A stretch of 64,000 bases of DNA from Syntrophotalea acetylenica (GTDB lineage: Bacteria; Desulfobacterota; Desulfuromonadia; Desulfuromonadales; Syntrophotaleaceae), in the NCBI RefSeq assembly GCF_001888165.1, contig NZ_CP015455.1, forward strand, positions 862,001-926,000, written 5' to 3'. The position numbers and the translations under genes are program-made. Positions within the stretch are counted from its first letter, which is position 1; each line of letters begins with the position of its first letter. This document shows, in pieces, positions 1-64,000 of the stretch. The notes beneath the pieces were generated by a model. It worked only from the letters and a program-made list of their open reading frames with translations. It searched no databases and was not told the origin of the DNA.

Positions 1-240
1 CGCCTTGCCCGCGCTGACCATCAGCAGGATCTTGCGGGGGCGCTTCAGGGCCAGCGCCAGTCCGTCGATGGAAAAACAGGGCAGAATTCCGTGATTCGCT
101 TCCGGTGAGGCGGCGAATGATTCGGTTCTGGCAGTGGTGCGGTTATAGACCGCCACCCGATAGCCGTGATCCCGGATATTCAACGCCAGGTTCTGTCCCA
201 TGACCGCCAGGCCGACAACGCCGATGTCCGCTTGCTCCAT
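1..240 (-). CDS. gnd: 6-phosphogluconate dehydrogenase, N-terminal part (cut by window edge)
   Basis: The first 80 residues of a cytoplasmic NADP-dependent 6-phosphogluconate dehydrogenase, the oxidative pentose phosphate enzyme that makes ribulose 5-phosphate and CO2. The N-terminus carries the Rossmann dinucleotide motif GVVGLAVMGQNLALNI at residues 7-22, followed by YNRT, the usual layout for this family. An AGGAGGAGG ribosome-binding site lies just upstream of the ATG at 240. The gene runs leftward out of the window, so the catalytic domain cannot be checked. Other beta-hydroxyacid dehydrogenases share the Rossmann fold, but MGQNLALNI is typical of Gnd. Confidence 0.85.
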   Translation of the reverse strand, partial: MEQADIGVVGLAVMGQNLALNIRDHGYRVAVYNRTTARTESFAASPEANHGILPCFSIDGLALALKRPRKILLMVSAGKA

Positions 241-403
241 GCTGCCTCCTCCTGCAAAGGCCTGCGCTTGAACCGTCTTTAACGATTATCACAGAAATGC
301 CGGTGGCGCAAAGCACCGCGCAAGGCAGCCTCCGGGCTGCTCCGGAGCGGGGGCGCAAAACGGTTTGCCGAAACGGCGGGAGGGCGCGCCGCACACGGTT
401 TAT

Positions 404-1054
404 TCAGGCGAGGCGTCCGTCCTCCATGCGAATGATGGTGCTGTTGAGACGTTCCGGCTGATCCGGGGAGTGGGTGGCCTGGATGATGGTCATGCCCTGT
501 TCCACCAGCAGCGGCAGCAGTTTGTCGAAGGCTTCGATGCTGGCGCGGTCCATGTTGGAGGTTGGCTCGTCAAGCAGCAGCAGCCGGGGACGCAACACCA
601 GCGCCCGGGCGATGGCCACCCGCTGCTGTTCGCCGCCGGACAGTTCACGGGCGCTGCGCCGGCCGAACCCTTCCAGCCCGACCATTTCGAGGGCACCGTG
701 AATCAGGCGGTGCTGGTCCTTGCTGTTGGTGCCGCGCATTTTCAGCCCGTAAGCGATGTTGTGGTGCACAGAGCGGCTGAAAAGGTAGGGGGATTGGTGC
801 ACCAGGGTGATGTCCTGACGCAGCCGCAGCAGGTTTTTTTTCTTCCAGACCACCTTTTCGCCCTGGAAGACCATCTCTCCGAAGGTAGGTTTGAGCAACA
901 GCGCGACAATCTGCAGCAGGGTGCTTTTGCCGCAACCGTTGGAGCCTACCAGGGAATAGATTTTCCGGGACTCGAAACGGATTTCCTCGAGTTGCAGAGC
1001 CAGGTGGCTGTTGTAGCGTTTTTCGATGGCGTGCAGCGCTAAAAAAGGGGTCAC
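404..1054 (-). CDS. tupC: Tungstate-type ABC transporter ATP-binding protein (TupC-like)
   Basis: ATPase subunit (216 aa) of an oxyanion importer on the inner face of the membrane. Walker A GSNGCGKST is at residues 37-45, the ABC signature LSGGEQQ at 138-144 and Walker B LLLLDEP at 158-164. The GTG start at 1054 follows the permease stop codon by two bases, so the two are translationally coupled. Short ATPases paired with a 228-aa permease that begins near DFIFDSLKTAF are typical of the Tup tungstate system. The substrate-binding protein TupA is not beside them. Tungstate is favoured, but molybdate or another oxyanion cannot be excluded from these two subunits. Confidence 0.75.
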   Translation of the reverse strand: MTPFLALHAIEKRYNSHLALQLEEIRFESRKIYSLVGSNGCGKSTLLQIVALLLKPTFGEMVFQGEKVVWKKKNLLRLRQDITLVHQSPYLFSRSVHHNIAYGLKMRGTNSKDQHRLIHGALEMVGLEGFGRRSARELSGGEQQRVAIARALVLRPRLLLLDEPTSNMDRASIEAFDKLLPLLVEQGMTIIQATHSPDQPERLNSTIIRMEDGRLA

Positions 1055-1056
1055 GG

Positions 1057-1743
1057 TTACCTCTGTTGCAGGAAGTTCAGAAACATGTTGATAAGCAGGG
1101 CGACCGACAACAGGAAGATGCCGAGGGCCAGGCCGAAGGCGAATTCCCCCTTGCTGGTTTCCAGCGCGATGGCGGTGGTCATGGTGCGGGTATAGCCGCG
1201 GATGTTGCCGCCCAGCATCATGGCGACTCCGACTTCGGCGATAATTCTTCCGAATCCGGCGATAATGGCGGCCATCACGCCGAAGCGGATCTCCTGCATC
1301 AACAGCAGGGCCCCGCGGCTGGTGCTGGCACCGAGGGTCAGGGCGGTCGGCATGATGCGGCTGTCCGAAGCGCTCAGTGCGCCGAGGGTATAGTTGGCGA
1401 TGATCGGCGTGGCCAGGATAATCTGCCCGACGACCATAGCTGTCGGGGTGAACAGCAGGCCGAACTGCCCCAGGGGGCCTGAACGGCTGAAAAATCCGTA
1501 CACCACCAGTCCGATAACGACCGTCGGCAGGGCCATGAGGGTATTGAGCAGGGTAATGACCGCGCGCCGGCCGGGAAACTGTCCAAGCCCGATGGCCATG
1601 CCGGCCGGAACGCCGGCGACGGTGGAGAACACGATGGCGATCAGGGACACGTACAGAGAGGTCCAGACCGTTTTGTAAACCTCGGGGTCCCATGAAAGGA
1701 TCAGTACAAAGGCTGTTTTGAGCGAATCGAATATGAAATCCAC
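1057..1743 (-). CDS. tupB: Tungstate-type ABC transporter permease (TupB-like)
   Basis: Inner-membrane permease of 228 aa with about five hydrophobic helices and the binding-protein-dependent permease domain; the EAA loop that contacts the ATPase lies around 'LTLGASTSRGALLLM'. The GTG start at 1743 was chosen because GGAG precedes it by six to seven bases and the protein then begins VDFIFDSLKTAF, as in TupB proteins. It forms an operon with the ATPase downstream. No periplasmic tungstate-binding protein precedes it; upstream is a divergent ADP-ribosylglycohydrolase gene. The receptor must therefore be encoded elsewhere, or has been lost. Confidence 0.75.
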   Translation of the reverse strand: MDFIFDSLKTAFVLILSWDPEVYKTVWTSLYVSLIAIVFSTVAGVPAGMAIGLGQFPGRRAVITLLNTLMALPTVVIGLVVYGFFSRSGPLGQFGLLFTPTAMVVGQIILATPIIANYTLGALSASDSRIMPTALTLGASTSRGALLLMQEIRFGVMAAIIAGFGRIIAEVGVAMMLGGNIRGYTRTMTTAIALETSKGEFAFGLALGIFLLSVALLINMFLNFLQQR

Positions 1744-1993
1744 AGCAAGCTCCGTAATGCCTGGCGTTTTGCGATCGCCAGAGAGAATGTCCGCCGTCAA
1801 GGTCGTTGCGATGAGCGCAGGGGGATAACGGGCGGATATGCGATTTGTTGTGGATTATATAGCGTTGCCCGGGGATTTGCCAAGACCTTTGAACAATCAC
1901 CCGAGGTTTGTCTCCCCGTCGATGCACGGGGCGTCGCTTCGGCCGTGTTATAATTGATCGAGGTGCAGGTGGATTTGTGCGGGAGGTGCGGCT

Positions 1994-2767
1994 ATGCTCG
2001 GGGCTTTGGCTGGCGATATTATCGGTTCGCGGTTTGAGTGGCACAATATCAAGACCAGGGTTTTCGAACTGTTTACGGACAGCTCGCGGTTTACAGACGA
2101 TACGGTATTGACCGTGGCACAGGCCGACGCCCTGCTTACCGGGGAATCCTTCGCCCGGAAATTGAAAGAGTATTTCCGCCTGTATCCCGACGCCGGCTAT
2201 GGGGGGATTTTCCGGCAATGGGCCGGTAGCGATTCTCTGGAGCCGTACAATTCCTTTGGCAACGGCTCGGCGATGCGCGTGAGCCCGGTCGGATGGTATT
2301 TTAACGACCTTGCGGAGGTTCTTGACGAAGCGCGCCGCAGCGCCGCCGTGACCCACAACCATCCCGAAGGCATCAAGGGGGCCCAGGCGGTGGCGTCGGC
2401 CATTTTCCTGGCCCGCAGCGGTGAGTGCAAATCCGCCATCCGGGAATTTGTCGCCGCGCGCTTTGGTTACGATTTCAAATGGACCCTCGCAGACATCCGG
2501 CCCTGGTATCACTTCGACGTAACCTGCCAGGGGTCGGTGCCCCAGGCTCTGCAGGCCTTTTTCGAGGCCGACGACTTCGAAGATGCCATCCGCAATGCGG
2601 TTTCCATTGGCGGCGACAGCGACACCATCGCCTGCATCACCGGGGCGGTGGCCGAGGCCTTTTGCGGCGCGGTGCCCGATGTCATCGCCAAGGAAGCATT
2701 CAGTCGCCTCGACGACAGGCTGGCCCGTGTGACGAAGTGCTTTCTGGCGGCCATCGGGCGGCAATAA
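1994..2767 (+). CDS. ADP-ribosylglycohydrolase family protein
   Basis: A 257-aa soluble protein of the DraG/ARH family, which removes ADP-ribose from proteins or related conjugates using a di-magnesium centre. The start MLGALAGDIIGSRFE matches the family's N-terminal GxxxGDxxG motif. 'FTDDTVLT' at about residues 33-40 supplies metal-binding Thr-Asp-Asp, and 'IGGDSDTIACI' near residue 207 supplies the second metal-binding set (GGDxDT). A GGAGG lies eight bases before the ATG. It is transcribed away from tupB and stands alone. No nitrogenase or DraT partner is visible, so the physiological substrate is unknown. Confidence 0.85.
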   Translation: MLGALAGDIIGSRFEWHNIKTRVFELFTDSSRFTDDTVLTVAQADALLTGESFARKLKEYFRLYPDAGYGGIFRQWAGSDSLEPYNSFGNGSAMRVSPVGWYFNDLAEVLDEARRSAAVTHNHPEGIKGAQAVASAIFLARSGECKSAIREFVAARFGYDFKWTLADIRPWYHFDVTCQGSVPQALQAFFEADDFEDAIRNAVSIGGDSDTIACITGAVAEAFCGAVPDVIAKEAFSRLDDRLARVTKCFLAAIGRQ

Positions 2768-2772
2768 AAAAA

Positions 2773-2800
2773 GCGGCCCACCACAATTGTGGCGGGCCGC
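2773..2800 (-). terminator. Rho-independent terminator between convergent genes
   Basis: A GC-rich hairpin whose arms GCGGCCC/GGGCCGC close around the palindrome CCACAATTGTGG. On the minus strand the stem is followed by a run of seven T, so it most clearly ends transcription from the MoSto-like and 64-aa genes. The hairpin can also form on the plus strand after the ADP-ribosylglycohydrolase. Confidence 0.7.
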
Positions 2801-2833
2801 AGTGTTGCCTTGCCTGTTTACACAGCCTCTAGT

Positions 2834-3014
2834 CTAGTTTTCATCCGGAAACGGCCCTTTTCCGCCGTGGCGGCGTCAATCCGCAGGCTTGCTTGTGCGG
2901 CGTACCGATGTACGCCTCCGCGCAACCCCTTGATTTCCTTGCCACAACGAAAAATTGCTCGTTCCCCATATGAAAACTACGCTGTATCCATCCGGAGTTT
3001 CCGGATGGATACTA
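2834..3014. repeat. 181-bp dispersed inverted-repeat element, copy 1
   Basis: This 181-bp segment recurs at 45030-45210 with the same length and only about two substitutions seen (for example at CCGTGGCGG and GTTCCCC). The ends form imperfect terminal inverted repeats: CTAGTTTTCATCCGGAAAC against CTAGTATCCATCCGGAAAC on the other strand. The interior can fold into several hairpins, such as GGCGTAC/GTACGCC and CCGCAC..CTGCGG. It encodes no convincing protein. It resembles a non-autonomous mobile element (MITE-like) or a large REP-type element; the right end abuts the stop codon of the neighbouring small gene. Confidence 0.85.
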
Positions 3015-3016
3015 AC

Positions 3017-3211
3017 CTAGTGCTTCGGGCCGCGTTTCAGGGCGATAAGCTCCGCCCCGAGTTCTTCGGCAATCTGTTTCAGCTCGCACATGCGCATGTG
3101 CTTGCTGTAAACCTTGAGGTTCACGTCCGACACGGCACCGACGATGTAGCGCGGAGTTTTGGCGCCGTCCACAATTTTTTCCCGCTCGCGGTAAAAAATC
3201 TTGCCTGCCAT
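3017..3211 (-). CDS. Small conserved hypothetical protein (64 aa)
   Basis: A 64-aa soluble protein of unknown function. The ATG at 3211 was chosen over an upstream in-frame start because GAGGAGG lies six bases before it and the protein then begins MAGKIFYREREKI. It is charged, without membrane segments or cysteine clusters beyond one Cys, and ends ALKRGPKH. Nothing in it identifies a fold with confidence. It lies downstream of the MoSto-like gene on the same strand but about 90 bp away. Its stop codon directly touches the 181-bp repeat, so part of its 3' end could have been set by that insertion. Confidence 0.6.
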   Translation of the reverse strand: MAGKIFYREREKIVDGAKTPRYIVGAVSDVNLKVYSKHMRMCELKQIAEELGAELIALKRGPKH

Positions 3212-3300
3212 GGTGTCCTCCTCTCGTTGTACCGCTCTGGATAGCGGTAGATACAGTTGCACTTATAGTATACCACTAAATGCCGGTTCGAGAGCAAGTT

Positions 3301-4107
3301 TCAGGCGCGAATTACGGTCCCGATCGGCTCGCCGCGCATCGCCCGGATGATGGTTCCGCGTTTGTGTCCGTTGACGATGCGAACTTCCTTGAGGTTGGCG
3401 GCATCTTTGAGCAGGTACAGCAGTTTGCGCTCCAGAACCATGTCCTCCATGTCCATGGCCAGCAGTTCCTCCGCGGTTATTTCGGGGATCAGTTTCGCCT
3501 CGGGATTGACAAAGGGATTTTCGGTGAACAGGCCGTCGACGTTTTTGACCAGAATGCAGCTCTGGGCGCCGAGCACCTCGGCCATCAAAAACGCCCCGGT
3601 GTCGGTGCGGTGCGGGGGGATCAGCCCGGTTCCGGGCGGATGCTCGAACAGGCCGTAGGGGGGCGTACCGTGGGTGACGGGCAGAAAACCGAGCTTCAGC
3701 ATCATCGGCAGGTCAAGCAGATCGTCGCTCTTGATACGGGTGCCTCCATAGGGCGATAGCAGCAATGCCATGATTTCGGCGTTCTGCTCGCTGATTTTGC
3801 CGGCCAGTTCCGCCAGCACACCGGTGGGCATGCCGAGGTCGATGCCGATGTCGAGGATATGCCGGACCCGTACGCCACCGCCGGTGACGACCAGCAGTTT
3901 GTGGTTCCTGGACAGTTCGCCGAGTTCCTGTACCAGGGGGATCACCACTTCACGACCGTAATCCATGGTGCCATGTCCGCCGATCTTGATCACGTGCAGA
4001 TCGGGAATGAGCCGGATCGGCTTGATATGCGCATGGGATTTCATCAGCCCTTTGCGCACCAGCGATTCACCTTTGAGCTTATTTTCCAGTTCGTGTCTGT
4101 TCCCCAT
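3301..4107 (-). CDS. Molybdenum/tungsten storage protein-like amino acid kinase-fold protein
   Basis: A 268-aa cytoplasmic protein of the amino-acid-kinase/UMP-kinase fold, closest to the subunits of the molybdenum storage protein (MosA/MosB), which pack polyoxometalate clusters in an ATP-dependent way. Supporting motifs are VIKIGG near residue 40, NHKLLVVTGGGVRVRH near 70-85, 'PPYGLFEHPP' followed by GLIPPHRTDTGAFL, and VKNVDGLFTENP. The ATG at 4107 follows GGAGG. It lies 2.3 kb from tupBC, which suits a role in tungstate or molybdate storage. Only one subunit is present, whereas MoSto is usually a MosA/MosB pair. A diverged UMP kinase is the main alternative. Confidence 0.7.
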   Translation of the reverse strand: MGNRHELENKLKGESLVRKGLMKSHAHIKPIRLIPDLHVIKIGGHGTMDYGREVVIPLVQELGELSRNHKLLVVTGGGVRVRHILDIGIDLGMPTGVLAELAGKISEQNAEIMALLLSPYGGTRIKSDDLLDLPMMLKLGFLPVTHGTPPYGLFEHPPGTGLIPPHRTDTGAFLMAEVLGAQSCILVKNVDGLFTENPFVNPEAKLIPEITAEELLAMDMEDMVLERKLLYLLKDAANLKEVRIVNGHKRGTIIRAMRGEPIGTVIRA

Positions 4108-4275
4108 GTTCGACCTCCGGTTCTGGAATAGCGTCACTTTCAGTGCGTCTTCTCGAAGCGTACCAGATCCAGGGCGGCATTGCAGGGTCAGCCGGGGGAA
4201 ACGTGCGCTGAGAGCCGCCCCTGACCGCGGACAACGGTTGTAAGGAAAGGTCTGTCGCTTCGGCGCCGGCGTTTC

Positions 4276-4869
4276 TTATCTGTCGGAAGTTTTGTTTTTT
4301 TCCTCCAGGGTCTTCTCAAGCGCTTGCAGCGAATCGAATCCCCACTCTGCCGCCAGGTGGCGATAGGTGGCTTCGGACAGGCTCGATCCGGCCCGCTCCA
4401 GCTCCTGCAGGTCCTGAAGCAGCAACGCCAGGGTGCTCTCTGAATAGGTTTCCAGCTCGCCTCGCAGGTAGGTTTCAAAAGAGGTCACGCCGGGGCTGTC
4501 CTGAGCCTTGTCCAGCGGCCGCCCGCCCCGCATCAGGAAGGGATACGCCGCAATGAAGCGTTTTTGCCCGTCCAGTGCCATGGCGATGATGGTGTCGATA
4601 ACCGGGCTGGCATTGTCGCAGGGGATGAGATTCTCCATGCGGGCATATTTGATGGCCAGAAGATTGCGGCTGTTTTTGCGGGCCTGCTGCAGGTCGGCCA
4701 GGTAGCTCTGGAGGGTTGCGAGCGACCAGGCCGCAAACTGGGCCCGCCGGTGCAGTTTGAAGCTCTCGGGGTCCTGCTGGCAGCGATAGGGCTGGTCGGT
4801 CGGAACGGCGAGGAACATGGCCAGTTCACATTCCAGAATCTGGTCGGTGATTGTTGCACGATGGCTCAT
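4276..4869 (-). CDS. DUF4125 family protein
   Basis: A 197-aa soluble, mostly helical protein. The block 'NSRNLLAIKYARMENLIP' followed by VIDTII and 'YPFLMRGGRPL' fits the DUF4125 family, which has no assigned activity and commonly sits beside or fused to DUF4037. The ATG at 4869 follows GGAAAGG by eight bases. It is the last gene of a three-gene minus-strand operon, about 20 bp after the DUF4037 gene. Because the partner looks like a nucleotidyltransferase, this protein may be its substrate or regulator, but that is inference. Confidence 0.7.
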   Translation of the reverse strand: MSHRATITDQILECELAMFLAVPTDQPYRCQQDPESFKLHRRAQFAAWSLATLQSYLADLQQARKNSRNLLAIKYARMENLIPCDNASPVIDTIIAMALDGQKRFIAAYPFLMRGGRPLDKAQDSPGVTSFETYLRGELETYSESTLALLLQDLQELERAGSSLSEATYRHLAAEWGFDSLQALEKTLEEKNKTSDR

Positions 4870-4890
4870 AAACAGCACCTTTCCTGGTTT

Positions 4891-5817
4891 TCAGGGTGAA
4901 ATAGAGAAGTTTTTTCTCAATACGGGGTCGGCAATACCGGCCTGCACGGGGAACGCGTGGTCGAGCAGAAAGTTGCCGCGGGCGTCGCTCAGCCCCTGCC
5001 TGCGCAATTCGTCAATGATGAATTGGCAAAGCTCCTCGATGATGGAAAGCTTTTCCGCATCCTCGGTGCTGGTGACCAGGCAGGTGATTTTTTCGTGAAT
5101 CACCGCGCCGAGAATGGGCAGTCGGGCCGTGGCCCGGTGCAGCCACTTGTAAAATGGCGGGTAGCATCGGTTGAGCAGAAATGCCATGGACATCAGGTCG
5201 TGGCAGAACTGCATTTCGGCATAGCGGCTGGCAAAAGGATCGCCGCGCCGCATGCTGCGCGCCAGATTGTACTGGCCGCTCTGCGCCAGGGTCATGCAGC
5301 GCGAGGCAATTTTTTGGCGACGGATATCTTCCGGGTAGTAGGCGAGCAGCGCCTGGCGCCATGTCGAAAAAACGCCCGCGGGATCATGGAACACTGCGCC
5401 GTTGGTACAGACGCTCAGATTCTGCTCCGGCAGCCGCAGCCATTCCCGCAATGCTGTTGGCGGATGGTCGAGGCCCGTATAGCGACCATAAAAATTCTCG
5501 ATGCTCATGACCCCCACGCGATGTTCCTCGCCGGGGCTGCTGCGGCGCGGACCGTACCCGGCATAATTTGGTGGCAGGCTGCGGTAGCCAGCCTGCAGCT
5601 GCGCGCCCCAGGTCGCGTAATCCTCTCCAGTCAACCACAGGCAGAAGCCCGGTCCCCAGTCGTGATCGCGGGAGATGGCGTCATCGAAGCCGTAACACTC
5701 CGAGCCTGGTCCGACGAGGCCGACGGCGATCCTTGGCCACAGATCGCCGAAGCGGCTTTCGAGCATCGGTTGGCCGTGGGCCAGGAAAAATTCCCGCGCC
5801 AGTTGTAATCCCTGCAT
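4891..5817 (-). CDS. DUF4037 nucleotidyltransferase-like protein
   Basis: A 308-aa soluble protein matching the DUF4037 family. The segment 'VGPGSECYGFDDAISRDHDWG' near residues 34-54 looks like a polymerase-beta-type nucleotidyltransferase core: a GS motif followed by a D-x-D pair. The rest is helical with conserved 'MSIENFYGRYTG' and 'RYAEMQFCHDLMSMAFLLN'. No signal peptide or membrane segment is seen. It is the middle gene of the TPR-DUF4037-DUF4125 operon, 15 bp after the TPR gene. Transfer of a nucleotide to RNA, protein or a small molecule is plausible; the substrate is unknown. Confidence 0.75.
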   Translation of the reverse strand: MQGLQLAREFFLAHGQPMLESRFGDLWPRIAVGLVGPGSECYGFDDAISRDHDWGPGFCLWLTGEDYATWGAQLQAGYRSLPPNYAGYGPRRSSPGEEHRVGVMSIENFYGRYTGLDHPPTALREWLRLPEQNLSVCTNGAVFHDPAGVFSTWRQALLAYYPEDIRRQKIASRCMTLAQSGQYNLARSMRRGDPFASRYAEMQFCHDLMSMAFLLNRCYPPFYKWLHRATARLPILGAVIHEKITCLVTSTEDAEKLSIIEELCQFIIDELRRQGLSDARGNFLLDHAFPVQAGIADPVLRKNFSISP

Positions 5818-5831
5818 GATGGTCTGTGCCC

Positions 5832-6497
5832 TCAGTTGTTGAGCGTGTCGATGTTTTTTTGTGTTTCCAGAGCCTTGTCCTGATTTCCCGACTGCCGATA
5901 TAGCGTGAGAGCCTGTTCAAAGTGTAACAAACCGGCGTCCTTGTCGCCGCGCATGGCGTGGATATAGCCGATATTGGCGTGCTGATCCGCGATTTTTTCC
6001 GCCAGGGCCATCTCCTCGAACATCTCCAATGCCTGCTGGTAATAATTCAGGGCGTCTTCGTAGGCCTGGCGGTCGCGGCACAGCGACCCCATGTTTCCCA
6101 GCTGTTCGGCTGCTCTCTGCGTCTGCCCGCATGCCTGGAATCCAGCCCTGGCCTCACCGAACGCCGCCATGGCTTCCGCGTGTCGCTGCAGGCGGCTCAA
6201 AAGCAGCCCGATATTGTTCTGCACGGCGGCAATACGTGCCTTGTCAGCGTCGGGCCTCAGAATGGCAAGAACCTCCCGATAAATATCCAGTGCCTGGCCC
6301 TGGCGGCCTGTGGCAAAACAGATGTCGGCCATGATCATGCGCTGCGTCGCCTCGCCGGCCTTGTCGCCAGCTTGCTCACAGAGCCTGGCGGCTTCCGCAA
6401 AAGCGTCAAGCGCGGCATCATAGGATGCGGTTTTCAAATGGCCGAAGCCTGAATCGGCAAAGGATTTTGCCCTGTCGGCGGCGGTGTCGTTTTTCAT
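5832..6497 (-). CDS. Tetratricopeptide repeat protein
   Basis: A 221-aa soluble protein built almost entirely of about five TPR helix pairs, recognisable from repeated A-x-x-x-Y/F-x-x-A-L patterns such as 'YDAALDAFAEAARLCEQAGD', 'YEDALNYYQQALEMFEEM' and 'GLLHFEQALTLYRQSGN'. The ATG at 6497 follows GGAGG. It is the first gene of the operon with the DUF4037 and DUF4125 genes and probably serves as a protein-protein adaptor for them. No catalytic residues are evident. Confidence 0.8.
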   Translation of the reverse strand: MKNDTAADRAKSFADSGFGHLKTASYDAALDAFAEAARLCEQAGDKAGEATQRMIMADICFATGRQGQALDIYREVLAILRPDADKARIAAVQNNIGLLLSRLQRHAEAMAAFGEARAGFQACGQTQRAAEQLGNMGSLCRDRQAYEDALNYYQQALEMFEEMALAEKIADQHANIGYIHAMRGDKDAGLLHFEQALTLYRQSGNQDKALETQKNIDTLNN

Positions 6498-7116
6498 GGA
6501 ACCTCCAGTCGCGAACGGCGTGCTTGCATGGCAAGGAATTGCTGTGTTCATTCTGCCGCAAACAAGGCCTGGGCTCAATAGGAAATGAACGTTATTTTGA
6601 GAGCAGTCAAACATTTTGGAGCCCGCAATGCTGTTGAATGTGTTTGCTCTGGCCATCGGGCGGGCATGTGGCGTGGAGGCGTCTGAATGTATACGACTTT
6701 TCAGGCCGCTGAAACGGTGTCTTTGGCGTCTTCGGGCTGCTGTCGCTTGCTGTTTTGTTAAGGTTTGTCCGATAAGTTGTGAGGTGTATTGTCCGTCGGA
6801 GGGCGCGAATTATCTTGCGCCCGGCGGGTGATCAAAATTGTGGTTGCGGTTTAAGGTATTGAAAAAACGTGGCAGTCGTGGGTTTTGGTGGTTTATGGAG
6901 AAGAGCGGTGCGTGAAAGGTTCTTTGCAAAAAATGTTTTGTTGTGGTTAGGTTTTTACTCTTGACAACAAAAACGAACATCATTTACATTGATTTCGAAC
7001 ACAACAGTTCATTCTTTTGAGCGCCTGGCCCCGCCGGCCGGAGAGGATGGGCTTCTGGTTGAGAGTGTCTAACCACGGTTGCTAACCTTTTACACCCAAA
7101 ATAACGGAGGTTGATC
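6498..7116. other. Intergenic region upstream of cutC
   Basis: About 620 bp between the TPR gene and cutC. No supported gene is seen. The last 160 bp hold the cutC promoter/operator (annotated separately) and a long 5' leader ending in the ACGGAGG ribosome-binding site. Confidence 0.6.
6961..7015 (+). promoter_or_regulatory. cutC promoter with putative DeoR-type operator
   Basis: A -35 box TTGACA at 6961-6966 and a -10-like TACATT with 18-bp spacing. The spacer contains AACGAACAT, and further CGAACA and GTTCA half-sites follow up to 7011. The first 20 bases are identical but for one base to the promoter at 13891, upstream of the transporter gene. DeoR-family repressors such as GlpR recognise CGAACA-type half-sites, so the cluster's own DeoR protein probably binds here. 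Transcription would start near 6997, leaving a 120-base leader. Confidence 0.65.
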
Positions 7117-9543
7117 ATGGCAGGAACCTGTTGTGGGGGAATGGCTGAAGGCGCCACCCGTAAAAAGTACGAACTTCCCGAACGGATTCAGCGTCTCAAG
7201 GATGCCTACCTGCAAGTAAAACCCAGCATTGCCGTCGGTCGCGCCCTGGCTTTTACGGAAATCACCCGACAGAACCCGGGCCTGCCGAACATTCTGCGTC
7301 GCGCCCTGGCGTTCAAGAAGGCCTGCGAGGATGCGCCGCTGCTGATCCAGGACGACGAGCTGATCGTCGGGCATCCCTGCGGCAAACCTCGTGCCGGTGC
7401 CTTTTCCCCGGATATCGCCTGGAAATGGGTGCGCGACGAACTCGACAGCATCGGTACCCGTTCGCAGGATCCTTTCGAGGTCAGCGATGAAGACAAAAAA
7501 ATCATGCGTGAGCAGATCTTCCCTTTCTGGGAAGGCAAGTCCCTCGATGAAGTCTGTGAAACCCAGTATCGCGAAGCGGGACTGTGGGAATTTGCCGCCG
7601 AGGCGTTCGTCAGCGATCTGTCCTACCATCAGGTAAACGGCGGCGGCGACACCTGCCCCGGTTTCGACGTGATCCTGTTCACCAAGGGAGTAAGCGGCAT
7701 CAAGGCCGAGGCCGAAGCCAACCTGGCGACGCTGTCCATGGACGTGCCGGAAGACATCGACAGGATTTATTTCTACAAAGCCGCCATTCATACCTGCGAT
7801 GGTATCATCACCTACGCCAGTCGTCTCTCCGCCTACGCCAGCGAACTTGCGGGCAAGGAGCAGAATCCCGGGCGCAAGGCCGAACTCGAAAAGATTGCCG
7901 AGGTCAACGCCCGCGTGCCGGCCAATCCCCCGCGGACCTTCCAGGAAGCCCTGCAGTCGATCTGGACCATCGAGTCGCTGTTTGTCATCGAGGAAAACCA
8001 GACCGGTCTGTCTCTTGGCCGTCTCGACCAGTACGTCTATCCCTGCTACGAAGCGGATGTCAAAGCCGGTAAACTCGAAGAAACCGAGGCCTTTGAACTG
8101 CTGAGCTGCTTCATTATCAAGTGCGCCGAAATGATGTGGCTGACCAGCGAACTGGCCGCCAAGTATTTCGCCGGCTACCAGCCTTTCATCAATCTGTGCG
8201 TCGGCGGCCAGAAACGCGAAGGCGGCGACGCTACCAACGATTTGACCTATCTGGTGATGGACGTGGTGCGCAAGCTTGGCGTGTATCAGCCGTCTCTGGC
8301 CTGCCGCATCCACAACCAGTCGCCGCACAAGTATCTGCAGAAGATCGTGGAAGTGGTCAAGGCGGGTCTGGGCTTCCCCGCCTGCCATTTCGACGATGCC
8401 CATATCAAGATGATGCTGCGCAAGGGCTACGATTTCGAAGACGCCCGCGATTATTGCCTGATGGGCTGCGTCGAGCCACAGAAATCGGGCCGTATCTATC
8501 AGTGGACCTCCACCGGCTATACCCAGTGGCCGGTCGCCATCGAGTTTGTTCTGAATCGCGGCGTGATGAAGTGGCACGGCACCAGGCAGGGCCTCGATAC
8601 CGGCGATCTGGATCAGTTCGCCACCTACGAGCAGTTTGACGCTGCCGTCAAGAAGCAGATCGAATATATCTGCAAGCTGTCGGCTATCGGTACCGTCATC
8701 AGCCAGCGCGTGCACCGGGACGTGGCGCCCAAGCCTCTGATGTCCCTGTTTGTGGAAGGCTGCATGGAGACCGGCAAGGATGTGACCGCCGGCGGCGCTG
8801 TCCTCAACCATGGTCCCGGCCTGATTTTTTCCGGCCTGGCCACCTATACCGACTCCATGGCCGCCATCAAGAAGCTTGTCTTCGACGACAGGAAATACAC
8901 CCTGTCCGATTTCCAGAAGGCCCTTGACGCCAACTGGGAAGGCTACGAGCAGATGCGCCAGGATTGCCTGAGCGCACCCAAGTACGGCAACGATGACGAC
9001 TACGCTGACAGGATCGCCGCCGACCTGGTCGAATACACCGAGAAGGCCTGCCGTCAGTTCAAGATGCTGTATTCCACCATGAGCCACGGGACCCTGTCGA
9101 TTTCCAACAACACCCCCATCGGCGAAATCACCGGTGCCACCGCCGACGGCCGCCTGGCCTTCACGCCGCTGTCCGACGGCATCAGCCCGGTGCAGGGCGC
9201 CGACAAAAAAGGCCCCACCGCCATCATCAAGTCGGTCAGCAAGATGAATGTGGAATCGATGAATATCGGCATGGTGCACAACTTCAAGCTGATGGAAGGC
9301 GTCCTGGAGACCCCCGAAGGCGAGGCCGGCCTGATCACTTTGCTGCGCACCGCCTCCATTCTGGGCAACGGCCAGATGCAGTTCAGCTATGTCGACAACG
9401 AAACCCTGAAGCAGGCTCAGCAGAACCCGGAAGAATATCGCGACCTGATGATCCGCGTAGCGGGATACAGTGCCTTCTTCGTGGAACTCTGCAAGGAAGT
9501 GCAGGACGAAATCATCAGCCGCACCACGCTGCAGGGGTTTTAG
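7117..9543 (+). CDS. cutC: Choline trimethylamine-lyase (glycyl radical enzyme)
   Basis: An 808-aa glycyl radical enzyme that cleaves choline to trimethylamine and acetaldehyde. Catalytic and binding residues reported for Desulfovibrio CutC appear at a constant offset of 38: Tyr170, Asp178, Phe357, Cys451 and Glu453 (motif GCVEPQ), Thr464, Tyr468, and radical Gly783 in RVAGYSAFF, corresponding to Tyr208, Asp216, Phe395, Cys489, Glu491, Thr502, Tyr506 and Gly821 there. The ATG at 7117 follows GGAGG by seven bases. It is the short CutC form without a microcompartment-targeting extension, and no shell genes lie nearby. The activator cutD is 6 kb downstream. Related lyases (isethionate lyase, diol dehydratase) are less likely given the residue set. 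Confidence 0.92.
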
Positions 9544-9550
9544 GCGGGCC

Positions 9551-9573
9551 GCCATCCGGAGTTTCCGGATGGC
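9551..9573 (+). terminator. Hairpin after cutC
   Basis: GCCATCCGGA and TCCGGATGGC pair perfectly around a GTT loop. No T-run follows, so it may act as an mRNA 3' stabiliser or partial terminator. The same CCATCCGGA-GTT-TCCGGATGG hairpin forms the right end of both 181-bp repeats. Confidence 0.5.
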
Positions 9574-9591
9574 GACCAGGTAAGAAGATTC

Positions 9592-9618
9592 CCGGCGGGC
9601 CGGCATATGGCCCGCCGG
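9592..9618 (+). terminator. Second hairpin after cutC
   Basis: A 10-bp GC-only stem, CCGGCGGGCC/GGCCCGCCGG, with the loop GGCATAT, placed 50 bp after the cutC stop codon. It lacks a strong T-tract, so termination is likely but not certain. It would let cutC mRNA accumulate above the porin mRNA. Confidence 0.5.
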
Positions 9619-9873
9619 AGGGTTGCCGAAAAACCTGTCACGGAAGATAGTGATGAAAATTTGAACTTTACAGCGTTGAGTCTCTGGGTGGCACGGTTTT
9701 TCAAATGTAATTTATGGTGTTATGCCGCAATGCATCAGGAAGGAATGGCGTTTGCGTGTCTTGATGGTGTTGCACGATCGGCAGGTTAACTCGCATTTGA
9801 ACTTGGCAGTCGCTGGCGGATTGTGGCGCGCCGGCGCACTGGGCGAGAAAATACTCGATGGAGGAACAAGGCA

Positions 9874-11265
9874 ATGAGCAAAGCAAGGTGGATTAAAAGT
9901 CTGCTGCTCGGACTGCTGGCCGCGGGCGTCGGATTCGGCGCGGCGCCGGCCGGTGCGGAAATCTACGCAATCGACTACAATGGCTTTCATGCCGGCGCCG
10001 GCTTGAGTGCCGCCATGGGCACCTTTCACACCAACAATTCCAATTTCGGGGCTGGCGGCGTCAAGAACGGCGACAAGGATAACAGCTGGTTTGAAGTCTA
10101 TATCATGCCCAGCCTCAACATGTCCTACGACACCGGAAAATTCGGTACCTTTTACGGCGAGTTTTCCTATGTCGGCACCCAGACCTTCGGCGGTATCGAT
10201 CCCGCCGGTTTCTCACAGACCTTCGGCGGCAGCGAAAACCCCGGCGACTGGGAATCCGAATTGTTCTATGCCGGTTGGAAATCCGGCAACCTGATCCCCG
10301 GCCTGCCTGAAAACGTCATCGACATCAGTTTCGGTGAGCAGGTGTTTTCCGTCGGCGACGGTTTTCTGATCGCCGACGGCGAATTCGACGGCGCCAAAGG
10401 CTGTTACTGGATCGCGCCCCACAAATCCTTCCGCGAGACCGCCATCCTCAAAGTCAACACCGAACCGGTGCGGGCCGATTTCTTCTATCTGAAGGCCGAC
10501 AAGGATTATGCCGATACCGAACTGTACGGGGTGAATGTCGAGTACATCAAGGACGGTTTCGGCACCCTCGGTGCTTCCTGGATGACCATCACCGACGCCA
10601 ATGCCTTCTATGAAGACGGCGTGACCGAGAACTTCTATGCCAACCGCGATGGCATGGATGTCTGGAGCGTGCGTTTTCAGGGGAATCCGTTGACCGCCTG
10701 GGGCCTCGAAGAACTCTTCCTGTCCGGCGAATACGCCGACCAGGCCGGCGGTGACCGGGCCGACGTCGATGCTTACGGTTACTATGTCGAGGCGGGCTGG
10801 ACCTTCGGCAACCTGCCCTGGACGCCGACCTTGAGCTATCGGTACGCGTTTTTCTCCGGCGACGATGCCGATACCTCCGATTACGAATCCTTCGATCCTC
10901 TGTTTTACGGTTTTCTGCGCGGCTGGGGCACCCATTTCATGGGCGAGGTGGTTGGCGAATATCATCTGTTCAACAGCAACCAGCAGATCCAGATGGTGCA
11001 TCTGAACCTGGTTCCGACCGATAAGCTCTCCGTCGGCGCCATCTACTACAACTTCAAGCTCGACAAAAACAACATTTTCGGCACGCCGGTGACCAGCGAC
11101 GAGTATGCCGACGAAATCAATCTGTACGCCGATTATGCCCTCAACGACAACGTCTGGCTCAGTGGCGTGTTCGGCTGCGCGTTCCCCGGCGAAGCCGCGG
11201 AGCAGTACTGGGGCGACGATCAGGCCATGATGGTGGTTGAAGCCTATGTAACCTTCACTTTCTGA
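9874..11265 (+). CDS. Outer membrane porin
   Basis: A 463-aa exported protein. Residues 1-31 form a signal peptide (basic MSKARWIK, hydrophobic core, cleavage after GAPAGA-like sequence before EIYA). The mature part shows alternating aromatic beta strands with many Y/F/W and acidic turns and ends VTFTF with a terminal Phe, the mark of BAM-assembled outer-membrane barrels. The ATG at 9874 follows GAGGAAC. It lies between cutC and the kinase/regulator genes, so it probably admits choline or other quaternary amines; that substrate is inferred from context only. A strong terminator follows. Confidence 0.8.
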   Translation: MSKARWIKSLLLGLLAAGVGFGAAPAGAEIYAIDYNGFHAGAGLSAAMGTFHTNNSNFGAGGVKNGDKDNSWFEVYIMPSLNMSYDTGKFGTFYGEFSYVGTQTFGGIDPAGFSQTFGGSENPGDWESELFYAGWKSGNLIPGLPENVIDISFGEQVFSVGDGFLIADGEFDGAKGCYWIAPHKSFRETAILKVNTEPVRADFFYLKADKDYADTELYGVNVEYIKDGFGTLGASWMTITDANAFYEDGVTENFYANRDGMDVWSVRFQGNPLTAWGLEELFLSGEYADQAGGDRADVDAYGYYVEAGWTFGNLPWTPTLSYRYAFFSGDDADTSDYESFDPLFYGFLRGWGTHFMGEVVGEYHLFNSNQQIQMVHLNLVPTDKLSVGAIYYNFKLDKNNIFGTPVTSDEYADEINLYADYALNDNVWLSGVFGCAFPGEAAEQYWGDDQAMMVVEAYVTFTF

Positions 11266-11306
11266 CCCTGACGTGGCTGTCATGGCCGCAGGGCAATTCT
11301 CTTACG

Positions 11307-11347
11307 GGCTCCCCGCTCGGGCCGATCGGCTTGCGGGGAGCCTTTTT
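11307..11347 (+). terminator. Rho-independent terminator after the porin gene
   Basis: GGCTCCCCGC and GCGGGGAGCC form a perfect 10-bp stem around a 16-base loop, followed by five T. It closes the cutC-porin transcription unit. Confidence 0.85.
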
Positions 11348-11442
11348 GCGAAATGTGTACGAGACAGGGATTGCCGTTGAGGCATGGTTTGATGGATGGG
11401 GTTTGCCGGTATGTGCCGTCGGCAGGAGGCGGGCAGGGAGGG

Positions 11443-12627
11443 TCAGGCCAGGGCCTTGCGCAGCATGTTCTCGACGCGGCCGCGGTTATGCTCGAGCCAG
11501 CGTACCAGTCGGACATTGTGCTTCAGGTAAAACAGATATTCCTGGTCCGGACAGTTCTCCCGCTCAAGGTAGTAGGCTTCAACGGTGGCCCAGCGGATCA
11601 GGCTCAGGGCGGCGGCGGTCAGCAGGGGGGAGAATGTTTCGATCTCTTCGCGGTTTAGTGGCCCTGGCGCGGGCCACTGCGCGGCGCGTTTCTGATAAGC
11701 CCGCAGGAACAGATCCGCCTTGCGCAGCCACAGGTTGCCATCCATCTTTTTTTCCCAGCAGCAGCAGAAATAGATAACCGCCAGTGCCACATCGAACAGG
11801 CGAAAATCGTAACAGGCGCGGTCGAAATCGAACACGCCGATCACCCGGTTGAGATTGTATTTCTGGTTCCCCGGGTGAAAATCACCATGAATACCCATGA
11901 TCGGCAGGTTTGAAGCCGCAACCAGACGGTTGTGGATTTTTTCCGCGACCGCTGCCATGTCTTCGAGGTTTTTAAGGAAGTAGCGGTCGAAGCAACTCTG
12001 CCGCGTCTGTTCGGCACAGTGTGCAAACTCGACCGGCAGGGTGACGAGGCGTTCGCTGATGGGTCGGTGCATCGATGTCAGCTCCCCCGGATCGAAGCCG
12101 GCGGCACATCGATGCAACTCGGCGAGCATGCGGCCCGAGTAGATGTATTCTTCCCTGCTCAGGTGGTTGCAGGTCCAGGAATATTTGTCCTCGCCGCCGA
12201 TAAACGCGAACATCGCGTACAAAAGCTCTCCGCTGCTGTTGGGATTGGGAATCGGGCGCCGGACGAAATTGGCGCCGTCTCTGGTGCGGATCAGGGCGGC
12301 CACCATGTGGCCGCCGCGGTCGACGATATGCTCCACCAGGGAATGTTCGAAGCAGATATGCTCGATGGGGGTTCCCTGGCGGTAAATGCGCAAGAAGTAT
12401 TTTTGAAAACCGCCGGCAGTGCGGGTGATGACCTTGAAACTCAGGTTGGTATAGCCCCCGTACAGCTGCACGATGTCCTGGAGTTCGCCGATATCGTAGC
12501 AGTCCCTGGCTACCCGCGCGGCCTGTTCGGCCATCAGCCTGCAGGAAAGCTGGGTCGGGTAGGAAAAATCCGGCACCGTGGAAACCTGGTGCCGTTTTCT
12601 TTGCATCAGAGGACCCCCGCCGGGCAT
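11443..12627 (-). CDS. APH/choline-kinase family phosphotransferase
   Basis: A 394-aa cytoplasmic kinase of the aminoglycoside phosphotransferase/choline kinase/ThrB2 fold. The catalytic loop HGDFHPGN is at residues 247-254 and the metal-binding DFD at 267-269; the nucleotide lobe 'YGGYTNLSFKV' is near residue 56. The ATG at 12627 abuts the stop codon of the DeoR gene, so both are cotranscribed; a second ATG at 12606 is also possible. Within a choline cluster the likely substrate is choline, ethanolamine or a related amino alcohol, as for LicA, but homoserine-type substrates cannot be excluded by sequence. Confidence 0.75.
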   Translation of the reverse strand: MPGGGPLMQRKRHQVSTVPDFSYPTQLSCRLMAEQAARVARDCYDIGELQDIVQLYGGYTNLSFKVITRTAGGFQKYFLRIYRQGTPIEHICFEHSLVEHIVDRGGHMVAALIRTRDGANFVRRPIPNPNSSGELLYAMFAFIGGEDKYSWTCNHLSREEYIYSGRMLAELHRCAAGFDPGELTSMHRPISERLVTLPVEFAHCAEQTRQSCFDRYFLKNLEDMAAVAEKIHNRLVAASNLPIMGIHGDFHPGNQKYNLNRVIGVFDFDRACYDFRLFDVALAVIYFCCCWEKKMDGNLWLRKADLFLRAYQKRAAQWPAPGPLNREEIETFSPLLTAAALSLIRWATVEAYYLERENCPDQEYLFYLKHNVRLVRWLEHNRGRVENMLRKALA

Positions 12628-13455
12628 TTAATCCGCCACCAGGACGCGAATGCCGAGGGCCTTGAGGTCTCGCAGGTATTCCTCGGGCAGCTTGTGATCG
12701 ACAATCAGCAGATCGACTTTGTCGATGGGGGCGACGACAAGGTCCGCCACCCTGCCGAAAGAATTGTGTGTCGCGAGCACGATGACCTGTCCCCGTGTCT
12801 GCTGGATCATGGCTCGTTCCAGTGCGGCTTCGGTGAAGGACGGTGTGGTGATGCCGTCCCGAAAGCTGATGCCGTCGGGGATCAGAAAGGTCTTTTTGGG
12901 GTGCAGTTCCTGTAGCGTTTCCATGGTCAGCGGACCTTCCATGGAGTGTGTCTCGGGACGATACTCACCGCCCAGCAGGATCAGTTCGGCCCGTTTGCCC
13001 TTGACCTCCTGGATGGCGCCGACATTGTTGGTGTAGACACGCACCGGGATTTCCGGGTCGAGGTGGCGCAGGACGTAGAGCGCGGTGGTGCCCGAGTGCA
13101 GCAGCAGCGTGTCATGGGGTTCGATCAGGGAGGCGGCCTTGCGACCGATCTGGTCCTTGATGTCGGGCAGTTCCTTGAGCCGGGTCTCGTAGGGCTCTTC
13201 GTGGGTCATGCGCTCCTGCCGGTAAACCGCGCCACCGTAGGTCCGTTCGAGAAGGCCCTGCCGCTCAAGGGTTTCGAGGTCGCGACGGATGGTCATCTCT
13301 GAAACGCCCATCATGTCGCTCAATTCGGTGACCCGGATGGTCAGTCGTTCGCGCAGCAGGTTGCGGATGCGCATGTGCCGTTCGGCCGGAAGCAGTTGGT
13401 CGTTGCTGCCGGAAGCACTCTCGGATCTCGTGATTTTACCATTCTCTTCGAGCAT
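12628..13455 (-). CDS. DeoR-family transcriptional repressor
   Basis: A DNA-binding regulator of about 275 aa. The helix-turn-helix lies in 'RLTIRVTELSDMMGVSEMTIRRDL', followed by the DeoR-typical 'LERQGLLERTYGGA'. The C-terminal sugar-phosphate-isomerase-like sensor domain contains 'LLLHSGTTALYVLRHL' and VYTNN. The ATG at 13455 was selected as the first clear methionine, but its ribosome-binding site is distant, so the true start is uncertain. The gene is cotranscribed with the kinase. It probably represses the CGAACAT-containing promoters at 6961 and 13891. Its inducer may be a phosphorylated product of the kinase; this is inference. Confidence 0.85.
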   Translation of the reverse strand: MLEENGKITRSESASGSNDQLLPAERHMRIRNLLRERLTIRVTELSDMMGVSEMTIRRDLETLERQGLLERTYGGAVYRQERMTHEEPYETRLKELPDIKDQIGRKAASLIEPHDTLLLHSGTTALYVLRHLDPEIPVRVYTNNVGAIQEVKGKRAELILLGGEYRPETHSMEGPLTMETLQELHPKKTFLIPDGISFRDGITTPSFTEAALERAMIQQTRGQVIVLATHNSFGRVADLVVAPIDKVDLLIVDHKLPEEYLRDLKALGIRVLVAD

Positions 13456-14153
13456 CGCGTATTTGTTCGATCCTTTCTGTTTTTGTTCTTTTATAACATT
13501 TCCAACCGCTTCAGAGCAATGAAAGTTTTCTCTCCCAGAGACTTTCAACGGTGTTTTTCTTTTTCAACTCCCGGATTGCAACTGATCTGGAGTTTCAGGG
13601 GTGATTATTGCCCGCAAAATATCGGGGATGTGAGATGCGATGGTAGTTTTTCTGATAAAATATGAACGATTTGGTATGAAAGTGTACACCGTCTTAAAAG
13701 GGTTGGGCGCGTCGAAGATGTCCGTTTTCAGCTGTCGGGTTGTCTGGTTTGTTTTATTTAAGGCTTTCAAAAACAGGGCTTTACAAAAATATATTGAGCG
13801 CCGTGCCGGGCTCCCGGCAGGATGCCAATCCTTCAGATGGGAAGTGTGGAAGCGTGTTCTAAGATGCTTGGGTTGTGTCCGAAATAACACTTGACAACAT
13901 AAACGAACATGCCATACGATTCAGGTGTTCATATGAACGTTTCACCCATCCGGGTGCGACGGTCTTTTCAAAGCGTTGCGCCGTCGCCGGCTTCGGCACA
14001 AGGGTCGGTCCGTCGGGGTGTTCCGGATCCGTTGTCCGACGGTTGATGGTTTGAAAAGCTGCACGGTCGCACAAATGATTGCAATGCCCTTTGCCTGTGG
14101 CAGGGGTCACATCGGGGGCAGGACAAAACAACCATTTTATTGGAGACGGCATT
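13456..14153. other. Intergenic region between deoR-type gene and transporter gene
   Basis: About 700 bp separating divergent genes. The left part is AT-rich with a possible leftward -10 (TATAAA within ATGTTATAAAAG) for the repressor gene. The right part holds the transporter promoter/operator at 13891 and a leader of about 225 bases. No gene is supported. Confidence 0.5.
13891..13952 (+). promoter_or_regulatory. Transporter/cutD promoter with putative DeoR-type operator
   Basis: TTGACA at 13891-13896 and -10-like TACGAT with 18-bp spacing. The spacer carries AACGAACAT, and the perfect palindrome GTTCATATGAAC follows at about 13927. The first 20 bases match the cutC promoter at all but one position, indicating coordinated control of cutC and the transporter-cutD unit. 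Confidence 0.65.
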
Positions 14154-15185
14154 ATGGCTAACGGGGTGCAAACAGCAAGTATGGCCGGAACCCGCGTTTC
14201 GGCAAGGCAGGTTTTCGAACGAAAGGAATTGGGGTTTGTCAAACGCGGCCTGGCAACGGCCCTGGGCTCCGGCATGTTGTGGGGGCTGGACGGGGTTGTT
14301 CTCGGCATTGCGCTGGCCATGGCCCCTTTTACCGCCGGGGCCACCATGTATGCGGCCCCGCTGGCCGGGTCGGCTCTGCATGACGGCTTTGCCGGACTGT
14401 GGCTGGCTCTCTACAACCTGTTCACCGGGCGCTGGAAAGACATCGGCCGCTCTCTCAAGACCTTTCCCGGCTTCATTGTCTGTGTGGCCGCCCTGCTTGG
14501 CGGGCCTATCGGCATGGGCGCCTATCTGCTCGGCATCAACTTCGCCGGGGCCGCCTACGCCATGGGCATATCAGCCGGCTATCCGGTTGTCGGCGCGATT
14601 ATGGCGCGGCTGATTCTCAAGGAAAAGATCAGCCCCCGCGTGTGGTTCGGCATTCTCACCTGCGTCACCGGCGCGGTTATCCTCGGCTATGTTCCGCCCG
14701 AGGGCGGCACCATGCCCAACTTCTATCTCGGCATCGGCTGTTCCCTGCTGGCCGCTTTCGGCTGGGGTACGGAAGGCGTACTGGCTACCTTTGGCATGGA
14801 TATGGTTGATCCCGCCGTGGCCATCAATATCCGTGAAGCGACCTCCTGTGTCGTTTCCGTACTGGCGGTATTGCCCCTGGTCGCCGGACTGGCCATTTTC
14901 GGGCAGGCCCTGATCACGCCCAATGTTATCTGGGTCATCGCTCTGGCCGGCATGGCCGGCGGCTTTTCCTATCTGCTCTGGTACAAGGCTTTCAGCATGT
15001 GCGGTTGCAGTCGCTGCATGGCACTGAATATCACCTACGCTATCTGGGGTCTGGTATTTTCCTACTTCATGACCGATGTCGCGATTACCAGCAATCTGGT
15101 GGTTGGCGCGATCGTTATCACCATCGGCGCCATCCTGGTTGTCGGCAATCCCAAAGAAATGATCAACCTGCGGGCGGAGGCTTAA
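14154..15185 (+). CDS. DMT-superfamily (EamA/LicB-like) transporter
   Basis: A 343-aa inner-membrane protein with about ten hydrophobic helices arranged as two EamA repeats, typical of drug/metabolite transporters. The first repeat begins 'LGSGMLWGLDGVVLG'; the second includes 'LLAAFGWGTEGVLA'. The N-terminal 35 residues are hydrophilic. The ATG at 14154 follows GGAG. It leads the operon transporter - small protein - cutD and shares its promoter with cutC. LicB, a choline permease of other bacteria, belongs to the same superfamily, so choline uptake is the likely role. Substrate cannot be read from sequence alone. Confidence 0.75.
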   Translation: MANGVQTASMAGTRVSARQVFERKELGFVKRGLATALGSGMLWGLDGVVLGIALAMAPFTAGATMYAAPLAGSALHDGFAGLWLALYNLFTGRWKDIGRSLKTFPGFIVCVAALLGGPIGMGAYLLGINFAGAAYAMGISAGYPVVGAIMARLILKEKISPRVWFGILTCVTGAVILGYVPPEGGTMPNFYLGIGCSLLAAFGWGTEGVLATFGMDMVDPAVAINIREATSCVVSVLAVLPLVAGLAIFGQALITPNVIWVIALAGMAGGFSYLLWYKAFSMCGCSRCMALNITYAIWGLVFSYFMTDVAITSNLVVGAIVITIGAILVVGNPKEMINLRAEA

Positions 15186-15186
15186 C

Positions 15187-15471
15187 ATGGCAGCTGTACT
15201 TCCTATGCGATTCCGTATTCTTCACTTTTTCTCGACAGTGAAGGAGTCTTCGATCAAAGAACTGATGAACGCGTTGCGCTCCGAGTATGGTGCTGAAGGG
15301 CAGTTCAATGAAAATGTCATCGGCGAACACCTTCTTTCCATGAGGGCCGGCGGGTTGATCGAAACCCGGGATATCGAACTGGACCGGGACGGTAATCTGG
15401 TGGTGAACTATGCCATTACCGAATTCGGGCAGGGGCGTCTCAAATATCTGCCCAAAGCCTGGAAGGTCTGA
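15187..15471 (+). CDS. Small winged-helix-like protein of unknown function
   Basis: A 94-aa soluble protein starting two bases after the transporter stop codon, with GGAGG before the ATG, so it is cotranscribed. The pattern of a helix pair ('SIKELMNALRSEYG', 'ENVIGEHLLSMRAGGLIETRDI') followed by a hairpin ('LDRDGNLVVNYAITEFGQGRL') resembles a winged helix of the PadR/MarR type, where the 'AITEFGQ' turn forms the wing. It could be a small regulator or a protein partner of CutC/CutD. The fold is inferred from pattern only. Confidence 0.55.
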   Translation: MAAVLPMRFRILHFFSTVKESSIKELMNALRSEYGAEGQFNENVIGEHLLSMRAGGLIETRDIELDRDGNLVVNYAITEFGQGRLKYLPKAWKV

Positions 15472-15476
15472 TACGG

Positions 15477-15517
15477 CGCATCGTGGCCGCCCCTCAATTC
15501 GGGGCGGCCACGATGCG
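15477..15517 (+). terminator. 17-bp perfect hairpin between the small gene and cutD
   Basis: A 17-bp perfect stem (CGCATCGTGGCCGCCCC and its complement) around a TCAATTC loop. No T-tract follows. It may attenuate transcription, protect the upstream mRNA or separate cutD expression from the transporter. cutD starts 120 bp further on. Confidence 0.55.
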
Positions 15518-15639
15518 AACAAGCGGTACCCTGCCATGAGCGGTTTTTTCAGTCACGATTCACACAACCGAAAGGTTTTATCCGGTTTCCACCAGGGTTT
15601 TCCATCAGATGGGAACCCGCCGGCAACAGGAGTTGCACC

Positions 15640-16596
15640 ATGAGCGAACAGGGACAGTTGCAAGGCATGGTTTTCGATATTCAGAAATACTCCATGCATG
15701 ATGGGCCCGGTGTCAGGACCCTGGTGTTTCTCAAGGGGTGTCCGTTGCGCTGTAAGTGGTGTTCCAACCCTGAGAGTCTCGCCCCCGGTTTCCAGGTGAT
15801 GTGCCTGGCTGAACAGTGTGTATCCTGCGGCCGCTGCGTGGAGGTCTGCCCCGCGGGCGTTCACACCCTGGTCGCGGTCGATAATGGTCCGATGCAACAT
15901 CGGATCGACAGGCAGGCCGCCTGTACGGGCTGCGGCGCCTGTGTTGCGAGCTGCGGGGCCCGGGCGCTGCGTGTTGCCGGACGCGAGATGACGGTGGGGG
16001 AAGTTGTCGAGGTGGTCATGGAGGATCACTTCTTTTACATGACTTCCGGCGGCGGGGTGACCGTCGGTGGCGGCGAGCCCACCATGCAGCACGACTTTGC
16101 CGGCGCTATTTTGCGGGAGTGCCGGCGCAACGGCGTGCATACCGCGATGGAAACCTGCGGCCAGGCTGCGGCGGAGGTGTATCGCGAGCTGGCCGGCTGC
16201 ACCGATCTTTTCCTTTTCGACCTCAAGCACATCGATTCCGAACGACATCGGGCCTTTACAGGCGCCGGCAATGAGCGTATTCTTGCCAATCTGGGCATGT
16301 TGCTGGATATGGGCGCCAATGTCGTGGTGCGCATGCCCCTGATTGCCGGGGTGAACGACGACGTCGCAGCCTTGTCTGGTACACTGGACTGGCTGGTGCG
16401 GGCCGCGCAGGGTAAGGCCAATCTGAGGGGCGTCGAAGTTTTGCCCTACCATCGCCTCGGCGTCACCAAATACCGTCAACTCGATATGCAGTACCCCATG
16501 GGAGAGATGCCTGCCCATACCCCGGCACAGCTGGCGGAAGTCGATGCGATTCTCGCCCGGTACGATCTTCCCGTCCGGATTGTCAAGCATGGCTGA
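15640..16596 (+). CDS. cutD: Choline TMA-lyase activating enzyme (radical SAM)
   Basis: A 318-aa glycyl-radical-enzyme activase that abstracts a hydrogen from Gly783 of CutC using S-adenosylmethionine. The radical-SAM cluster cysteines are Cys34, Cys38 and Cys41 (CPLRCKWC). An inserted ferredoxin-like domain holds two more 4Fe-4S sites: Cys60/63/66/70 and Cys95/98/101/105. The GGEP SAM-binding motif appears as 'VTVGGGEPTMQ' near residue 147. It is the last gene of the transporter operon and 6 kb from cutC, whereas cutC and cutD are usually adjacent. Length and clusters fit GRE activases of the CutD type. Confidence 0.9.
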   Translation: MSEQGQLQGMVFDIQKYSMHDGPGVRTLVFLKGCPLRCKWCSNPESLAPGFQVMCLAEQCVSCGRCVEVCPAGVHTLVAVDNGPMQHRIDRQAACTGCGACVASCGARALRVAGREMTVGEVVEVVMEDHFFYMTSGGGVTVGGGEPTMQHDFAGAILRECRRNGVHTAMETCGQAAAEVYRELAGCTDLFLFDLKHIDSERHRAFTGAGNERILANLGMLLDMGANVVVRMPLIAGVNDDVAALSGTLDWLVRAAQGKANLRGVEVLPYHRLGVTKYRQLDMQYPMGEMPAHTPAQLAEVDAILARYDLPVRIVKHG

Positions 16597-16984
16597 GTGG
16601 CATGGAATATGCTGAAATGCGGCGGTGCCTGTCGCGTCGCTGAGTCGGCTTCATAGGGCAGCAGGGCGCTGTCTGCCGATTCACGAATCTTGCAGATTTT
16701 GCACATCGTGACAGGGCTGGCCGCGCCGGCAAGAGCCGCTGTCTTCCAGGCGACCCGGGCAAGTTTCACCGTGCTCGTGGAGGCTGAAATAATGCATTTT
16801 GGCGGCTGCGGAAGTTTCAGATTTGGTGACCAGGGTGGGCCATTCCAAAAACTGTTGCACGGTTTTTCGGCGTGTCTGCCTTTTTTTTGGTCAATTTAGC
16901 GGTTCACCGTTTTGTGCTTGTCGCTGTTGGCTGCGCAAACCGGGACCGTCAGTACTGATTTTTGTATTCACGTGAGGTAGCACT
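16597..16984. other. Intergenic region before the ATP synthase operon
   Basis: About 390 bp with no supported gene. A T-rich stretch at 16880-16890 may be part of a terminator or promoter region. The ATP synthase promoter probably lies here, but no clear -35/-10 pair was recognised. Confidence 0.4.
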
Positions 16985-17410
16985 GTGGACAATATCGACT
17001 GGACGCTGTGGCTGCAGGCGGGCAACTTCGTGGTGTTGATAGTCCTGTTGGAGCGTCTGCTGTACCGGCCGCTGCAGGCGGTTGTGGATCAGCGCCAGGC
17101 ACGGCAGGAACAGGCTCTGGAGCGCAGCCGGCAGCTGGAGGAACACACCGAGCGGCAGCAGCAGGCCTATGACGCCCGGCTGGCGCAGGTACGCAACGAG
17201 GCGCAACAGGCGCGAACCGCAGTATTGGCCGAGGCTCAGCGGCAGCAGTCCCAGCTGCTGCAGCAGTCCCATGCGCAGGCGGCGCAGGTGCTGGCGCAGG
17301 TGCGCCACGAGGTGGCCGGGCAGCTGCAACAGCAATCCGAGCAGCTGCCGCGACTGGCCGCGCGTCTGGGAGAAGCAGCTGCGGCGCGGCTGCTGGGGAG
17401 GCCGTTGTGA
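16985..17410 (+). CDS. atpF': ATP synthase Fo subunit b'
   Basis: A 141-aa peripheral-stalk subunit. One N-terminal membrane helix ('AGNFVVLIVLLERLL', residues 11-25) is followed by a long Gln/Arg/Ala-rich coiled coil, the standard b/b' layout. The GTG start follows GAGG by six to seven bases. It is the first gene of the operon and overlaps the next by four bases. Having both b' and b implies a heterodimeric stalk as in Desulfuromonadales, cyanobacteria and alphaproteobacteria. Confidence 0.85.
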   Translation: MDNIDWTLWLQAGNFVVLIVLLERLLYRPLQAVVDQRQARQEQALERSRQLEEHTERQQQAYDARLAQVRNEAQQARTAVLAEAQRQQSQLLQQSHAQAAQVLAQVRHEVAGQLQQQSEQLPRLAARLGEAAAARLLGRPL

Positions 17411-17987
17411 AGGGGTTACGGTGCGGTGTGTTGGCCGGCGGCTGCGGGCTGCTGGTGACGCTGGTGTTTGCGGCGACGGCACTGGCGACCGAGGCTGGCG
17501 GCCACGGTGGCGGCCAGATGAAGGATTTTGCCTATCGCCTGCTCGATTTCGGTATCACCGCCGGGGCCTTGTACCTGATACTGCGTGGTCCCTTGAAGCG
17601 GGCCCTTGAGGGGAGGCAGCGGCGCGTGACCGAAGAGCTGGAACAGGCGCAGCAGATGCAGCAGGCTGCCGAGCAGTGCTACGAAGCCTGCCAGCGGCAG
17701 CTGGCCGATGCCGACACCAGCATCGCGCAGCTGCGTGCCGAGCTGGCCGCGGAGAGCGCCGGTCAAAGTGCGCGTATTGAAGAACAGGCGCGCCAGATGG
17801 CGGAGCAGATAAGCCGCGAGGCCTCGCGTAGCGCCGAGCGGGAAATCGAGGCGGCGCGCCGGCAGTTACGTGCCGAGGCGGTGCGGCTGGCGATGGAACT
17901 GGCGGAGCAGCATCTCAAGCAGCAGCTCGGACCGCAGGAGCAGTCGCGGTTGATTGACGCCTGCCTGCGCGAGGTGGAGGACAAGTC

Positions 17988-17991
<4 letters not shown>
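17407..17991 (+). CDS. atpF: ATP synthase Fo subunit b
   Basis: A 194-aa stalk subunit. A first hydrophobic stretch (residues 7-28, 'CGLLVTLVFAATALA') looks like a cleavable signal peptide, a His/Gly-rich linker follows, then the membrane helix near 'DFGITAGALYLILRGPL' and a long coiled coil. Longer b subunits with such an N-terminal extension are common in deltaproteobacteria. The GTG start overlaps the b' stop codon. It pairs with b' to hold the F1 head to subunit a. Confidence 0.85.
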
Positions 17992-20071
<2,080 letters not shown>

Positions 20072-20076
20072 GGGGC

Positions 20077-20152
20077 GAAGCTTTAAGCTGCAAGCTAAAA
20101 CCTTAAAAAACAAAACTTATAGTTGCCTTTAACTTACAGCTTACAGCTTCGA
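20077..20152. repeat. Imperfect palindrome in the atpA-atpG gap
   Basis: Left arm CGAAGCTTTAAGCTGCAAGC and the complement of the right arm CGAAGCTGTAAGCTGTAAG are near-identical, giving a long imperfect hairpin with an AT-rich loop. A related AAGCTGTAAG sequence occurs at 46575, between the thi genes. Probably a small dispersed repeat that can adjust mRNA stability inside the operon. Confidence 0.55.
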
Positions 20153-20186
20153 ACTGACAGATCTTCTTTCGGAGAAAGAAGGACCC

Positions 20187-21062
20187 ATGGCAAACCTGAA
20201 GGATATCAAAAAGCGCATCGCCTCGGTAAAGAGCACCCAGCAGATCACCCGGGCCATGAAAATGGTGGCGGCGGCACGGTTTCGCAAGGCGCAGGCCGCT
20301 ATCGTGGCGGCGCGGCCCTACGCGCAGCGGATGCAGCAGGTGCTGGCGTTTCTGGCACTGCATGAGGACCCGGAGGCGCATCCGCTGCTGCAGCAGCACG
20401 AACGGCGCGGCCGCGCCATGGTGCTGGCGCTCGGTTCCGACCGCGGCTTGTGCGGAGGCTTCAACCTCAATATCGCCAAGGCCTGTGAGCAGCTGATTGG
20501 AAACAATCCCGATGGGTTCGACGGTTTTGAACTGGTGGTGATCGGGCGCAAGGGGCGTGAACAGCTGAAAATCCGCGGTCTGCAGGCCGATCAGGTGTAT
20601 GAGGACATCACCGCCGAGGCCACCTACGCCACTGCCGCGCTGCTCGGCCAGGAAGTGGTGCAAAACTACTGCGCGGGCACCTGCGACGCCGTGTACCTGA
20701 TCTACAACGCTTTTTTCAGTGCCATTCGCCAGGAAGTCGTCATTGACCGGCTGCTGCCCATCGCGCCCACCGTGCCCATTGCGCCGGCCGATACCGGATT
20801 TCCGGTGCATCCGCTGTACGAGCCGACGCGCGGCGAGGTGCTGGCTTCGATTCTGCCCAAGCATATCGAGGTGCAGATCTACCGGGCGTTTCTGGAATCG
20901 ATGGCTTCCGAGCACGGCGCGCGCATGAGCGCCATGGACAGCGCCAGCAAAAATGCAACCGAGATGATCGACCGGCTGACGTTGCAGTACAACCGGGTGC
21001 GCCAGACGGTGATCACCACCGAACTGGTGGAGATTATCTCCGGAGCGGCGTCCATACAGTAA
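20187..21062 (+). CDS. atpG: ATP synthase F1 subunit gamma
   Basis: A 291-aa central rotor shaft. The N-terminus MANLKDIKKRIASVKSTQQI and the C-terminal 'MDSASKNATEMIDRLTLQYNRVRQTVITTELVEIISGA' are both diagnostic. 'LALGSDRGLCGGFN' is the conserved middle segment. AGAAAGAAGGA lies before the ATG. It is separated from atpA and atpD by repeat-bearing gaps of 115 and 145 bp. Confidence 0.95.
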   Translation: MANLKDIKKRIASVKSTQQITRAMKMVAAARFRKAQAAIVAARPYAQRMQQVLAFLALHEDPEAHPLLQQHERRGRAMVLALGSDRGLCGGFNLNIAKACEQLIGNNPDGFDGFELVVIGRKGREQLKIRGLQADQVYEDITAEATYATAALLGQEVVQNYCAGTCDAVYLIYNAFFSAIRQEVVIDRLLPIAPTVPIAPADTGFPVHPLYEPTRGEVLASILPKHIEVQIYRAFLESMASEHGARMSAMDSASKNATEMIDRLTLQYNRVRQTVITTELVEIISGAASIQ

Positions 21063-21067
21063 TTAGG

Positions 21068-22614
<1,547 letters not shown>

Positions 22615-22628
22615 AAAGGAAAGTCCCC

Positions 22629-23045
22629 ATGGCGCAGAAACTGCAATTGGAAGTGGTGACGCCGGCCGGTCAGGTGCTCAGCGAAAAGGTGGACGAGATC
22701 ACCGCGCCGGGCAGCCTCGGGCAGTTTGGCGTGCTGCCGGGCCATACGCCAATGCTGACCACCTTGCAGGTCGGCGAATTCAGCTACCGCAAGGGGCGCG
22801 AGGTGACCTATCTGGCGGTCAACTGGGGCTACGTGGAAGTGGCCGACGACCGGGTCCTGGTACTGGTGGAGACTGCCGAGCGGCAGGACCATATCGACCT
22901 TGCACGGGCGCGGACGGCGCTGGGTCGCGCCGAGGCGCGGCTCAAGGAGCTGACCCCGATGGACAAGGAATACCACAACCTGCAGGCCGCCCTGCGACGC
23001 GCCCTGGTGCGCATCCAGGTCGTTTCTCGCGGCAGACGGCGTTGA
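22629..23045 (+). CDS. atpC: ATP synthase F1 subunit epsilon
   Basis: A 138-aa rotor subunit with an N-terminal beta-sandwich ('LEVVTPAGQVLSEKVDEITAPGSLGQFGVLPGHTPMLTTL') and a C-terminal helical hairpin that can inhibit hydrolysis. It starts 14 bp after atpD with AAAAGGAAAG before the ATG. It is followed within 40 bp by atpB. Confidence 0.93.
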   Translation: MAQKLQLEVVTPAGQVLSEKVDEITAPGSLGQFGVLPGHTPMLTTLQVGEFSYRKGREVTYLAVNWGYVEVADDRVLVLVETAERQDHIDLARARTALGRAEARLKELTPMDKEYHNLQAALRRALVRIQVVSRGRRR

Positions 23046-23081
23046 CGGGCAGGACAAACCCTGTAAAGCGGGACGCAAACC

Positions 23082-23786
23082 ATGACACATCCCTTTATAT
23101 TTCTCAACTGGCTGCTCGAAAAAGTGCGGTTTGGTCTGTCCACGGACATGCTGGCGCATCACGGATTTTTCCAGCATGTCACCCACACCTGGCTGGTGAT
23201 GGCCTTCCTCGCGGCCATCGGCTGGCTGGCCACGCGACGGGCCGACATGGTGCCGACCGGTCTGCAGAACCTGGTGGAAGCGATACTGGTCGAACTGCGG
23301 CGCATGGCCCGTGAAACCATGGGCTCCAGAGGGGTGGTCTATTTTCCCCTGATCGCCACGCTGGCGCTGTTTCTGCTGGTGTCGAACCTTCTTGGCCTGA
23401 TTCCCGGGTTCGCGCCTCCCACCGCCAGCCTCAACACCAACCTCGCCCTGGCCCTCACCGTATTCGCCATGACCCATATCATCGGCTTTCGCGAACACGG
23501 CATCCGCTATCTGAAACATTTCACCGGACCCATCTGGTGGCTGGTGCCTCTGCTGCTGCCCATCGAAATCATCGGTCATCTGGCGCGGCCTCTGTCGTTG
23601 TCCCTGCGACTGTTTGGCAATATGTATGGCCACGAAATCATTCTCATGATTTTCTTTACCCTGGTGCCGCTGCTGCTGCCGATCCCCATGATGATCATGG
23701 GCATCTTTGTCGCCTTCATCCAGACCTTTGTTTTCACGCTGTTGTCCATGATCTACATTGCCGGGGCGCTGGAGGAGGCACACTGA
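23082..23786 (+). CDS. atpB: ATP synthase Fo subunit a
   Basis: A 234-aa inner-membrane subunit forming the ion half-channels. It has five or six hydrophobic helices. The essential stator arginine lies in '[17 protein letters not shown]' near residue 180, and the last helix is '[23 protein letters not shown]', matching the family C-terminus. Its place after epsilon rather than at the operon start is unusual. Subunit c follows about 105 bp later. Confidence 0.93.
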
Positions 23787-23891
23787 CTTCACGTCGGAGA
23801 CCGGCCCCGGATCCGGGAACAAGACCATCGAAACAAAAACGCAGTGACGGCTCAAGCCCGTCCCATCCAGAGACAGACAAGGAGAAGAACA

Positions 23892-24158
23892 ATGGATTTT
23901 TACACCTGGGTTGTGATTGTCGCCGGTTTCGGCATGGCCATTGGCGCCATGGTGCCCGCCATCGGGCAGGCCATGGCAGTAAAAACCGCCCTGGAGGGCG
24001 TGTCCCGCAATCCCGGCGCCAGCGGCAAGATTCTGACCACCATGATGATCGGCGTTGCCATGATCGAATCGCTGGCCATCTACGTGTTCGTCGTGGTCAT
24101 GATCCTGCTGTTCGCCAATCCTTTCAAGGATGTGGTATTGCAACTGCTCACAAAATAA
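23892..24158 (+). CDS. atpE: ATP synthase Fo subunit c, Na+-type ion site
   Basis: An 88-aa double-helix hairpin that forms the rotor ring. Ion-binding residues are Gln26 on helix 1 and Glu59, Ser60 and Tyr64 on helix 2 (IESLAIY). These match Gln32, Glu65, Ser66 and Tyr70 of the Na+-coupled c subunit of Ilyobacter/Propionigenium at a constant offset of six. The polar loop is 'GVSRNPGASGK'. This suggests Na+ binding, although such sites can also bind H+. GGAGAAG precedes the ATG. It is the last gene of the operon. Confidence 0.92.
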   Translation: MDFYTWVVIVAGFGMAIGAMVPAIGQAMAVKTALEGVSRNPGASGKILTTMMIGVAMIESLAIYVFVVVMILLFANPFKDVVLQLLTK

Positions 24159-24524
24159 TGCTCCACCATCCTGCCATCTGCAACCTGCAGCGGGTGCGGT
24201 AACAGCGCTTCCGCTGCCGCCTGCCGTTTCGGGTCGGCAAGGATGCACGCCTATCACCCATGCACCACGGCACGGCGCCGGCTCTCCACCAAGGAGATGC
24301 CGGCGTTTGTGCGTTGGCTTTCGCGGCTCGGGAAATTAATATTAAAGCCGTTGAAAGAGGGTGCGTCCTCTGCTATTTTCCATAAAGAGCTTCATTGGGA
24401 ATTCATTAGAAATCACCCGCTACGCTCGCACGCGTCCCGGGCCGCAGAGGAGCAGGCTGTGGCCGAACCTCCATCTTCCTCAGCAACACCATCCAAAGCG
24501 TCTTTGCCGTCGAGACAAACGGCT
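24159..24524. other. Intergenic region between atpE and the transposase remnant
   Basis: About 365 bp. Open frames exist but show no recognisable protein features, and base use changes near 24330 toward AT. It is the left boundary of the accessory region. No terminator for the ATP synthase operon was clearly identified. Confidence 0.4.
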
Positions 24525-25083
24525 CTCTTCCCGCCGCAAGCAATCATCCGTCTGAAGGGATACGATTATGCAGCCGAGGGGGCATATTTCGTGACCATGT
24601 GCATTCAGAAACGGGAATGTTTGTTGGGAAGGGGCGACGATTTTGAACCAAGCGGGGCAGATGGCCAATGAATGATGGCGGAAATTTGCCGCGACGCGGT
24701 TGGATGAATATTCCATCATGCCCAACCATTTCCACGGGATCCTGCGGATCGTAGGGGCGGACCCATGTGTCCGCCTGGCCGACAAAGCAAATCCATCCGT
24801 ACGAACCAGTGTGCAATGGTTTAAAACGATGACCCTCGCCGCCTATATGCGGGGTGTCAACAACTATGGCTGGCCACGGTTTGCCGGTCGGCTGTGGCAG
24901 CGCAATTATTACGAGCGCATCATCCGCAATGACGACGAATTGCAACACATCCGCAGGTACATTGAAAGCAATCCGGCCCGCTGGGCATCGGACAAGGAAA
25001 ACCCGGACAATTGGCAATTTCGGGGTCGGTGTGACGTATTTTGTCGCAATGGTCAGGAAGAATTCAGTGGTAGACTATGTTGA
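24525..25083 (+). pseudogene. Remnant of a REP-associated tyrosine (Y1/TnpA-type) transposase
   Basis: Two fragments in different frames. The first, ending at 24671, contains 'GYDYAAEGAYFVTMCIQKRECLLG', the usual N-terminus of RAYT proteins. The second, from 24700 to 25083, contains the metal-binding HUH motif in 'MPNHFHGILRI' and 'RLWQRNYYERIIRNDDELQHIRRYIESNPARW' with the catalytic Tyr region. Frame breaks lie at 24665-24700. A REP sequence (24751-24776) sits inside the coding region, right after the HUH motif. Such transposases mobilise REP elements; this one is inactive. Confidence 0.8.
24751..24776 (+). repeat. REP-like hairpin inside the transposase remnant
   Basis: GTAGGGGCGGACCCATGTGT followed by CCGCC; the GGCGGAC/GTCCGCC arms form a hairpin with the GTAG head typical of REP elements. 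A near copy lies in opposite orientation at 36944-36973, on the other side of the CRISPR locus. Confidence 0.65.
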
Positions 25084-25102
25084 GAAAAAGGGTGGATTGA
25101 GA

Positions 25103-27813
25103 ATGGGTAGTTATTTTTGGTACTGGGGCAAATCCTCCGATGATGGCAGATATCATCTGTTGCCATATCATTGTCTGGATGTGGCGGCGGTTGGGTGGCT
25201 GCTTCTTGCACCGGATAAGCCTGTGACGAAGTGGCTCTGTTCAAAATTAGGTGTCTCCGCTGAATGGCTTCGGCAGTGGTTCGTTTTTTGTCTGGCGCTG
25301 CATGACATCGGAAAATTCGCAACGGCTTTTCAGGGCCTCAAACCAAACTTGTCCGAGCATCTCGTCCCAGCCGTACAGGGCATGCCCTACAATGAGCGGC
25401 ATGACAGTTTGGGGTTTTTACTTTGGCAAAAAGTTGTAAAGCCTTTGGGGGCACTTTAGAGCCAGGACAGAAAATTGATATTTCCGCCAAGCAACTTCGT
25501 GCTTTTGAACCCTGGCTGAAGATCGTGACCGGCCACCATGGGATTCCCCCCAAAGAGGTTTTGAATCGCCATCAGGATTTTTTTACCGAGAATGACGAAC
25601 AAGCAGCGAAGAATTTTTTTCTAGGTGTTTCGCATCTTCTTCTGAACGACATCAATCTGGACATTTTGGCTAATAAACAGTTCAAGAAAAAACTGCAACA
25701 GTATTCGTGGGTTCTGGCCGGAATAACCGTCTTGGCAGATTGGCAGGGTTCCAGCCTGTTAGAGGACCAGTATCGTTCGGATGAAATCCCGTTGTCTGAA
25801 TACTGGTTTAAGAAGGCTTTGCCTCAGGCCAAACAGATCGCTGTCGCAGCGAATCTCACCCCGACTGCCTGCGCACCCTTTGCCGGCATTCACCATCTGT
25901 TTCCCTTCATTAAACAACCAACCCCTCTACAGGAGTGGTCGACTTCCGTTGACGTTAATGATCAGCCCCAGCTTTTTATATTTGAGGATGTAACCGGGGC
26001 GGGGAAAACCGAAGCGGCAATGACGTTGTGTCATCGTTTACTGGCCGCCGGTGCAGCGGACGGTGTTTATGCCGGATTGCCGACAATGGCGACGGCCAAT
26101 GCCATGTATCTTCGTCTGGGCAAGGCCTATAGACGTTTATTCGGCAGTGAGAAAAAGCCGTCATTGGTCTTGGCGCATGGCGCGCGGCATCTGTCGGATG
26201 CCTTTCGTGAATCCGTCGGCTTGCCGGACAACACAGGGGAAAATGGGGGCTACGCAAAAGGGGAGTCAAGCGGCGAAGCCTATTGTCACGCCTGGCTGGC
26301 AGACAGTCGTAAAAAGGCCCTGCTTGCTGAAGTCGGCGTAGGAACGCTTGACCAGGCCCTGTTGAGCATCCTGCCCGCAAGACACCAGTCCCTGCGTTTG
26401 CTGGGTCTTTCGCGAAAAATCCTGCTTGTTGATGAAGTTCATGCTTACGATCCCTATATGAACCTTTTGCTACAAACTCTTTTGCAGGCCCATGCGGCCA
26501 ACGGGGGTAGCGCCATCCTTCTTTCCGCGACTTTGCCCAACGCAATGCGGGAGGATTATGTCCAGGCCTTTTGTGCCGGTGTTGGCTGCGAGGCTCGCGT
26601 TCTGTCGGAAAACGCGGACTATCCCTTGGTAACGCACGTCGCACCGAATGTGTTTTCTGAGGTTGCGATTGAAACACGAAAGGAAGTTGCGCGTTCCACG
26701 GCAATTGACTGGTTGAAGAGCGAGCAGGAAGCTCTGGAACTTATTCGTGAACAGGTTGAACACGGCCGATGCGTCTGTTGGATACGCAACACGGTTGGCG
26801 ATGCCCGTACCGCGTTCGATGTGTTGTCCTGTTGCGAGTGGCTGAAAACAGAGCGGCTTTCATTGTTTCACAGCCGCTTTGCCATGATCGACAGACAACG
26901 CATTGAGAATGAAACCTTGGCCTTCTTTGGTAAAGACTCAGATGCGGAAATGCGTTGTGGCCGGGTGCTTGTCGCCACGCAGGTTGTCGAGCAATCCCTT
27001 GATTTGGATTTTGATGTGCTGATTTCCGATCTGGCCCCTATTGATTTGCTGATTCAGCGTGTTGGTCGCGAACATCGTCATATCCGGGATGAGGGCGGCA
27101 ACAGGAAGCGGGAAAAAGGGGCGACGGATCGGCGTGAACCACCCGTGTTTTACATCCTGGCACCCGAGCCGAGCGAGGCACCGGAAGAAACATGGCTGAA
27201 AGACGTTCTGCCGGGTACGCAAGCGGTTTATCGGCATGTCGGCCAGCTTTGGTTGACCCAACAGATTTTGCTGAAAGAACAGGTGATCGCGCCCATGAAC
27301 AATTCCAGAACCTTGATCGAGGAAGTTTTCGGGGAAGAGGCCCAGGATCACATTCCCGAAGCCTTGCGTGGTCTATCCTGGGAGGCGGAAGGGGATGCCG
27401 GCGGAAAACGCGGCATTGCCCGGTTGAACCGGCTGGATCTCTCCAAAGGTTATTCCCGGCGCAGCGCCGAAGATAGCGGCGGATGGGATGAAGATACCAA
27501 TATCCCCACCCGGCTTTCCGAACCGACGGTGGATGTCGCTCTGGTTGTTGAAATAAATGGACCCTTACAGCCCTATGCTCCGGTGAAAAGATACCCGTGG
27601 GATATGAGTATGCTCAGCCTGCCGAAAAGGGAATGGGAAGACGTGCGCAAAAGGATTCCACAACAATGGCAATCGCGTATCGATGAATTGCGCGAAAAGG
27701 AAAAAGCGCTTACCTGGGTCGAAGTGCTGCCGTTGGTTGATGGTTTATTGCCCTGTTACGACAAGGATAAAGGCTGGAGCCTGAACAAGGAGGTGAAACG
27801 TGAATCTGATTGA
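25103..27813 (+). pseudogene. cas3: Type I-E Cas3 nuclease-helicase, frameshifted
   Basis: The frames together would encode about 903 aa of the Cas3 effector that degrades targets marked by Cascade. The N-terminal part (25103-25459) carries the HD nuclease motif in 'CLALHDIGKFATAF' and 'RHDSLGFLLW', then stops. The remainder (to 27813) carries Walker A 'DVTGAGKTEAAM', the DEVH box 'LLVDEVHAYD', 'VLVATQVVEQSLDLDFD' and motif VI 'QRVGREHRH'. The break lies at the G run 25447-25451: one extra G would join '..VVKPLG' to 'GTLEPGQKIDIS'. It may be a true inactivating deletion, a slippage-variable tract or a base-calling error. The 3' end overlaps cas8e by 14 bp. Confidence 0.88.
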
Positions 27814-29391
27814 AGATGCCTGGCTGCCGGTTTTGCGGGAGGAGGGGCCGGACAAGATTGCCCCCTGGCAGATCGTTGAGACAACCAATCCTGTTTTGGA
27901 GATAACGGCTCCGCGCCCCGATTTCCAAGGCGCGCTCTATCAGTTTTTGATCGGTTTGTTGCAGACCTGTTTTGCTCCGGAGGACCATGACGAATGGCTG
28001 GAGTATTGGGATGAAATGCCGACGGTTGATCAGTTGAGAGGCTGCTTTCAAAAAGTATCTTCGGCGTTTGAGCTGGAGAATCCGGACGGCCCGGCGTTTA
28101 TGCAGGATTTTAATGATTTTGACGGTGAAGAACTTCCTATCGAAGACTTAATAGGGGGGCTATTAGCGATACAACGAGATCAAAAAATCGGGATTTGTTT
28201 ACTAAAAGAGGAACAGTTTCAGTTGTTTCTCCTTATTGGGCGGCAATTGCACTGTTCAACGTACAGACGACAGGTGTTTTGGCTTGGGGACAACATCGAA
28301 TTGGACTTCGGGGAAATGGTCCCATTACTTCATTGGTTTTGCCCACACATAAGGACGCAACTCTGTGGGGAAAATTATGGCTGAATGTGTTGTCTGCTGA
28401 AGATTTTGATTCTGTTCCCGGAGAGAAAGAGCTTCTTGAGAAGAAATACATTTTCCCATGGCTGACTGATACCCGATTGAGTCCTGATAAAAAGCCAACA
28501 GTTCCTACTGATGGAAACCCTCTTCAACATTATTGGCCGATGCCACGACGAATAAGATTATTTGTCGAAGAAATTGATGGAAAATGTGATTTGAGCGGAG
28601 AGCCTATTTCTAAAGGAATTAGAAAATATAAAAGAATCAAAGATGGTGTTTATTATACCGGTGGATGGATGCATCCATTAACTCCTCATTTTCGAAAAGA
28701 CAGACTGAGTTTTGCGAGTCCTGTTTTGGGAACACATCTGGCTGATGATTATAGGGATTGGTCTGCACTTACGCTTAATGGAAAGTTAGGAGGCGACGGG
28801 GATAAAAGCCAATGCGCAAAAAATGTTTCGGCTTTTATACATGAACGATTAGAAGATTTGAATGACAGGGGACGTCTATGGTGTTTTGGGTATGTTGCTA
28901 AAAGTGCGGACGTTAAGCGTTGGTATGATGCCGTTTTTCCGCTTTTAGCAGATGAAAGAACAGCCTCAAATATGCAAGCTTGGGCAGGGGAGTTGATTGA
29001 AGCAGCAAAGGTCGTTTCCGATTTATTGCGTAACCAGCTCAAGGAAGCCTGGTTCAAACGAACGAAAGATGTCAAAGGCGACATGAATGCTGTTGTCACG
29101 GAATTCTGGCAGCAGAGTGAAAAGGATTTCTACGATTTGCTGAAACGACTTTCCGATCTTCCCGGCGAACAGCGCCGAGCACCACCGGAGATCTATGCAT
29201 TCTGGGAACAGACAATCCGAAATCTCGCACTCGATCTGTTTGATTCCTGGGCGCTGGAATCTCCGGCTGAGGATATGGATATGAAACGGATTATCGGTGC
29301 CCGTAAAGAGCTGGAAAAGAATCTTCGCACCAGTAAGGTGATGAAAATATTACGGGAGAAATCCACAACGGAAAAGGAGGGTAAGGAGTGA
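27800..29391 (+). pseudogene. cas8e: Type I-E Cascade large subunit Cas8e (Cse1/CasA), frameshifted
   Basis: Full length would be about 530 aa. The protein recognises the PAM and recruits Cas3. The first frame (27800 to 28384) begins 'MNLIEDAWLPVLREEG', typical of Cse1; the family continues in another frame with 'RDLFTKRGTVSVVSPYWAAIALFNVQT' and ends at 29391. The switch falls at the G6 run 28154-28159: one additional G restores '..EDLIGGAISDTTRSKNRDLF'. This is the same kind of lesion as in cas3. The middle part is distinctly AT-rich. The stop overlaps the GTG start of cse2. Confidence 0.88.
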
Positions 29392-29912
29392 ACGAGCAGA
29401 AGTTCTGGACGGAAGAGGCGCAACAGAAATTACGGTCCTGGTTTTCCTGGCTGCAGGAAAATCGCGGCGACCGTGCCCGCATGCGTCGGGCTGAAACGCC
29501 GGACGACGTCGTTCTGAGTGAGCCGTTTTTCAATTTTTTGCGGCAGATGCCGGAGGTTTGGGCGTTGCAACAGAACCTCCCCATTGCCGCCATGATCGCG
29601 GCTGTCCTTGCCCATGTCAAAGATAACGATGGGAAAAAATCGTTTGCCGCCCAGCTTGCTTCAACGAAACCGGGAACCGACAGGTCCCGCATGAGCGAAC
29701 TGCGCTTTCAGCAATTGCAGAAAAGCCGTACACCGGATGAATTTTTTCGGCGTTTGATTCGTGCGGTCAAGCTGGCTGATGGACAGGTGAATATCCTCTC
29801 GCTGGCTGACAGTATTCGGCGCTGGATGAATGAATATCGTTACGGAACCAGCCTGAAACCTTTTGATCGACTGGCGGTACGCTGGGCCAACGATTACTAC
29901 GTTGCGAAATAA
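29388..29912 (+). CDS. cse2: Type I-E Cascade small subunit Cse2 (CasB/Cas11e)
   Basis: A 174-aa helical protein that forms the Cascade belly as a dimer and stabilises the displaced DNA strand. It is rich in Arg, and 'RARMRRAETPDDVVLSEPF' resembles the 'RAxLRRA' motif of the family. The GTG start at 29388 overlaps the cas8e stop and is preceded by AAGGAG. It lies 34 bp before cas7e. Confidence 0.88.
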   Translation: MNEQKFWTEEAQQKLRSWFSWLQENRGDRARMRRAETPDDVVLSEPFFNFLRQMPEVWALQQNLPIAAMIAAVLAHVKDNDGKKSFAAQLASTKPGTDRSRMSELRFQQLQKSRTPDEFFRRLIRAVKLADGQVNILSLADSIRRWMNEYRYGTSLKPFDRLAVRWANDYYVAK

Positions 29913-29946
29913 CTTATTTACTCAACCAATAAAAGGAGACATCGTC

Positions 29947-31068
29947 ATGAGTCGTTTTATTCAACTGCATCTGCTGACCTCGTATCCTCCGGCCAATCTC
30001 AACCGGGATGATCTCGGACGACCGAAAACCGCAAAAATGGGCGGGGTGGATCGTCTGCGCGTCTCTTCGCAGAGCCTGAAGCGGGCGTGGAGAACTTCGG
30101 ATTTGTTTGAGCGGGCCATGAAGGATCATATCGGCACGCGAACCAAAGAGATGGGGCGTAAGGTTTATGCGCGGTTACTGGAAAAGGGGATCGGGCATAA
30201 AGACGCGTTGGCCTGGGCCGGGGCCATTGCCGGCGTTTTCGGGAAACTGAAAAAACTGACTGACAATGAAAAAAAAGCTCTGAAAGACCTTCCTGCCACA
30301 AAACGGCGGGAAAAAGAGCTGGTGGAAGTGGAAATCGAGCAGTTGGCTTTTTTCGATCAGGGAGAAGAGTTGGCCGTCTTGGAGTTGACAAATCGGATCG
30401 CGGAAAGAAAAGAGGGTCCGCAACCCGAAGAGTTGAATCTGCTGCGGCAGAAAATGACCTCGGTTGATATTGCGCTTTTCGGCAGGATGCTGGCTTCAAG
30501 CCCCGCTTTTAATGTCGATGCCGCCTGCCAAGTGGCGCATGCCATCAGCGTGCATCCGGTTGTGATCGAAGACGATTATTTCACGGCGGTTGATGATCTG
30601 AACGACGGCAGCGAAGATGCTGGAGCCGCCCACATAGGCGAAACTGGTTTTGCCGCCGGCCTGTTTTACTCGTACATCTGCATTAACCATGGTCTGCTGG
30701 TGGATAATTTGGGTGGTGATGATAACCTGGCGCAACGGGCCATTGCCTCACTGACCGAAGCTGCTGTGAAAGTGCCTCCCAACGGTAAGCAGAATAGTTT
30801 TGCCAGTCGTGCTTATGCCAGTTATGTGCTGGCGGAAAAGGGCGATCAACAACCCCGCGCCCTGTCGGTCGCCTTTTTGAAGCCGATCGATAACAGGACG
30901 CTTTGTCGCGACGAGCAGGATTTTGGCACCGCCGCAGTTCAAGCCTTGGAGACGCATCGTAAAAACCTGGATAAGGTTTATGGCAATTGCGCGGATGAGG
31001 CCTATGCGATTAATGCCCTGACTGGAGAGGGGACCATGGCGGATTTGCTTGACTTTGTAATTGGTTAA
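29947..31068 (+). CDS. cas7e: Type I-E Cascade backbone subunit Cas7e (Cse4/CasC)
   Basis: A 373-aa RRM-fold protein present in six copies along the crRNA. The N-terminus 'MSRFIQLHLLTSYPPANLNRDDLGRPKTA' and 'RLRVSSQSLKRAWRTS' are highly diagnostic of the family. The ATG at 29947 was chosen because AAAGGAG precedes it and the sequence then matches the family start. Complete, without frame defects. Confidence 0.93.
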   Translation: MSRFIQLHLLTSYPPANLNRDDLGRPKTAKMGGVDRLRVSSQSLKRAWRTSDLFERAMKDHIGTRTKEMGRKVYARLLEKGIGHKDALAWAGAIAGVFGKLKKLTDNEKKALKDLPATKRREKELVEVEIEQLAFFDQGEELAVLELTNRIAERKEGPQPEELNLLRQKMTSVDIALFGRMLASSPAFNVDAACQVAHAISVHPVVIEDDYFTAVDDLNDGSEDAGAAHIGETGFAAGLFYSYICINHGLLVDNLGGDDNLAQRAIASLTEAAVKVPPNGKQNSFASRAYASYVLAEKGDQQPRALSVAFLKPIDNRTLCRDEQDFGTAAVQALETHRKNLDKVYGNCADEAYAINALTGEGTMADLLDFVIG

Positions 31069-31078
31069 GGAGGCATGA

Positions 31079-31813
31079 ATGAAACATTTAGTTTTTCGCC
31101 TCTACGGGCCATTGTCGGCTTGGGGAGAGATTGCCGTTGGAGAATCCCGGCATTCCGCGGTTTATCCGAGCAAGTCGGCGTTGCTGGGCTTGCTGGCTGC
31201 AGCCCTGGGCGTTCGACGTGACGAGGAGGAGCGCCAAGCTGAACTGGCTGCTGGCTATCAATTTGCCGTCAAGGTTTTGCGGACCGGTTCGTTGTTGCGA
31301 GACTATCATACAACGCAAGTTCCAGATTCAGCTGGGAAATTGGTCTATCGGACCCGTCGAGAAGAGTTGATTCGTGGTAAAGCGCGTCTGGGAACTATTC
31401 TTTCCAGCCGCGAATATCGCTGTGACACAATGGCTCTGGTCGCTGTCAGGGCCAATGAAACGGCTCCTTTCTCCCTGGATATGGTTCGAGAAAAATTGTT
31501 GAAGCCGGAATTTCATCTCTACCTTGGTCGTAAATCTTGTCCTCTGGCTGTTCCCCTTGATCCCGTTGTCAGGGACTGGAGAAGTTTCGGACAAGCTCTC
31601 GATGAAATCGAACTCAAATCTTTGATGGTCGATCCCGCTGATGAGCAACGATGGATCCCCGTGGACAACCAGATTCGCTATTACTGGGAGGGAGAAGATA
31701 ACATCTTAAAGGCGCAACAGATTTTGACCCGTCATGATCAGCCTCTGTCACGAGTCCGTTGGCAATTTGCTCAGCGTGCGGAAAATTTGCGCATCGTGAA
31801 GGGGGATGTCTGA
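31079..31813 (+). CDS. cas5e: Type I-E Cascade subunit Cas5e (CasD)
   Basis: A 244-aa RAMP protein that caps the 5' end of the crRNA. The start 'HLVFRLYGPLSAWGEIAVGESR' and 'PSKSALLGLLAAALGVRRDEE' are family hallmarks. AAGGAGG precedes the ATG. Its stop codon overlaps the cas6e start by one base, indicating coupled translation. Confidence 0.92.
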   Translation: MKHLVFRLYGPLSAWGEIAVGESRHSAVYPSKSALLGLLAAALGVRRDEEERQAELAAGYQFAVKVLRTGSLLRDYHTTQVPDSAGKLVYRTRREELIRGKARLGTILSSREYRCDTMALVAVRANETAPFSLDMVREKLLKPEFHLYLGRKSCPLAVPLDPVVRDWRSFGQALDEIELKSLMVDPADEQRWIPVDNQIRYYWEGEDNILKAQQILTRHDQPLSRVRWQFAQRAENLRIVKGDV

Positions 31814-32712
31814 TGTATTTTTCACGTGTCCAGCTTCAGCCGGATGTTCAACGTTCTTCGCAGTTGAGTCATGTTTTAACAACGAACTCTTATGGGCTGC
31901 ATCAATTGTTATGGGACCTTTTTCCGACAGAGGAGAAACGCACTTTTTTGTTTCGAGAGGAAATTGCCAAAGAACAGTTGAAAAATCAAAGATGCGTTAA
32001 AGGGGAGTCTCTTTTCTATCTTGTCTCCAGACATAAACCGTTAAATGAAACCCCCATTTTTCTTGTTGAGAGTAAAAAATATGCGCCGGTGATCAACAAA
32101 GGCCAGCAACTCACCTTTAAATTACGCGCAAATCCCATTGTTTCCAGAAAAACACCCGATAAAAAACATTCCGTACGTCATGATGTTGTCATGGATGCCC
32201 AACGGCGCTTGCTCAGGGAGCTTGCGTATTGCCTTGGCTTTTCCGATGTCGAGCATCTGAAAAAATCGGTTTTGCGCCATCATGTTTTCAATGCCTGGAG
32301 AGAGTCGGAAAATCGATCATGCTCTGAAATATTACGTGAAGTTATTCGGGCCAATGAACGATTTGAGTCGTTGTTGGAAGCAAATCTGACGTCGGCACAG
32401 CTGGTTGATTGGGCATTAAAAGCAGTTTCTGATTCCGCGCTTGAATCCTGGCTAAGGGAAAAAGGAGCACGGAACGGTTTTGAGCTTGTCCATGATGAAA
32501 GCATGAACGGCAGAAAACGATTTAAGTTTCAGGCAGAAGGTTATCGTTGGCACGCCATGCCGAAAAAGGGCAGGGATGCCGGTTTCAGTTCCGTAGATTT
32601 TGACGGTGAACTGCTAGTGGTCGATCCTGAATTGTTCCAGGCAATGCTTTTCAATGGTATCGGCCCCGCCAAAGCCTTTGGTTGCGGGCTGATGATGGTG
32701 CGGCGGGCGTAA
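31813..32712 (+). CDS. cas6e: CRISPR RNA endonuclease Cas6e (CasE)
   Basis: A 299-aa RAMP endoribonuclease that cuts the repeat hairpin and stays bound to its 3' handle. The start 'MYFSRVQLQP' and 'YGLHQLLWDLFP' include the conserved His near residue 30 used in catalysis by the E. coli enzyme. The Gly-rich C-terminal loop 'LFNGIGPAKAFGCGLMMVRRA' is the RAMP signature. It is somewhat longer than the E. coli protein, with an AT-rich central segment. It is the last gene of the effector module; an antisense toxin-antitoxin pair follows. Confidence 0.92.
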   Translation: MYFSRVQLQPDVQRSSQLSHVLTTNSYGLHQLLWDLFPTEEKRTFLFREEIAKEQLKNQRCVKGESLFYLVSRHKPLNETPIFLVESKKYAPVINKGQQLTFKLRANPIVSRKTPDKKHSVRHDVVMDAQRRLLRELAYCLGFSDVEHLKKSVLRHHVFNAWRESENRSCSEILREVIRANERFESLLEANLTSAQLVDWALKAVSDSALESWLREKGARNGFELVHDESMNGRKRFKFQAEGYRWHAMPKKGRDAGFSSVDFDGELLVVDPELFQAMLFNGIGPAKAFGCGLMMVRRA

Positions 32713-32739
32713 TACTTACCCAACAATCTCCCCCAGCCC

Positions 32740-33051
32740 CTACACCACCCGGGCCAGCTCCTCGGGGCTGGCCTCGGCGAGCTTTTTGCCAATACGTTCC
32801 ACGGCAAGGGTGCGGATCTGGCTGATCTTGACCCACGATTTCTTGGGAAGGGCGGGGGAGGTGAGTTCCAGGGTCAGGGGAAAGCCGGCTCGTTGAGGCT
32901 GGCTGGTGATGGCTAGGGCAATGACCGTGCCGGAGCGGGCGTTGAAAATATCCTGGCTGATGATCAGCACAGGACGCAAGCCGCCCTGTTCGCTGCCGCG
33001 TACCGGGTTGAGGTCGGCCCAGCGGATGTCGCCTCTCAGTATTCGGGCCAT
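32740..33051 (-). CDS. PemK/MazF-family endoribonuclease toxin
   Basis: A 103-aa toxin predicted to cleave mRNA at short motifs. '[27 protein letters not shown]' (residues 6-32) is the classic MazF/PemK N-terminus with the catalytic Arg; 'VIALAITSQ' carries the second conserved block, and 'VKISQIRTL' the third. It overlaps the antitoxin gene by 16 bases and lies 28 bp from the convergent cas6e stop codon. It therefore sits inside the cas gene string in opposite orientation, a position unlike the standard I-E layout. Confidence 0.9.
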
Positions 33052-33278
33052 TCGCCAAGCTCCTCACTCGCGCCTTCTTCGGCCAGGGCCTTTTCAAACT
33101 CTGGGTCCAGTTTGGTGCATTCGCGGGCCAGGCGATTGTGGCTCATTCGCGCCAGCTTTTCCTGGAGCGCTTCTTCTATGACACGGCTGCGGCTTGGGAA
33201 TACATGGCCGGCTACCAGTCGGTCGATTTCGCTCAAGGTTTTTTTATCAAGAGTGATGACAACTTTGGTTTTTGGCAT
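33036..33278 (-). CDS. Ribbon-helix-helix antitoxin
   Basis: An 80-aa antitoxin. Residues 3-45 ('[20 protein letters not shown]...[14 protein letters not shown]') form a ribbon-helix-helix DNA-binding domain; the acidic tail '[19 protein letters not shown]' should wrap and neutralise the toxin. The ATG at 33278 was chosen because AGGA lies eight bases before it; another ATG is nine bases upstream. An inverted repeat at 33312-33334, between this gene and the divergent cas1e, is the likely autoregulatory operator. Confidence 0.85.
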
Positions 33279-33311
33279 GTTTGGCATCCTGCAAAGATTG
33301 ACAACGGTTAT

Positions 33312-33334
33312 GGGTGTGACGATATGTCATACCC
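33312..33334. promoter_or_regulatory. Inverted-repeat operator between the antitoxin gene and cas1e
   Basis: GGGTGTGAC-N5-GTCATACCC is a 9-bp inverted repeat with one mismatch, 34 bp before the antitoxin start and 45 bp before cas1e. RHH antitoxins usually bind such palindromes in their own promoters. Here the site could also influence cas1e-cas2e transcription. Confidence 0.6.
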
Positions 33335-33379
33335 GGTGGGCTGTCAAGCGACCTACTCCAATAACAGGAGAGCAAACGA

Positions 33380-34589
<1,210 letters not shown>

Positions 34590-34661
34590 AATTTAAGCAA
34601 AATCGGTGGTGATTTTTTCTTGCAAGAAATAATCATATGATTTCTAGTAGATAAAGATAGT
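34590..34661 (+). promoter_or_regulatory. CRISPR leader
   Basis: A 72-bp AT-rich segment between cas2e and the first repeat, including GGTGGTGATTTTTTCTTGCA and ATATGATTTCTAGTAGATAAA. Its cas2-proximal place, the intact first repeat and the degenerate distal repeats mark it as the leader and integration side. A TTGCAA...ATAAAG pair may act as the array promoter. Confidence 0.7.
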
Positions 34662-36521
34662 CCGTTCCCCGCAGGCGCGGGGATGAACCGGCTGCTGGGC
34701 AAAAGGCTCTTCTGAATCGACACCGTTCCCCGCAGGCGCGGGGATGAACCGGTTTTCGCCGCGTCCACGGCCTCCGCATAGGTCCGTTCCCCGCAGGCGC
34801 GGGGATGAACCGAGGTTCGAGTGGCAACAGCCCATTAAGTACACCCGTTCCCCGCAGGCGCGGGGATGAACCGGTTTGCCACTTTAGTGGGTATTCCGAA
34901 ATAATCCGTTCCCCGCAGGCGCGGGGATGAACCGATAGCCAGTGATAAGACCATCATTGTCATCATCCGTTCCCCGCAGGCGCGGGGATGAACCGATATG
35001 ATCTTCTTCGCCGTTAACTATTGATCCCCGTTCCCCGCAGGCGCGGGGATGAACCGTTAACCACTGCATCCCCGTTGGGCAAAAACCGCCGTTCCCCGCA
35101 GGCGCGGGGATGAACCGCACGATTGGCGGGATAGGGAGTATTACAGGCCCCGTTCCCCGCAGGCGCGGGGATGAACCGTAGATGCAACGGTTCTCCGCGT
35201 TTGTCCCCGCCCCGTTCCCCGCAGGCGCGGGGATGAACCGACATTGTTCGTTGGGCATTAAAGCGTGGTAGGCCGTTCCCCGCAGGCGCGGGGATGAACC
35301 GCGGGGTGATTCCGGTAAATTGGGAGGTGTCGACCGTTCCCCGCAGGCGCGGGGATGAACCGGCCGGGGCATGGCACGAAGGCGTGAGATTAAACCGTTC
35401 CCCGCAGGCGCGGGGATGAACCGTGAGGTAACTGTGCAGCTGCTAAATTGCACCACCGTTCCCCGCAGGCGCGGGGATGAACCGGTGCCTGATGCAGATC
35501 AACGTTGAGATCCCTGCCGTTCCCCGCAGGCGCGGGGATGAACCGTTGCCCCGGAAGGCTTTCGCGCCGAAATAGCTCCGTTCCCCGCAGGCGCGGGGAT
35601 GAACCGGAGGATGAGCGGCATGCAGCATACCAAGCCAGCCGTTCCCCGCAGGCGCGGGGATGAACCGCTGTGGCGCACAATACGGCCTGTGCGTGGTTTC
35701 CGTTCCCCGCAGGCGCGGGGATGAACCGGAACAGGGGTATCGGTACGTCTATGCCGCTGACCGTTCCCCGCAGGCGCGGGGATGAACCGCCTGCTGTAGT
35801 TTATACATTTTCGGCCCACATCCGTTCCCCGCAGGCGCGGGGATGAACCGCAGCCCACGAAACCGCGCTGGCCGAACATGCTCCGTTCCCCGCAGGCGCG
35901 GGGATGAACCGACAACGCCCGTTTAACCAGTCCGGTTGATTTACCGTTCCCCGCAGGCGCGGGGATGAACCGCGAGCGGTAAAAAAGGTGGGGCTGGCGG
36001 GGAGCCGTTCCCCGCAGGCGCGGGGATGAACCGCCTTTCGCAGTATGCAGAACGTCGCCAGCGATCCGTTCCCCGCAGGCGCGGGGATGAACCGCCGTTG
36101 CTGTAATAGGTGGTGTTGGCGGCGTGCCGTTCCCCGCAGGCGCGGGGATGAACCGCACCTGAGACAGCACCGGCAAATGAGCCCGCGCCGTTCCCCGCAG
36201 GCGCGGGGATGAACCGCCACACCTTGCCGCCTTGCGTCGCGGCCTGCTCCGTTCCCCGCAGGCGCGGGGATGAACCGGTCTTGACCCGCGTGCCCCACAC
36301 GCCGACCACCCGTTCCCCGCAGGCGCGGGGATGAACCGTATTTTGGCTGGCGCGGCCTGAAAATTTGGTGCCGTTCCCCGCAGGCGCGGGGATGAACCGA
36401 ATCGCTAAACCTTGCAAAAAACGGCTGGCACCCGTCCCCCGCATGCGCGGGGATGAACCGCCGGTGTGTCGCGAGAGGACGCAGAGCAAGCGCCGTTCCC
36501 CGCAGGCGCGGGGATGAAGCG
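34662..36521 (+). CRISPR. Type I-E CRISPR array, 31 repeats and 30 spacers
   Basis: Repeats are 29 bp, beginning CCGTTCCCCGC and ending GGGGATGAACCG with a CCCCGC-AGGC-GCGGGG hairpin, as in other I-E systems. The period is 61 bp. Twenty-nine spacers are 32 bp; the ninth (35179-35211) is 33 bp. Orientation matches transcription on the plus strand from the leader. The first 29 repeats look identical. Repeat 30 (36432-36460) has two changes (CCGTCCCCC and GCATGC), and repeat 31 (36493-36521) ends GAAGCG, as expected at the old end. No spacer was seen to match another part of this window by eye. Confidence 0.98.
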
Positions 36522-36914
36522 CCCGGCAAAAATGCCAGCGCTGAGGATATGGGATTTTGGACGAAAATGCCTGTTTACCACGGCACCGTCTCGGACCTGG
36601 ACGCGTTTACCTTCGGTCGCGGCGGTACTGTTTCGGGTAGCCCGGTTGGTACTTTAGGGGTTTCGGTCGCTCTAGACCGAGAAGTAGCCGAAGAGTTTGC
36701 AAAAAAGTCTGCCCAGGGGGGAAGCCGGACCGGTCCAAAAGCATCGGGCCGCAAAGCCAAATCGCAACCCGACGGGGTAGTGTTAGACTTATTACATCGC
36801 GCAGAGAAACCCGCATTGATAGACCTCACCGGCGGAGAAAACGATTATGACGCGATCATGCGCGGAAATTGTACCACGCCGGGCGGGTTGTTAAAGGGGA
36901 AAAGTTTATCCTGA
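36522..36914 (+). pseudogene. Truncated phage-type ADP-ribosyltransferase (polyvalent-protein domain) fragment
   Basis: The frame runs without a start codon out of the last CRISPR repeat. It contains 'NASAEDMGFWTKMPVYHGTVSDLDAFTFG' and 'VALDREVAEEFAKKS', matching the short ADP-ribosyltransferase domains found inside large phage or plasmid polyvalent proteins (MGFDT..VYHGT pattern). About 120 aa remain before the stop at 36914; 'KPALIDLTGGENDYDAIM' is near the end. An ATG at 36549 could start a small protein, but no ribosome-binding site is convincing. It is most likely debris of a mobile element, cut by the array. Confidence 0.6.
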
Positions 36915-37282
36915 TGAAAGATCAGGCGCAGCTAGGCAAAAAGCAGGGCGGACACATGGATCTGCCCCTACGGATGGAACATTGTGCCGGCCTTTTAGGT
37001 GGGCGATGCGGACGAAGGCATTACCCGCAACGATAATGAATCGTCTCGCCGACGACACAAATCCGGCTTGTGGTTTTTCAATATGAGAAAAGAGATCGTT
37101 GGCGTCGATAAAGACGCAGAATCTATATTTTAAATTAATCCATACATGGTAAAAAGCTTTTGTAAAATACTTTATATGTATTTTATTGTGTTATATAGAT
37201 TTTTAAAAACATTGACTCTATTTTAAAAGGTTGTTAGCTTTGCCTTGATTCAAATATCGATATATTTGATAAGGGTAAAGCC
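36915..37282. other. Intergenic, AT-rich right border of the CRISPR region
   Basis: About 370 bp. It contains the REP copy at 36944-36973, then becomes very AT-rich from 37100. Just before the ferredoxin gene lies CAAATATCGATATATTTG (37250-37267), a 7-bp inverted repeat that may be an operator, and a possible -35 TTGACT near 37213. Confidence 0.5.
36944..36973 (-). repeat. REP-like element, second copy
   Basis: On the minus strand it reads GTAGGGGCAGATCCATGTGT followed by CCGCCC, differing from the 24751 copy at two or three positions. With the transposase remnant on the left it brackets the cas genes and array. Confidence 0.65.
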
Positions 37283-37567
37283 ATGTTTGCTTATATTGAA
37301 ATAGATATACAAAAATGCAAAGGCTGCGGTCTTTGTACTATTGCTTGTCCACGAGATCTGATAAAGCTTGATGAAAATCTGGATGACGATATTTTTTCGG
37401 TGGCTGTTTTTCTTGAAGGTGGTCACTGTTACGGATGCGCTTTTTGTGCGAGTGTTTGTCCGGATCTTGCGATCAAGGTTTGCAGTTTGTGTAAAAATGA
37501 AATAACAGGAAGGATGAACAAAAAGTTTTCTTGTTATCGTAAAATAGTCGAAAACCTGTCACGCTGA
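37283..37567 (+). CDS. 4Fe-4S dicluster ferredoxin-like protein
   Basis: A 94-aa small electron carrier. Two 4Fe-4S motifs are present: CKGCGLCTIACP (residues 12-23) and CYGCAFCASVCP (about 49-60). A C-terminal tail contains two further cysteines (VCSLC) and another Cys near the end, possibly a structural metal site. It resembles the delta subunit of 2-oxoacid:ferredoxin oxidoreductases (KorD/VorD), but no alpha, beta or gamma subunit follows. The gene is much richer in AT than its surroundings, suggesting acquisition. GGGTAAAG precedes the ATG. Confidence 0.8.
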   Translation: MFAYIEIDIQKCKGCGLCTIACPRDLIKLDENLDDDIFSVAVFLEGGHCYGCAFCASVCPDLAIKVCSLCKNEITGRMNKKFSCYRKIVENLSR

Positions 37568-37669
37568 TTTTTCTTTCTATAATCAGCAATGCTTTCTCCT
37601 CTCTTCTCGATGTTTCTGTCTGATTCACATTGAAAACAAATCGGTACGCGGTGTTGAGGCCTGGCTTTG

Positions 37670-38713
37670 TTATTTGGTGTCCATCCGGGGGTGGACAATG
37701 GTCGCGCGCCGCCGGACTTTGAGTGCACAGAAAATCGATGCCATTTGCCGGGCTTCCTGCTGCATGGACTGTGACGAAGCCAGGGGTTGTGAAAATCGCT
37801 GACGCATGGCCGGATGTTGCGCCAGCATGATGGCTTGCCGGATGAACTGCTCGGCAGTGTCGAAAACAAGCCCCTGAAGCCCTGGCCGAAAAGCCGCCGC
37901 GTTGCCCGGAATGTTTCGGGCCAGGATCGGAATGCCGAGGCTGCCGGCTTCCAGCAAAGTGTTGGAGAAGCCTTCGCTGGCGGAATTGTTGAGGATGACG
38001 TCGGCTTGCCGCATAACGGCGGCCATGGCTGTGTGCGGTATCTCGCCGACGTGAACTGCCCAGGGGCGCTTTTGCAGGGCGGAGAAAAATCGGGAAGCAT
38101 AGTCCCTGTCAAGTACCGGACCGCAAAATGCCAGGCGGCATCGCTGGCTGTCGACGACCTTGTCGAACATTTCCAACAGCTCCAGATTGCCTTTGACCGG
38201 GCGAATGCCCGCCGGATGCAGAAACAGGACGGCGCTATCCGGAATGTTCCATGGTTTTCGCAGATCGAATGGCTCTGCGCCGAGATCAACGGCGGGCGGT
38301 ACATGGTGCAGTTTCGACGTCAGTGCGGGGTAAGTGTGTTCCAGAAACTGCCGAGTGGCTGGGCATAGTGTAAGGATCGCGTCGGCACGGGCCAGAACCT
38401 GCAGGATGGCCGGTCTTTGTTGCGGGTCATCGAGTCCTTGATGGACATCGGTGCCGGTCAGAGTTACGGCGAGAGGGATGGATTGCGAGGCCGGGCATGT
38501 CAGCCAGGGCACGCCGCTGCGGTAAGCGTGCAGCGCGTTCACAATGTCCGGAGCAAAGCTGTTGGCCTGTGCTTCGAGGTGTGCGGTATCCTCCGTCACC
38601 TCGAGGATGCGAACGCAATGGCCGAGATTTTCCAGCTCTTTTTTCTGGCGCAGCGCCGATACCCAGTTGCCGGTTGTATGGGGCTGGCTGGGAGTGAGAA
38701 AAAGAATACGCAC
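37670..38713 (-). CDS. Glycosyltransferase family 4-type protein (TIGR04348/SenB-like)
   Basis: A 347-aa GT-B glycosyltransferase. The N-terminal part contains 'TGNWVSALRQKKELENLGH' and 'NALHAYRSGVPWL...LAVTLTGTDVHQ', which resembles the TIGR04348 group that includes the selenosugar synthase SenB. The C-terminal nucleotide-sugar domain has 'GIRPVKGNLELLEMF' and 'NNSASEGFSNTLLEAGSLGIPILARNIPGN' with the conserved Glu pair. No senA or selD lies nearby, so a selenium role is only a possibility. It stands alone on the minus strand. Confidence 0.7.
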   Translation of the reverse strand: MRILFLTPSQPHTTGNWVSALRQKKELENLGHCVRILEVTEDTAHLEAQANSFAPDIVNALHAYRSGVPWLTCPASQSIPLAVTLTGTDVHQGLDDPQQRPAILQVLARADAILTLCPATRQFLEHTYPALTSKLHHVPPAVDLGAEPFDLRKPWNIPDSAVLFLHPAGIRPVKGNLELLEMFDKVVDSQRCRLAFCGPVLDRDYASRFFSALQKRPWAVHVGEIPHTAMAAVMRQADVILNNSASEGFSNTLLEAGSLGIPILARNIPGNAAAFRPGLQGLVFDTAEQFIRQAIMLAQHPAMRQRFSQPLASSQSMQQEARQMASIFCALKVRRRATIVHPRMDTK

Positions 38714-39148
38714 GGCGTTCTCTCAAAAGATGGTGAAATAGGGGTGATCGATTCGCCGGCCCTTTTATCGCCCTCTGGTTTGTGTCAAACGTCGGCGCCG
38801 GCGGCGATGACCAGGGTCAGGGGAAAGTGGCTGACAATGGTGGCGACGGATGTCATCATGATCGGCTGCGGCCGGAGCGGGAGTCACTGGTGACGCGCAC
38901 CGGCAGGCCCGGGCTCAGCAGGGCGCGTTGCTGCTGGGGCAACTGGAAGTTGATGTATCGTTGCGGTCAGAATAATGGCTTTTTTCATGGTACCTGCGTG
39001 GCAAAAAAGGCGGTCTGAGGTGTTGGGAAACGAAGGAAGACGTTCGGAGAGCCGGAAGCTTTGCTTCCGGCTGTGATCCGAGAAGATAGGATGATTCAGC
39101 GGGGCGTGTCAATGCACAAATGAACGTTCATTAGGCGATTGTCCGATG
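38714..39148. other. Intergenic region with possible decayed gene
   Basis: About 435 bp with no intact gene. On the minus strand, 38990 to 38790, fragments in different frames read 'MKKAIILTATIH', 'FQLPQQQRALLSPGLPVRVTSDS' and 'SHFPLTLVIAAGADV', which look like pieces of a former exported protein split by frameshifts. A short inverted repeat lies at 39050-39080 (CCGGAAGC..GCTTCCGG), probably a terminator. Confidence 0.35.
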
Positions 39149-39766
39149 TCAGAGCTGCTCGATAAGATCGAACAGCTGGTTGTGGCTGGTGATGTTGATG
39201 GCTTCGGCAAACCGGCCGCGATACCCGACGAAACGGATGTTGGCGCGGCGGGCCGCCTCCTGGTCCACATCCATGTCTCCGATGAACAGCAGGTTGGCGG
39301 GATCGATGCCGAGTCTGTCGGAGGCCAAAAGCAGCATGTCGGGGTGAGGCTTGCCGCGCGCGACATCCTTGCTGGTGAGAATCGTTTTGAAAAAACGCTC
39401 CAGCCCGAAATGTCGCGAGATGTCATGCATGCTGCCGCCGCGATTGGTGGCAACCGCCAGCGGCATGCGGGCCGACAGGCGCGAAAGGGCTTCCAGGATA
39501 CCGGGTTCGGGGACCATCAGCGGGATGAACCGGCTGTAGTCGATGCCGCGGGAAACCTGCAGCGCCTCTTCGAGACGTTCCGGCCCGAGAATCGCTTCGA
39601 ACAGTTCCGGCGTGGTCACCGTATGGCAGAGATAGATTTTTTCCCGGTCGTCATGGGCGATGGGAGGCATGCCCAGTTGCTGCAGGGCGGCACTGTAAAA
39701 CGCCACATTGGCGTGCAGGCTGTCGAACAGGACCCCGTCGCAATCGAAGATAAGACCCTTGACCAT
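39149..39766 (-). CDS. HAD-family hydrolase (phosphoglycolate phosphatase-like)
   Basis: A 205-aa soluble phosphatase. Motif I is 'LIFDCDGVLFDS' with nucleophile Asp at residue 8, motif II 'LAVATNRGG' carries Thr, motif III is Lys in 'RGKPHPD' and motif IV is 'LLFIGDMDVDQEAA'. The helical cap fits subfamily IA, as in phosphoglycolate phosphatase and beta-phosphoglucomutase. The ATG at 39766 gives the normal family start. Substrate is not predictable. Confidence 0.85.
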   Translation of the reverse strand: MVKGLIFDCDGVLFDSLHANVAFYSAALQQLGMPPIAHDDREKIYLCHTVTTPELFEAILGPERLEEALQVSRGIDYSRFIPLMVPEPGILEALSRLSARMPLAVATNRGGSMHDISRHFGLERFFKTILTSKDVARGKPHPDMLLLASDRLGIDPANLLFIGDMDVDQEAARRANIRFVGYRGRFAEAINITSHNQLFDLIEQL

Positions 39767-39986
39767 GGTATTTTCCTTTTGCCTGGACGCTGGATCAAGC
39801 CGTTCTGTTCCGCAAAACAAAATGCGGGTGGCGTTGATGCATTGAATAGTGTTTTTTGTTTATATCGATAACAAAACAACAGGTACGAACAATAATAAAC
39901 ATAAAACGCGTTCAAATGCAACGGAAACCGGAAAAAAATTGCCGTAAAAGTTTTCTCTTCAAAAGAGCAGGCACCGCCGCCCGGGC

Positions 39987-40748
39987 TTAGCGCAGGGAGG
40001 CGATGAAGGCGTTCACCGCCGGCACTCCCCCTTCATCCAGAATCCGGATGGCCTGGGAACCGACCACGGCGATATCGGCCTTGCCCTTGATAAATTCCAC
40101 ATCGGCGCGATCCTTGACACCGAAACCGAGGGCCAGAGGCAATTGCGTCGAAGCGCGGCAACGGGCCAGATGGGTGCCGAGTTGTCCCGAAAAATCGGTC
40201 TGCAGGCCGGTGACGCCCTTGCGCGCCATGCAGTAGATGAAACCTTTGCCGTGTTCGGCGATCTGGCGCATGCGGGCCTCGCTGGTGTTGGGAGCGTAGA
40301 TGAAGATCGGAGCCATGCCGTACTTGCTCATGGCCGACAGGTAGTCGTCGGCCTCTTCCGGCGGCAGATCCGGCACGATGGCTCCGCACAGCCCGACTTT
40401 GGCCATGCGCTCGGCGAAGGCCCCGACTCCGTATTTGAACAGGATGTTGTAATAGGTCATGAACAAAAACGGGATATCGAAGGTGGCGGCGACTTTTTCC
40501 GCGAAATCGAAGCACTGGTCGACGGTAATGCCGGTGGCCAGGGCCTCCTGGTTGGCCTTGAGGATCACCGGGCCATCGGCCATCGGCTCGGAGAAGGGGA
40601 TCTGCAGTTCCATCAGGTCGACCCCGGCTTCTACCATGGTGCGGACCACTTCGAAGGAGGTCTCCAGATCCGGGTAGCCGATGACGATATGGGTCATCAG
40701 CAGGATATCCTGTTGCGCCAGTTTGTTGCGGATGGTGGTCTCAAGCAT
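39987..40748 (-). CDS. trpA: Tryptophan synthase alpha chain
   Basis: A 253-aa TIM-barrel protein that releases indole from indole-3-glycerol phosphate. Catalytic Glu lies in 'AGVDLMELQIPFSEPMADGPVI' (Glu47 region) and Asp in 'AIVPDLPPEEADDYL'; phosphate-binding 'LGFGVKDRADVEFI' is near residue 210. Its start overlaps the trpB stop by eight bases. It is the last gene of a GntR-trpB-trpA operon; no other trp genes are present here. Confidence 0.93.
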   Translation of the reverse strand: MLETTIRNKLAQQDILLMTHIVIGYPDLETSFEVVRTMVEAGVDLMELQIPFSEPMADGPVILKANQEALATGITVDQCFDFAEKVAATFDIPFLFMTYYNILFKYGVGAFAERMAKVGLCGAIVPDLPPEEADDYLSAMSKYGMAPIFIYAPNTSEARMRQIAEHGKGFIYCMARKGVTGLQTDFSGQLGTHLARCRASTQLPLALGFGVKDRADVEFIKGKADIAVVGSQAIRILDEGGVPAVNAFIASLR

Positions 40749-41967
40749 GGTATTGCTCCGCCTTGTGTTTGATGAATTCCTTCCAGGCCGGGTCGTCGAA
40801 AGCGTCGGCGACGGTGAAGATGTCCTTGTCGCCGCGACCGGACTGGTTGATGATGATGATGTCGTCCTTTGACAGCGTCGGCGCTTCCTTGAAGGCCTGA
40901 GCGAAGGCGTGGGACGATTCCAGTGCCGGAATCAGTCCTTCCTTGCGCATGGTCAAAGTTACCGCGTCAAGCACTTCGGCGTCGGTTGCCGCCTCGAAGC
41001 GGGCGCGGCCGATGGCCTGCAGGTGCGCCAGGATCGGCGAGACGCCGACGTAATCGAGACCCGCCGAAATACTGTGCGTGTCCTTCATCTGTCCATCGCC
41101 ATCCTGCAAAAAGTAGGTTTTGTAACCCTGCGCCACGCCGACGCTGGCATCCCTGGAGCTGAGGCGGGCGGCATGCCTGCCGCTGTCCAGCCCCTTGCCC
41201 CCGGCCTCGACCCCGACCAGCTCCACCGGGTCGTCCATGAATCCGGAAAACAGCCCCATGGCGTTGGAGCCGCCTCCGACGCAGGCGTAGACGCGCTTCG
41301 GCAGGCGCCCTTCGTGTTTAAGGATCTGCTGGCGCGCCTCGGTACCGATGATCGACTGGAACCAGGCGACCATCTCCGGAAAGGGGTGCGGCCCGCAGGC
41401 GGTACCGAGCACGTAATGAGTGGTGTCCATGTTGGATACCCAGTCGCGGAAGGCTTCGTTGATGGCGTCCTTGAGGGTGCGGGAGCCGTCTGTTACCGGC
41501 ACCACCGTGGCGCCGAGGCGCTCCATCCAGAAAACATTGGGGCGCTGCCGTTCCACGTCCTCCTCGCCCATGTAGATGGTGCACTCGAATCCCATGCGCG
41601 CTGCCATGGTGGCGGTGGCCACGCCGTGCTGTCCGGCGCCGGTCTCGGCGATGACGCGGGTCTTGCCCATGCGTTTGACCAGCAGCCCCTGGCCCATGAC
41701 GTTGTTGGCCTTGTGGGCACCGGTGTGATTGAGATCCTCGCGTTTGATGTAAATGCGCGCTCCCCCGAAATGCCGCGTCAGATTCCCGGCGAAAGTCAGC
41801 GGGGTCGGGCGGCACGAGTAGTTCGACATGACATCGAGGTATTCCTGCCAGAAAGCGGAGTCGGCCCTGGCGGCTTCATAGGCCTTGACCAGTTCCACGA
41901 AGGTTTCATTGAGGATTTCGGGGATGAAACAACCGCCGAATCCGGAAAAATAGCCGCGTTTATCCAT
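40741..41967 (-). CDS. trpB: Tryptophan synthase beta chain
   Basis: A 408-aa PLP enzyme joining indole and serine. The PLP lysine lies in 'LNHTGAHKANNVMGQ', the phosphate loop is 'VGGGSNAMG', and 'GRGDKD' closes the active site. It is a TrpB1-type protein with the usual 'GYFGGFGGCFIPE'-like start. It overlaps the upstream GntR gene by eight bases. Transcription probably starts at the promoter in front of the GntR gene. Confidence 0.94.
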   Translation of the reverse strand: MDKRGYFSGFGGCFIPEILNETFVELVKAYEAARADSAFWQEYLDVMSNYSCRPTPLTFAGNLTRHFGGARIYIKREDLNHTGAHKANNVMGQGLLVKRMGKTRVIAETGAGQHGVATATMAARMGFECTIYMGEEDVERQRPNVFWMERLGATVVPVTDGSRTLKDAINEAFRDWVSNMDTTHYVLGTACGPHPFPEMVAWFQSIIGTEARQQILKHEGRLPKRVYACVGGGSNAMGLFSGFMDDPVELVGVEAGGKGLDSGRHAARLSSRDASVGVAQGYKTYFLQDGDGQMKDTHSISAGLDYVGVSPILAHLQAIGRARFEAATDAEVLDAVTLTMRKEGLIPALESSHAFAQAFKEAPTLSKDDIIIINQSGRGDKDIFTVADAFDDPAWKEFIKHKAEQYHA

Positions 41968-42691
41968 GGCCGGATGCTCCCATGTGTTGTGAGAAGACGA
42001 TATGGTCGGTGCGGCAGAACAGCCGCGAAAAAAAACCGTCACGGCCGGCGGCGAAATCGAGGCGCCGTTCGACCTGCAGCAGGGGTGTGGTAACGCTGAC
42101 GTCGAGGCAGCGGGCCCGCACTGCGTCGAGGTAGCCGATGCGGAAGCTCTGTTTGCCCCCCATCGGCCGCAACATGAAATGCTTTGCCGCGACGCTCGAC
42201 AGGGAACGGCCGGCCAGGTCCAGACTCTCGATCCCCGCGAACAGTTGCGGATGCAGGTACAGATCTTCGAGCAGCACAGGGGCACCGTCGAGACAGGTCA
42301 GGCGCGAGAAGAAGTAGGCTGTGCGGCCGCTGAAAGGGTTGTCCGGCGCATCTTCGATTGGCTGCAGGCGGATCGCTTCGCGGATGAGGGTCGTTGCCGC
42401 CAGGCCTTTTTTGTGGAATGCCGCCGACGTGCCATCCAGGGAAAAAAGGTCGATCTCGCGGGCCGGTTCGCTGACATAAGTCCCCGAGCCGCGGCGCCGG
42501 CACAACAGACCCTGCCGCACCAGGGAGTCGAGCGCCTGGCGCACCGTGGGGCGCCCGATGCCGTACCGGGCCGCCAGTTGCGGCTCCGACGGGATGCGCT
42601 GGCCCGGTGCCAGTTCGCCGTTGCGGATCTGGTCTCCGAGTCGCTCGGCAAGCTGGTGATAAAGCGGTATGGGTGAGTCGGGGTTGAGCAT
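41960..42691 (-). CDS. GntR/HutC-family transcriptional regulator
   Basis: A 243-aa regulator. Residues 8-70 hold the GntR winged helix ('PLYHQLAERLGDQIRNGELAPGQRIPSE', 'IGRPTVRQALDSLVRQGLL'). The C-terminal UTRA sensor domain contains 'FSRLTCLDGAPVLLEDLYLHP'. The ATG at 42691 follows GGGAGG. It heads the operon with trpB and trpA and probably represses it through the palindrome at 42724. The effector could be tryptophan, indole or anthranilate-related, but no direct evidence exists. Confidence 0.88.
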   Translation of the reverse strand: MLNPDSPIPLYHQLAERLGDQIRNGELAPGQRIPSEPQLAARYGIGRPTVRQALDSLVRQGLLCRRRGSGTYVSEPAREIDLFSLDGTSAAFHKKGLAATTLIREAIRLQPIEDAPDNPFSGRTAYFFSRLTCLDGAPVLLEDLYLHPQLFAGIESLDLAGRSLSSVAAKHFMLRPMGGKQSFRIGYLDAVRARCLDVSVTTPLLQVERRLDFAAGRDGFFSRLFCRTDHIVFSQHMGASGHG

Positions 42692-42718
42692 GCTTTGCGC
42701 CTCCCTGCAATGGTGTTC

Positions 42719-42747
42719 ATCTTAGACCTGGTCTGTCAGGTTGTCAA
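42719..42747 (-). promoter_or_regulatory. Promoter and operator of the GntR-trpBA operon
   Basis: On the minus strand TTGACA (42742-42747) and TAAGAT (42719-42724) are separated by 17 bp, a near-consensus sigma-70 promoter. The palindrome AGACCAGGTCT (42724-42734) overlaps the -10 side of the spacer, in the GGTCTAGACC style bound by HutC-type GntR proteins. The leader to the ATG is about 20 bases. Confidence 0.75.
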
Positions 42748-42804
42748 GACAACTTATGCTGTTTTGGCGTATGTCCGGAGAAGGTTGGTGCGTAGACGCT
42801 GAAA

Positions 42805-42826
42805 AGCCCGCCGGATGTCCGGCGGG
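42805..42826 (-). terminator. Terminator after the small secreted protein gene
   Basis: GCCCGCCGGA and TCCGGCGGGC form a perfect 10-bp stem with a two-base centre. On the minus strand it is followed by TTTTC. Confidence 0.75.
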
Positions 42827-42868
42827 CCAGGATGGCGTGGCGCGAAGGGTCGGTTCGGCGGCCGAGGA

Positions 42869-43366
42869 TCAGTAGCGCCAGTTGACGAACACCATGGCTG
42901 GGGCGACCTCGTTGGGCAGGTTGCCGAACCATCTTTTATTGGCGTTCATGATGTTGATAAGGCCGATCTGCACGCCTTTGTCGGCGTTATCCGCGAAGTT
43001 TACGAAACCGAGCTGCAGGCCGTGCAGGTTGCCTGCATAGTTGAAGGCCGCCCACTGCAACCCGGTGACGTTTCCCGAGGCGTAATTGGCGATGCAGGCC
43101 AGCTGCGCGCCTTTGTAGTTTTCGGCATAATTGGCCAGCAAGCCAAGAGACAGCCCCGAGCTGCTGCCGGTGGAGCCATTGACAATCCCCAGGGCCAGCG
43201 CGTTTTGCGGATTCTGGCTCCAGATGCCGAGAGACACGCCGTTGATCCGGGTGCTTCTGGAATGGATGGCGACATCCGGGGTCAGGCTCAACTGGAAATT
43301 CTGGGGTGCGGCAAACGCTCCGGACGCCAGAAAACAGCATAAAAATGCCAGTGCCCATTTTTTCAT
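42869..43366 (-). CDS. Secreted protein with glycine/asparagine surface repeats (LA_2272-like)
   Basis: A 165-aa exported protein. Residues 1-19 are a signal peptide ending 'GAFA'. The mature part has repeated hydrophobic-Gly units such as 'GVSLGIWS', 'GLSLGLLANYAEN', 'GLQWAAFNYAGN', 'GLQLGFVNFADN' and 'GVQIGLINIM', each about 18-22 residues apart. This matches the LA_2272-type surface-repeat family, whose function is unknown. It probably lies in the outer membrane or periplasm. It has its own terminator and seems to be a single-gene unit. Confidence 0.65.
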   Translation of the reverse strand: MKKWALAFLCCFLASGAFAAPQNFQLSLTPDVAIHSRSTRINGVSLGIWSQNPQNALALGIVNGSTGSSSGLSLGLLANYAENYKGAQLACIANYASGNVTGLQWAAFNYAGNLHGLQLGFVNFADNADKGVQIGLINIMNANKRWFGNLPNEVAPAMVFVNWRY

Positions 43367-43470
43367 GGATCATTTCCTCCTTGAGATGTTGTTGAGTGGT
43401 GCGCGGGCCGATCCGGAAAGGTCTCCGGCCTCGCTGGAATTCAGCCGGAATTATACATCGACAGCATTGA

Positions 43471-43496
43471 AAAAAAAGGGGCTCTGTCCGAGCCCC
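43471..43496 (-). terminator. Terminator after the OFA transporter gene
   Basis: GGGGCTC/GAGCCCC stem with a five-base loop. On the minus strand it is followed by seven T, 60 bp after the transporter stop codon. Confidence 0.85.
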
Positions 43497-43555
43497 TGTA
43501 AATCAACGATCCATTTTTTTCATGCTCTATTCTATGCAGCGGGAGCCCAACCCAT

Positions 43556-44785
43556 CTAAGCGGTAGCCTTGACAGGCGGCTTGTAACTCCAGGTAATGAT
43601 AAAACCGAGGACAAGAAGTGCCGCCGCAACATACAGGGCGGGTGCGCCTTTGACCTGTGCGAAAACCAGAGGCCCTGCGACACCGGCCGCGCCCCAGGCG
43701 GTAAGGATGATGCCGTATACCTTGCCGATATAGCCGGGGCCGAAAGAATCCGCGGCAAACGAGGGCATGACTGCAAAGCCGCCACCATAGCAGGCAAGCA
43801 GATAGCAGGCTGCGATGGTGAAAACGGTTGCGCTGGTGATTTGAGGGATGTAGCAATAGAGCAGAGCCTGGCTGGCAAACATGACCAGAAAAACATTTTT
43901 CCGGCCGATCTTGTCGGATACAGAGGCCCAGAACAAACGCCCCAGACCGTTGAAAATGGAGGCGATAGCCAGAATCAGACCACCCTTGATGGCCAATTGC
44001 TCAGGATCAGCGATGCTCAGGGAAAGGATCTTCTGCCCCATGGGCGAAAGCTGGGAAAGAAGCCCGAGTCCGGCGGAAACGTTGAGGAACAGCATGAACC
44101 AGATCATGTACCATTGCGGGGTGCGGCGCGCTTGCTCGAAATTGAAGGAATCCGCATGGGAGACGGTCTTGGTGCTCTGAACAAAGCCTTCGGGAGTCCA
44201 GCCCTTCGGCGGATCCCTGAACTGAAGGGCCGCGGCGGTGCTCACCACGAGGTAAACCACGCCGAGAACAAAAAAGGTGTTGGCCACGCCCATGCTGACG
44301 ATCATGCCGGGAACGATCTTGCCGATGAAGAAGGCGCCGGCGCCAAAGCCCATGACGGCAAGGCCGGTAACCAAACCGCGTTTGTCGGGAAACCAGCGAA
44401 TCAGGCAGGCGATGGGAACCACATAGCCGAAACCGTTGCCGAGGCCACCGATCACGCCATAACCGAGGTACAATACCCAGATGTTCCCGGTCAGGTCCGC
44501 CAGGCCGGCACAGAGGGTGCCGATGGCATAACAGACGGCGCCAATGACGGCTACCAGCTTCGGTCCCTTTTTATCCACCAGGGTACCCCCGAAAGCAGCG
44601 GCCAGTCCAAGTACCGCGATGATGATCATGAAGGTGCCCTGAGTAGCTGTTTCACTCCACCCATGATTTGCCATGAGCGGTTTCTTGAAGACAGACCACG
44701 CATAGACAGTCCCCAGAATCAACTGCAAAACAATGCCCGCCAAAGCAATAAACCAGCGCTTTGACTCCAACTTCTCATTACTCAT
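43556..44785 (-). CDS. OFA-family major facilitator transporter
   Basis: A 409-aa inner-membrane transporter with twelve predicted helices, of the oxalate/formate antiporter family of the MFS. 'LILGTVYAWSVFKKPL' in helix 1 and 'GYGVIGGLGNGFGYVVPIACLIRWFPDKRGLVTGLAVMGFG' between helices 4 and 5 are typical, as is 'NGLGRLFWASVSDKIGRKNVF' in the second half. Substrates in this family include oxalate, formate, lactate and pyruvate; a monocarboxylate fits an acetogenic/syntrophic lifestyle. It is monocistronic with its own terminator. Confidence 0.85.
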   Translation of the reverse strand: MSNEKLESKRWFIALAGIVLQLILGTVYAWSVFKKPLMANHGWSETATQGTFMIIIAVLGLAAAFGGTLVDKKGPKLVAVIGAVCYAIGTLCAGLADLTGNIWVLYLGYGVIGGLGNGFGYVVPIACLIRWFPDKRGLVTGLAVMGFGAGAFFIGKIVPGMIVSMGVANTFFVLGVVYLVVSTAAALQFRDPPKGWTPEGFVQSTKTVSHADSFNFEQARRTPQWYMIWFMLFLNVSAGLGLLSQLSPMGQKILSLSIADPEQLAIKGGLILAIASIFNGLGRLFWASVSDKIGRKNVFLVMFASQALLYCYIPQITSATVFTIAACYLLACYGGGFAVMPSFAADSFGPGYIGKVYGIILTAWGAAGVAGPLVFAQVKGAPALYVAAALLVLGFIITWSYKPPVKATA

Positions 44786-44982
44786 AGTAACCTCCCAAAA
44801 ATGTCCAAAGTGGCTCCCGCGCTCCTCACAATAGCTGTGTAACAGCGTTTTGAGTACTATAATTCAATTTCGGTGAATGTACAACAATCGTGAGATAGAG
44901 ATTTGTCGCTTTTTGCAGAGAAAAAGGGGTTGCGGAATGGATCGCCCTGAAAAAGAAGGGAAATAATATCGTGGTGGTAAAA

Positions 44983-45011
44983 AGCCCCCAAAACGGTGCG
45001 TTTCGGGGGCT
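44983..45011 (-). terminator. Terminator of the thi operon
   Basis: AGCCCCC and GGGGGCT arms extend through AAAACG/CGTTT around a GTG loop. On the minus strand five T follow. It lies beyond the 181-bp repeat, so thi transcripts would read through that repeat first. Confidence 0.75.
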
Positions 45012-45029
45012 CTCCAATGTGGCTCTAGG

Positions 45030-45210
45030 CTAGTTTTCATCCGGAAACGGCCCTTTTCCGCCGTAGCGGCGTCAATCCGCAGGCTTGCTTGTGCGGCGTA
45101 CCGATGTACGCCTCCGCGCAACCCCTTGATTTCCTTGCCACAACGAAAAATTGCTCGTTTCCCATATGAAAACTACGCTGTATCCATCCGGAGTTTCCGG
45201 ATGGATACTA
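45030..45210. repeat. 181-bp dispersed inverted-repeat element, copy 2
   Basis: Same length and same orientation as the copy at 2834-3014, about 99% identical by eye. Both ends are CTAG-bounded, and CTAGGCT occurs just outside or at both ends here, which could be a target duplication or part of the element. Confidence 0.85.
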
Positions 45211-45256
45211 GGCTGAACGGGGCAGGGCGGAGCGGAGCATGTCCGCGCCGAGGGCC

Positions 45257-46549
45257 TCATCGATGCTTCTTGCGTTCGTCCATGACCCGGTAGGCGCAGA
45301 ATTCGCCGCACATGGTGCAGGCTCCATGTTCCTCGTCGACCCCCGATTCGCCGCGGCGCTTGCGGGCCAGCTCGGGATCGATGGCGAGGCCGTACTGGGT
45401 TTCCCAGTCGAGGGCCTTGCGCGCCCTGCTCATGGCGATGTCTTTTTCCAGGGCGCCGGGCAGTCCCTTGACGATGTCGGCGGCGTGGGCGGCGATGCGG
45501 GTCGCCATGACGCCGTCGTGCACGTCCTTTGCGGTAGGCAGGCACAGGTGTTCGCTGGGGGTGACGTAGCACAAAAAGTCGGCTCCGGCGCTGGCGGCGA
45601 TGGCGCCGCCGATGGCGCAGGTGATGTGGTCGTAGCCCGGGGCGATGTCGGTGACCAGCGGGCCGAGCACATAGAACGGGGCACCGTGGCAGAGGCTTTT
45701 CTGCAACTGGATGTTGGCCTCGATCTGGTTCAGGGGGACGTGGCCGGGGCCTTCGATCATGACCTGGATGCCGGCATCCCAGGCGCGCTGGGTGAGTTCC
45801 CCGAGCACGATCAGTTCGTGGATCTGGGCGCGGTCGGTGGCGTCGGCCAGGCAGCCGGGGCGAAAGCCGTCCCCCAGCGACAGGGTGGCGTCGTAGGGCC
45901 TGACCAGCTCCAGCAGGCGGTCGTAGTGTTCGTAAAGGGGATTTTCCGCATTGTTGCGCGTCATCCAGGCGACGGTGAAGGAGCCGCCGCGGGAGACCAC
46001 CTCCATGATGCGTCCTTCGCGGTCCATGCGCTCCACCGTGGCGCGGGTCACACCGCAGTGCACGGTAATGAAGTCGACACCGTCGTCCAGGTGTTTTTTG
46101 ATGCCGTCGAAGATCTCGTCGACGGTCATGTCGACAATGGCCTTGCCCTTTTTTACCACCGTGTCGCAGGCTGCCTGGTAGAGGGGCACGCTGCCGATGC
46201 AAACGTCGGTTTCGGCGATAATGGCGCGGCGGATTTCATCGATGGGGCCGCCGGTGGACAGGTCCATGATGGCGTCGGCGCCAGCGGCCATGGCCACCCG
46301 GGCCTTTTCCAGTTCCTTGTCGATGCTGGTGTCGTCCTTGCTGGTGCCGATGTTGGCGTTGATGCGCGTCGGCAGGCCTTTACCCACCGCCAGAGGGCGG
46401 CCGTTAGCGTGTCTGTTGTTGTGGCAGACGATGGCCGTGCCTTCGGCAATGCGCTGGCGAAGGATTTCAGCATCGATACCGGCGTCGGCGGCGGCCTGCT
46501 TCATTTTGTCGGAGACGATGCCCTGGCGGGCCATTTCGAGTTGCGTCAT
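45257..46549 (-). CDS. thiC: Phosphomethylpyrimidine synthase
   Basis: A 430-aa radical-SAM enzyme that converts aminoimidazole ribotide to the thiamine pyrimidine HMP-P. The C-terminal cluster motif lies in 'CTMCGEFC', with the usual C-x2-C-x4-C spacing. 'NANIGTSKDD', 'MDLSTGGPIDEIRR' and 'MIEGPGHVPLNQIEAN' are strongly conserved ThiC blocks. It is the shorter ThiC form lacking an N-terminal extension. The ATG at 46549 follows AAAGG. It lies 80 bp downstream of thiED and shares its TPP riboswitch. Confidence 0.96.
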   Translation of the reverse strand: MTQLEMARQGIVSDKMKQAAADAGIDAEILRQRIAEGTAIVCHNNRHANGRPLAVGKGLPTRINANIGTSKDDTSIDKELEKARVAMAAGADAIMDLSTGGPIDEIRRAIIAETDVCIGSVPLYQAACDTVVKKGKAIVDMTVDEIFDGIKKHLDDGVDFITVHCGVTRATVERMDREGRIMEVVSRGGSFTVAWMTRNNAENPLYEHYDRLLELVRPYDATLSLGDGFRPGCLADATDRAQIHELIVLGELTQRAWDAGIQVMIEGPGHVPLNQIEANIQLQKSLCHGAPFYVLGPLVTDIAPGYDHITCAIGGAIAASAGADFLCYVTPSEHLCLPTAKDVHDGVMATRIAAHAADIVKGLPGALEKDIAMSRARKALDWETQYGLAIDPELARKRRGESGVDEEHGACTMCGEFCAYRVMDERKKHR

Positions 46550-46564
46550 GAATCTACCTTTCAT

Positions 46565-46611
46565 ACGTCAAAGCTCTAAGCTGTAAGTTTTAAGATGAAA
46601 GTTGAGAGCTA
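46565..46611. repeat. Short palindromic repeat in the thiED-thiC gap
   Basis: AGCTCTAAGCTGTAAGTTTT and downstream AGTTGAGAGCT form imperfect arms. It resembles the AAGCTGTAAG palindrome in the atpA-atpG gap. Confidence 0.4.
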
Positions 46612-46628
46612 TATGGCTTTTTCGGTTG

Positions 46629-48068
46629 TCAAGATCCTTCGATTTTGTTCAACAGGTATCGGGCCGCGGCGAAATGGTTGACCGGTCCGTGGCCGGTGCC
46701 GAGGTCGGCAGCGGTGCGGATCGCCTCGGTGATGAACTCCTTGGCCAGTTTCACCGCCTGCGGCAGCGGCTGGCCGGCGGCGAGCAGGGTGGCGATGGCG
46801 GCGGAACTGGTGCAACCGGTGCCATGGGTGTTGCGGTTGTCGAGGCGTGCGGCCGGCAGCCGGTGCAGGGTGCTGCCGTCGAGCAGCAGATCGACTGCTT
46901 CGCCGTCGAGGTGTCCGCCCTTGATCAGAATGTTGCGTGCGCCAAGCTCCTGCAGGCGGCGTGCGGCTTTCTCCATGTCCGCTTCGGTTTCCACCGGAAA
47001 TCCGGCGAGTTCCGCCGCTTCCGGCAGGTTGGGGGTGAGCAGGTAGGTGCGCGGCAGCAGCAGCTCGCGGCAGGATTGAACGGCATCGTCGCGCAGCAGC
47101 AGGGCGCCGCCTTTGGCGACCATGACCGGATCGACCACCGCCAACAGGCCACGTGTCCAAAGTTCCCGGGCGACCAGCTCAACGATGGCGGCATCGAACA
47201 GCATGCCGGTTTTGACCACTTCCGGGTGCAGGTCTTCGAGCACCGCCGTTAGCTGGTCGGCGACAAATGCCGCCGGAACGGGATGGATGCCGCGCACGCC
47301 GCGGGTATTCTGTGCCGTCAGGGCGGTGATGACCGTCATGCCGTAGCCGCCCAGCAGGGTAATGGTTTTGAGATCGGCCTGAATGCCGGCGCCGCCGCCG
47401 CTGTCAGACCCGGCTACGGTCAAAACGCGACCGCGGGGCGGGGTGGCGCGGCGGTTGAACTGCAGGGCGATTTCCCGTGCGGCCAGCGCCGGCGACGGGT
47501 CGGCCATGACCGCCGAGATCAGGGCGACGGCATCGGCTCCGGCATCGATGACTTCTCCGGTATGGTCGCGATCGATGCCACCGATGGCGACCAGCGGCAG
47601 GTCGACGGCGCGGCGCACGGCGCGCAAGGTGTCGAGGCCGATATGCACGGCGTCCTGTTTGGTGCCGGTGGGATAGATGCTGCCGACGGCGATGTAGTCG
47701 GCGCCAGCCTGTCGGGAGGCGAGGGCCTGGGCGACGGTACGGTTGGAGGTGCCGATGATTTTTCCCGGACCAAGCACGGCGCGGGCTTCGGCAACGGTCA
47801 TGTCCTGCTGACCCAGATGCACACCGTCGGCCCCGCAGTCCAGCGCCAGATGTGGATCATCGTTGACGATGAACAGGGCGCCGGCCTGACGGCACAGCCC
47901 GGCGAGGGCCCGCGCTTCATGCCGCTGGTCGGAAACGGGAACCTGTTTGCCCCGGTACTGGACGATGCGGGTTCCTCCCTGGAGGGCGGCCGCGACCCTG
48001 GCCTGCAGTCGTTCTCCCCGGGAATCGTCGGTGATCAGGTACAATCCCTGCAACGGTCGGTCTTTCAT
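46629..48068 (-). CDS. thiED: Bifunctional thiamine phosphate synthase / HMP-P kinase (ThiE-ThiD fusion)
   Basis: A 479-aa fusion. Residues 1-205 are ThiE: 'GGTRIVQYRGKQ', 'FIVNDDPHLALDCGADGVHLGQQD' and 'GTSNRT...GADYIAVGSIYPTGTK'. Residues 210-479 are ThiD: 'VLTVAGSDSGGGAGIQADLKT', 'VVDPVMVAKGG' and 'NTHGTGCTSSAAIA' with the catalytic Cys/anion hole. ThiD phosphorylates HMP-P, and ThiE joins HMP-PP to the thiazole, so two consecutive steps sit on one chain. The ATG at 48068 follows GAGGA. Expression is set by the TPP riboswitch upstream. Confidence 0.93.
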   Translation of the reverse strand: MKDRPLQGLYLITDDSRGERLQARVAAALQGGTRIVQYRGKQVPVSDQRHEARALAGLCRQAGALFIVNDDPHLALDCGADGVHLGQQDMTVAEARAVLGPGKIIGTSNRTVAQALASRQAGADYIAVGSIYPTGTKQDAVHIGLDTLRAVRRAVDLPLVAIGGIDRDHTGEVIDAGADAVALISAVMADPSPALAAREIALQFNRRATPPRGRVLTVAGSDSGGGAGIQADLKTITLLGGYGMTVITALTAQNTRGVRGIHPVPAAFVADQLTAVLEDLHPEVVKTGMLFDAAIVELVARELWTRGLLAVVDPVMVAKGGALLLRDDAVQSCRELLLPRTYLLTPNLPEAAELAGFPVETEADMEKAARRLQELGARNILIKGGHLDGEAVDLLLDGSTLHRLPAARLDNRNTHGTGCTSSAAIATLLAAGQPLPQAVKLAKEFITEAIRTAADLGTGHGPVNHFAAARYLLNKIEGS

Positions 48069-48144
48069 GGCGTCCTCGATTTTTGAAAACAAAAAACGTC
48101 ACGGCCGTAAAGCACGTGACGTTATCACGATTGCCCTGCGACAC

Positions 48145-48232
48145 CGCTTCCCTACGCCGGCATGATCCGGGTCAGGTTCCAAGGGTTGTCCCGTCTATCT
48201 GGGACTCTCAGTGCAGTGACGCCCCCAGCGGC
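48145..48232 (-). promoter_or_regulatory. TPP riboswitch (THI element)
   Basis: On the minus strand the sequence runs CCGCTGGGGGCG, CTGAGAGT, ACCCTTGGAACCTGACCCGG, then ATCATGCCGGCGTAGGGAAG. These are the conserved CUGAGA, ACCCUU-GAACCUGA and CGUAGGGAA blocks of the THI box in the right order. It lies 75 bases before thiED and should shut down thiED-thiC when thiamine pyrophosphate is high. Confidence 0.95.
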
Positions 48233-48591
48233 TGTGTTTTTGTATCCGGATACTGTATACGCGCTCATCCATTTTAATACGTCACGGGTCGGATGTGCAA
48301 AGCAATTCATGCCATTGCGGCTATTTATTCCACCGGATGCGAAGCGTTGGCCGTCACTCTAGCGAATGCTCCGCAGTCTGTCAAGCGAGCGCCCGGAGGG
48401 GGCCGGCGGATGTCCTGCGGGTCGCTGCCACGCACGTTTTTTGCCCTTTACAGTGGCAAGACGTCGTGCTAAGAGTTTGGCTCCGAAACGTGGGCCGTTT
48501 GCTTTTTGCAGCGGCTCCGCCGACTTTTCACGCTATCACTTTTCCGGCCGTTGTGCGGCCGCTTATCCCGCAAATTCAGGACCAGAACGTC
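48233..48591. other. Intergenic region between the thi operon and alr
   Basis: About 360 bp between divergent genes. It should hold the thi promoter (left) and the alr promoter (right), but neither is clear. An open frame extends upstream of alr without recognisable features. Nothing else is seen. Confidence 0.4.
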
Positions 48592-49725
48592 ATGAGTGAT
48601 CCCTGGGGACACCGGCCCACCCGCGTTGAAATCGATCTTGAGGCTCTGAAACACAATTTCCGCCAGGCGCAGACCCTGGCCGGCCCCGAACAGGGGATTC
48701 TGGCGGTGGTCAAAGCCGATGCCTACGGACACGGCGCCGCCCACGTCGCGACCGCGCTTCAGGATGTCGGCGCGCGGATGTTCGGGGTGGCTATCGTCGA
48801 GGAAGGCGTTTCGCTGCGCGAGGCGGGAGTGGTGTGTCCGATTCTGGTGCTCGGCGGGCTGTATCCCGGCCAGGAACAGGAACTTCTGCGGTTCGGCCTG
48901 GTGCCTACGCTGTTCGACATGGATACGGCCCGGCGCCTGGATGCCTGCGCCCGGACCGCCGGGGTAGTGCTGCCGTATCACATGAAGCTCGATACCGGCA
49001 TGAGCCGGGTCGGTTTCCGGGCTGCGGATCTGGCATGGGTTCTGGAAGAGCTCAGGACGCTTCCGGGGTTGCGCATGGACGGTCTGTTTTCCCATCTGGC
49101 TCTGGCCGACGAGCCGAAGGATCCTGTCAATCGGCGGCAGCACGATGTTTTTCGCGACTGTCTGGCCCGGGTGCGCCAGTCCGGATTTGCACCCCGCTAT
49201 GTGCACCTGAGCAACAGCGCGGCGCTGTTGACCGGCGAAGCTCCGGAATGCAATCTGGCGCGTCCCGGCATTCTGCTCTACGGGGGGCTGCCCAGTGAGG
49301 CATTTGCCGGACGATTCGACCTGCGGCCGGTGATGAGTTTCCGCACCCGGGTGGCGCAGGTGCGCAGCGTCCCCGAAGGCACCGGAGTGTCTTACGGACA
49401 TCGCTTCGTTGCCGGCCGGCCTACCGTATTGGCGATCATTCCGGTGGGGTATGCCGACGGCTACAGCCGACACTTGTCCAACGTTGGGGAGGTGCTGGTG
49501 CGCGGCCGGCGGGCGCGGGTCGCCGGAACGGTATGCATGGACTGGACAATGATCGATGTGACCGACATTCCCGGGGTCGCGGTCGGCGACGAGGTCACCC
49601 TGCTCGGCTGCGACAACGGTCAGTGCATCACCGCCGACGAATGGGCGCGACGCATCGGCACCATCAGTTATGAGGTATTCTGCCAGTTCAGTAAAAGGGT
49701 GCCGCGCGTAACGCGCGATGACTGA
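48592..49725 (+). CDS. alr: Alanine racemase
   Basis: A 377-aa PLP enzyme that makes D-alanine for peptidoglycan. The PLP lysine is in 'ILAVVKADAYGHGA' (about residue 43), the catalytic tyrosine in the C-terminal barrel face 'GTGVSYGHRF' near residue 265, and 'KLDTGMSRVGF' is conserved. The ATG at 48592 is chosen because the protein then begins 'RPTRVEIDLEALKHNFR', the family start. It is followed by the ASKHA-fold gene 65 bp downstream. Confidence 0.93.
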   Translation: MSDPWGHRPTRVEIDLEALKHNFRQAQTLAGPEQGILAVVKADAYGHGAAHVATALQDVGARMFGVAIVEEGVSLREAGVVCPILVLGGLYPGQEQELLRFGLVPTLFDMDTARRLDACARTAGVVLPYHMKLDTGMSRVGFRAADLAWVLEELRTLPGLRMDGLFSHLALADEPKDPVNRRQHDVFRDCLARVRQSGFAPRYVHLSNSAALLTGEAPECNLARPGILLYGGLPSEAFAGRFDLRPVMSFRTRVAQVRSVPEGTGVSYGHRFVAGRPTVLAIIPVGYADGYSRHLSNVGEVLVRGRRARVAGTVCMDWTMIDVTDIPGVAVGDEVTLLGCDNGQCITADEWARRIGTISYEVFCQFSKRVPRVTRDD

Positions 49726-49790
49726 GGTTTTCGGTCGCTGGCGACCGGCTTCAATTTTTGCGAATGTGCAAAACTAGCCAAGGAGGAAAG

Positions 49791-51023
49791 ATGCCCCAGG
49801 GAGGCTGCCTGCTGGCGCTGGACCTCGGCACGACCACTCTGGCCGGCCGCCTGCTCGATAGCGACGGCCATGTGCTGGCGCAGGAGCGTCTGCTCAATCC
49901 CCAGTCGGTACTTGGCGCCGATATCATGCGCCGGCTTGAAAACGCCATGACCGGCGAGGATCTGCGTTTGCAGCTGTTGCTGCTGGATGGCTTGCGCGAG
50001 ATCGTCGACAGCATGCTGCGACAGGCGGGGCTGGCCCGCCGCGATATCCGCGGCGCCGCCGCCGCCGGCAACCCCGGTATGGTCTATCTGCTGCGGCGCC
50101 TGCCGGTAACGTCGATCCTCTATCCGCCCCATCGGCCACCCTGGCGCGATGCAGTCTTCCTTTCCCCCGACCAGATCGATTTGCAGTTGCCGGTTCCCCT
50201 TTATATCTTTCCCCTGATCAGCGGCTACGTTGGCGGCGACCTGGTGGCTTTTCTGTTTGGCCAGGGCAAGGTGGGCGAGGCCAGTTTCTTTCTCGATGCA
50301 GGCACCAACGGTGAGATGGCCCTTTTCAGCGGTGACCGCTGGCGGGTTACCTCGGTGGCTGCCGGTCCGGCTTTCGAGGGCGGCGGTATCTCCTGCGGCA
50401 TGGTTGCCAAAGCGGGCGCGATCCACGACGTTGTCATCGAGGATGATCGCCTGGGTCTTTTGGTTCTGGGAGGCGGGCCGCCTCGCGGTCTCTGCGGCAG
50501 CGGCCTGGTCGCTGCGCTGGCCGCCGCCCTGGACGGCGGATTGATCGATGCGCGCGGCAGCATCGTGGATCCCCTGGAGGTTCCGACCAATCTGTCTGGC
50601 TACATTGTTGAGACCGCCAGCGGACGGGCCCTGCGCCTGTACCGGGATGCCGCGGTGGATTTGTTGCTGACGCAACAGGACGTACGTCAGTTCCAGTTGG
50701 GCAAAGCCGCGGTGCGGGCCGGCACCGAGTGTTTGCTGCGGCGCGCCGGACTGGAAGCCGCCGATGTGGCACAGGCTGTTCTGACCGGTGCCTTCGGGTT
50801 TTCCCTGTCCCGACGGGTTTTGAAAAGGGTTGCCATGCTCCCGGAAAACATGGTAGAAAAGGTGCGTTTTGCCGAGGTCGGCGTCCTTGCCGGAGTCGGG
50901 CGCCTGCTGTGTGATGCGCAGGGCCCGGACAAGGTGCAGCGATTGGCCGCGACCCTTCAGCCATTACCCCTGTCGGGCTCTCCGGCCTTTGAAAAGGCTT
51001 TTATCCACGCCATGAATTTCTAG
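49791..51023 (+). CDS. ASKHA/DUF4445-type protein related to corrinoid-protein reductive activators, lacking the ferredoxin domain
   Basis: A 410-aa soluble protein with the ASKHA nucleotide-binding core: '[12 protein letters not shown]' (phosphate 1), '[14 protein letters not shown]' (phosphate 2) and '[13 protein letters not shown]'. This fits the DUF4445 domain of RamA/RACE-type proteins, which use ATP to drive reduction of corrinoid cofactors. Those proteins usually carry an N-terminal 2Fe-2S ferredoxin domain and exceed 600 aa; here it is absent and no iron-sulfur motif is seen. AAGGAGGAAAG gives a strong start at 49791. Partner unknown. Confidence 0.7.
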
Positions 51024-51050
51024 AAAACCGCCGGCCTGACGGTTTTTTTT
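51024..51050 (+). terminator. Terminator after the ASKHA-fold gene
   Basis: AAAACCG pairs with CGGTTTT around a GC-rich loop, followed by a run of eight T, directly after the stop codon. Confidence 0.65.
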
Positions 51051-51139
51051 GTTTTCCACCCCAAAGGATGACGCGGTTGCGGCCAGGTTGCCGCGGATGT
51101 CGTCAGAAATGTATTTTCAGCAGGAAAGGACAGAAGAAT

Positions 51140-52705
51140 ATGGCCGTCATCAAGCGCGCGCTGATCAGTGTTTCGGATAAAACCGGTATCGTCGGATTTG
51201 CCAGGGAACTGGCGGATTTCGGGGTCGAGATCCTTTCGACGGGCGGCACGGCCAACCTGCTGCGGCAGGAAGGTATTGCGGTCAAGGATGTTTCGGAATA
51301 CACCGGTTTTCCCGAGATGCTCGATGGCCGGGTGAAGACCCTGCACCCCAAGGTGCACGGCGGCCTGCTCGGCATGCGCGACAACCCCGCGCACGTGGCC
51401 AAGATGAAGGAGCACGGCATCGAACCGATCGACATGGTGGTGGTGAATCTCTACCCCTTCGAAGCGACGGTCGCCAAGCCCGATTGCAGCCTTGAAGACG
51501 CCATAGAAAACATCGATATCGGCGGCCCGACGATGCTGCGCAGCGCGGCCAAAAACAACCGCGATGTCACGGTAGTGGTCAATCACGCCGATTACGCCCA
51601 GGTGCTCGCGGAGATGAAGGGCAGCGGTGGCGCCGTGTCGCGTACCACCAATTTCAGGCTCGCGGTCAAGGTCTATCAGCACACTGCCGCCTACGACGGT
51701 GCCATTTCCAACTGGCTGGGGCAGCGCATGGGGGATGAACTTGCGGAGTTTTCCGACACTCTGACCGTGCAGTTCAAAAAAGCCCAGGATATGCGCTACG
51801 GGGAGAACCCCCATCAGAAGGCCGCCTTCTATGTCGAGCGCAACCTGCGGGAAGCCAGTATTTCCACCGCCCGCCAGCTGCAGGGCAAAGAGCTGTCCTA
51901 CAACAACATCGCCGATACCGACGCCGCGCTGGAGTGCGTCAAGCAGTTTGTCGAGGGGCCGGCCTGCGTCATCGTCAAGCATGCCAATCCGTGCGGGGTG
52001 GCGCTGGGCGCAAATCTTCTGGAGGCCTACAACCGCGCCTTCTCCACCGATCCGGAGTCGGCTTTCGGCGGCATCATCGCTTTCAACCGCGAACTGGACG
52101 GCACCACCGCGAAAGCGATCGTCGATCGCCAGTTCGTCGAAGTGATCATTGCTCCGGCCGTGTCGGCCGAAGCCGTCGAGGTTGTCGCCACCAAGAAAAA
52201 CGTGCGTCTTCTCGAATGCGGTTACTGGCCGCAGGAGCCCATCGCCCGCCACGATTACAAACGGGTCAACGGCGGCCTGCTGGTGCAGGATGCGGATCTG
52301 CTGCTGAGCGGCGACATCAGGACCGTGACCAAGCGGACCCCCAACGAGGCGGAAATGCGGGATCTGCTGTTCACCTGGCGGGTGGCCAAGTTCGTCAAGT
52401 CCAACGCCATCGTCTACGGCAAGGACGGCATGACCATCGGCGTCGGTGCCGGGCAGATGAGCCGCGTCAATTCCGCGCGCATCGCCGCCATCAAGGCCGA
52501 CCTGGCCGGACTGGAAGTGCCGGGTTCGGTGATGGCGTCGGACGCTTTCTTTCCCTTCCGCGACGGTCTGGACAATGCCGCCAAGGCCGGCATCCGGGCG
52601 GTTATCCAGCCCGGCGGCTCGATCCGCGACGAGGAAGTGATCGCCGCCGCCGACGAACACGGCATTGCCATGGTTTTCACCGGCATGCGGCATTTCCGGC
52701 ACTAG
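51140..52705 (+). CDS. purH: Bifunctional AICAR transformylase / IMP cyclohydrolase
   Basis: A 521-aa enzyme for the last two steps of IMP synthesis. The N-terminal cyclohydrolase domain contains '[16 protein letters not shown]', 'EILSTGGTA' and '[14 protein letters not shown]'; the C-terminal transformylase domain contains '[13 protein letters not shown]', 'KHANPCGVA' with catalytic Lys-His, and '[16 protein letters not shown]'. The ATG at 51140 follows AGGAAAGGA. It heads a purH-purD-purE unit. Confidence 0.96.
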
Positions 52706-52798
52706 AATAGGGCGGTACCGAGAGCTGCGAGCTGAGGTTTCCCCGGATACCATGGGTCCATAGCCAAAGACGGCAATGGCTGGAAAGGAATGTGACAA

Positions 52799-54070
52799 AT
52801 GAAGGTTCTGGTTATCGGCAGTGGTGGTCGTGAGCACGCCATGGTCTGGAAGATCGCCCAGTCGCCTCTGGTCGAGGGGGTTTTCTGCGCGCCGGGTAAC
52901 GCCGGCATCTCCGGGCAGGCGACCTGCGTTCCGCTCAAGGTCGACGACATCGACGGGTTGCTCGATTTTGCCCTCAAGGAGCAGATCGGGCTGACCGTGG
53001 TTGGGCCCGAGCTGCCTCTGACCCTGGGCGTGGTGGATCGTTTTCGCGAGGCGGGGCTGACAATTTTCGGAGCCACCCGGGCCGCTGCGCTGATCGAGGG
53101 GAGCAAAAGCTTTTCCAAGGATCTGATGGCCAAATACGGTGTGCCGACCGCCGCTTACGGTACTTTTACCGACCGCGACCAGGCGGTGGCTTTCATCGAG
53201 CGCCAGGGCGCGCCGATCGTGGTCAAAGCCGATGGCCTGGCCGCCGGCAAAGGCGTGATTCTGGCCGCTACGGTGGCGGAGGCGATCGCCGCGGTGGAAT
53301 CGATCCTGTGCGAAGGGGCTTTCGGCAGTGCCGGCGCGCGGGTGGTCGTCGAAGAATTTCTGTACGGGGAGGAGGCTTCCTTTCTGGCTTTTACCGACGG
53401 CGAGCGGATCGTCCCGCTGGCCTCGTCGCAGGACCACAAGGCGGCTTACGATGGCGATACCGGCCCCAACACCGGAGGCATGGGCGCCTATTCTCCCGCG
53501 CCGGTGGTTACCCCGGAGATCCATGACAAGATCATCGCGCAGGTTCTCAAGCCGACCATCGCCGGCATGGCCGCCGAGGGCCGTCCCTACAGCAGCATTC
53601 TGTATGCCGGCCTGATGATCCGGGATGGCGAACTCAAGGTGCTGGAATTCAATGCCCGCTTTGGCGATCCGGAGACCCAGCCGCTGCTGGCGCGCCTCAA
53701 GTCCGATATCGTTCCGGTGCTGATGGCCTGTGCGCGCGGCGATCTGTCCGGCATTGAGCTCGAGTGGCATGACAAGGCCGCCGTGTGCGTGGTCATGGCT
53801 GCCGGCGGCTACCCTGGAGAGTATGCCAGGGGGCAGGCGATCGAAGGCCTCGAGGCTGCTGCCGCCATCGACAATCTGGTCGTGTTTCACGCCGGCACCA
53901 CCCTGCGGGATGGCCGGGTCGTCACCAACGGTGGTCGCGTGCTTGGCGTGACCGGCCTCGGAACCACCGTTGCCGAGGCTATCGATCGGGCTTACCTTGG
54001 CGTCAGGGCCATCGACTGGAAAGGTGTGCACTACCGCAACGATATCGGCCGCAAGGCGCTGAATCGCTGA
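52799..54070 (+). CDS. purD: Phosphoribosylamine-glycine ligase
   Basis: A 423-aa ATP-grasp enzyme forming glycinamide ribonucleotide. 'MKVLVIGSGGREHAMVWKI' at the N-terminus, 'KADGLAAGKGVILA' (ATP-binding) near residue 143, 'DGDTGPNTGGMGAYSPAPVV' and 'LEFNARFGDPETQPLL' are all canonical. AAGGAATG precedes the start. It follows purH by 93 bp. Confidence 0.96.
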   Translation: MKVLVIGSGGREHAMVWKIAQSPLVEGVFCAPGNAGISGQATCVPLKVDDIDGLLDFALKEQIGLTVVGPELPLTLGVVDRFREAGLTIFGATRAAALIEGSKSFSKDLMAKYGVPTAAYGTFTDRDQAVAFIERQGAPIVVKADGLAAGKGVILAATVAEAIAAVESILCEGAFGSAGARVVVEEFLYGEEASFLAFTDGERIVPLASSQDHKAAYDGDTGPNTGGMGAYSPAPVVTPEIHDKIIAQVLKPTIAGMAAEGRPYSSILYAGLMIRDGELKVLEFNARFGDPETQPLLARLKSDIVPVLMACARGDLSGIELEWHDKAAVCVVMAAGGYPGEYARGQAIEGLEAAAAIDNLVVFHAGTTLRDGRVVTNGGRVLGVTGLGTTVAEAIDRAYLGVRAIDWKGVHYRNDIGRKALNR

Positions 54071-54127
54071 GTGTTGACCTTGGGTAAATCACATTCCGAT
54101 TCACAAAACCATCAGGAGAATCAACGC

Positions 54128-54646
54128 ATGAAAAGCAAGCCGCTGGTCGGAATCCTCATGGGCAGCGACAGCGATTACGACATCATGGTCGAGGCGGCCC
54201 ACGCCCTGAAGCGCTTTGGCATCCCTTTCGAGATGACGGTTTCGAGCGCACACCGCTCGCCGCAGCGCACCGCGGAATATGCCCGCACCGCCCGGCAACG
54301 CGGCCTGCGGGTGCTGATCGTCGGGGCCGGCGCCGCCGCGCACCTTGCCGGGGTGGTGGCTGCCGAGTCGACTCTGCCGGTGGTCGGTGTGCCGGTCGAT
54401 GCCTCGGCCCTCAAGGGGCTCGACGCCCTGCTCGCCACGGTACAGATGCCGGCCGGCATTCCGGTGGCGACCATGGCCATCGGCAAGGCCGGCGCTCGCA
54501 ATGCCGGCATCTTCGCCGCCCAGATCATTGCCGGCGACGAACCGGACATGATCGAAAAGCTGGAGAGTTTTAAACGTGAACTTGCAGACGGTGTGACGGC
54601 CAAAGCCGAGGCGCTGCAGGAGCGCCTGGTGCGCGACGGCTTCTGA
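54128..54646 (+). CDS. purE: N5-carboxyaminoimidazole ribonucleotide mutase
   Basis: A 172-aa class I PurE. 'GILMGSDSDYDIMVEAAHALKRFGIPFEMTVSSAHRSPQ' carries the catalytic His in SAHR, and 'VLIVGAGAAAHLAGVVAA' the substrate loop. 'LDALLATVQMPAGIPVATMAIG' is the family signature. AGGAGAATC precedes the ATG. A purK partner is not in the window. Confidence 0.95.
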   Translation: MKSKPLVGILMGSDSDYDIMVEAAHALKRFGIPFEMTVSSAHRSPQRTAEYARTARQRGLRVLIVGAGAAAHLAGVVAAESTLPVVGVPVDASALKGLDALLATVQMPAGIPVATMAIGKAGARNAGIFAAQIIAGDEPDMIEKLESFKRELADGVTAKAEALQERLVRDGF

Positions 54647-54707
54647 TCCCCCCGCCCGGCCCGGGTCGCAACGGCCCGGGTGCTGGATTCCGCTGACGGG
54701 AGCGTTT

Positions 54708-56084
54708 ATGAACTCCGAATACTTTGCACGGATGCGGGCCTCCCTGACCCGCGGCCTGCGCTCCCTGAAGCTGACCCTCATTTCCCTGTTTCTGCTGGCG
54801 GGAAGTTCCGTGATCGGGACCATCCTGCCGCAGGGCCTGCCTCTGTCCGAATACGAACGGCGTCTGGGCCCTCTTGGCGCCCACATCATCGGTATTCTGC
54901 AACTCAGCGACATGTACCATGCCTGGTGGTTTCTGGGCCTGCTCGGGCTGTTCGCCCTGAATCTGGCGGCCTGCTCCCTGCATCGCCTGCCGGGCGTCTG
55001 GCGGCAGGTTCTGCATCCCGATCCCGCCCCCGGCGAACGCTGGCTGCAGGGCCGCCCCTGTCATTGCCGCTGGAGGGATGCACGTGCTCCCGAGGCGCTC
55101 CTTCCCGAGTTCAGTAATATTTTCACGCAACGCTTCGGAAAGGTCCGGCACGGCGAGGTGCGCGGCGTCGTCTGGCTGTTTGCCCAGAAGCAGGGCTGGT
55201 CGCGGTTTGGCGCCTACATCACCCATGGCGCGATTCTGGTCATCCTGCTGGGCGGCATGATGGGTAGCCTGGGGGGATTTCGTGGCTATGTGACCATCGC
55301 CGAAGGACAGATTGCGGACCGGTTTTATCTGGACGATGGCCGCCAGTCGCGGCCGCTGGGGTTTGGGGTGCGATGCGACCGTTTTGCCATCGAACGCTAT
55401 GAAAATTCCGACCGGCCCCGGGAATATCGCAGCCTTCTGACCATCCTCGAAAATGGCCGCGCAGTCCCCGGCCTGACGCAGGTGCCGGTGCGTGTCAACC
55501 ACCCGCTGCGCTATCGTGGCCTGAATTTCTACCAATCCGGTTACGGTCTGGACGGTTATTTGCTTCATTTGTCGGTGTCGCCGCGGGCCGGGGGCGGACG
55601 TTTCGAAATAGAAGTGCCCTCCGGGCAGAAAGTCGGCCTGCCCGACGGCACGTCCGTGACGATAGCAGGCTATGTCACCGATTTTGACGGGCAGGGACCT
55701 GCCGCCGGACTGGAATTGCATTATCCCGACGGCGGACATGGCCGCGCCATGGCCTTCCAGTCCGAGCACCTGCGCGCCGGAGATGGCGACGTGCCCTATG
55801 ATTTTCGGATTCTGTCTGTCGCGCAACGCTGGTATACCGGCCTGCAGGTCAATCGGGATCCCGGGGTGATGCTTGTCTGGGTGGGCTGCCTGCTGCTGGT
55901 GGCCGGAACCCTGGCCGCCTTTTATTTCTCTCATCAGCGCTGGTGGCTGCAGCTGCGCCAGGACCAGAATGGCACTCTGGTGGTTTTCTCGGCCCAGTCC
56001 CATCGCCATACCGAATCCTTTGCCCGACGTTTTGACGCCCTTTGCCGGGAGCTGCAAAGCGGTTCCTCACCGGAGCGATCATGA
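54708..56084 (+). CDS. resB: Cytochrome c biogenesis protein ResB (Ccs1)
   Basis: A 458-aa inner-membrane protein of system II cytochrome c maturation. Four hydrophobic helices are seen: 'LISLFLLAGSSVIGTIL', 'WWFLGLLGLFALNLAACSL', 'AYITHGAILVILLGGMMGS' and, near the C-terminus, 'GVMLVWVGCLLLVAGTLAAFY'. A large periplasmic loop lies between helices 3 and 4. With CcsA it transports and presents haem. Its stop overlaps the ccsA start by four bases. Confidence 0.92.
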   Translation: MNSEYFARMRASLTRGLRSLKLTLISLFLLAGSSVIGTILPQGLPLSEYERRLGPLGAHIIGILQLSDMYHAWWFLGLLGLFALNLAACSLHRLPGVWRQVLHPDPAPGERWLQGRPCHCRWRDARAPEALLPEFSNIFTQRFGKVRHGEVRGVVWLFAQKQGWSRFGAYITHGAILVILLGGMMGSLGGFRGYVTIAEGQIADRFYLDDGRQSRPLGFGVRCDRFAIERYENSDRPREYRSLLTILENGRAVPGLTQVPVRVNHPLRYRGLNFYQSGYGLDGYLLHLSVSPRAGGGRFEIEVPSGQKVGLPDGTSVTIAGYVTDFDGQGPAAGLELHYPDGGHGRAMAFQSEHLRAGDGDVPYDFRILSVAQRWYTGLQVNRDPGVMLVWVGCLLLVAGTLAAFYFSHQRWWLQLRQDQNGTLVVFSAQSHRHTESFARRFDALCRELQSGSSPERS

Positions 56085-56935
56085 CCAGTTTTTATCTGTT
56101 GAGCTTCGCCACCAGCGCTTATTTTCTGGGTTTCTGGCTGCTGGTTGCCCATGCCGGAACCCGCCGCGAAGCTCTGGGGCGCGCCGGCCTCGCGGCGACC
56201 TGGTCCGGATTTGTCGTGCATGCGGCGGGCATCGGGCTACGCTGGTATGAGTCCTATCGCTTGCCGGGAGATGTGGGGCATGCGCCGTTTGCCAATTTTT
56301 ACGAGTCGGTGGTGTTTTTCGGCTGGACCATCGTGCTGGCGTATTTGATGGCCGACCTGCGCGTGCGCCGGCGCATTCTCGGTGTGTTTGCGCTTCCGCT
56401 GGCTCTGGCCTGCATGGGCTGGGCCCAGTTGTCGGGACGCGAAGCCATCGAACCGCTGATGCCGGCACTGCGCAGCCGCTGGCTGACCTACCATGTGATC
56501 AGCTGTTTTCTGGCCTACGGCGCCTTTGCCATGTCTTTCTGTGTATCGCTGATGTATCTGATCAGGGCCCGGACACAAGGCGGGGGCCGCATCGGCATCT
56601 GGTCGGGGATGCTGCGCCTGTTCCCTGCAATCGATGTCCTGGACGATATGAACTACCGGTGCGTGGCGGTCGGCTTTCCGATCTGGACCGTTGGCATCGT
56701 TACCGGGGCGGCCTGGGCCAACTATGCCTGGGGCCGCTACTGGAGCTGGGATCCGAAGGAGACCTGGAGCCTGATTGTATGGCTGGTCTATGCCGCCTTT
56801 CTGCATGCCCGGTTAACCCGCGGATGGAGCGGGCGAGCCACGGCCTGGCTGGCGGTCGGCGGCTTCGCCGCAACCTTGTTCTGCTACCTTGGCGTCAATC
56901 TGTTTCTGCCCGGATTGCATTCCTATGGCAGCTGA
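56081..56935 (+). CDS. ccsA: Cytochrome c biogenesis protein CcsA (ResC)
   Basis: A 284-aa polytopic membrane protein, the haem-handling half of system II. The tryptophan-rich haem motif is 'WGRYWSWDPKETWSLIVWL' near residue 225, with histidines in 'LTYHVISCFLAYGAFA' and 'AFLHARLTRGW'. About eight hydrophobic helices. The start at 56081 overlaps the resB stop (ATGA). It implies multihaem or other c-type cytochromes are made. Confidence 0.93.
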   Translation: MTSFYLLSFATSAYFLGFWLLVAHAGTRREALGRAGLAATWSGFVVHAAGIGLRWYESYRLPGDVGHAPFANFYESVVFFGWTIVLAYLMADLRVRRRILGVFALPLALACMGWAQLSGREAIEPLMPALRSRWLTYHVISCFLAYGAFAMSFCVSLMYLIRARTQGGGRIGIWSGMLRLFPAIDVLDDMNYRCVAVGFPIWTVGIVTGAAWANYAWGRYWSWDPKETWSLIVWLVYAAFLHARLTRGWSGRATAWLAVGGFAATLFCYLGVNLFLPGLHSYGS

Positions 56936-57668
56936 TCCGTTGTTGCGGCCCGGTGAAACGCTGGATGATCTGCGGCTGGGCGGCCTGCGCATCATCCAGA
57001 AGAAAGACGGCTACCGGTTCTCCCTTGATCCGGTGCTGTTGTGCGCCTTTGCGCATATCCGGCCGGCGGCATCGGTTTGCGACCTCGGCAGCGGCAGCGG
57101 CGTGATTCCCCTGATACTGGCGCGCACCAGCCCGGCGGCACAGATCGTCGGACTGGAAATTCAGCAGCAACTGGCAGAGCGCGCGGCACGCAGTGTACTG
57201 TTAAATCGGCTGCAGGACCGTGTCGAAGTACTGCACCAGGACGTGCGCCAGGTGCAGGCGCGGATGCGTGCCGGATCCTTCGACGTGGTGCTGGCCAACC
57301 CCCCCTACCGACGGCCTTGCAGCGGGCGGATCGCGCCTCGGGACGAGCGGGCGCGGGCGCGCCACGAGCTGGATGGCGCACTGGCGGATTTTCTGGCCGC
57401 GGGGGCCTACCTGCTTGGAAGCGGCGGCCGGTTTTTTTTGGTGCATCTGGCCGAACGCCTGGTCGACCTGCTGGGGGAAATGCGTTGTGTGGGACTGGAA
57501 CCCAAGCGTTTGCGCTGTGTGCACTCCCGCGCCGGTGAAGCGGCGCGTCTGGTGCTGGTGGAGGGGCGGCGCGATGGCGCGGCGGGGCTGGCGGTGCTGC
57601 CCCCGCTGTTCATTTACGAGGGATCCGGGTATTCGGCGGAAGTGATGGCCATGTATGGTGAAGGATGA
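56925..57668 (+). CDS. trmN6: tRNA1(Val) adenine-37 N6-methyltransferase-like protein
   Basis: A 247-aa class I SAM methyltransferase. 'SVCDLGSGSGVIPLILA' is the SAM-binding motif I, and 'DVVLANPPYRRP' holds the NPPY motif used for N6-adenine methylation. The N-terminus 'GETLDDLRLGGLRIIQKKDGYRFSLDPVLLCAFA' is typical of TrmN6/YfiC. It overlaps ccsA by 11 bases. Confidence 0.85.
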   Translation: MAADPLLRPGETLDDLRLGGLRIIQKKDGYRFSLDPVLLCAFAHIRPAASVCDLGSGSGVIPLILARTSPAAQIVGLEIQQQLAERAARSVLLNRLQDRVEVLHQDVRQVQARMRAGSFDVVLANPPYRRPCSGRIAPRDERARARHELDGALADFLAAGAYLLGSGGRFFLVHLAERLVDLLGEMRCVGLEPKRLRCVHSRAGEAARLVLVEGRRDGAAGLAVLPPLFIYEGSGYSAEVMAMYGEG

Positions 57669-57672
57669 GCCG

Positions 57673-58185
57673 CTATCTGGAAGGTTTGTCCTGCCGCTCG
57701 CCACGAGCCTTGTCAAGACGGCACTGCATCTCCATCAGGTGCCGCAGGTGCCGGCGCAGTTCGGGGTCGGCGACAGTGGCTACCTTATGTTCGATCTGCC
57801 GGCGTTCCTCTTCGGTCAGCGGCTGATCCTGCCACTGGGGCGGCAGGGGATCGGGCTGCACGTCGGCCGCGACTTCATTGGGCCGTCCGTGCCGCAGGTA
57901 CAGATCATCGATCCGGTGGTCGCCCAGTTGTGCATTGAGTCGGGACAGGATACGTGGTTTCAGCAGCTGCAACTGCTGCATCCAGATCGGGTGGTCGACG
58001 CGCACCTCGAGGGTCGTGCCGCGCAGGCGTATCGGCCGGGCGCGGGCCGCAATCTGTGGTCCGACAGCCTCTTCCCATAATTGCCAGACGCGGTAACGGC
58101 CGAATTTTTCGTCCATGCCGCGGCCTGCAAGCCATTGCTGCAGGACGCGCTGGATACCGTCGATGCGGTTTCGGGAAGAACTCAT
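57673..58185 (-). CDS. DUF721 (DciA-like) protein
   Basis: A 170-aa soluble protein of the DUF721 family, which includes the replicative-helicase loader DciA. 'RVWQLWEEAVGPQIAARARPIRLRGTTLEVRVDHPIWMQQLQLLKPRILSRLN' is the conserved KH-like core near residues 30-85. The ATG at 58185 was chosen to give the family start. It is convergent with trmN6, the stop codons being five bases apart. A helicase-loading role is inferred from family membership. Confidence 0.75.
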   Translation of the reverse strand: MSSSRNRIDGIQRVLQQWLAGRGMDEKFGRYRVWQLWEEAVGPQIAARARPIRLRGTTLEVRVDHPIWMQQLQLLKPRILSRLNAQLGDHRIDDLYLRHGRPNEVAADVQPDPLPPQWQDQPLTEEERRQIEHKVATVADPELRRHLRHLMEMQCRLDKARGERQDKPSR

Positions 58186-58434
58186 GGCGATACTTTCGGT
58201 TCGAGAGTGCGGGCCGGAGCGGTTGTGGCGCCGTTGGCGCGATCGCGGCAAACCGTTTCCGGAGGGGTCCATCAGTCTAGCTTCAGGCGGTGTAGCTGTC
58301 AATCCCGCCGCAGCTCCGCGGCCTGTTTTCGCGGCACGCGGCAGCAAGTCTTTTCCCTTGACAAAGCAGGGGGGCTCTCCTATAGTTCGCATTTACGCTA
58401 GGCTTGATTCTATTGTGCGGACAGGCATTTGAAC

Positions 58435-59793
58435 ATGTTTGACAACTTGACGGACAAACTCGATTCGGTCTTCAAGAAGCTGCGTGGTCAGGGGCGGCTG
58501 ACGGAAGACAATATTCAGCAGAGCCTGCGGGAAGTCCGCCTGGTGCTGCTCGAAGCGGACGTCAATTTTCGCGTGGTCAAGGATTTTGTCGCCAATGTGC
58601 GCGAGCGCGCCGTAGGGCAGGAAGTTCTCAAAAGTCTCAACCCGGCGCAGCAGGTGATCAAGATTGTGCGTGATGAACTCGGCCGCCTGATGGGCGAGGG
58701 ACAGGACAATCACCTCGACCTTGCCGCCCGTCCGCCGGTGCCGGTCATGCTCTGCGGTTTGCAGGGTGCTGGAAAGACGACCTCCTGTGCCAAGCTGGCG
58801 CTGAAGTTGCGTCGCGAAAAACGCAACCCACTGCTCGTGCCCGCCGATATTTATCGGCCCGCGGCCATCGATCAGCTCAAGACCCTCGGCAAGCAGCTTG
58901 ATATTGCGGTTTTCGATTCCCGCGCGGATGTCGATCCGGTTAAACTTTGTACTGACGCCAGGCAGTTTGCCGAGCTGAACGGTTACGATACCCTGATCCT
59001 CGACACGGCCGGAAGGCTGCATGTCGACCAGGAGCTGATGGCCGAGTTGCAGCGTATCAAGCAGGCGCTGCAGCCGCGGGAGATTCTGCTGGTGGCCGAT
59101 GCCATGACCGGTCAGGATGCCGTCAATGTCGCGGAGAGTTTCGATCAGCAGCTCGACATTACGGGCGTGATCCTGACCAAACTCGACGGCGATGCCCGTG
59201 GTGGCGCCGCCTTGTCGATCCGCGCCGTGACCGGCAAGCCCATCAAGCTCGTGGGCCTTGGTGAAAAGCTCGATGCTCTGGAGACTTTTCATGGCGATCG
59301 CATGGCTCAGCGCATCCTTGGCATGGGGGATGTTCTGTCGCTGATCGAAAAGGCCCAGGCTGCGGTTGACAAAGATGAAGCGCAGGCCATGGAGCAGAAG
59401 CTGCGCAAGGAGGGTTTTACCCTTGAGACCTTCCGCGACCAGCTCAAGACCATCAAGAAGATGGGCTCGATGGAATCGCTGCTCAAACTGATCCCCGGGG
59501 CCGGCAAGGCCATGAAACAGGTGGGGGACATGCAGCTTCCGGACAGGGAGCTGAAAAAAATCGAAGCCATCATCAACTCCATGACCGCCGCCGAACGCCG
59601 CGATCAGCGCATCCTCAACGGTTCGCGCCGTTTGCGCATCGCCCGGGGCAGCGGTACCACGGTGCAGGATGTCAATCTGCTGGTCAAGCGATTTACCGAG
59701 GCGCAGAAGATGATGAAAAAGCTGCAAAAACTCGGGCCCAAAGGCATGAAAGGCATGAAAGGCATGATGGGCAGGGGCGGTTTGCCCATGTAG
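58435..59793 (+). CDS. ffh: Signal recognition particle protein Ffh
   Basis: A 452-aa SRP GTPase that binds signal peptides and 4.5S RNA. N domain 'MFDNLTDKLDSVFKKLRGQGRLTEDNI'; G1 'GLQGAGKTTSCAKLA' near residue 108; G3 'DTAGRLHVDQELM'; G4 'TKLDGDARGG'. The methionine-rich M domain runs from about residue 300 and ends 'KGMKGMKGMMGRGGLPM'. The first ATG at 58435 is taken; an in-frame TTG lies six bases earlier. It starts the ribosome/tRNA-modification gene string. Confidence 0.96.
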   Translation: MFDNLTDKLDSVFKKLRGQGRLTEDNIQQSLREVRLVLLEADVNFRVVKDFVANVRERAVGQEVLKSLNPAQQVIKIVRDELGRLMGEGQDNHLDLAARPPVPVMLCGLQGAGKTTSCAKLALKLRREKRNPLLVPADIYRPAAIDQLKTLGKQLDIAVFDSRADVDPVKLCTDARQFAELNGYDTLILDTAGRLHVDQELMAELQRIKQALQPREILLVADAMTGQDAVNVAESFDQQLDITGVILTKLDGDARGGAALSIRAVTGKPIKLVGLGEKLDALETFHGDRMAQRILGMGDVLSLIEKAQAAVDKDEAQAMEQKLRKEGFTLETFRDQLKTIKKMGSMESLLKLIPGAGKAMKQVGDMQLPDRELKKIEAIINSMTAAERRDQRILNGSRRLRIARGSGTTVQDVNLLVKRFTEAQKMMKKLQKLGPKGMKGMKGMMGRGGLPM

Positions 59794-59855
59794 AAAATTT
59801 CGGGCCGGCCGGTTCCGCCGGTCCGTGCTCAGACGCGCCGTTTGGCCGACGTCGC

Positions 59856-59880
59856 GCGGGCCGCGCATGGCCCGCTTTTT
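59856..59880 (+). terminator. Terminator after ffh
   Basis: GCGGGCC and GGCCCGC arms around GCGCAT, followed by five T. It separates ffh from rpsP. Confidence 0.8.
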
Positions 59881-59962
59881 AGTGGCAAAGGAACTTCAGG
59901 AAGCTGATATACTTCAACAACATTCGTACAAACGTTTTTGAAACACCCAGGAGGAATAACAC

Positions 59963-60223
59963 ATGGCGGTAAAAATCAGACTGGCTCGCGGTGGCGCCAA
60001 GAAAAAACCTTTCTACCAGGTAGTGGTAGCGGATGAGCGTTTCCCGCGCGACGGTCGTTTTATTGAAAAACTTGGACAATATGATCCCCGGCAGAATCCG
60101 TCGATGGTCAACCTGCAGGAAGACCGGACTCTTGAATGGCTGAACAAAGGCGCCCAACCGACCGATACGGTTCGCCGTCTGCTGCGCAGCCAGGGTGTTT
60201 GGGCCAAGTTCAAGCAGGCCTGA
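59963..60223 (+). CDS. rpsP: 30S ribosomal protein S16
   Basis: An 86-aa ribosomal protein. '[42 protein letters not shown]' is the canonical S16 N-terminus. AGGAGG lies before the ATG. It is the first gene of the rpsP-khpA-rimM-trmD-mtase-rplS operon. Confidence 0.97.
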
Positions 60224-60276
60224 GCAGTCTGATTCCAGGCAGGTGACCTGACGGGCCGCTTTTCTCCAAAGGACCG

Positions 60277-60516
60277 ATGACTATGAAGGAGCTGATCGAA
60301 TTCATCGCTAAATCCCTGGTAGAAAATCCTGATGCGGTTTCCGTTTCCGAAGAGGTGGGGGAGGACGGCAGCGTCCTCCTGAAGCTCGCGGCAGCTCCCG
60401 AAGACATGGGGCGCATCATCGGCAAGCAGGGGCGCACCGCCAAGGCGATGCGCACTTTGCTAAATGCCAAGGCGACTCGCGAAGCCAAACGGGCTTCCCT
60501 GCACATTATGGAGTGA
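60277..60516 (+). CDS. khpA: KH-domain RNA-binding protein KhpA
   Basis: A 79-aa single KH-domain protein. The RNA-binding GxxG loop is 'IIGKQGRTAKAMRTLL' near residues 47-62. It is located between rpsP and rimM, its usual place. A second ATG two codons later is possible. The stop overlaps the rimM start by four bases. Confidence 0.92.
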   Translation: MTMKELIEFIAKSLVENPDAVSVSEEVGEDGSVLLKLAAAPEDMGRIIGKQGRTAKAMRTLLNAKATREAKRASLHIME

Positions 60517-61043
60517 TGGTTCTGCAACCAGGCGCTTTACTTATCCTTGGGGTCGTTGTCGGTACCCATGGGTTGCGGGGTGATCTCAAGGTACGCGGTT
60601 GCGCCAGGGATGCGAGCCTGCTTTCCAGAATCCGTCAACTGGTTTTCCTGCGGGATGATCAGAGGGTGCTGGAGTGCGTGCGGCGCAAGTCCGACTGGCA
60701 CAAGGGGCAGCTGCTGGTGTCGTTGTCGGGTCTTGACAGTATTGATGCCGTGCAGCATCTTGTCGGTTGCGAGGTCGCGGTTCATTCGGAAGATGTGCCT
60801 GCGGCGCCCGCCGGTGAATATTACTGGTTCCAGCTCAAAGGTCTGGCGGCGCGGGATCGCCGGTTGGGAGACATCGGTCGCCTGGACGACATTTTTACTA
60901 CGCCCGCGCATGAGATCTATGTAATTCGCGGGGCCTACGGCGAGGTTCTGGTGCCCGCCGTGGCGGCATTCCTGGTCGAGGTTGATCTCGAAAAGCGGTA
61001 TGTCCTGTTCGACCTGCCCGAGGGGCTGGTTGAGGAAGAATGA
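60513..61043 (+). CDS. rimM: 16S rRNA processing protein RimM
   Basis: A 176-aa ribosome maturation factor that binds S19 in the 30S head. 'GVVVGTHGLRGDLKVR' begins the N-terminal beta barrel; the C-terminal PRC-barrel domain has 'EYYWFQLKGLAARD', 'YVIRGAYGEVLVPAV' and 'VLFDLPEGLVEEE'. It overlaps both khpA and trmD by four bases. Confidence 0.93.
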   Translation: MMVLQPGALLILGVVVGTHGLRGDLKVRGCARDASLLSRIRQLVFLRDDQRVLECVRRKSDWHKGQLLVSLSGLDSIDAVQHLVGCEVAVHSEDVPAAPAGEYYWFQLKGLAARDRRLGDIGRLDDIFTTPAHEIYVIRGAYGEVLVPAVAAFLVEVDLEKRYVLFDLPEGLVEEE

Positions 61044-61789
61044 TGGTCTTTGACGTTCTGACCCTTTTCCCCGGCATGTTCGATTCGCCTTTTGCCGACA
61101 GTATTGTTGGCAAGGCGGTGGACAAGGGCCTCGTGCAGATAACAGCGCATCATCTGCGCGACTGGGCGCAAGGCAAGCACAAGGTCACCGACGATGTGCC
61201 TTACGGTGGCGGCGATGGCATGGTTCTCAAGCCCGAACCTGTGGCAAGAGCCCTGCGGGAGCTGCGCTGTCGGCAACCCGGATCCAAAGTCCTGCTGATG
61301 ACACCCCAGGGGCAGCCGTTTCGCCAGGCGCACGCCCGGCGACTGGCGCAGCAGGAGGGCCTGATCTTTCTCTGCGGTCGCTACGAGGGATTCGACGAGC
61401 GGATCCGTACCATGGTCGACGAAGAATTCTCTCTTGGCGATTTTGTACTGACGGGCGGTGAGCTGGCGGCCATGGCCATGATCGATGCCGTTGCCAGGCT
61501 GGTGCCCGGGGTGCTTGGCAATCGCGACAGCGCTGACGGCGATTCCTACAGCGACGGCTTGCTGGAGTATCCCCAATATACCCGGCCCGCGGATTTTGAA
61601 GGCATGAGCGTCCCCGACGTTCTGTTGTCGGGCAATCATGCCGCCATTGCCGCGTGGCGCCGGCGGCAGCAGATTCTGCGCACCTGGCTGCGGCGTCCCG
61701 AGTTGCTTGAAACGGCGTGCCTCAGCGACGAGGACCGTCTGGTGCTGCGCGAGGTGCAGCGTCAGACAGGCGAGGATTGCGCCTCGTGA
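61040..61789 (+). CDS. trmD: tRNA (guanine-37-N1)-methyltransferase
   Basis: A 249-aa SPOUT methyltransferase that modifies G37. 'MVFDVLTLFPGMFDSPF', 'YGGGDGMVLKPEP', 'LCGRYEGFDERI' and 'GDFVLTGGELAAMAMIDAVARLVPGVLG' include the trefoil-knot SAM site. The C-terminal tRNA-binding domain has 'LLEYPQYTRPADFEG'. The stop overlaps the next gene's GTG. Confidence 0.97.
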   Translation: MMVFDVLTLFPGMFDSPFADSIVGKAVDKGLVQITAHHLRDWAQGKHKVTDDVPYGGGDGMVLKPEPVARALRELRCRQPGSKVLLMTPQGQPFRQAHARRLAQQEGLIFLCGRYEGFDERIRTMVDEEFSLGDFVLTGGELAAMAMIDAVARLVPGVLGNRDSADGDSYSDGLLEYPQYTRPADFEGMSVPDVLLSGNHAAIAAWRRRQQILRTWLRRPELLETACLSDEDRLVLREVQRQTGEDCAS

Positions 61790-62343
61790 AGCGTCCCGTT
61801 GCCGTTGCCCTGGTGCATCATCCGGTGGTCGACCGTCGCGGCGATGTGGTCAGCACCGCGGTTACCAACCTCGATCTGCATGATATCGCCCGCACCGCGC
61901 GGACCTACGGGGTCGCCCGCTTCTATGTGGTGACGCCGGTGGTCGAGCAGCAGGTACTGGTGAAGCGCATCCTGTCACATTGGCTTGACGGTCATGGTGC
62001 GTCCTACAATGCCCATCGCGGAGCCGCGCTGTCCTTGATCCGGATTGTCGCCTCCCTCGACGAAGCACTCGCCGATTGGCGGGCCGAAGCGGGGCCTGAT
62101 GCCCTGCCGGTTTTGACCGGTGCTGCTCGTGCGGACGGCATTTCTTTCGCCGAGTGCGCCGCGGTGATCGAGAAAAATCCTCTGCTGCTGGTTTTTGGTA
62201 CCGGCTGGGGGCTTGCTCCGGAACTTTTTCAACGCGGATGGACGGTGCTGGAGCCGATCCGCGGACGAGGCGGATATAATCATCTGCCGGTGCGCGCCGC
62301 AGCGGCGATCATGCTGGATCGACTGCTGGTGAGGCCGGCCTGA
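61786..62343 (+). CDS. SPOUT RNA methyltransferase (TrmD-associated family)
   Basis: A 185-aa predicted RNA methyltransferase. The pattern 'VALVHHPVVDRRGDVVSTAVTNLDLHDIARTARTYGVARFYVVTP' and the knot region 'LLLVFGTGWGLAPELF...LEPIRGRGGYNHLPVRAAAAIMLDRL' match a SPOUT-type family regularly found between trmD and rplS. The GTG at 61786 overlaps the trmD stop. The modified RNA position is not known. Confidence 0.8.
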   Translation: MKRPVAVALVHHPVVDRRGDVVSTAVTNLDLHDIARTARTYGVARFYVVTPVVEQQVLVKRILSHWLDGHGASYNAHRGAALSLIRIVASLDEALADWRAEAGPDALPVLTGAARADGISFAECAAVIEKNPLLLVFGTGWGLAPELFQRGWTVLEPIRGRGGYNHLPVRAAAAIMLDRLLVRPA

Positions 62344-62389
62344 AGTATCAATCAAAAAATGCCAAGACTCGCTCTAGAGGAGGATGAAA

Positions 62390-62737
62390 ATGAATATTAT
62401 CGATTGCTTGGAAATGGAACAGATGAAGAAGAATATCCCCCCCTTCAAAGCCGGGGATACTCTCAAGGTTCACGTGAAAATCGTGGAAGGCGACAAACAG
62501 CGTATCCAGGTGTTTCAGGGTGTCTGCATCAAGCGTCACAATAAAGGTCTGGGTTCGACGTTCACCGTGCGTAAAATCTCCGATGGCATGGGCGTCGAGC
62601 GCGTCTTTCCGCTGCATTCGCCGACCGTGGAAAAGATCGAACTGGTGATGGTGGGTCGGGTGCGCCGCGCCAAACTGTACTATCTGCGCAAACTGCAGGG
62701 CAAGGCTGCACGCATTCGCGAGAAGCGCCGCATGTAA
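62390..62737 (+). CDS. rplS: 50S ribosomal protein L19
   Basis: A 115-aa ribosomal protein at the subunit interface. '[31 protein letters not shown]' and '[22 protein letters not shown]' are diagnostic. The ATG at 62390 is preferred over 62384 because GGAGG lies six bases before it. A strong terminator follows. Confidence 0.97.
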
Positions 62738-62754
62738 TCAGCCGTTTCGCCGAC

Positions 62755-62783
62755 AAAAGCCCCGGATGCATGCCGGGGCTTTT
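62755..62783 (+). terminator. Terminator after rplS
   Basis: AAAAGCCCCGG pairs with CCGGGGCTTTT around an ATGCATG centre, with T residues on the 3' arm. It ends the rpsP-rplS operon and can work in both directions. Confidence 0.85.
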
Positions 62784-62861
62784 GTTTCTGATCTTTGCGC
62801 CGCGGTTAACCTGCCGGGTACGCTTGGGGCCGGCCGCCGCATCTTTGGATCAGGATTGCTT

Positions 62862-63491
62862 ATGCTCGAGCTTTTTCCCGCCGAAGAAATATCTCCTTTG
62901 CATTTCGAACGGCAGTTGCGCGGTCAGGGATTTGGCCGGATTGCCGGCATCGATGAAGCCGGCCGCGGTCCTCTGGCCGGTCCGGTGGTGGCCGCCGCCG
63001 TTATCCTGCCCGCCGAGTTCGATCTGCCCGGACTCGACGATTCAAAAAAAATTTCCGCGACGCTGCGGCAGCGGCTGTTTCCCCGAATCCGCGAGCAGGC
63101 CCTGGATTACGGTATTGGCCTGGCGCATGCCGAAGAAATCGATACCCTGAACATTCTGCAGGCCACCCTGCTCGCCATGCGACGTGCCGTCGGCCGCCTT
63201 TCCCAACCTCCCGATTATCTGCTGGTGGACGGTATTACTCCGCTGCCGGTGTCTTTGCCGCAGAAAACGCTCAAGCAGGGAGACAGCAGGTCGTTGTCCA
63301 TCGCGGCGGCTTCGGTGTTGGCGAAGGTGGTGCGCGACCGTTTGATGGTTACCTACGACGCCAGGTATCCGGCCTACGGTTTTGCCGGGCACAAGGGCTA
63401 CGGCAGCGCCGCGCATCGGGAAGCCATCGCCCGGTCGGGGCCTTGCGCCCTGCACCGGAAAACGTTTCGCGGGGTCAGGGAGTATCTATGA
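62862..63491 (+). CDS. rnhB: Ribonuclease HII
   Basis: A 209-aa endonuclease that removes ribonucleotides from DNA. Catalytic acidic residues are in '[21 protein letters not shown]' (Asp-Glu) and 'YLLVDG' plus the later Asp of '[13 protein letters not shown]'. '[12 protein letters not shown]' is the conserved C-terminal motif. The ATG at 62862 follows CAGGA. It overlaps yraN by four bases. Confidence 0.93.
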
Positions 63492-63859
63492 CCTGCCGTC
63501 ATCTGAGCCTTGGACGCTGGGGGGAAGATGTGGCGTCGTCGTATCTTATCCGGCAGGGGATGAAAATACTGGGACGCAATGTCCGCACCCCGGTCGGTGA
63601 AATCGATATCGTTGCCCGCTGTCGGCGCACCCTCGTGTTTGTGGAAGTAAAGACCCGGCGCGGGCTTTCCCGCGGTTATCCGCAGGAGGCTGTCGGCATG
63701 GCAAAACAGCGACAGATTCTGCGTGCCGCCCAGTGGTACGTGAACGAACAGCGACTCGAAAAACTGCAGGCCCGGTTCGATGTCGTGGCGGTGCTTGGCG
63801 ATGGCGAATCGGCGCGGATTCAGCATATTGCCGCTGCTTTCGACGCGGACGGCTGGTAG
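63488..63859 (+). CDS. yraN: UPF0102 (YraN) endonuclease-fold protein
   Basis: A 123-aa protein of the YraN family, with a restriction-endonuclease-like fold. '[50 protein letters not shown]' contains the GEIDI...FVEVKxR signature with the PD-(D/E)XK residues. It is coupled to rnhB, its common neighbour. Function is not firmly established; a role in DNA uptake or repair is possible. Confidence 0.9.
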
Positions 63860-63957
63860 ATGATCCCGGCGAGGTCCATGCATTGCTTTTGCCTCGCCCG
63901 CCGGTTACAATGCCGGCAGCAAAATCCCTCGTAACTCGCGCGGAAGGATGAACTGTT

Positions 63958-64000
63958 ATGGATATTCGCATGGCGTCGCATGGATATGTGAGGGTGGGAG
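63958..64000 (+). CDS. Start of a gene cut by the window end (possibly glutamine-dependent NAD+ synthetase)
   Basis: Only 14 codons are visible, reading MDIRMASHGYVRVG. GGAAGGATG precedes the ATG. 'HGYVRVG' resembles the opening of long glutamine-dependent NAD+ synthetases (nadE), which begin with a similar GF-x-RV segment before the amidase domain. The evidence is thin. Confidence 0.4.
   Translation, partial: MDIRMASHGYVRVG

Follow-up and report, generated by a model that had tools for sequence, protein, structure and literature searches.

Genes and promoters of the cut locus

Seven genes with intact reading frames form a cut cluster in the 64-kb stretch of DNA that was analysed (64,000 nucleotides, hereafter the window). 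The cutC gene (7117..9543, plus strand) encodes the glycyl radical enzyme choline trimethylamine-lyase, 808 aa long from the ATG at 7117. Its end is separated by 6.1 kb from the start of cutD (15640..16596, plus strand), which encodes the CutC-activating radical SAM enzyme, 318 aa long with a ferredoxin-like insert. Five genes lie between them, two of which, for a kinase and a DeoR-family regulator, are on the minus strand. The initial annotation, made from the sequence alone, had described this gene content, the distance of about 6 kb and the two minus-strand genes, and our analysis agrees on each point.

CutC scored 1572 bits against the curated equivalog model TIGR04394 (choline_CutC, cut-off 1050) and was placed among CutC in the tree, which bears out the proposed identity of the enzyme. 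Eight residues, which we take to be the choline-site and radical residues in Desulfovibrio numbering (Y208, D216, F395, C489, E491, T502, Y506 and G821), were checked, and all eight were found at a constant offset of 38, as had been claimed. The closest core in the PDB was that of the Klebsiella enzyme 5a0u (1434 bits); 5fau, presumably from Desulfovibrio, scored lower (1254 bits). CutD scored 406 bits against TIGR04395 (cut-off 360). Its sequence contains CPLRCKWC and two four-cysteine ferredoxin motifs, corresponding to the radical-SAM motif and the two extra cluster motifs noted earlier.

The gene adjoining cutC (9871..11265, plus strand) codes for an outer-membrane beta-barrel of the Alginate_exp family, a probable porin (PF13372, 44.9 bits, cut-off 25.2), and is kept beside cutC in five relatives. 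The kinase (11446..12627, minus strand) has the APH/choline-kinase fold (PF01636, 78.9 bits), with choline as its proposed substrate, and the DeoR-family regulator (12628..13548, minus strand) matches PF00455 and PF08220. The EamA/DMT transporter (14154..15185, plus strand) is LicB-like: with a profile of four orthologues, LicB (7b0k/7paf) was the sole PDB match at E <= 1 (E 7e-26, 94 bits). It is a probable choline importer. Its constant partner (15187..15471, plus strand) is a putative winged-helix-like protein of 94 aa, for which no Pfam or NCBIfam family match was obtained. The initial annotation had treated these neighbours as foreign to cut clusters. This view could not be retained for all of them, since the transporter matches LicB and, of the 68 shell-bearing cut loci examined, 57 contain the pair of transporter and small winged-helix protein. 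The kinase, the DeoR regulator and the porin are local additions to the standard cut gene set.

The window contains two copies of a 20-bp element, TTGACAACAWAAACGAACAT, and none turned up in 100 shuffles even when three mismatches were allowed. Upstream of cutC it belongs to a putative promoter (6961..6990, plus strand) with a -35-like TTGACA (6961-6966), an 18-bp spacer and a -10-like TACATT (6985-6990), accompanied by operator-like CGAACA sequences at 6974 and 6996, 22 bp apart. The putative promoter of the transporter-winged-helix-cutD unit (13891..13920, plus strand) has TTGACA (13891-13896) and a -10-like TACGAT (13915-13920), with CGAACA at 13904 and TGTTCA at 13926. The two units thus share a near-identical sequence, computed here, which would serve as a common promoter/operator. 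The element upstream of cutC is conserved in relatives, with 20 of 20 positions identical in several. No RNA elements were found at Rfam gathering scores in the first 26 kb of the window.

Shell genes, acetaldehyde enzymes and the N-terminus of CutC

The usual explanation for shells is that they give protection against acetaldehyde. The initial annotation had reported no shell genes around cutC and had proposed a search of the genome for them. Our own profile detected no shell homologues within the window, and the whole host genome (3.2 Mb, 99.99% complete) gave no match to PF00936 or PF03319; in both searches the Escherichia coli and Synechococcus controls did give matches. Shell genes elsewhere in the genome are therefore ruled out. 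A second cut locus is likewise ruled out, since a single CutC exceeded the cut-off and the other three glycyl radical enzymes scored 516-628 bits, below 1050. Of the outcomes that had been named as contrary to the proposal, namely placement of the enzyme outside CutC or a second, shell-bearing cut locus, neither was found.

The absence of a local aldehyde or alcohol dehydrogenase was also confirmed: the genome has 7 aldehyde-dehydrogenase, 12 Fe-ADH and 7 AOR matches, none inside the window. Three of the host enzymes are probable stand-alone acetylating aldehyde dehydrogenases, which match AdhE and EutH models but fall under the curated cut-offs in all cases. Eleven Fe-ADH matches are over the cut-off, and one Fe-ADH match contains a stop. 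About six AOR genes are present; one (L129) matches PDB 1aor with 420 bits, and two of the AOR matches are adjacent pieces, seemingly of one broken gene. The presence of these genes outside the window supports the earlier suggestion: acetaldehyde would be freed in the cytosol, where the products of genes at other loci would handle it. The genome also has two EutB matches (ethanolamine lyases), likewise without shell genes.

According to PMC6325248, an N-terminal extension of CutC unifies the GRM1 loci and is predicted to be an encapsulation peptide. The window CutC can have no more than 24 residues ahead of its conserved core, given an in-frame stop at 26, whereas the upstream-most start of the shell-linked CutC reading frames (n=67) lies at a median of 63 residues before the anchor. 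Judged from its sequence, the window CutC lacks the extension predicted to target CutC into shells, and the residue offset of 38 fits the absence of this piece. The correspondence between a short N-terminus and the absence of a shell is imperfect: a short N-terminus is also seen in four of the 67 CutC linked to shells (L011, L012, L016 and L020), and three of the 14 CutC without a local shell could start at least 45 residues upstream (L007, L009 and L140).

Relatives and known cut loci

The seven genes are kept in the same order in a complete genome of the same genus (G113), in G114 and in L010/G032. CutC of G113 is 93% identical to that of the window, and the kinase and CutD are the most divergent (68%). 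About 3.5 kb of other genes lie between the porin and the kinase in G122. A DeoR orthologue (E <= 1e-40) is present in six of six CutC-bearing genomes of the order and in none of the four family members without CutC.

The six syntenic CutC are those of the window, G113, L001, L002, L010 and L140. Monophyly of these six was rejected (AU test, p 0.007; 28 of the 84 CutC rows), and we therefore do not propose that cutC and the rest of the operon moved together. In the two syntenic clusters that are more distant, CutC has Y208I and neighbouring pocket changes; given these changes and the AU rejection, these may be clusters for a substrate other than choline. Y506F is found in ten CutC that form a sister clade. 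Among the CutC relatives, 68 of 79 loci are shell-linked; L146 and L147 were scanned for shell genes alone, and L153-L155 for homologues of the kinase, transporter and winged-helix protein alone.

The host is a relative of Pelobacter, and we found no essential difference between the window cluster and the one that holds cutC and cutD in Pelobacter (Syntrophotalea) carbinolicus and P. acetylenicus. The system is already known in outline. Pelobacter strains have been reported to grow on choline and to form trimethylamine from it (PMC3543383, PMC6200775). Choline is converted by P. carbinolicus strains to trimethylamine and acetaldehyde, which is disproportionated to ethanol and acetate, according to the account in PMC3543383. 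The absence of microcompartment genes near Pelobacter cutC/D was stated in 2018, in a text that also tabulates Pelobacter species as confirmed choline degraders (PMC6200775). Our analysis adds the genome-wide absence of shell genes, the absent CutC extension, the LicB assignment and the common operator. Since the core fact is in print, the gain is one of detail and testability.

Type I (GRM1) cut loci share with the window cluster CutC, CutD and the pair of LicB-like transporter and small winged-helix protein. In contrast to them, the window cluster lacks shell genes, an adjacent aldehyde or alcohol dehydrogenase and the CutC extension, and adds DeoR, the kinase and the porin. Type II.a (GRM2) loci of Klebsiella and Proteus provide the closest PDB core, 5a0u, but the window CutC lacks their N-terminal domain of roughly 330 residues and has no shell. 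In Pectobacterium (L008 and L009) and Desulfovibrio sp. OH1186 (L065), too, cutD lies next to cutC and the genome gives no match to PF00936 or PF03319. Their CutC belong to clades other than that of the window, and they are separate cases; unlike in the window, the neighbours are two small-multidrug-resistance genes in L008 and a GcvH-like gene in L065.

A probable cytosolic choline pathway and its alternatives

On the basis of the computed gene identities, shell absence, conservation and promoter element, we consider it very probable that the locus is a complete, regulated cytosolic choline-utilisation operon group that feeds general acetaldehyde metabolism. Choline would enter through the porin across the outer membrane and, if the transporter is an importer, through the LicB-like protein across the inner membrane. 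CutD would put the glycyl radical on CutC, and CutC would cleave choline to trimethylamine and acetaldehyde. CutC would not be addressed to a compartment, because the N-terminal extension of shell-associated CutC is absent. Two Pelobacter species have been reported to grow axenically on acetaldehyde (PMC4275255), and the product presumably joins the pool that Pelobacter-type bacteria already handle. From there it could be reduced to ethanol by NADH-dependent iron alcohol dehydrogenases, oxidised in a CoA-dependent manner to acetyl-CoA with a yield of ATP, or converted to acetate by AOR-type enzymes. The shell is probably absent because the whole metabolism already runs on acetaldehyde.

It is worth considering other interpretations. 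The 2012 genome paper of P. carbinolicus proposed Pcar_0937 and its activase Pcar_0943 for 1,2-ethanediol and a duplicated eutBC for choline (PMC3543383). These genes are apparently orthologous to ours, as the seven locus tags 0937-0943 would correspond to the seven window genes, and the two EutB matches in the host fit the same picture. The glycyl radical enzyme would then be a 1,2-ethanediol dehydratase, and choline would be cleaved by a second enzyme resembling ethanolamine ammonia-lyase. The TIGR04394 score, the full set of choline-site residues and the LicB-like transporter in the cluster make this very unlikely. Moreover, the assignment dates from December 2012, the passage that makes it does not use the name CutC (PMC3543383), and the Pelobacter gene has since been treated as cutC and found in 13C-choline-labelled bins (PMC6331629).

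A choline analogue as the substrate is less probable still. Although the altered pockets of the two syntenic CutC and of the sister clade with Y506F show that such changes occur, every checked residue is in place in the window enzyme, and the Pelobacter species are listed as choline degraders (PMC6200775). The prevalence of shell-linked CutC loci and the splitting of enzymes and regulators over two units 6 kb apart could also suggest a decaying remnant, in which an ancestral shell-bearing locus lost its genes for the shell and the dehydrogenases and what remains is disappearing. We regard this as the least likely of the three, as all frames are intact, the gene order is kept across genera, and the promoter element and the regulator are conserved as described above.

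If the cytosolic pathway is accepted, a lineage with a choline and apparently also an ethanolamine pathway but without any shell genes provides a natural control for the acetaldehyde-protection idea, and choline degraders are not countable via shell genes. The P. carbinolicus gene assigned to 1,2-ethanediol looks like CutC, which corrects the annotation.

The common promoter/operator would allow cutC and the transporter-winged-helix-cutD unit to be switched on jointly, and its reader may be DeoR or the small winged-helix protein. DeoR as the sole possible reader seems doubtful, because a genome that is 84% complete (G116) carries the element, with one mismatch, close to a winged-helix paralogue yet has no DeoR orthologue; no CutC over the cut-off was found there either. 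The kinase may supply a phosphorylated signal for DeoR. It is conceivable, though rather unlikely, that the cluster is a distinct self-contained cytosolic choline module with an extension-less CutC, in which a little phosphocholine made by the kinase would detach DeoR from the CGAACA site pairs (spacing of 22 bp) before cutC and the LicB-like transporter. Should this be true, the module would offer, with the shell-free ethanolamine lyases, a natural test of the need for a metabolosome in handling acetaldehyde. The kinase scored 20 bits against PF01633 (Choline_kinase), under its cut-off of 29. A fold search with a model of moderate quality (pLDDT 74.5, 5 rows) gave N-acetylhexosamine kinase, YtaA and homoserine kinase as top matches, with choline kinase at rank 12 and aminopropanol kinase at rank 13. 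The catalytic motifs of the kinase, HGDxHPGN and FDFDR, are invariant in 5 orthologues.

The cutC-cutD locus and the absence of shell genes

The window corresponds to C1:862001-926000 of the Syntrophotalea acetylenica genome (3.2 Mb in two contigs, 99.99% complete). In it, the product of cutC (7117-9543) passed the NCBIfam equivalog cut-off for choline TMA-lyase, and that of cutD (15640-16596) passed the cut-off for the TMA-lyase activase. Eight active-site residues of the Desulfovibrio enzyme were looked for, and all were found in CutC at the constant offset of 38 that the initial annotation had reported. The closest named relatives of this CutC were from 'Pelobacter sp.' MAGs (91-92%).

The shell families PF00936 and PF03319 gave no match in the whole genome, while the controls were positive. 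The earlier proposal of a cluster without microcompartment genes is thus borne out genome-wide. CutC exceeded the cut-off in 6 of 136 genomes of the order, and neither shell family was found in any of these six. The contaminated genome G028, also from this order, calls for some caution on shell absence: it has a CutC-like N-terminal fragment and two PF00936 matches. PF00936 was present in 45 of the 61 genomes examined, a survey that represented 50 of 79 related loci. Using a self-built profile, we found shell genes near cutC in 68 of the 79 loci and none near cutC in 11, some of which are short contigs. Outside the order, CutC was present in genomes without a shell gene in Pectobacterium (L008, L009) and Desulfovibrio sp. 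OH1186 (L065). Pectobacterium carries both cutC and cutD (L008:9917-13438, L009:9866-13412), and at L065:9471-13402 a GcvH-like gene lies immediately upstream of cutC and cutD.

Passages of published work state that TMA formation from choline is possible in Pelobacter species and that microcompartment genes are apparently absent near cutC/D in their genomes (PMC6200775), that Pelobacter bins labelled by 13C-choline contain cutC with synteny to P. acetylenicus and P. carbinolicus (PMC6331629), and that CutC of 21 gut genomes is not associated with a Cut microcompartment (PMC6620236). The central point, a choline TMA-lyase without nearby microcompartment genes in Pelobacter, is therefore already known. 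A literature search not aimed at either subject turned up no mention for Pelobacter of two features described below, the shared operator and the absent CutC extension.

The CutC N-terminus and CutC phylogeny

An in-frame stop lies 26 codons upstream of the anchor residue of the window CutC, and the earliest possible start is 24 residues before the anchor. After 3 of 84 CutC frames, truncated or at a contig edge, had been left out, the upstream-most start was at a median of 63 residues before the anchor in 67 shell-linked frames versus 31.5 residues in the 14 that have no shell genes nearby (Mann-Whitney p 4e-6, kinship ignored). The CutC of L011, L012, L016 and L020 is shell-linked yet has a short N-terminus, and L007, L009 and L140 have no local shells yet leave room for a long one. 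A short N-terminal extension, predicted to be an encapsulation peptide, is described in PMC6325248 as a unifying feature of GRM1 loci. Given this feature, the start limit and the survey, the constant offset of 38 is best read as the absence of the CutC N-terminal extension. The Erwinia sister row (L006) carries a long N-terminal domain, with room for 343 residues, that is missing from the Pectobacterium CutC. In Klebsiella, according to a passage of PMC6971018, the aldehyde dehydrogenase CutF depended on this long domain for co-migration, while CutC itself was encapsulated even without it.

A careful tree built from 28 of the 84 rows grouped the window CutC with its own genus (support 100/99), and the genus joined nine rows of a clade with short N-termini (88/86). 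This clade comprised ten rows in a quick tree of 46 rows (L016, L007, L013, L012, L014, L011, L077, L067, L020 and L015). Since both trees are unrooted, shell gain and shell loss are indistinguishable in them. All ten rows carry Y506F, and six genomes or contigs of the clade also have a second, ordinary CutC row (L078, L074, L013_2, L075, L073, L015_4); the Y506F enzymes possibly act on another substrate. The CutC of the syntenic clusters L010 and L140 was placed apart from the window CutC, and a single clade of all six syntenic CutC was rejected (p-AU 0.007). These two proteins (L010:9929-12415, L140:7643-10261) carry Y208I within a rewritten stretch, the gene neighbourhood being otherwise equal, and perhaps act on a choline analogue.

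Neighbouring genes and a shared upstream element

Five genes separate cutC from cutD. They encode a beta-barrel protein (a probable porin), a kinase and a DeoR regulator, both read from the opposite strand, an EamA transporter and a winged-helix-like protein of 94 aa. The same order of all seven genes was found in G113, G114 (L002) and G032 (L010). In the split assembly G115 (L001), cutC and the porin gene are on one contig and the DeoR and winged-helix genes on another; in G122, the group of cutC and the porin, kinase and DeoR genes is interrupted by about 3.5 kb of other genes, and there is also a contig end. A DeoR orthologue (E <= 1e-40) was present in all six CutC-bearing genomes, and four members of the family that lack CutC had none.

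The initial annotation regarded these neighbours as unusual. Since 57 of the 68 shell-bearing cut loci contain both the transporter and the 94-aa protein (43/47 of shell-bearing loci with a stretch of at least 22 kb), these two are ordinary cut genes. The kinase occurred in 0 of the 68 and was seen only in Desulfuromonadales clusters, namely the window, fetched relatives and 2 of the 11 loci without local shell genes. Its catalytic motifs are kept, and its structure model is of moderate quality. With a profile of four transporter orthologues, the choline transporter LicB was the sole PDB match at E <= 1 (94 bits); a passage of PMC6620236 already links LicB to choline utilisation.

The element TTGACAACAWAAACGAACAT lies upstream of both cutC (6961) and the transporter gene (13891). 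Allowing up to 3 mismatches, it had no match in 100 shuffles, and across ten genomes it gave 21 matches versus 4 for the reversed control, with at least one match in nine of the ten. A third copy in the S. acetylenica genome, with 1 mismatch, lies upstream of a paralogous pair of LicB-like transporter and winged-helix genes (G000:C1:2420713-2422371, L152). Eight of the 12 upstream regions examined share a CGAACA whose partner, either CGAACA or TGTTCA, comes 22 bp later at an equivalent promoter position; the arrangement is missing from the three L141 regions and the contig-edge G122 region. The CGAACA half-site resembles that of GlpR-type DeoR regulators. Because genome G116 has the element and no DeoR orthologue, the 94-aa protein is still a candidate regulator.

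Acetaldehyde and ethanolamine genes elsewhere in the genome

Seven PF00171 matches were found in the genome, of which six were classified. For three (L083, L084, L086) the best description is an acetylating acetaldehyde dehydrogenase of the stand-alone kind, with scores under the curated cut-offs; the other three are ProA (L085), a CoA-acylating MMSDH type (L081) and another aldehyde dehydrogenase (L080). The genome has eleven Fe-ADH matches above the cut-off; one of them contains an internal stop. The seven AOR matches, among which L129 scored 420 bits against PDB 1aor, probably represent six genes, one of them broken: L134 and L135 (G000:C1:2935371-2936371), overlapping pieces in different frames near ethanolamine-lyase genes, are probably a single broken gene. 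Acetaldehyde alone supports growth of P. carbinolicus and P. acetylenicus (PMC4275255). Since two EutB-type ethanolamine lyases (G000:C1:2912637-2922760; L148, L149) are encoded in this shell-less genome, ethanolamine is probably also used without a shell.

ABC transporter genes lie at 404-1800 on the reverse strand of the window, with a TupB-like permease (208 bits against a cut-off of 320); a function in tungstate uptake is possible and would suit the AOR enzymes. The window also holds a Cas3 helicase gene (25423-27813) and a CRISPR array (34650-36500) with about 31 repeats spaced 61 bp apart.
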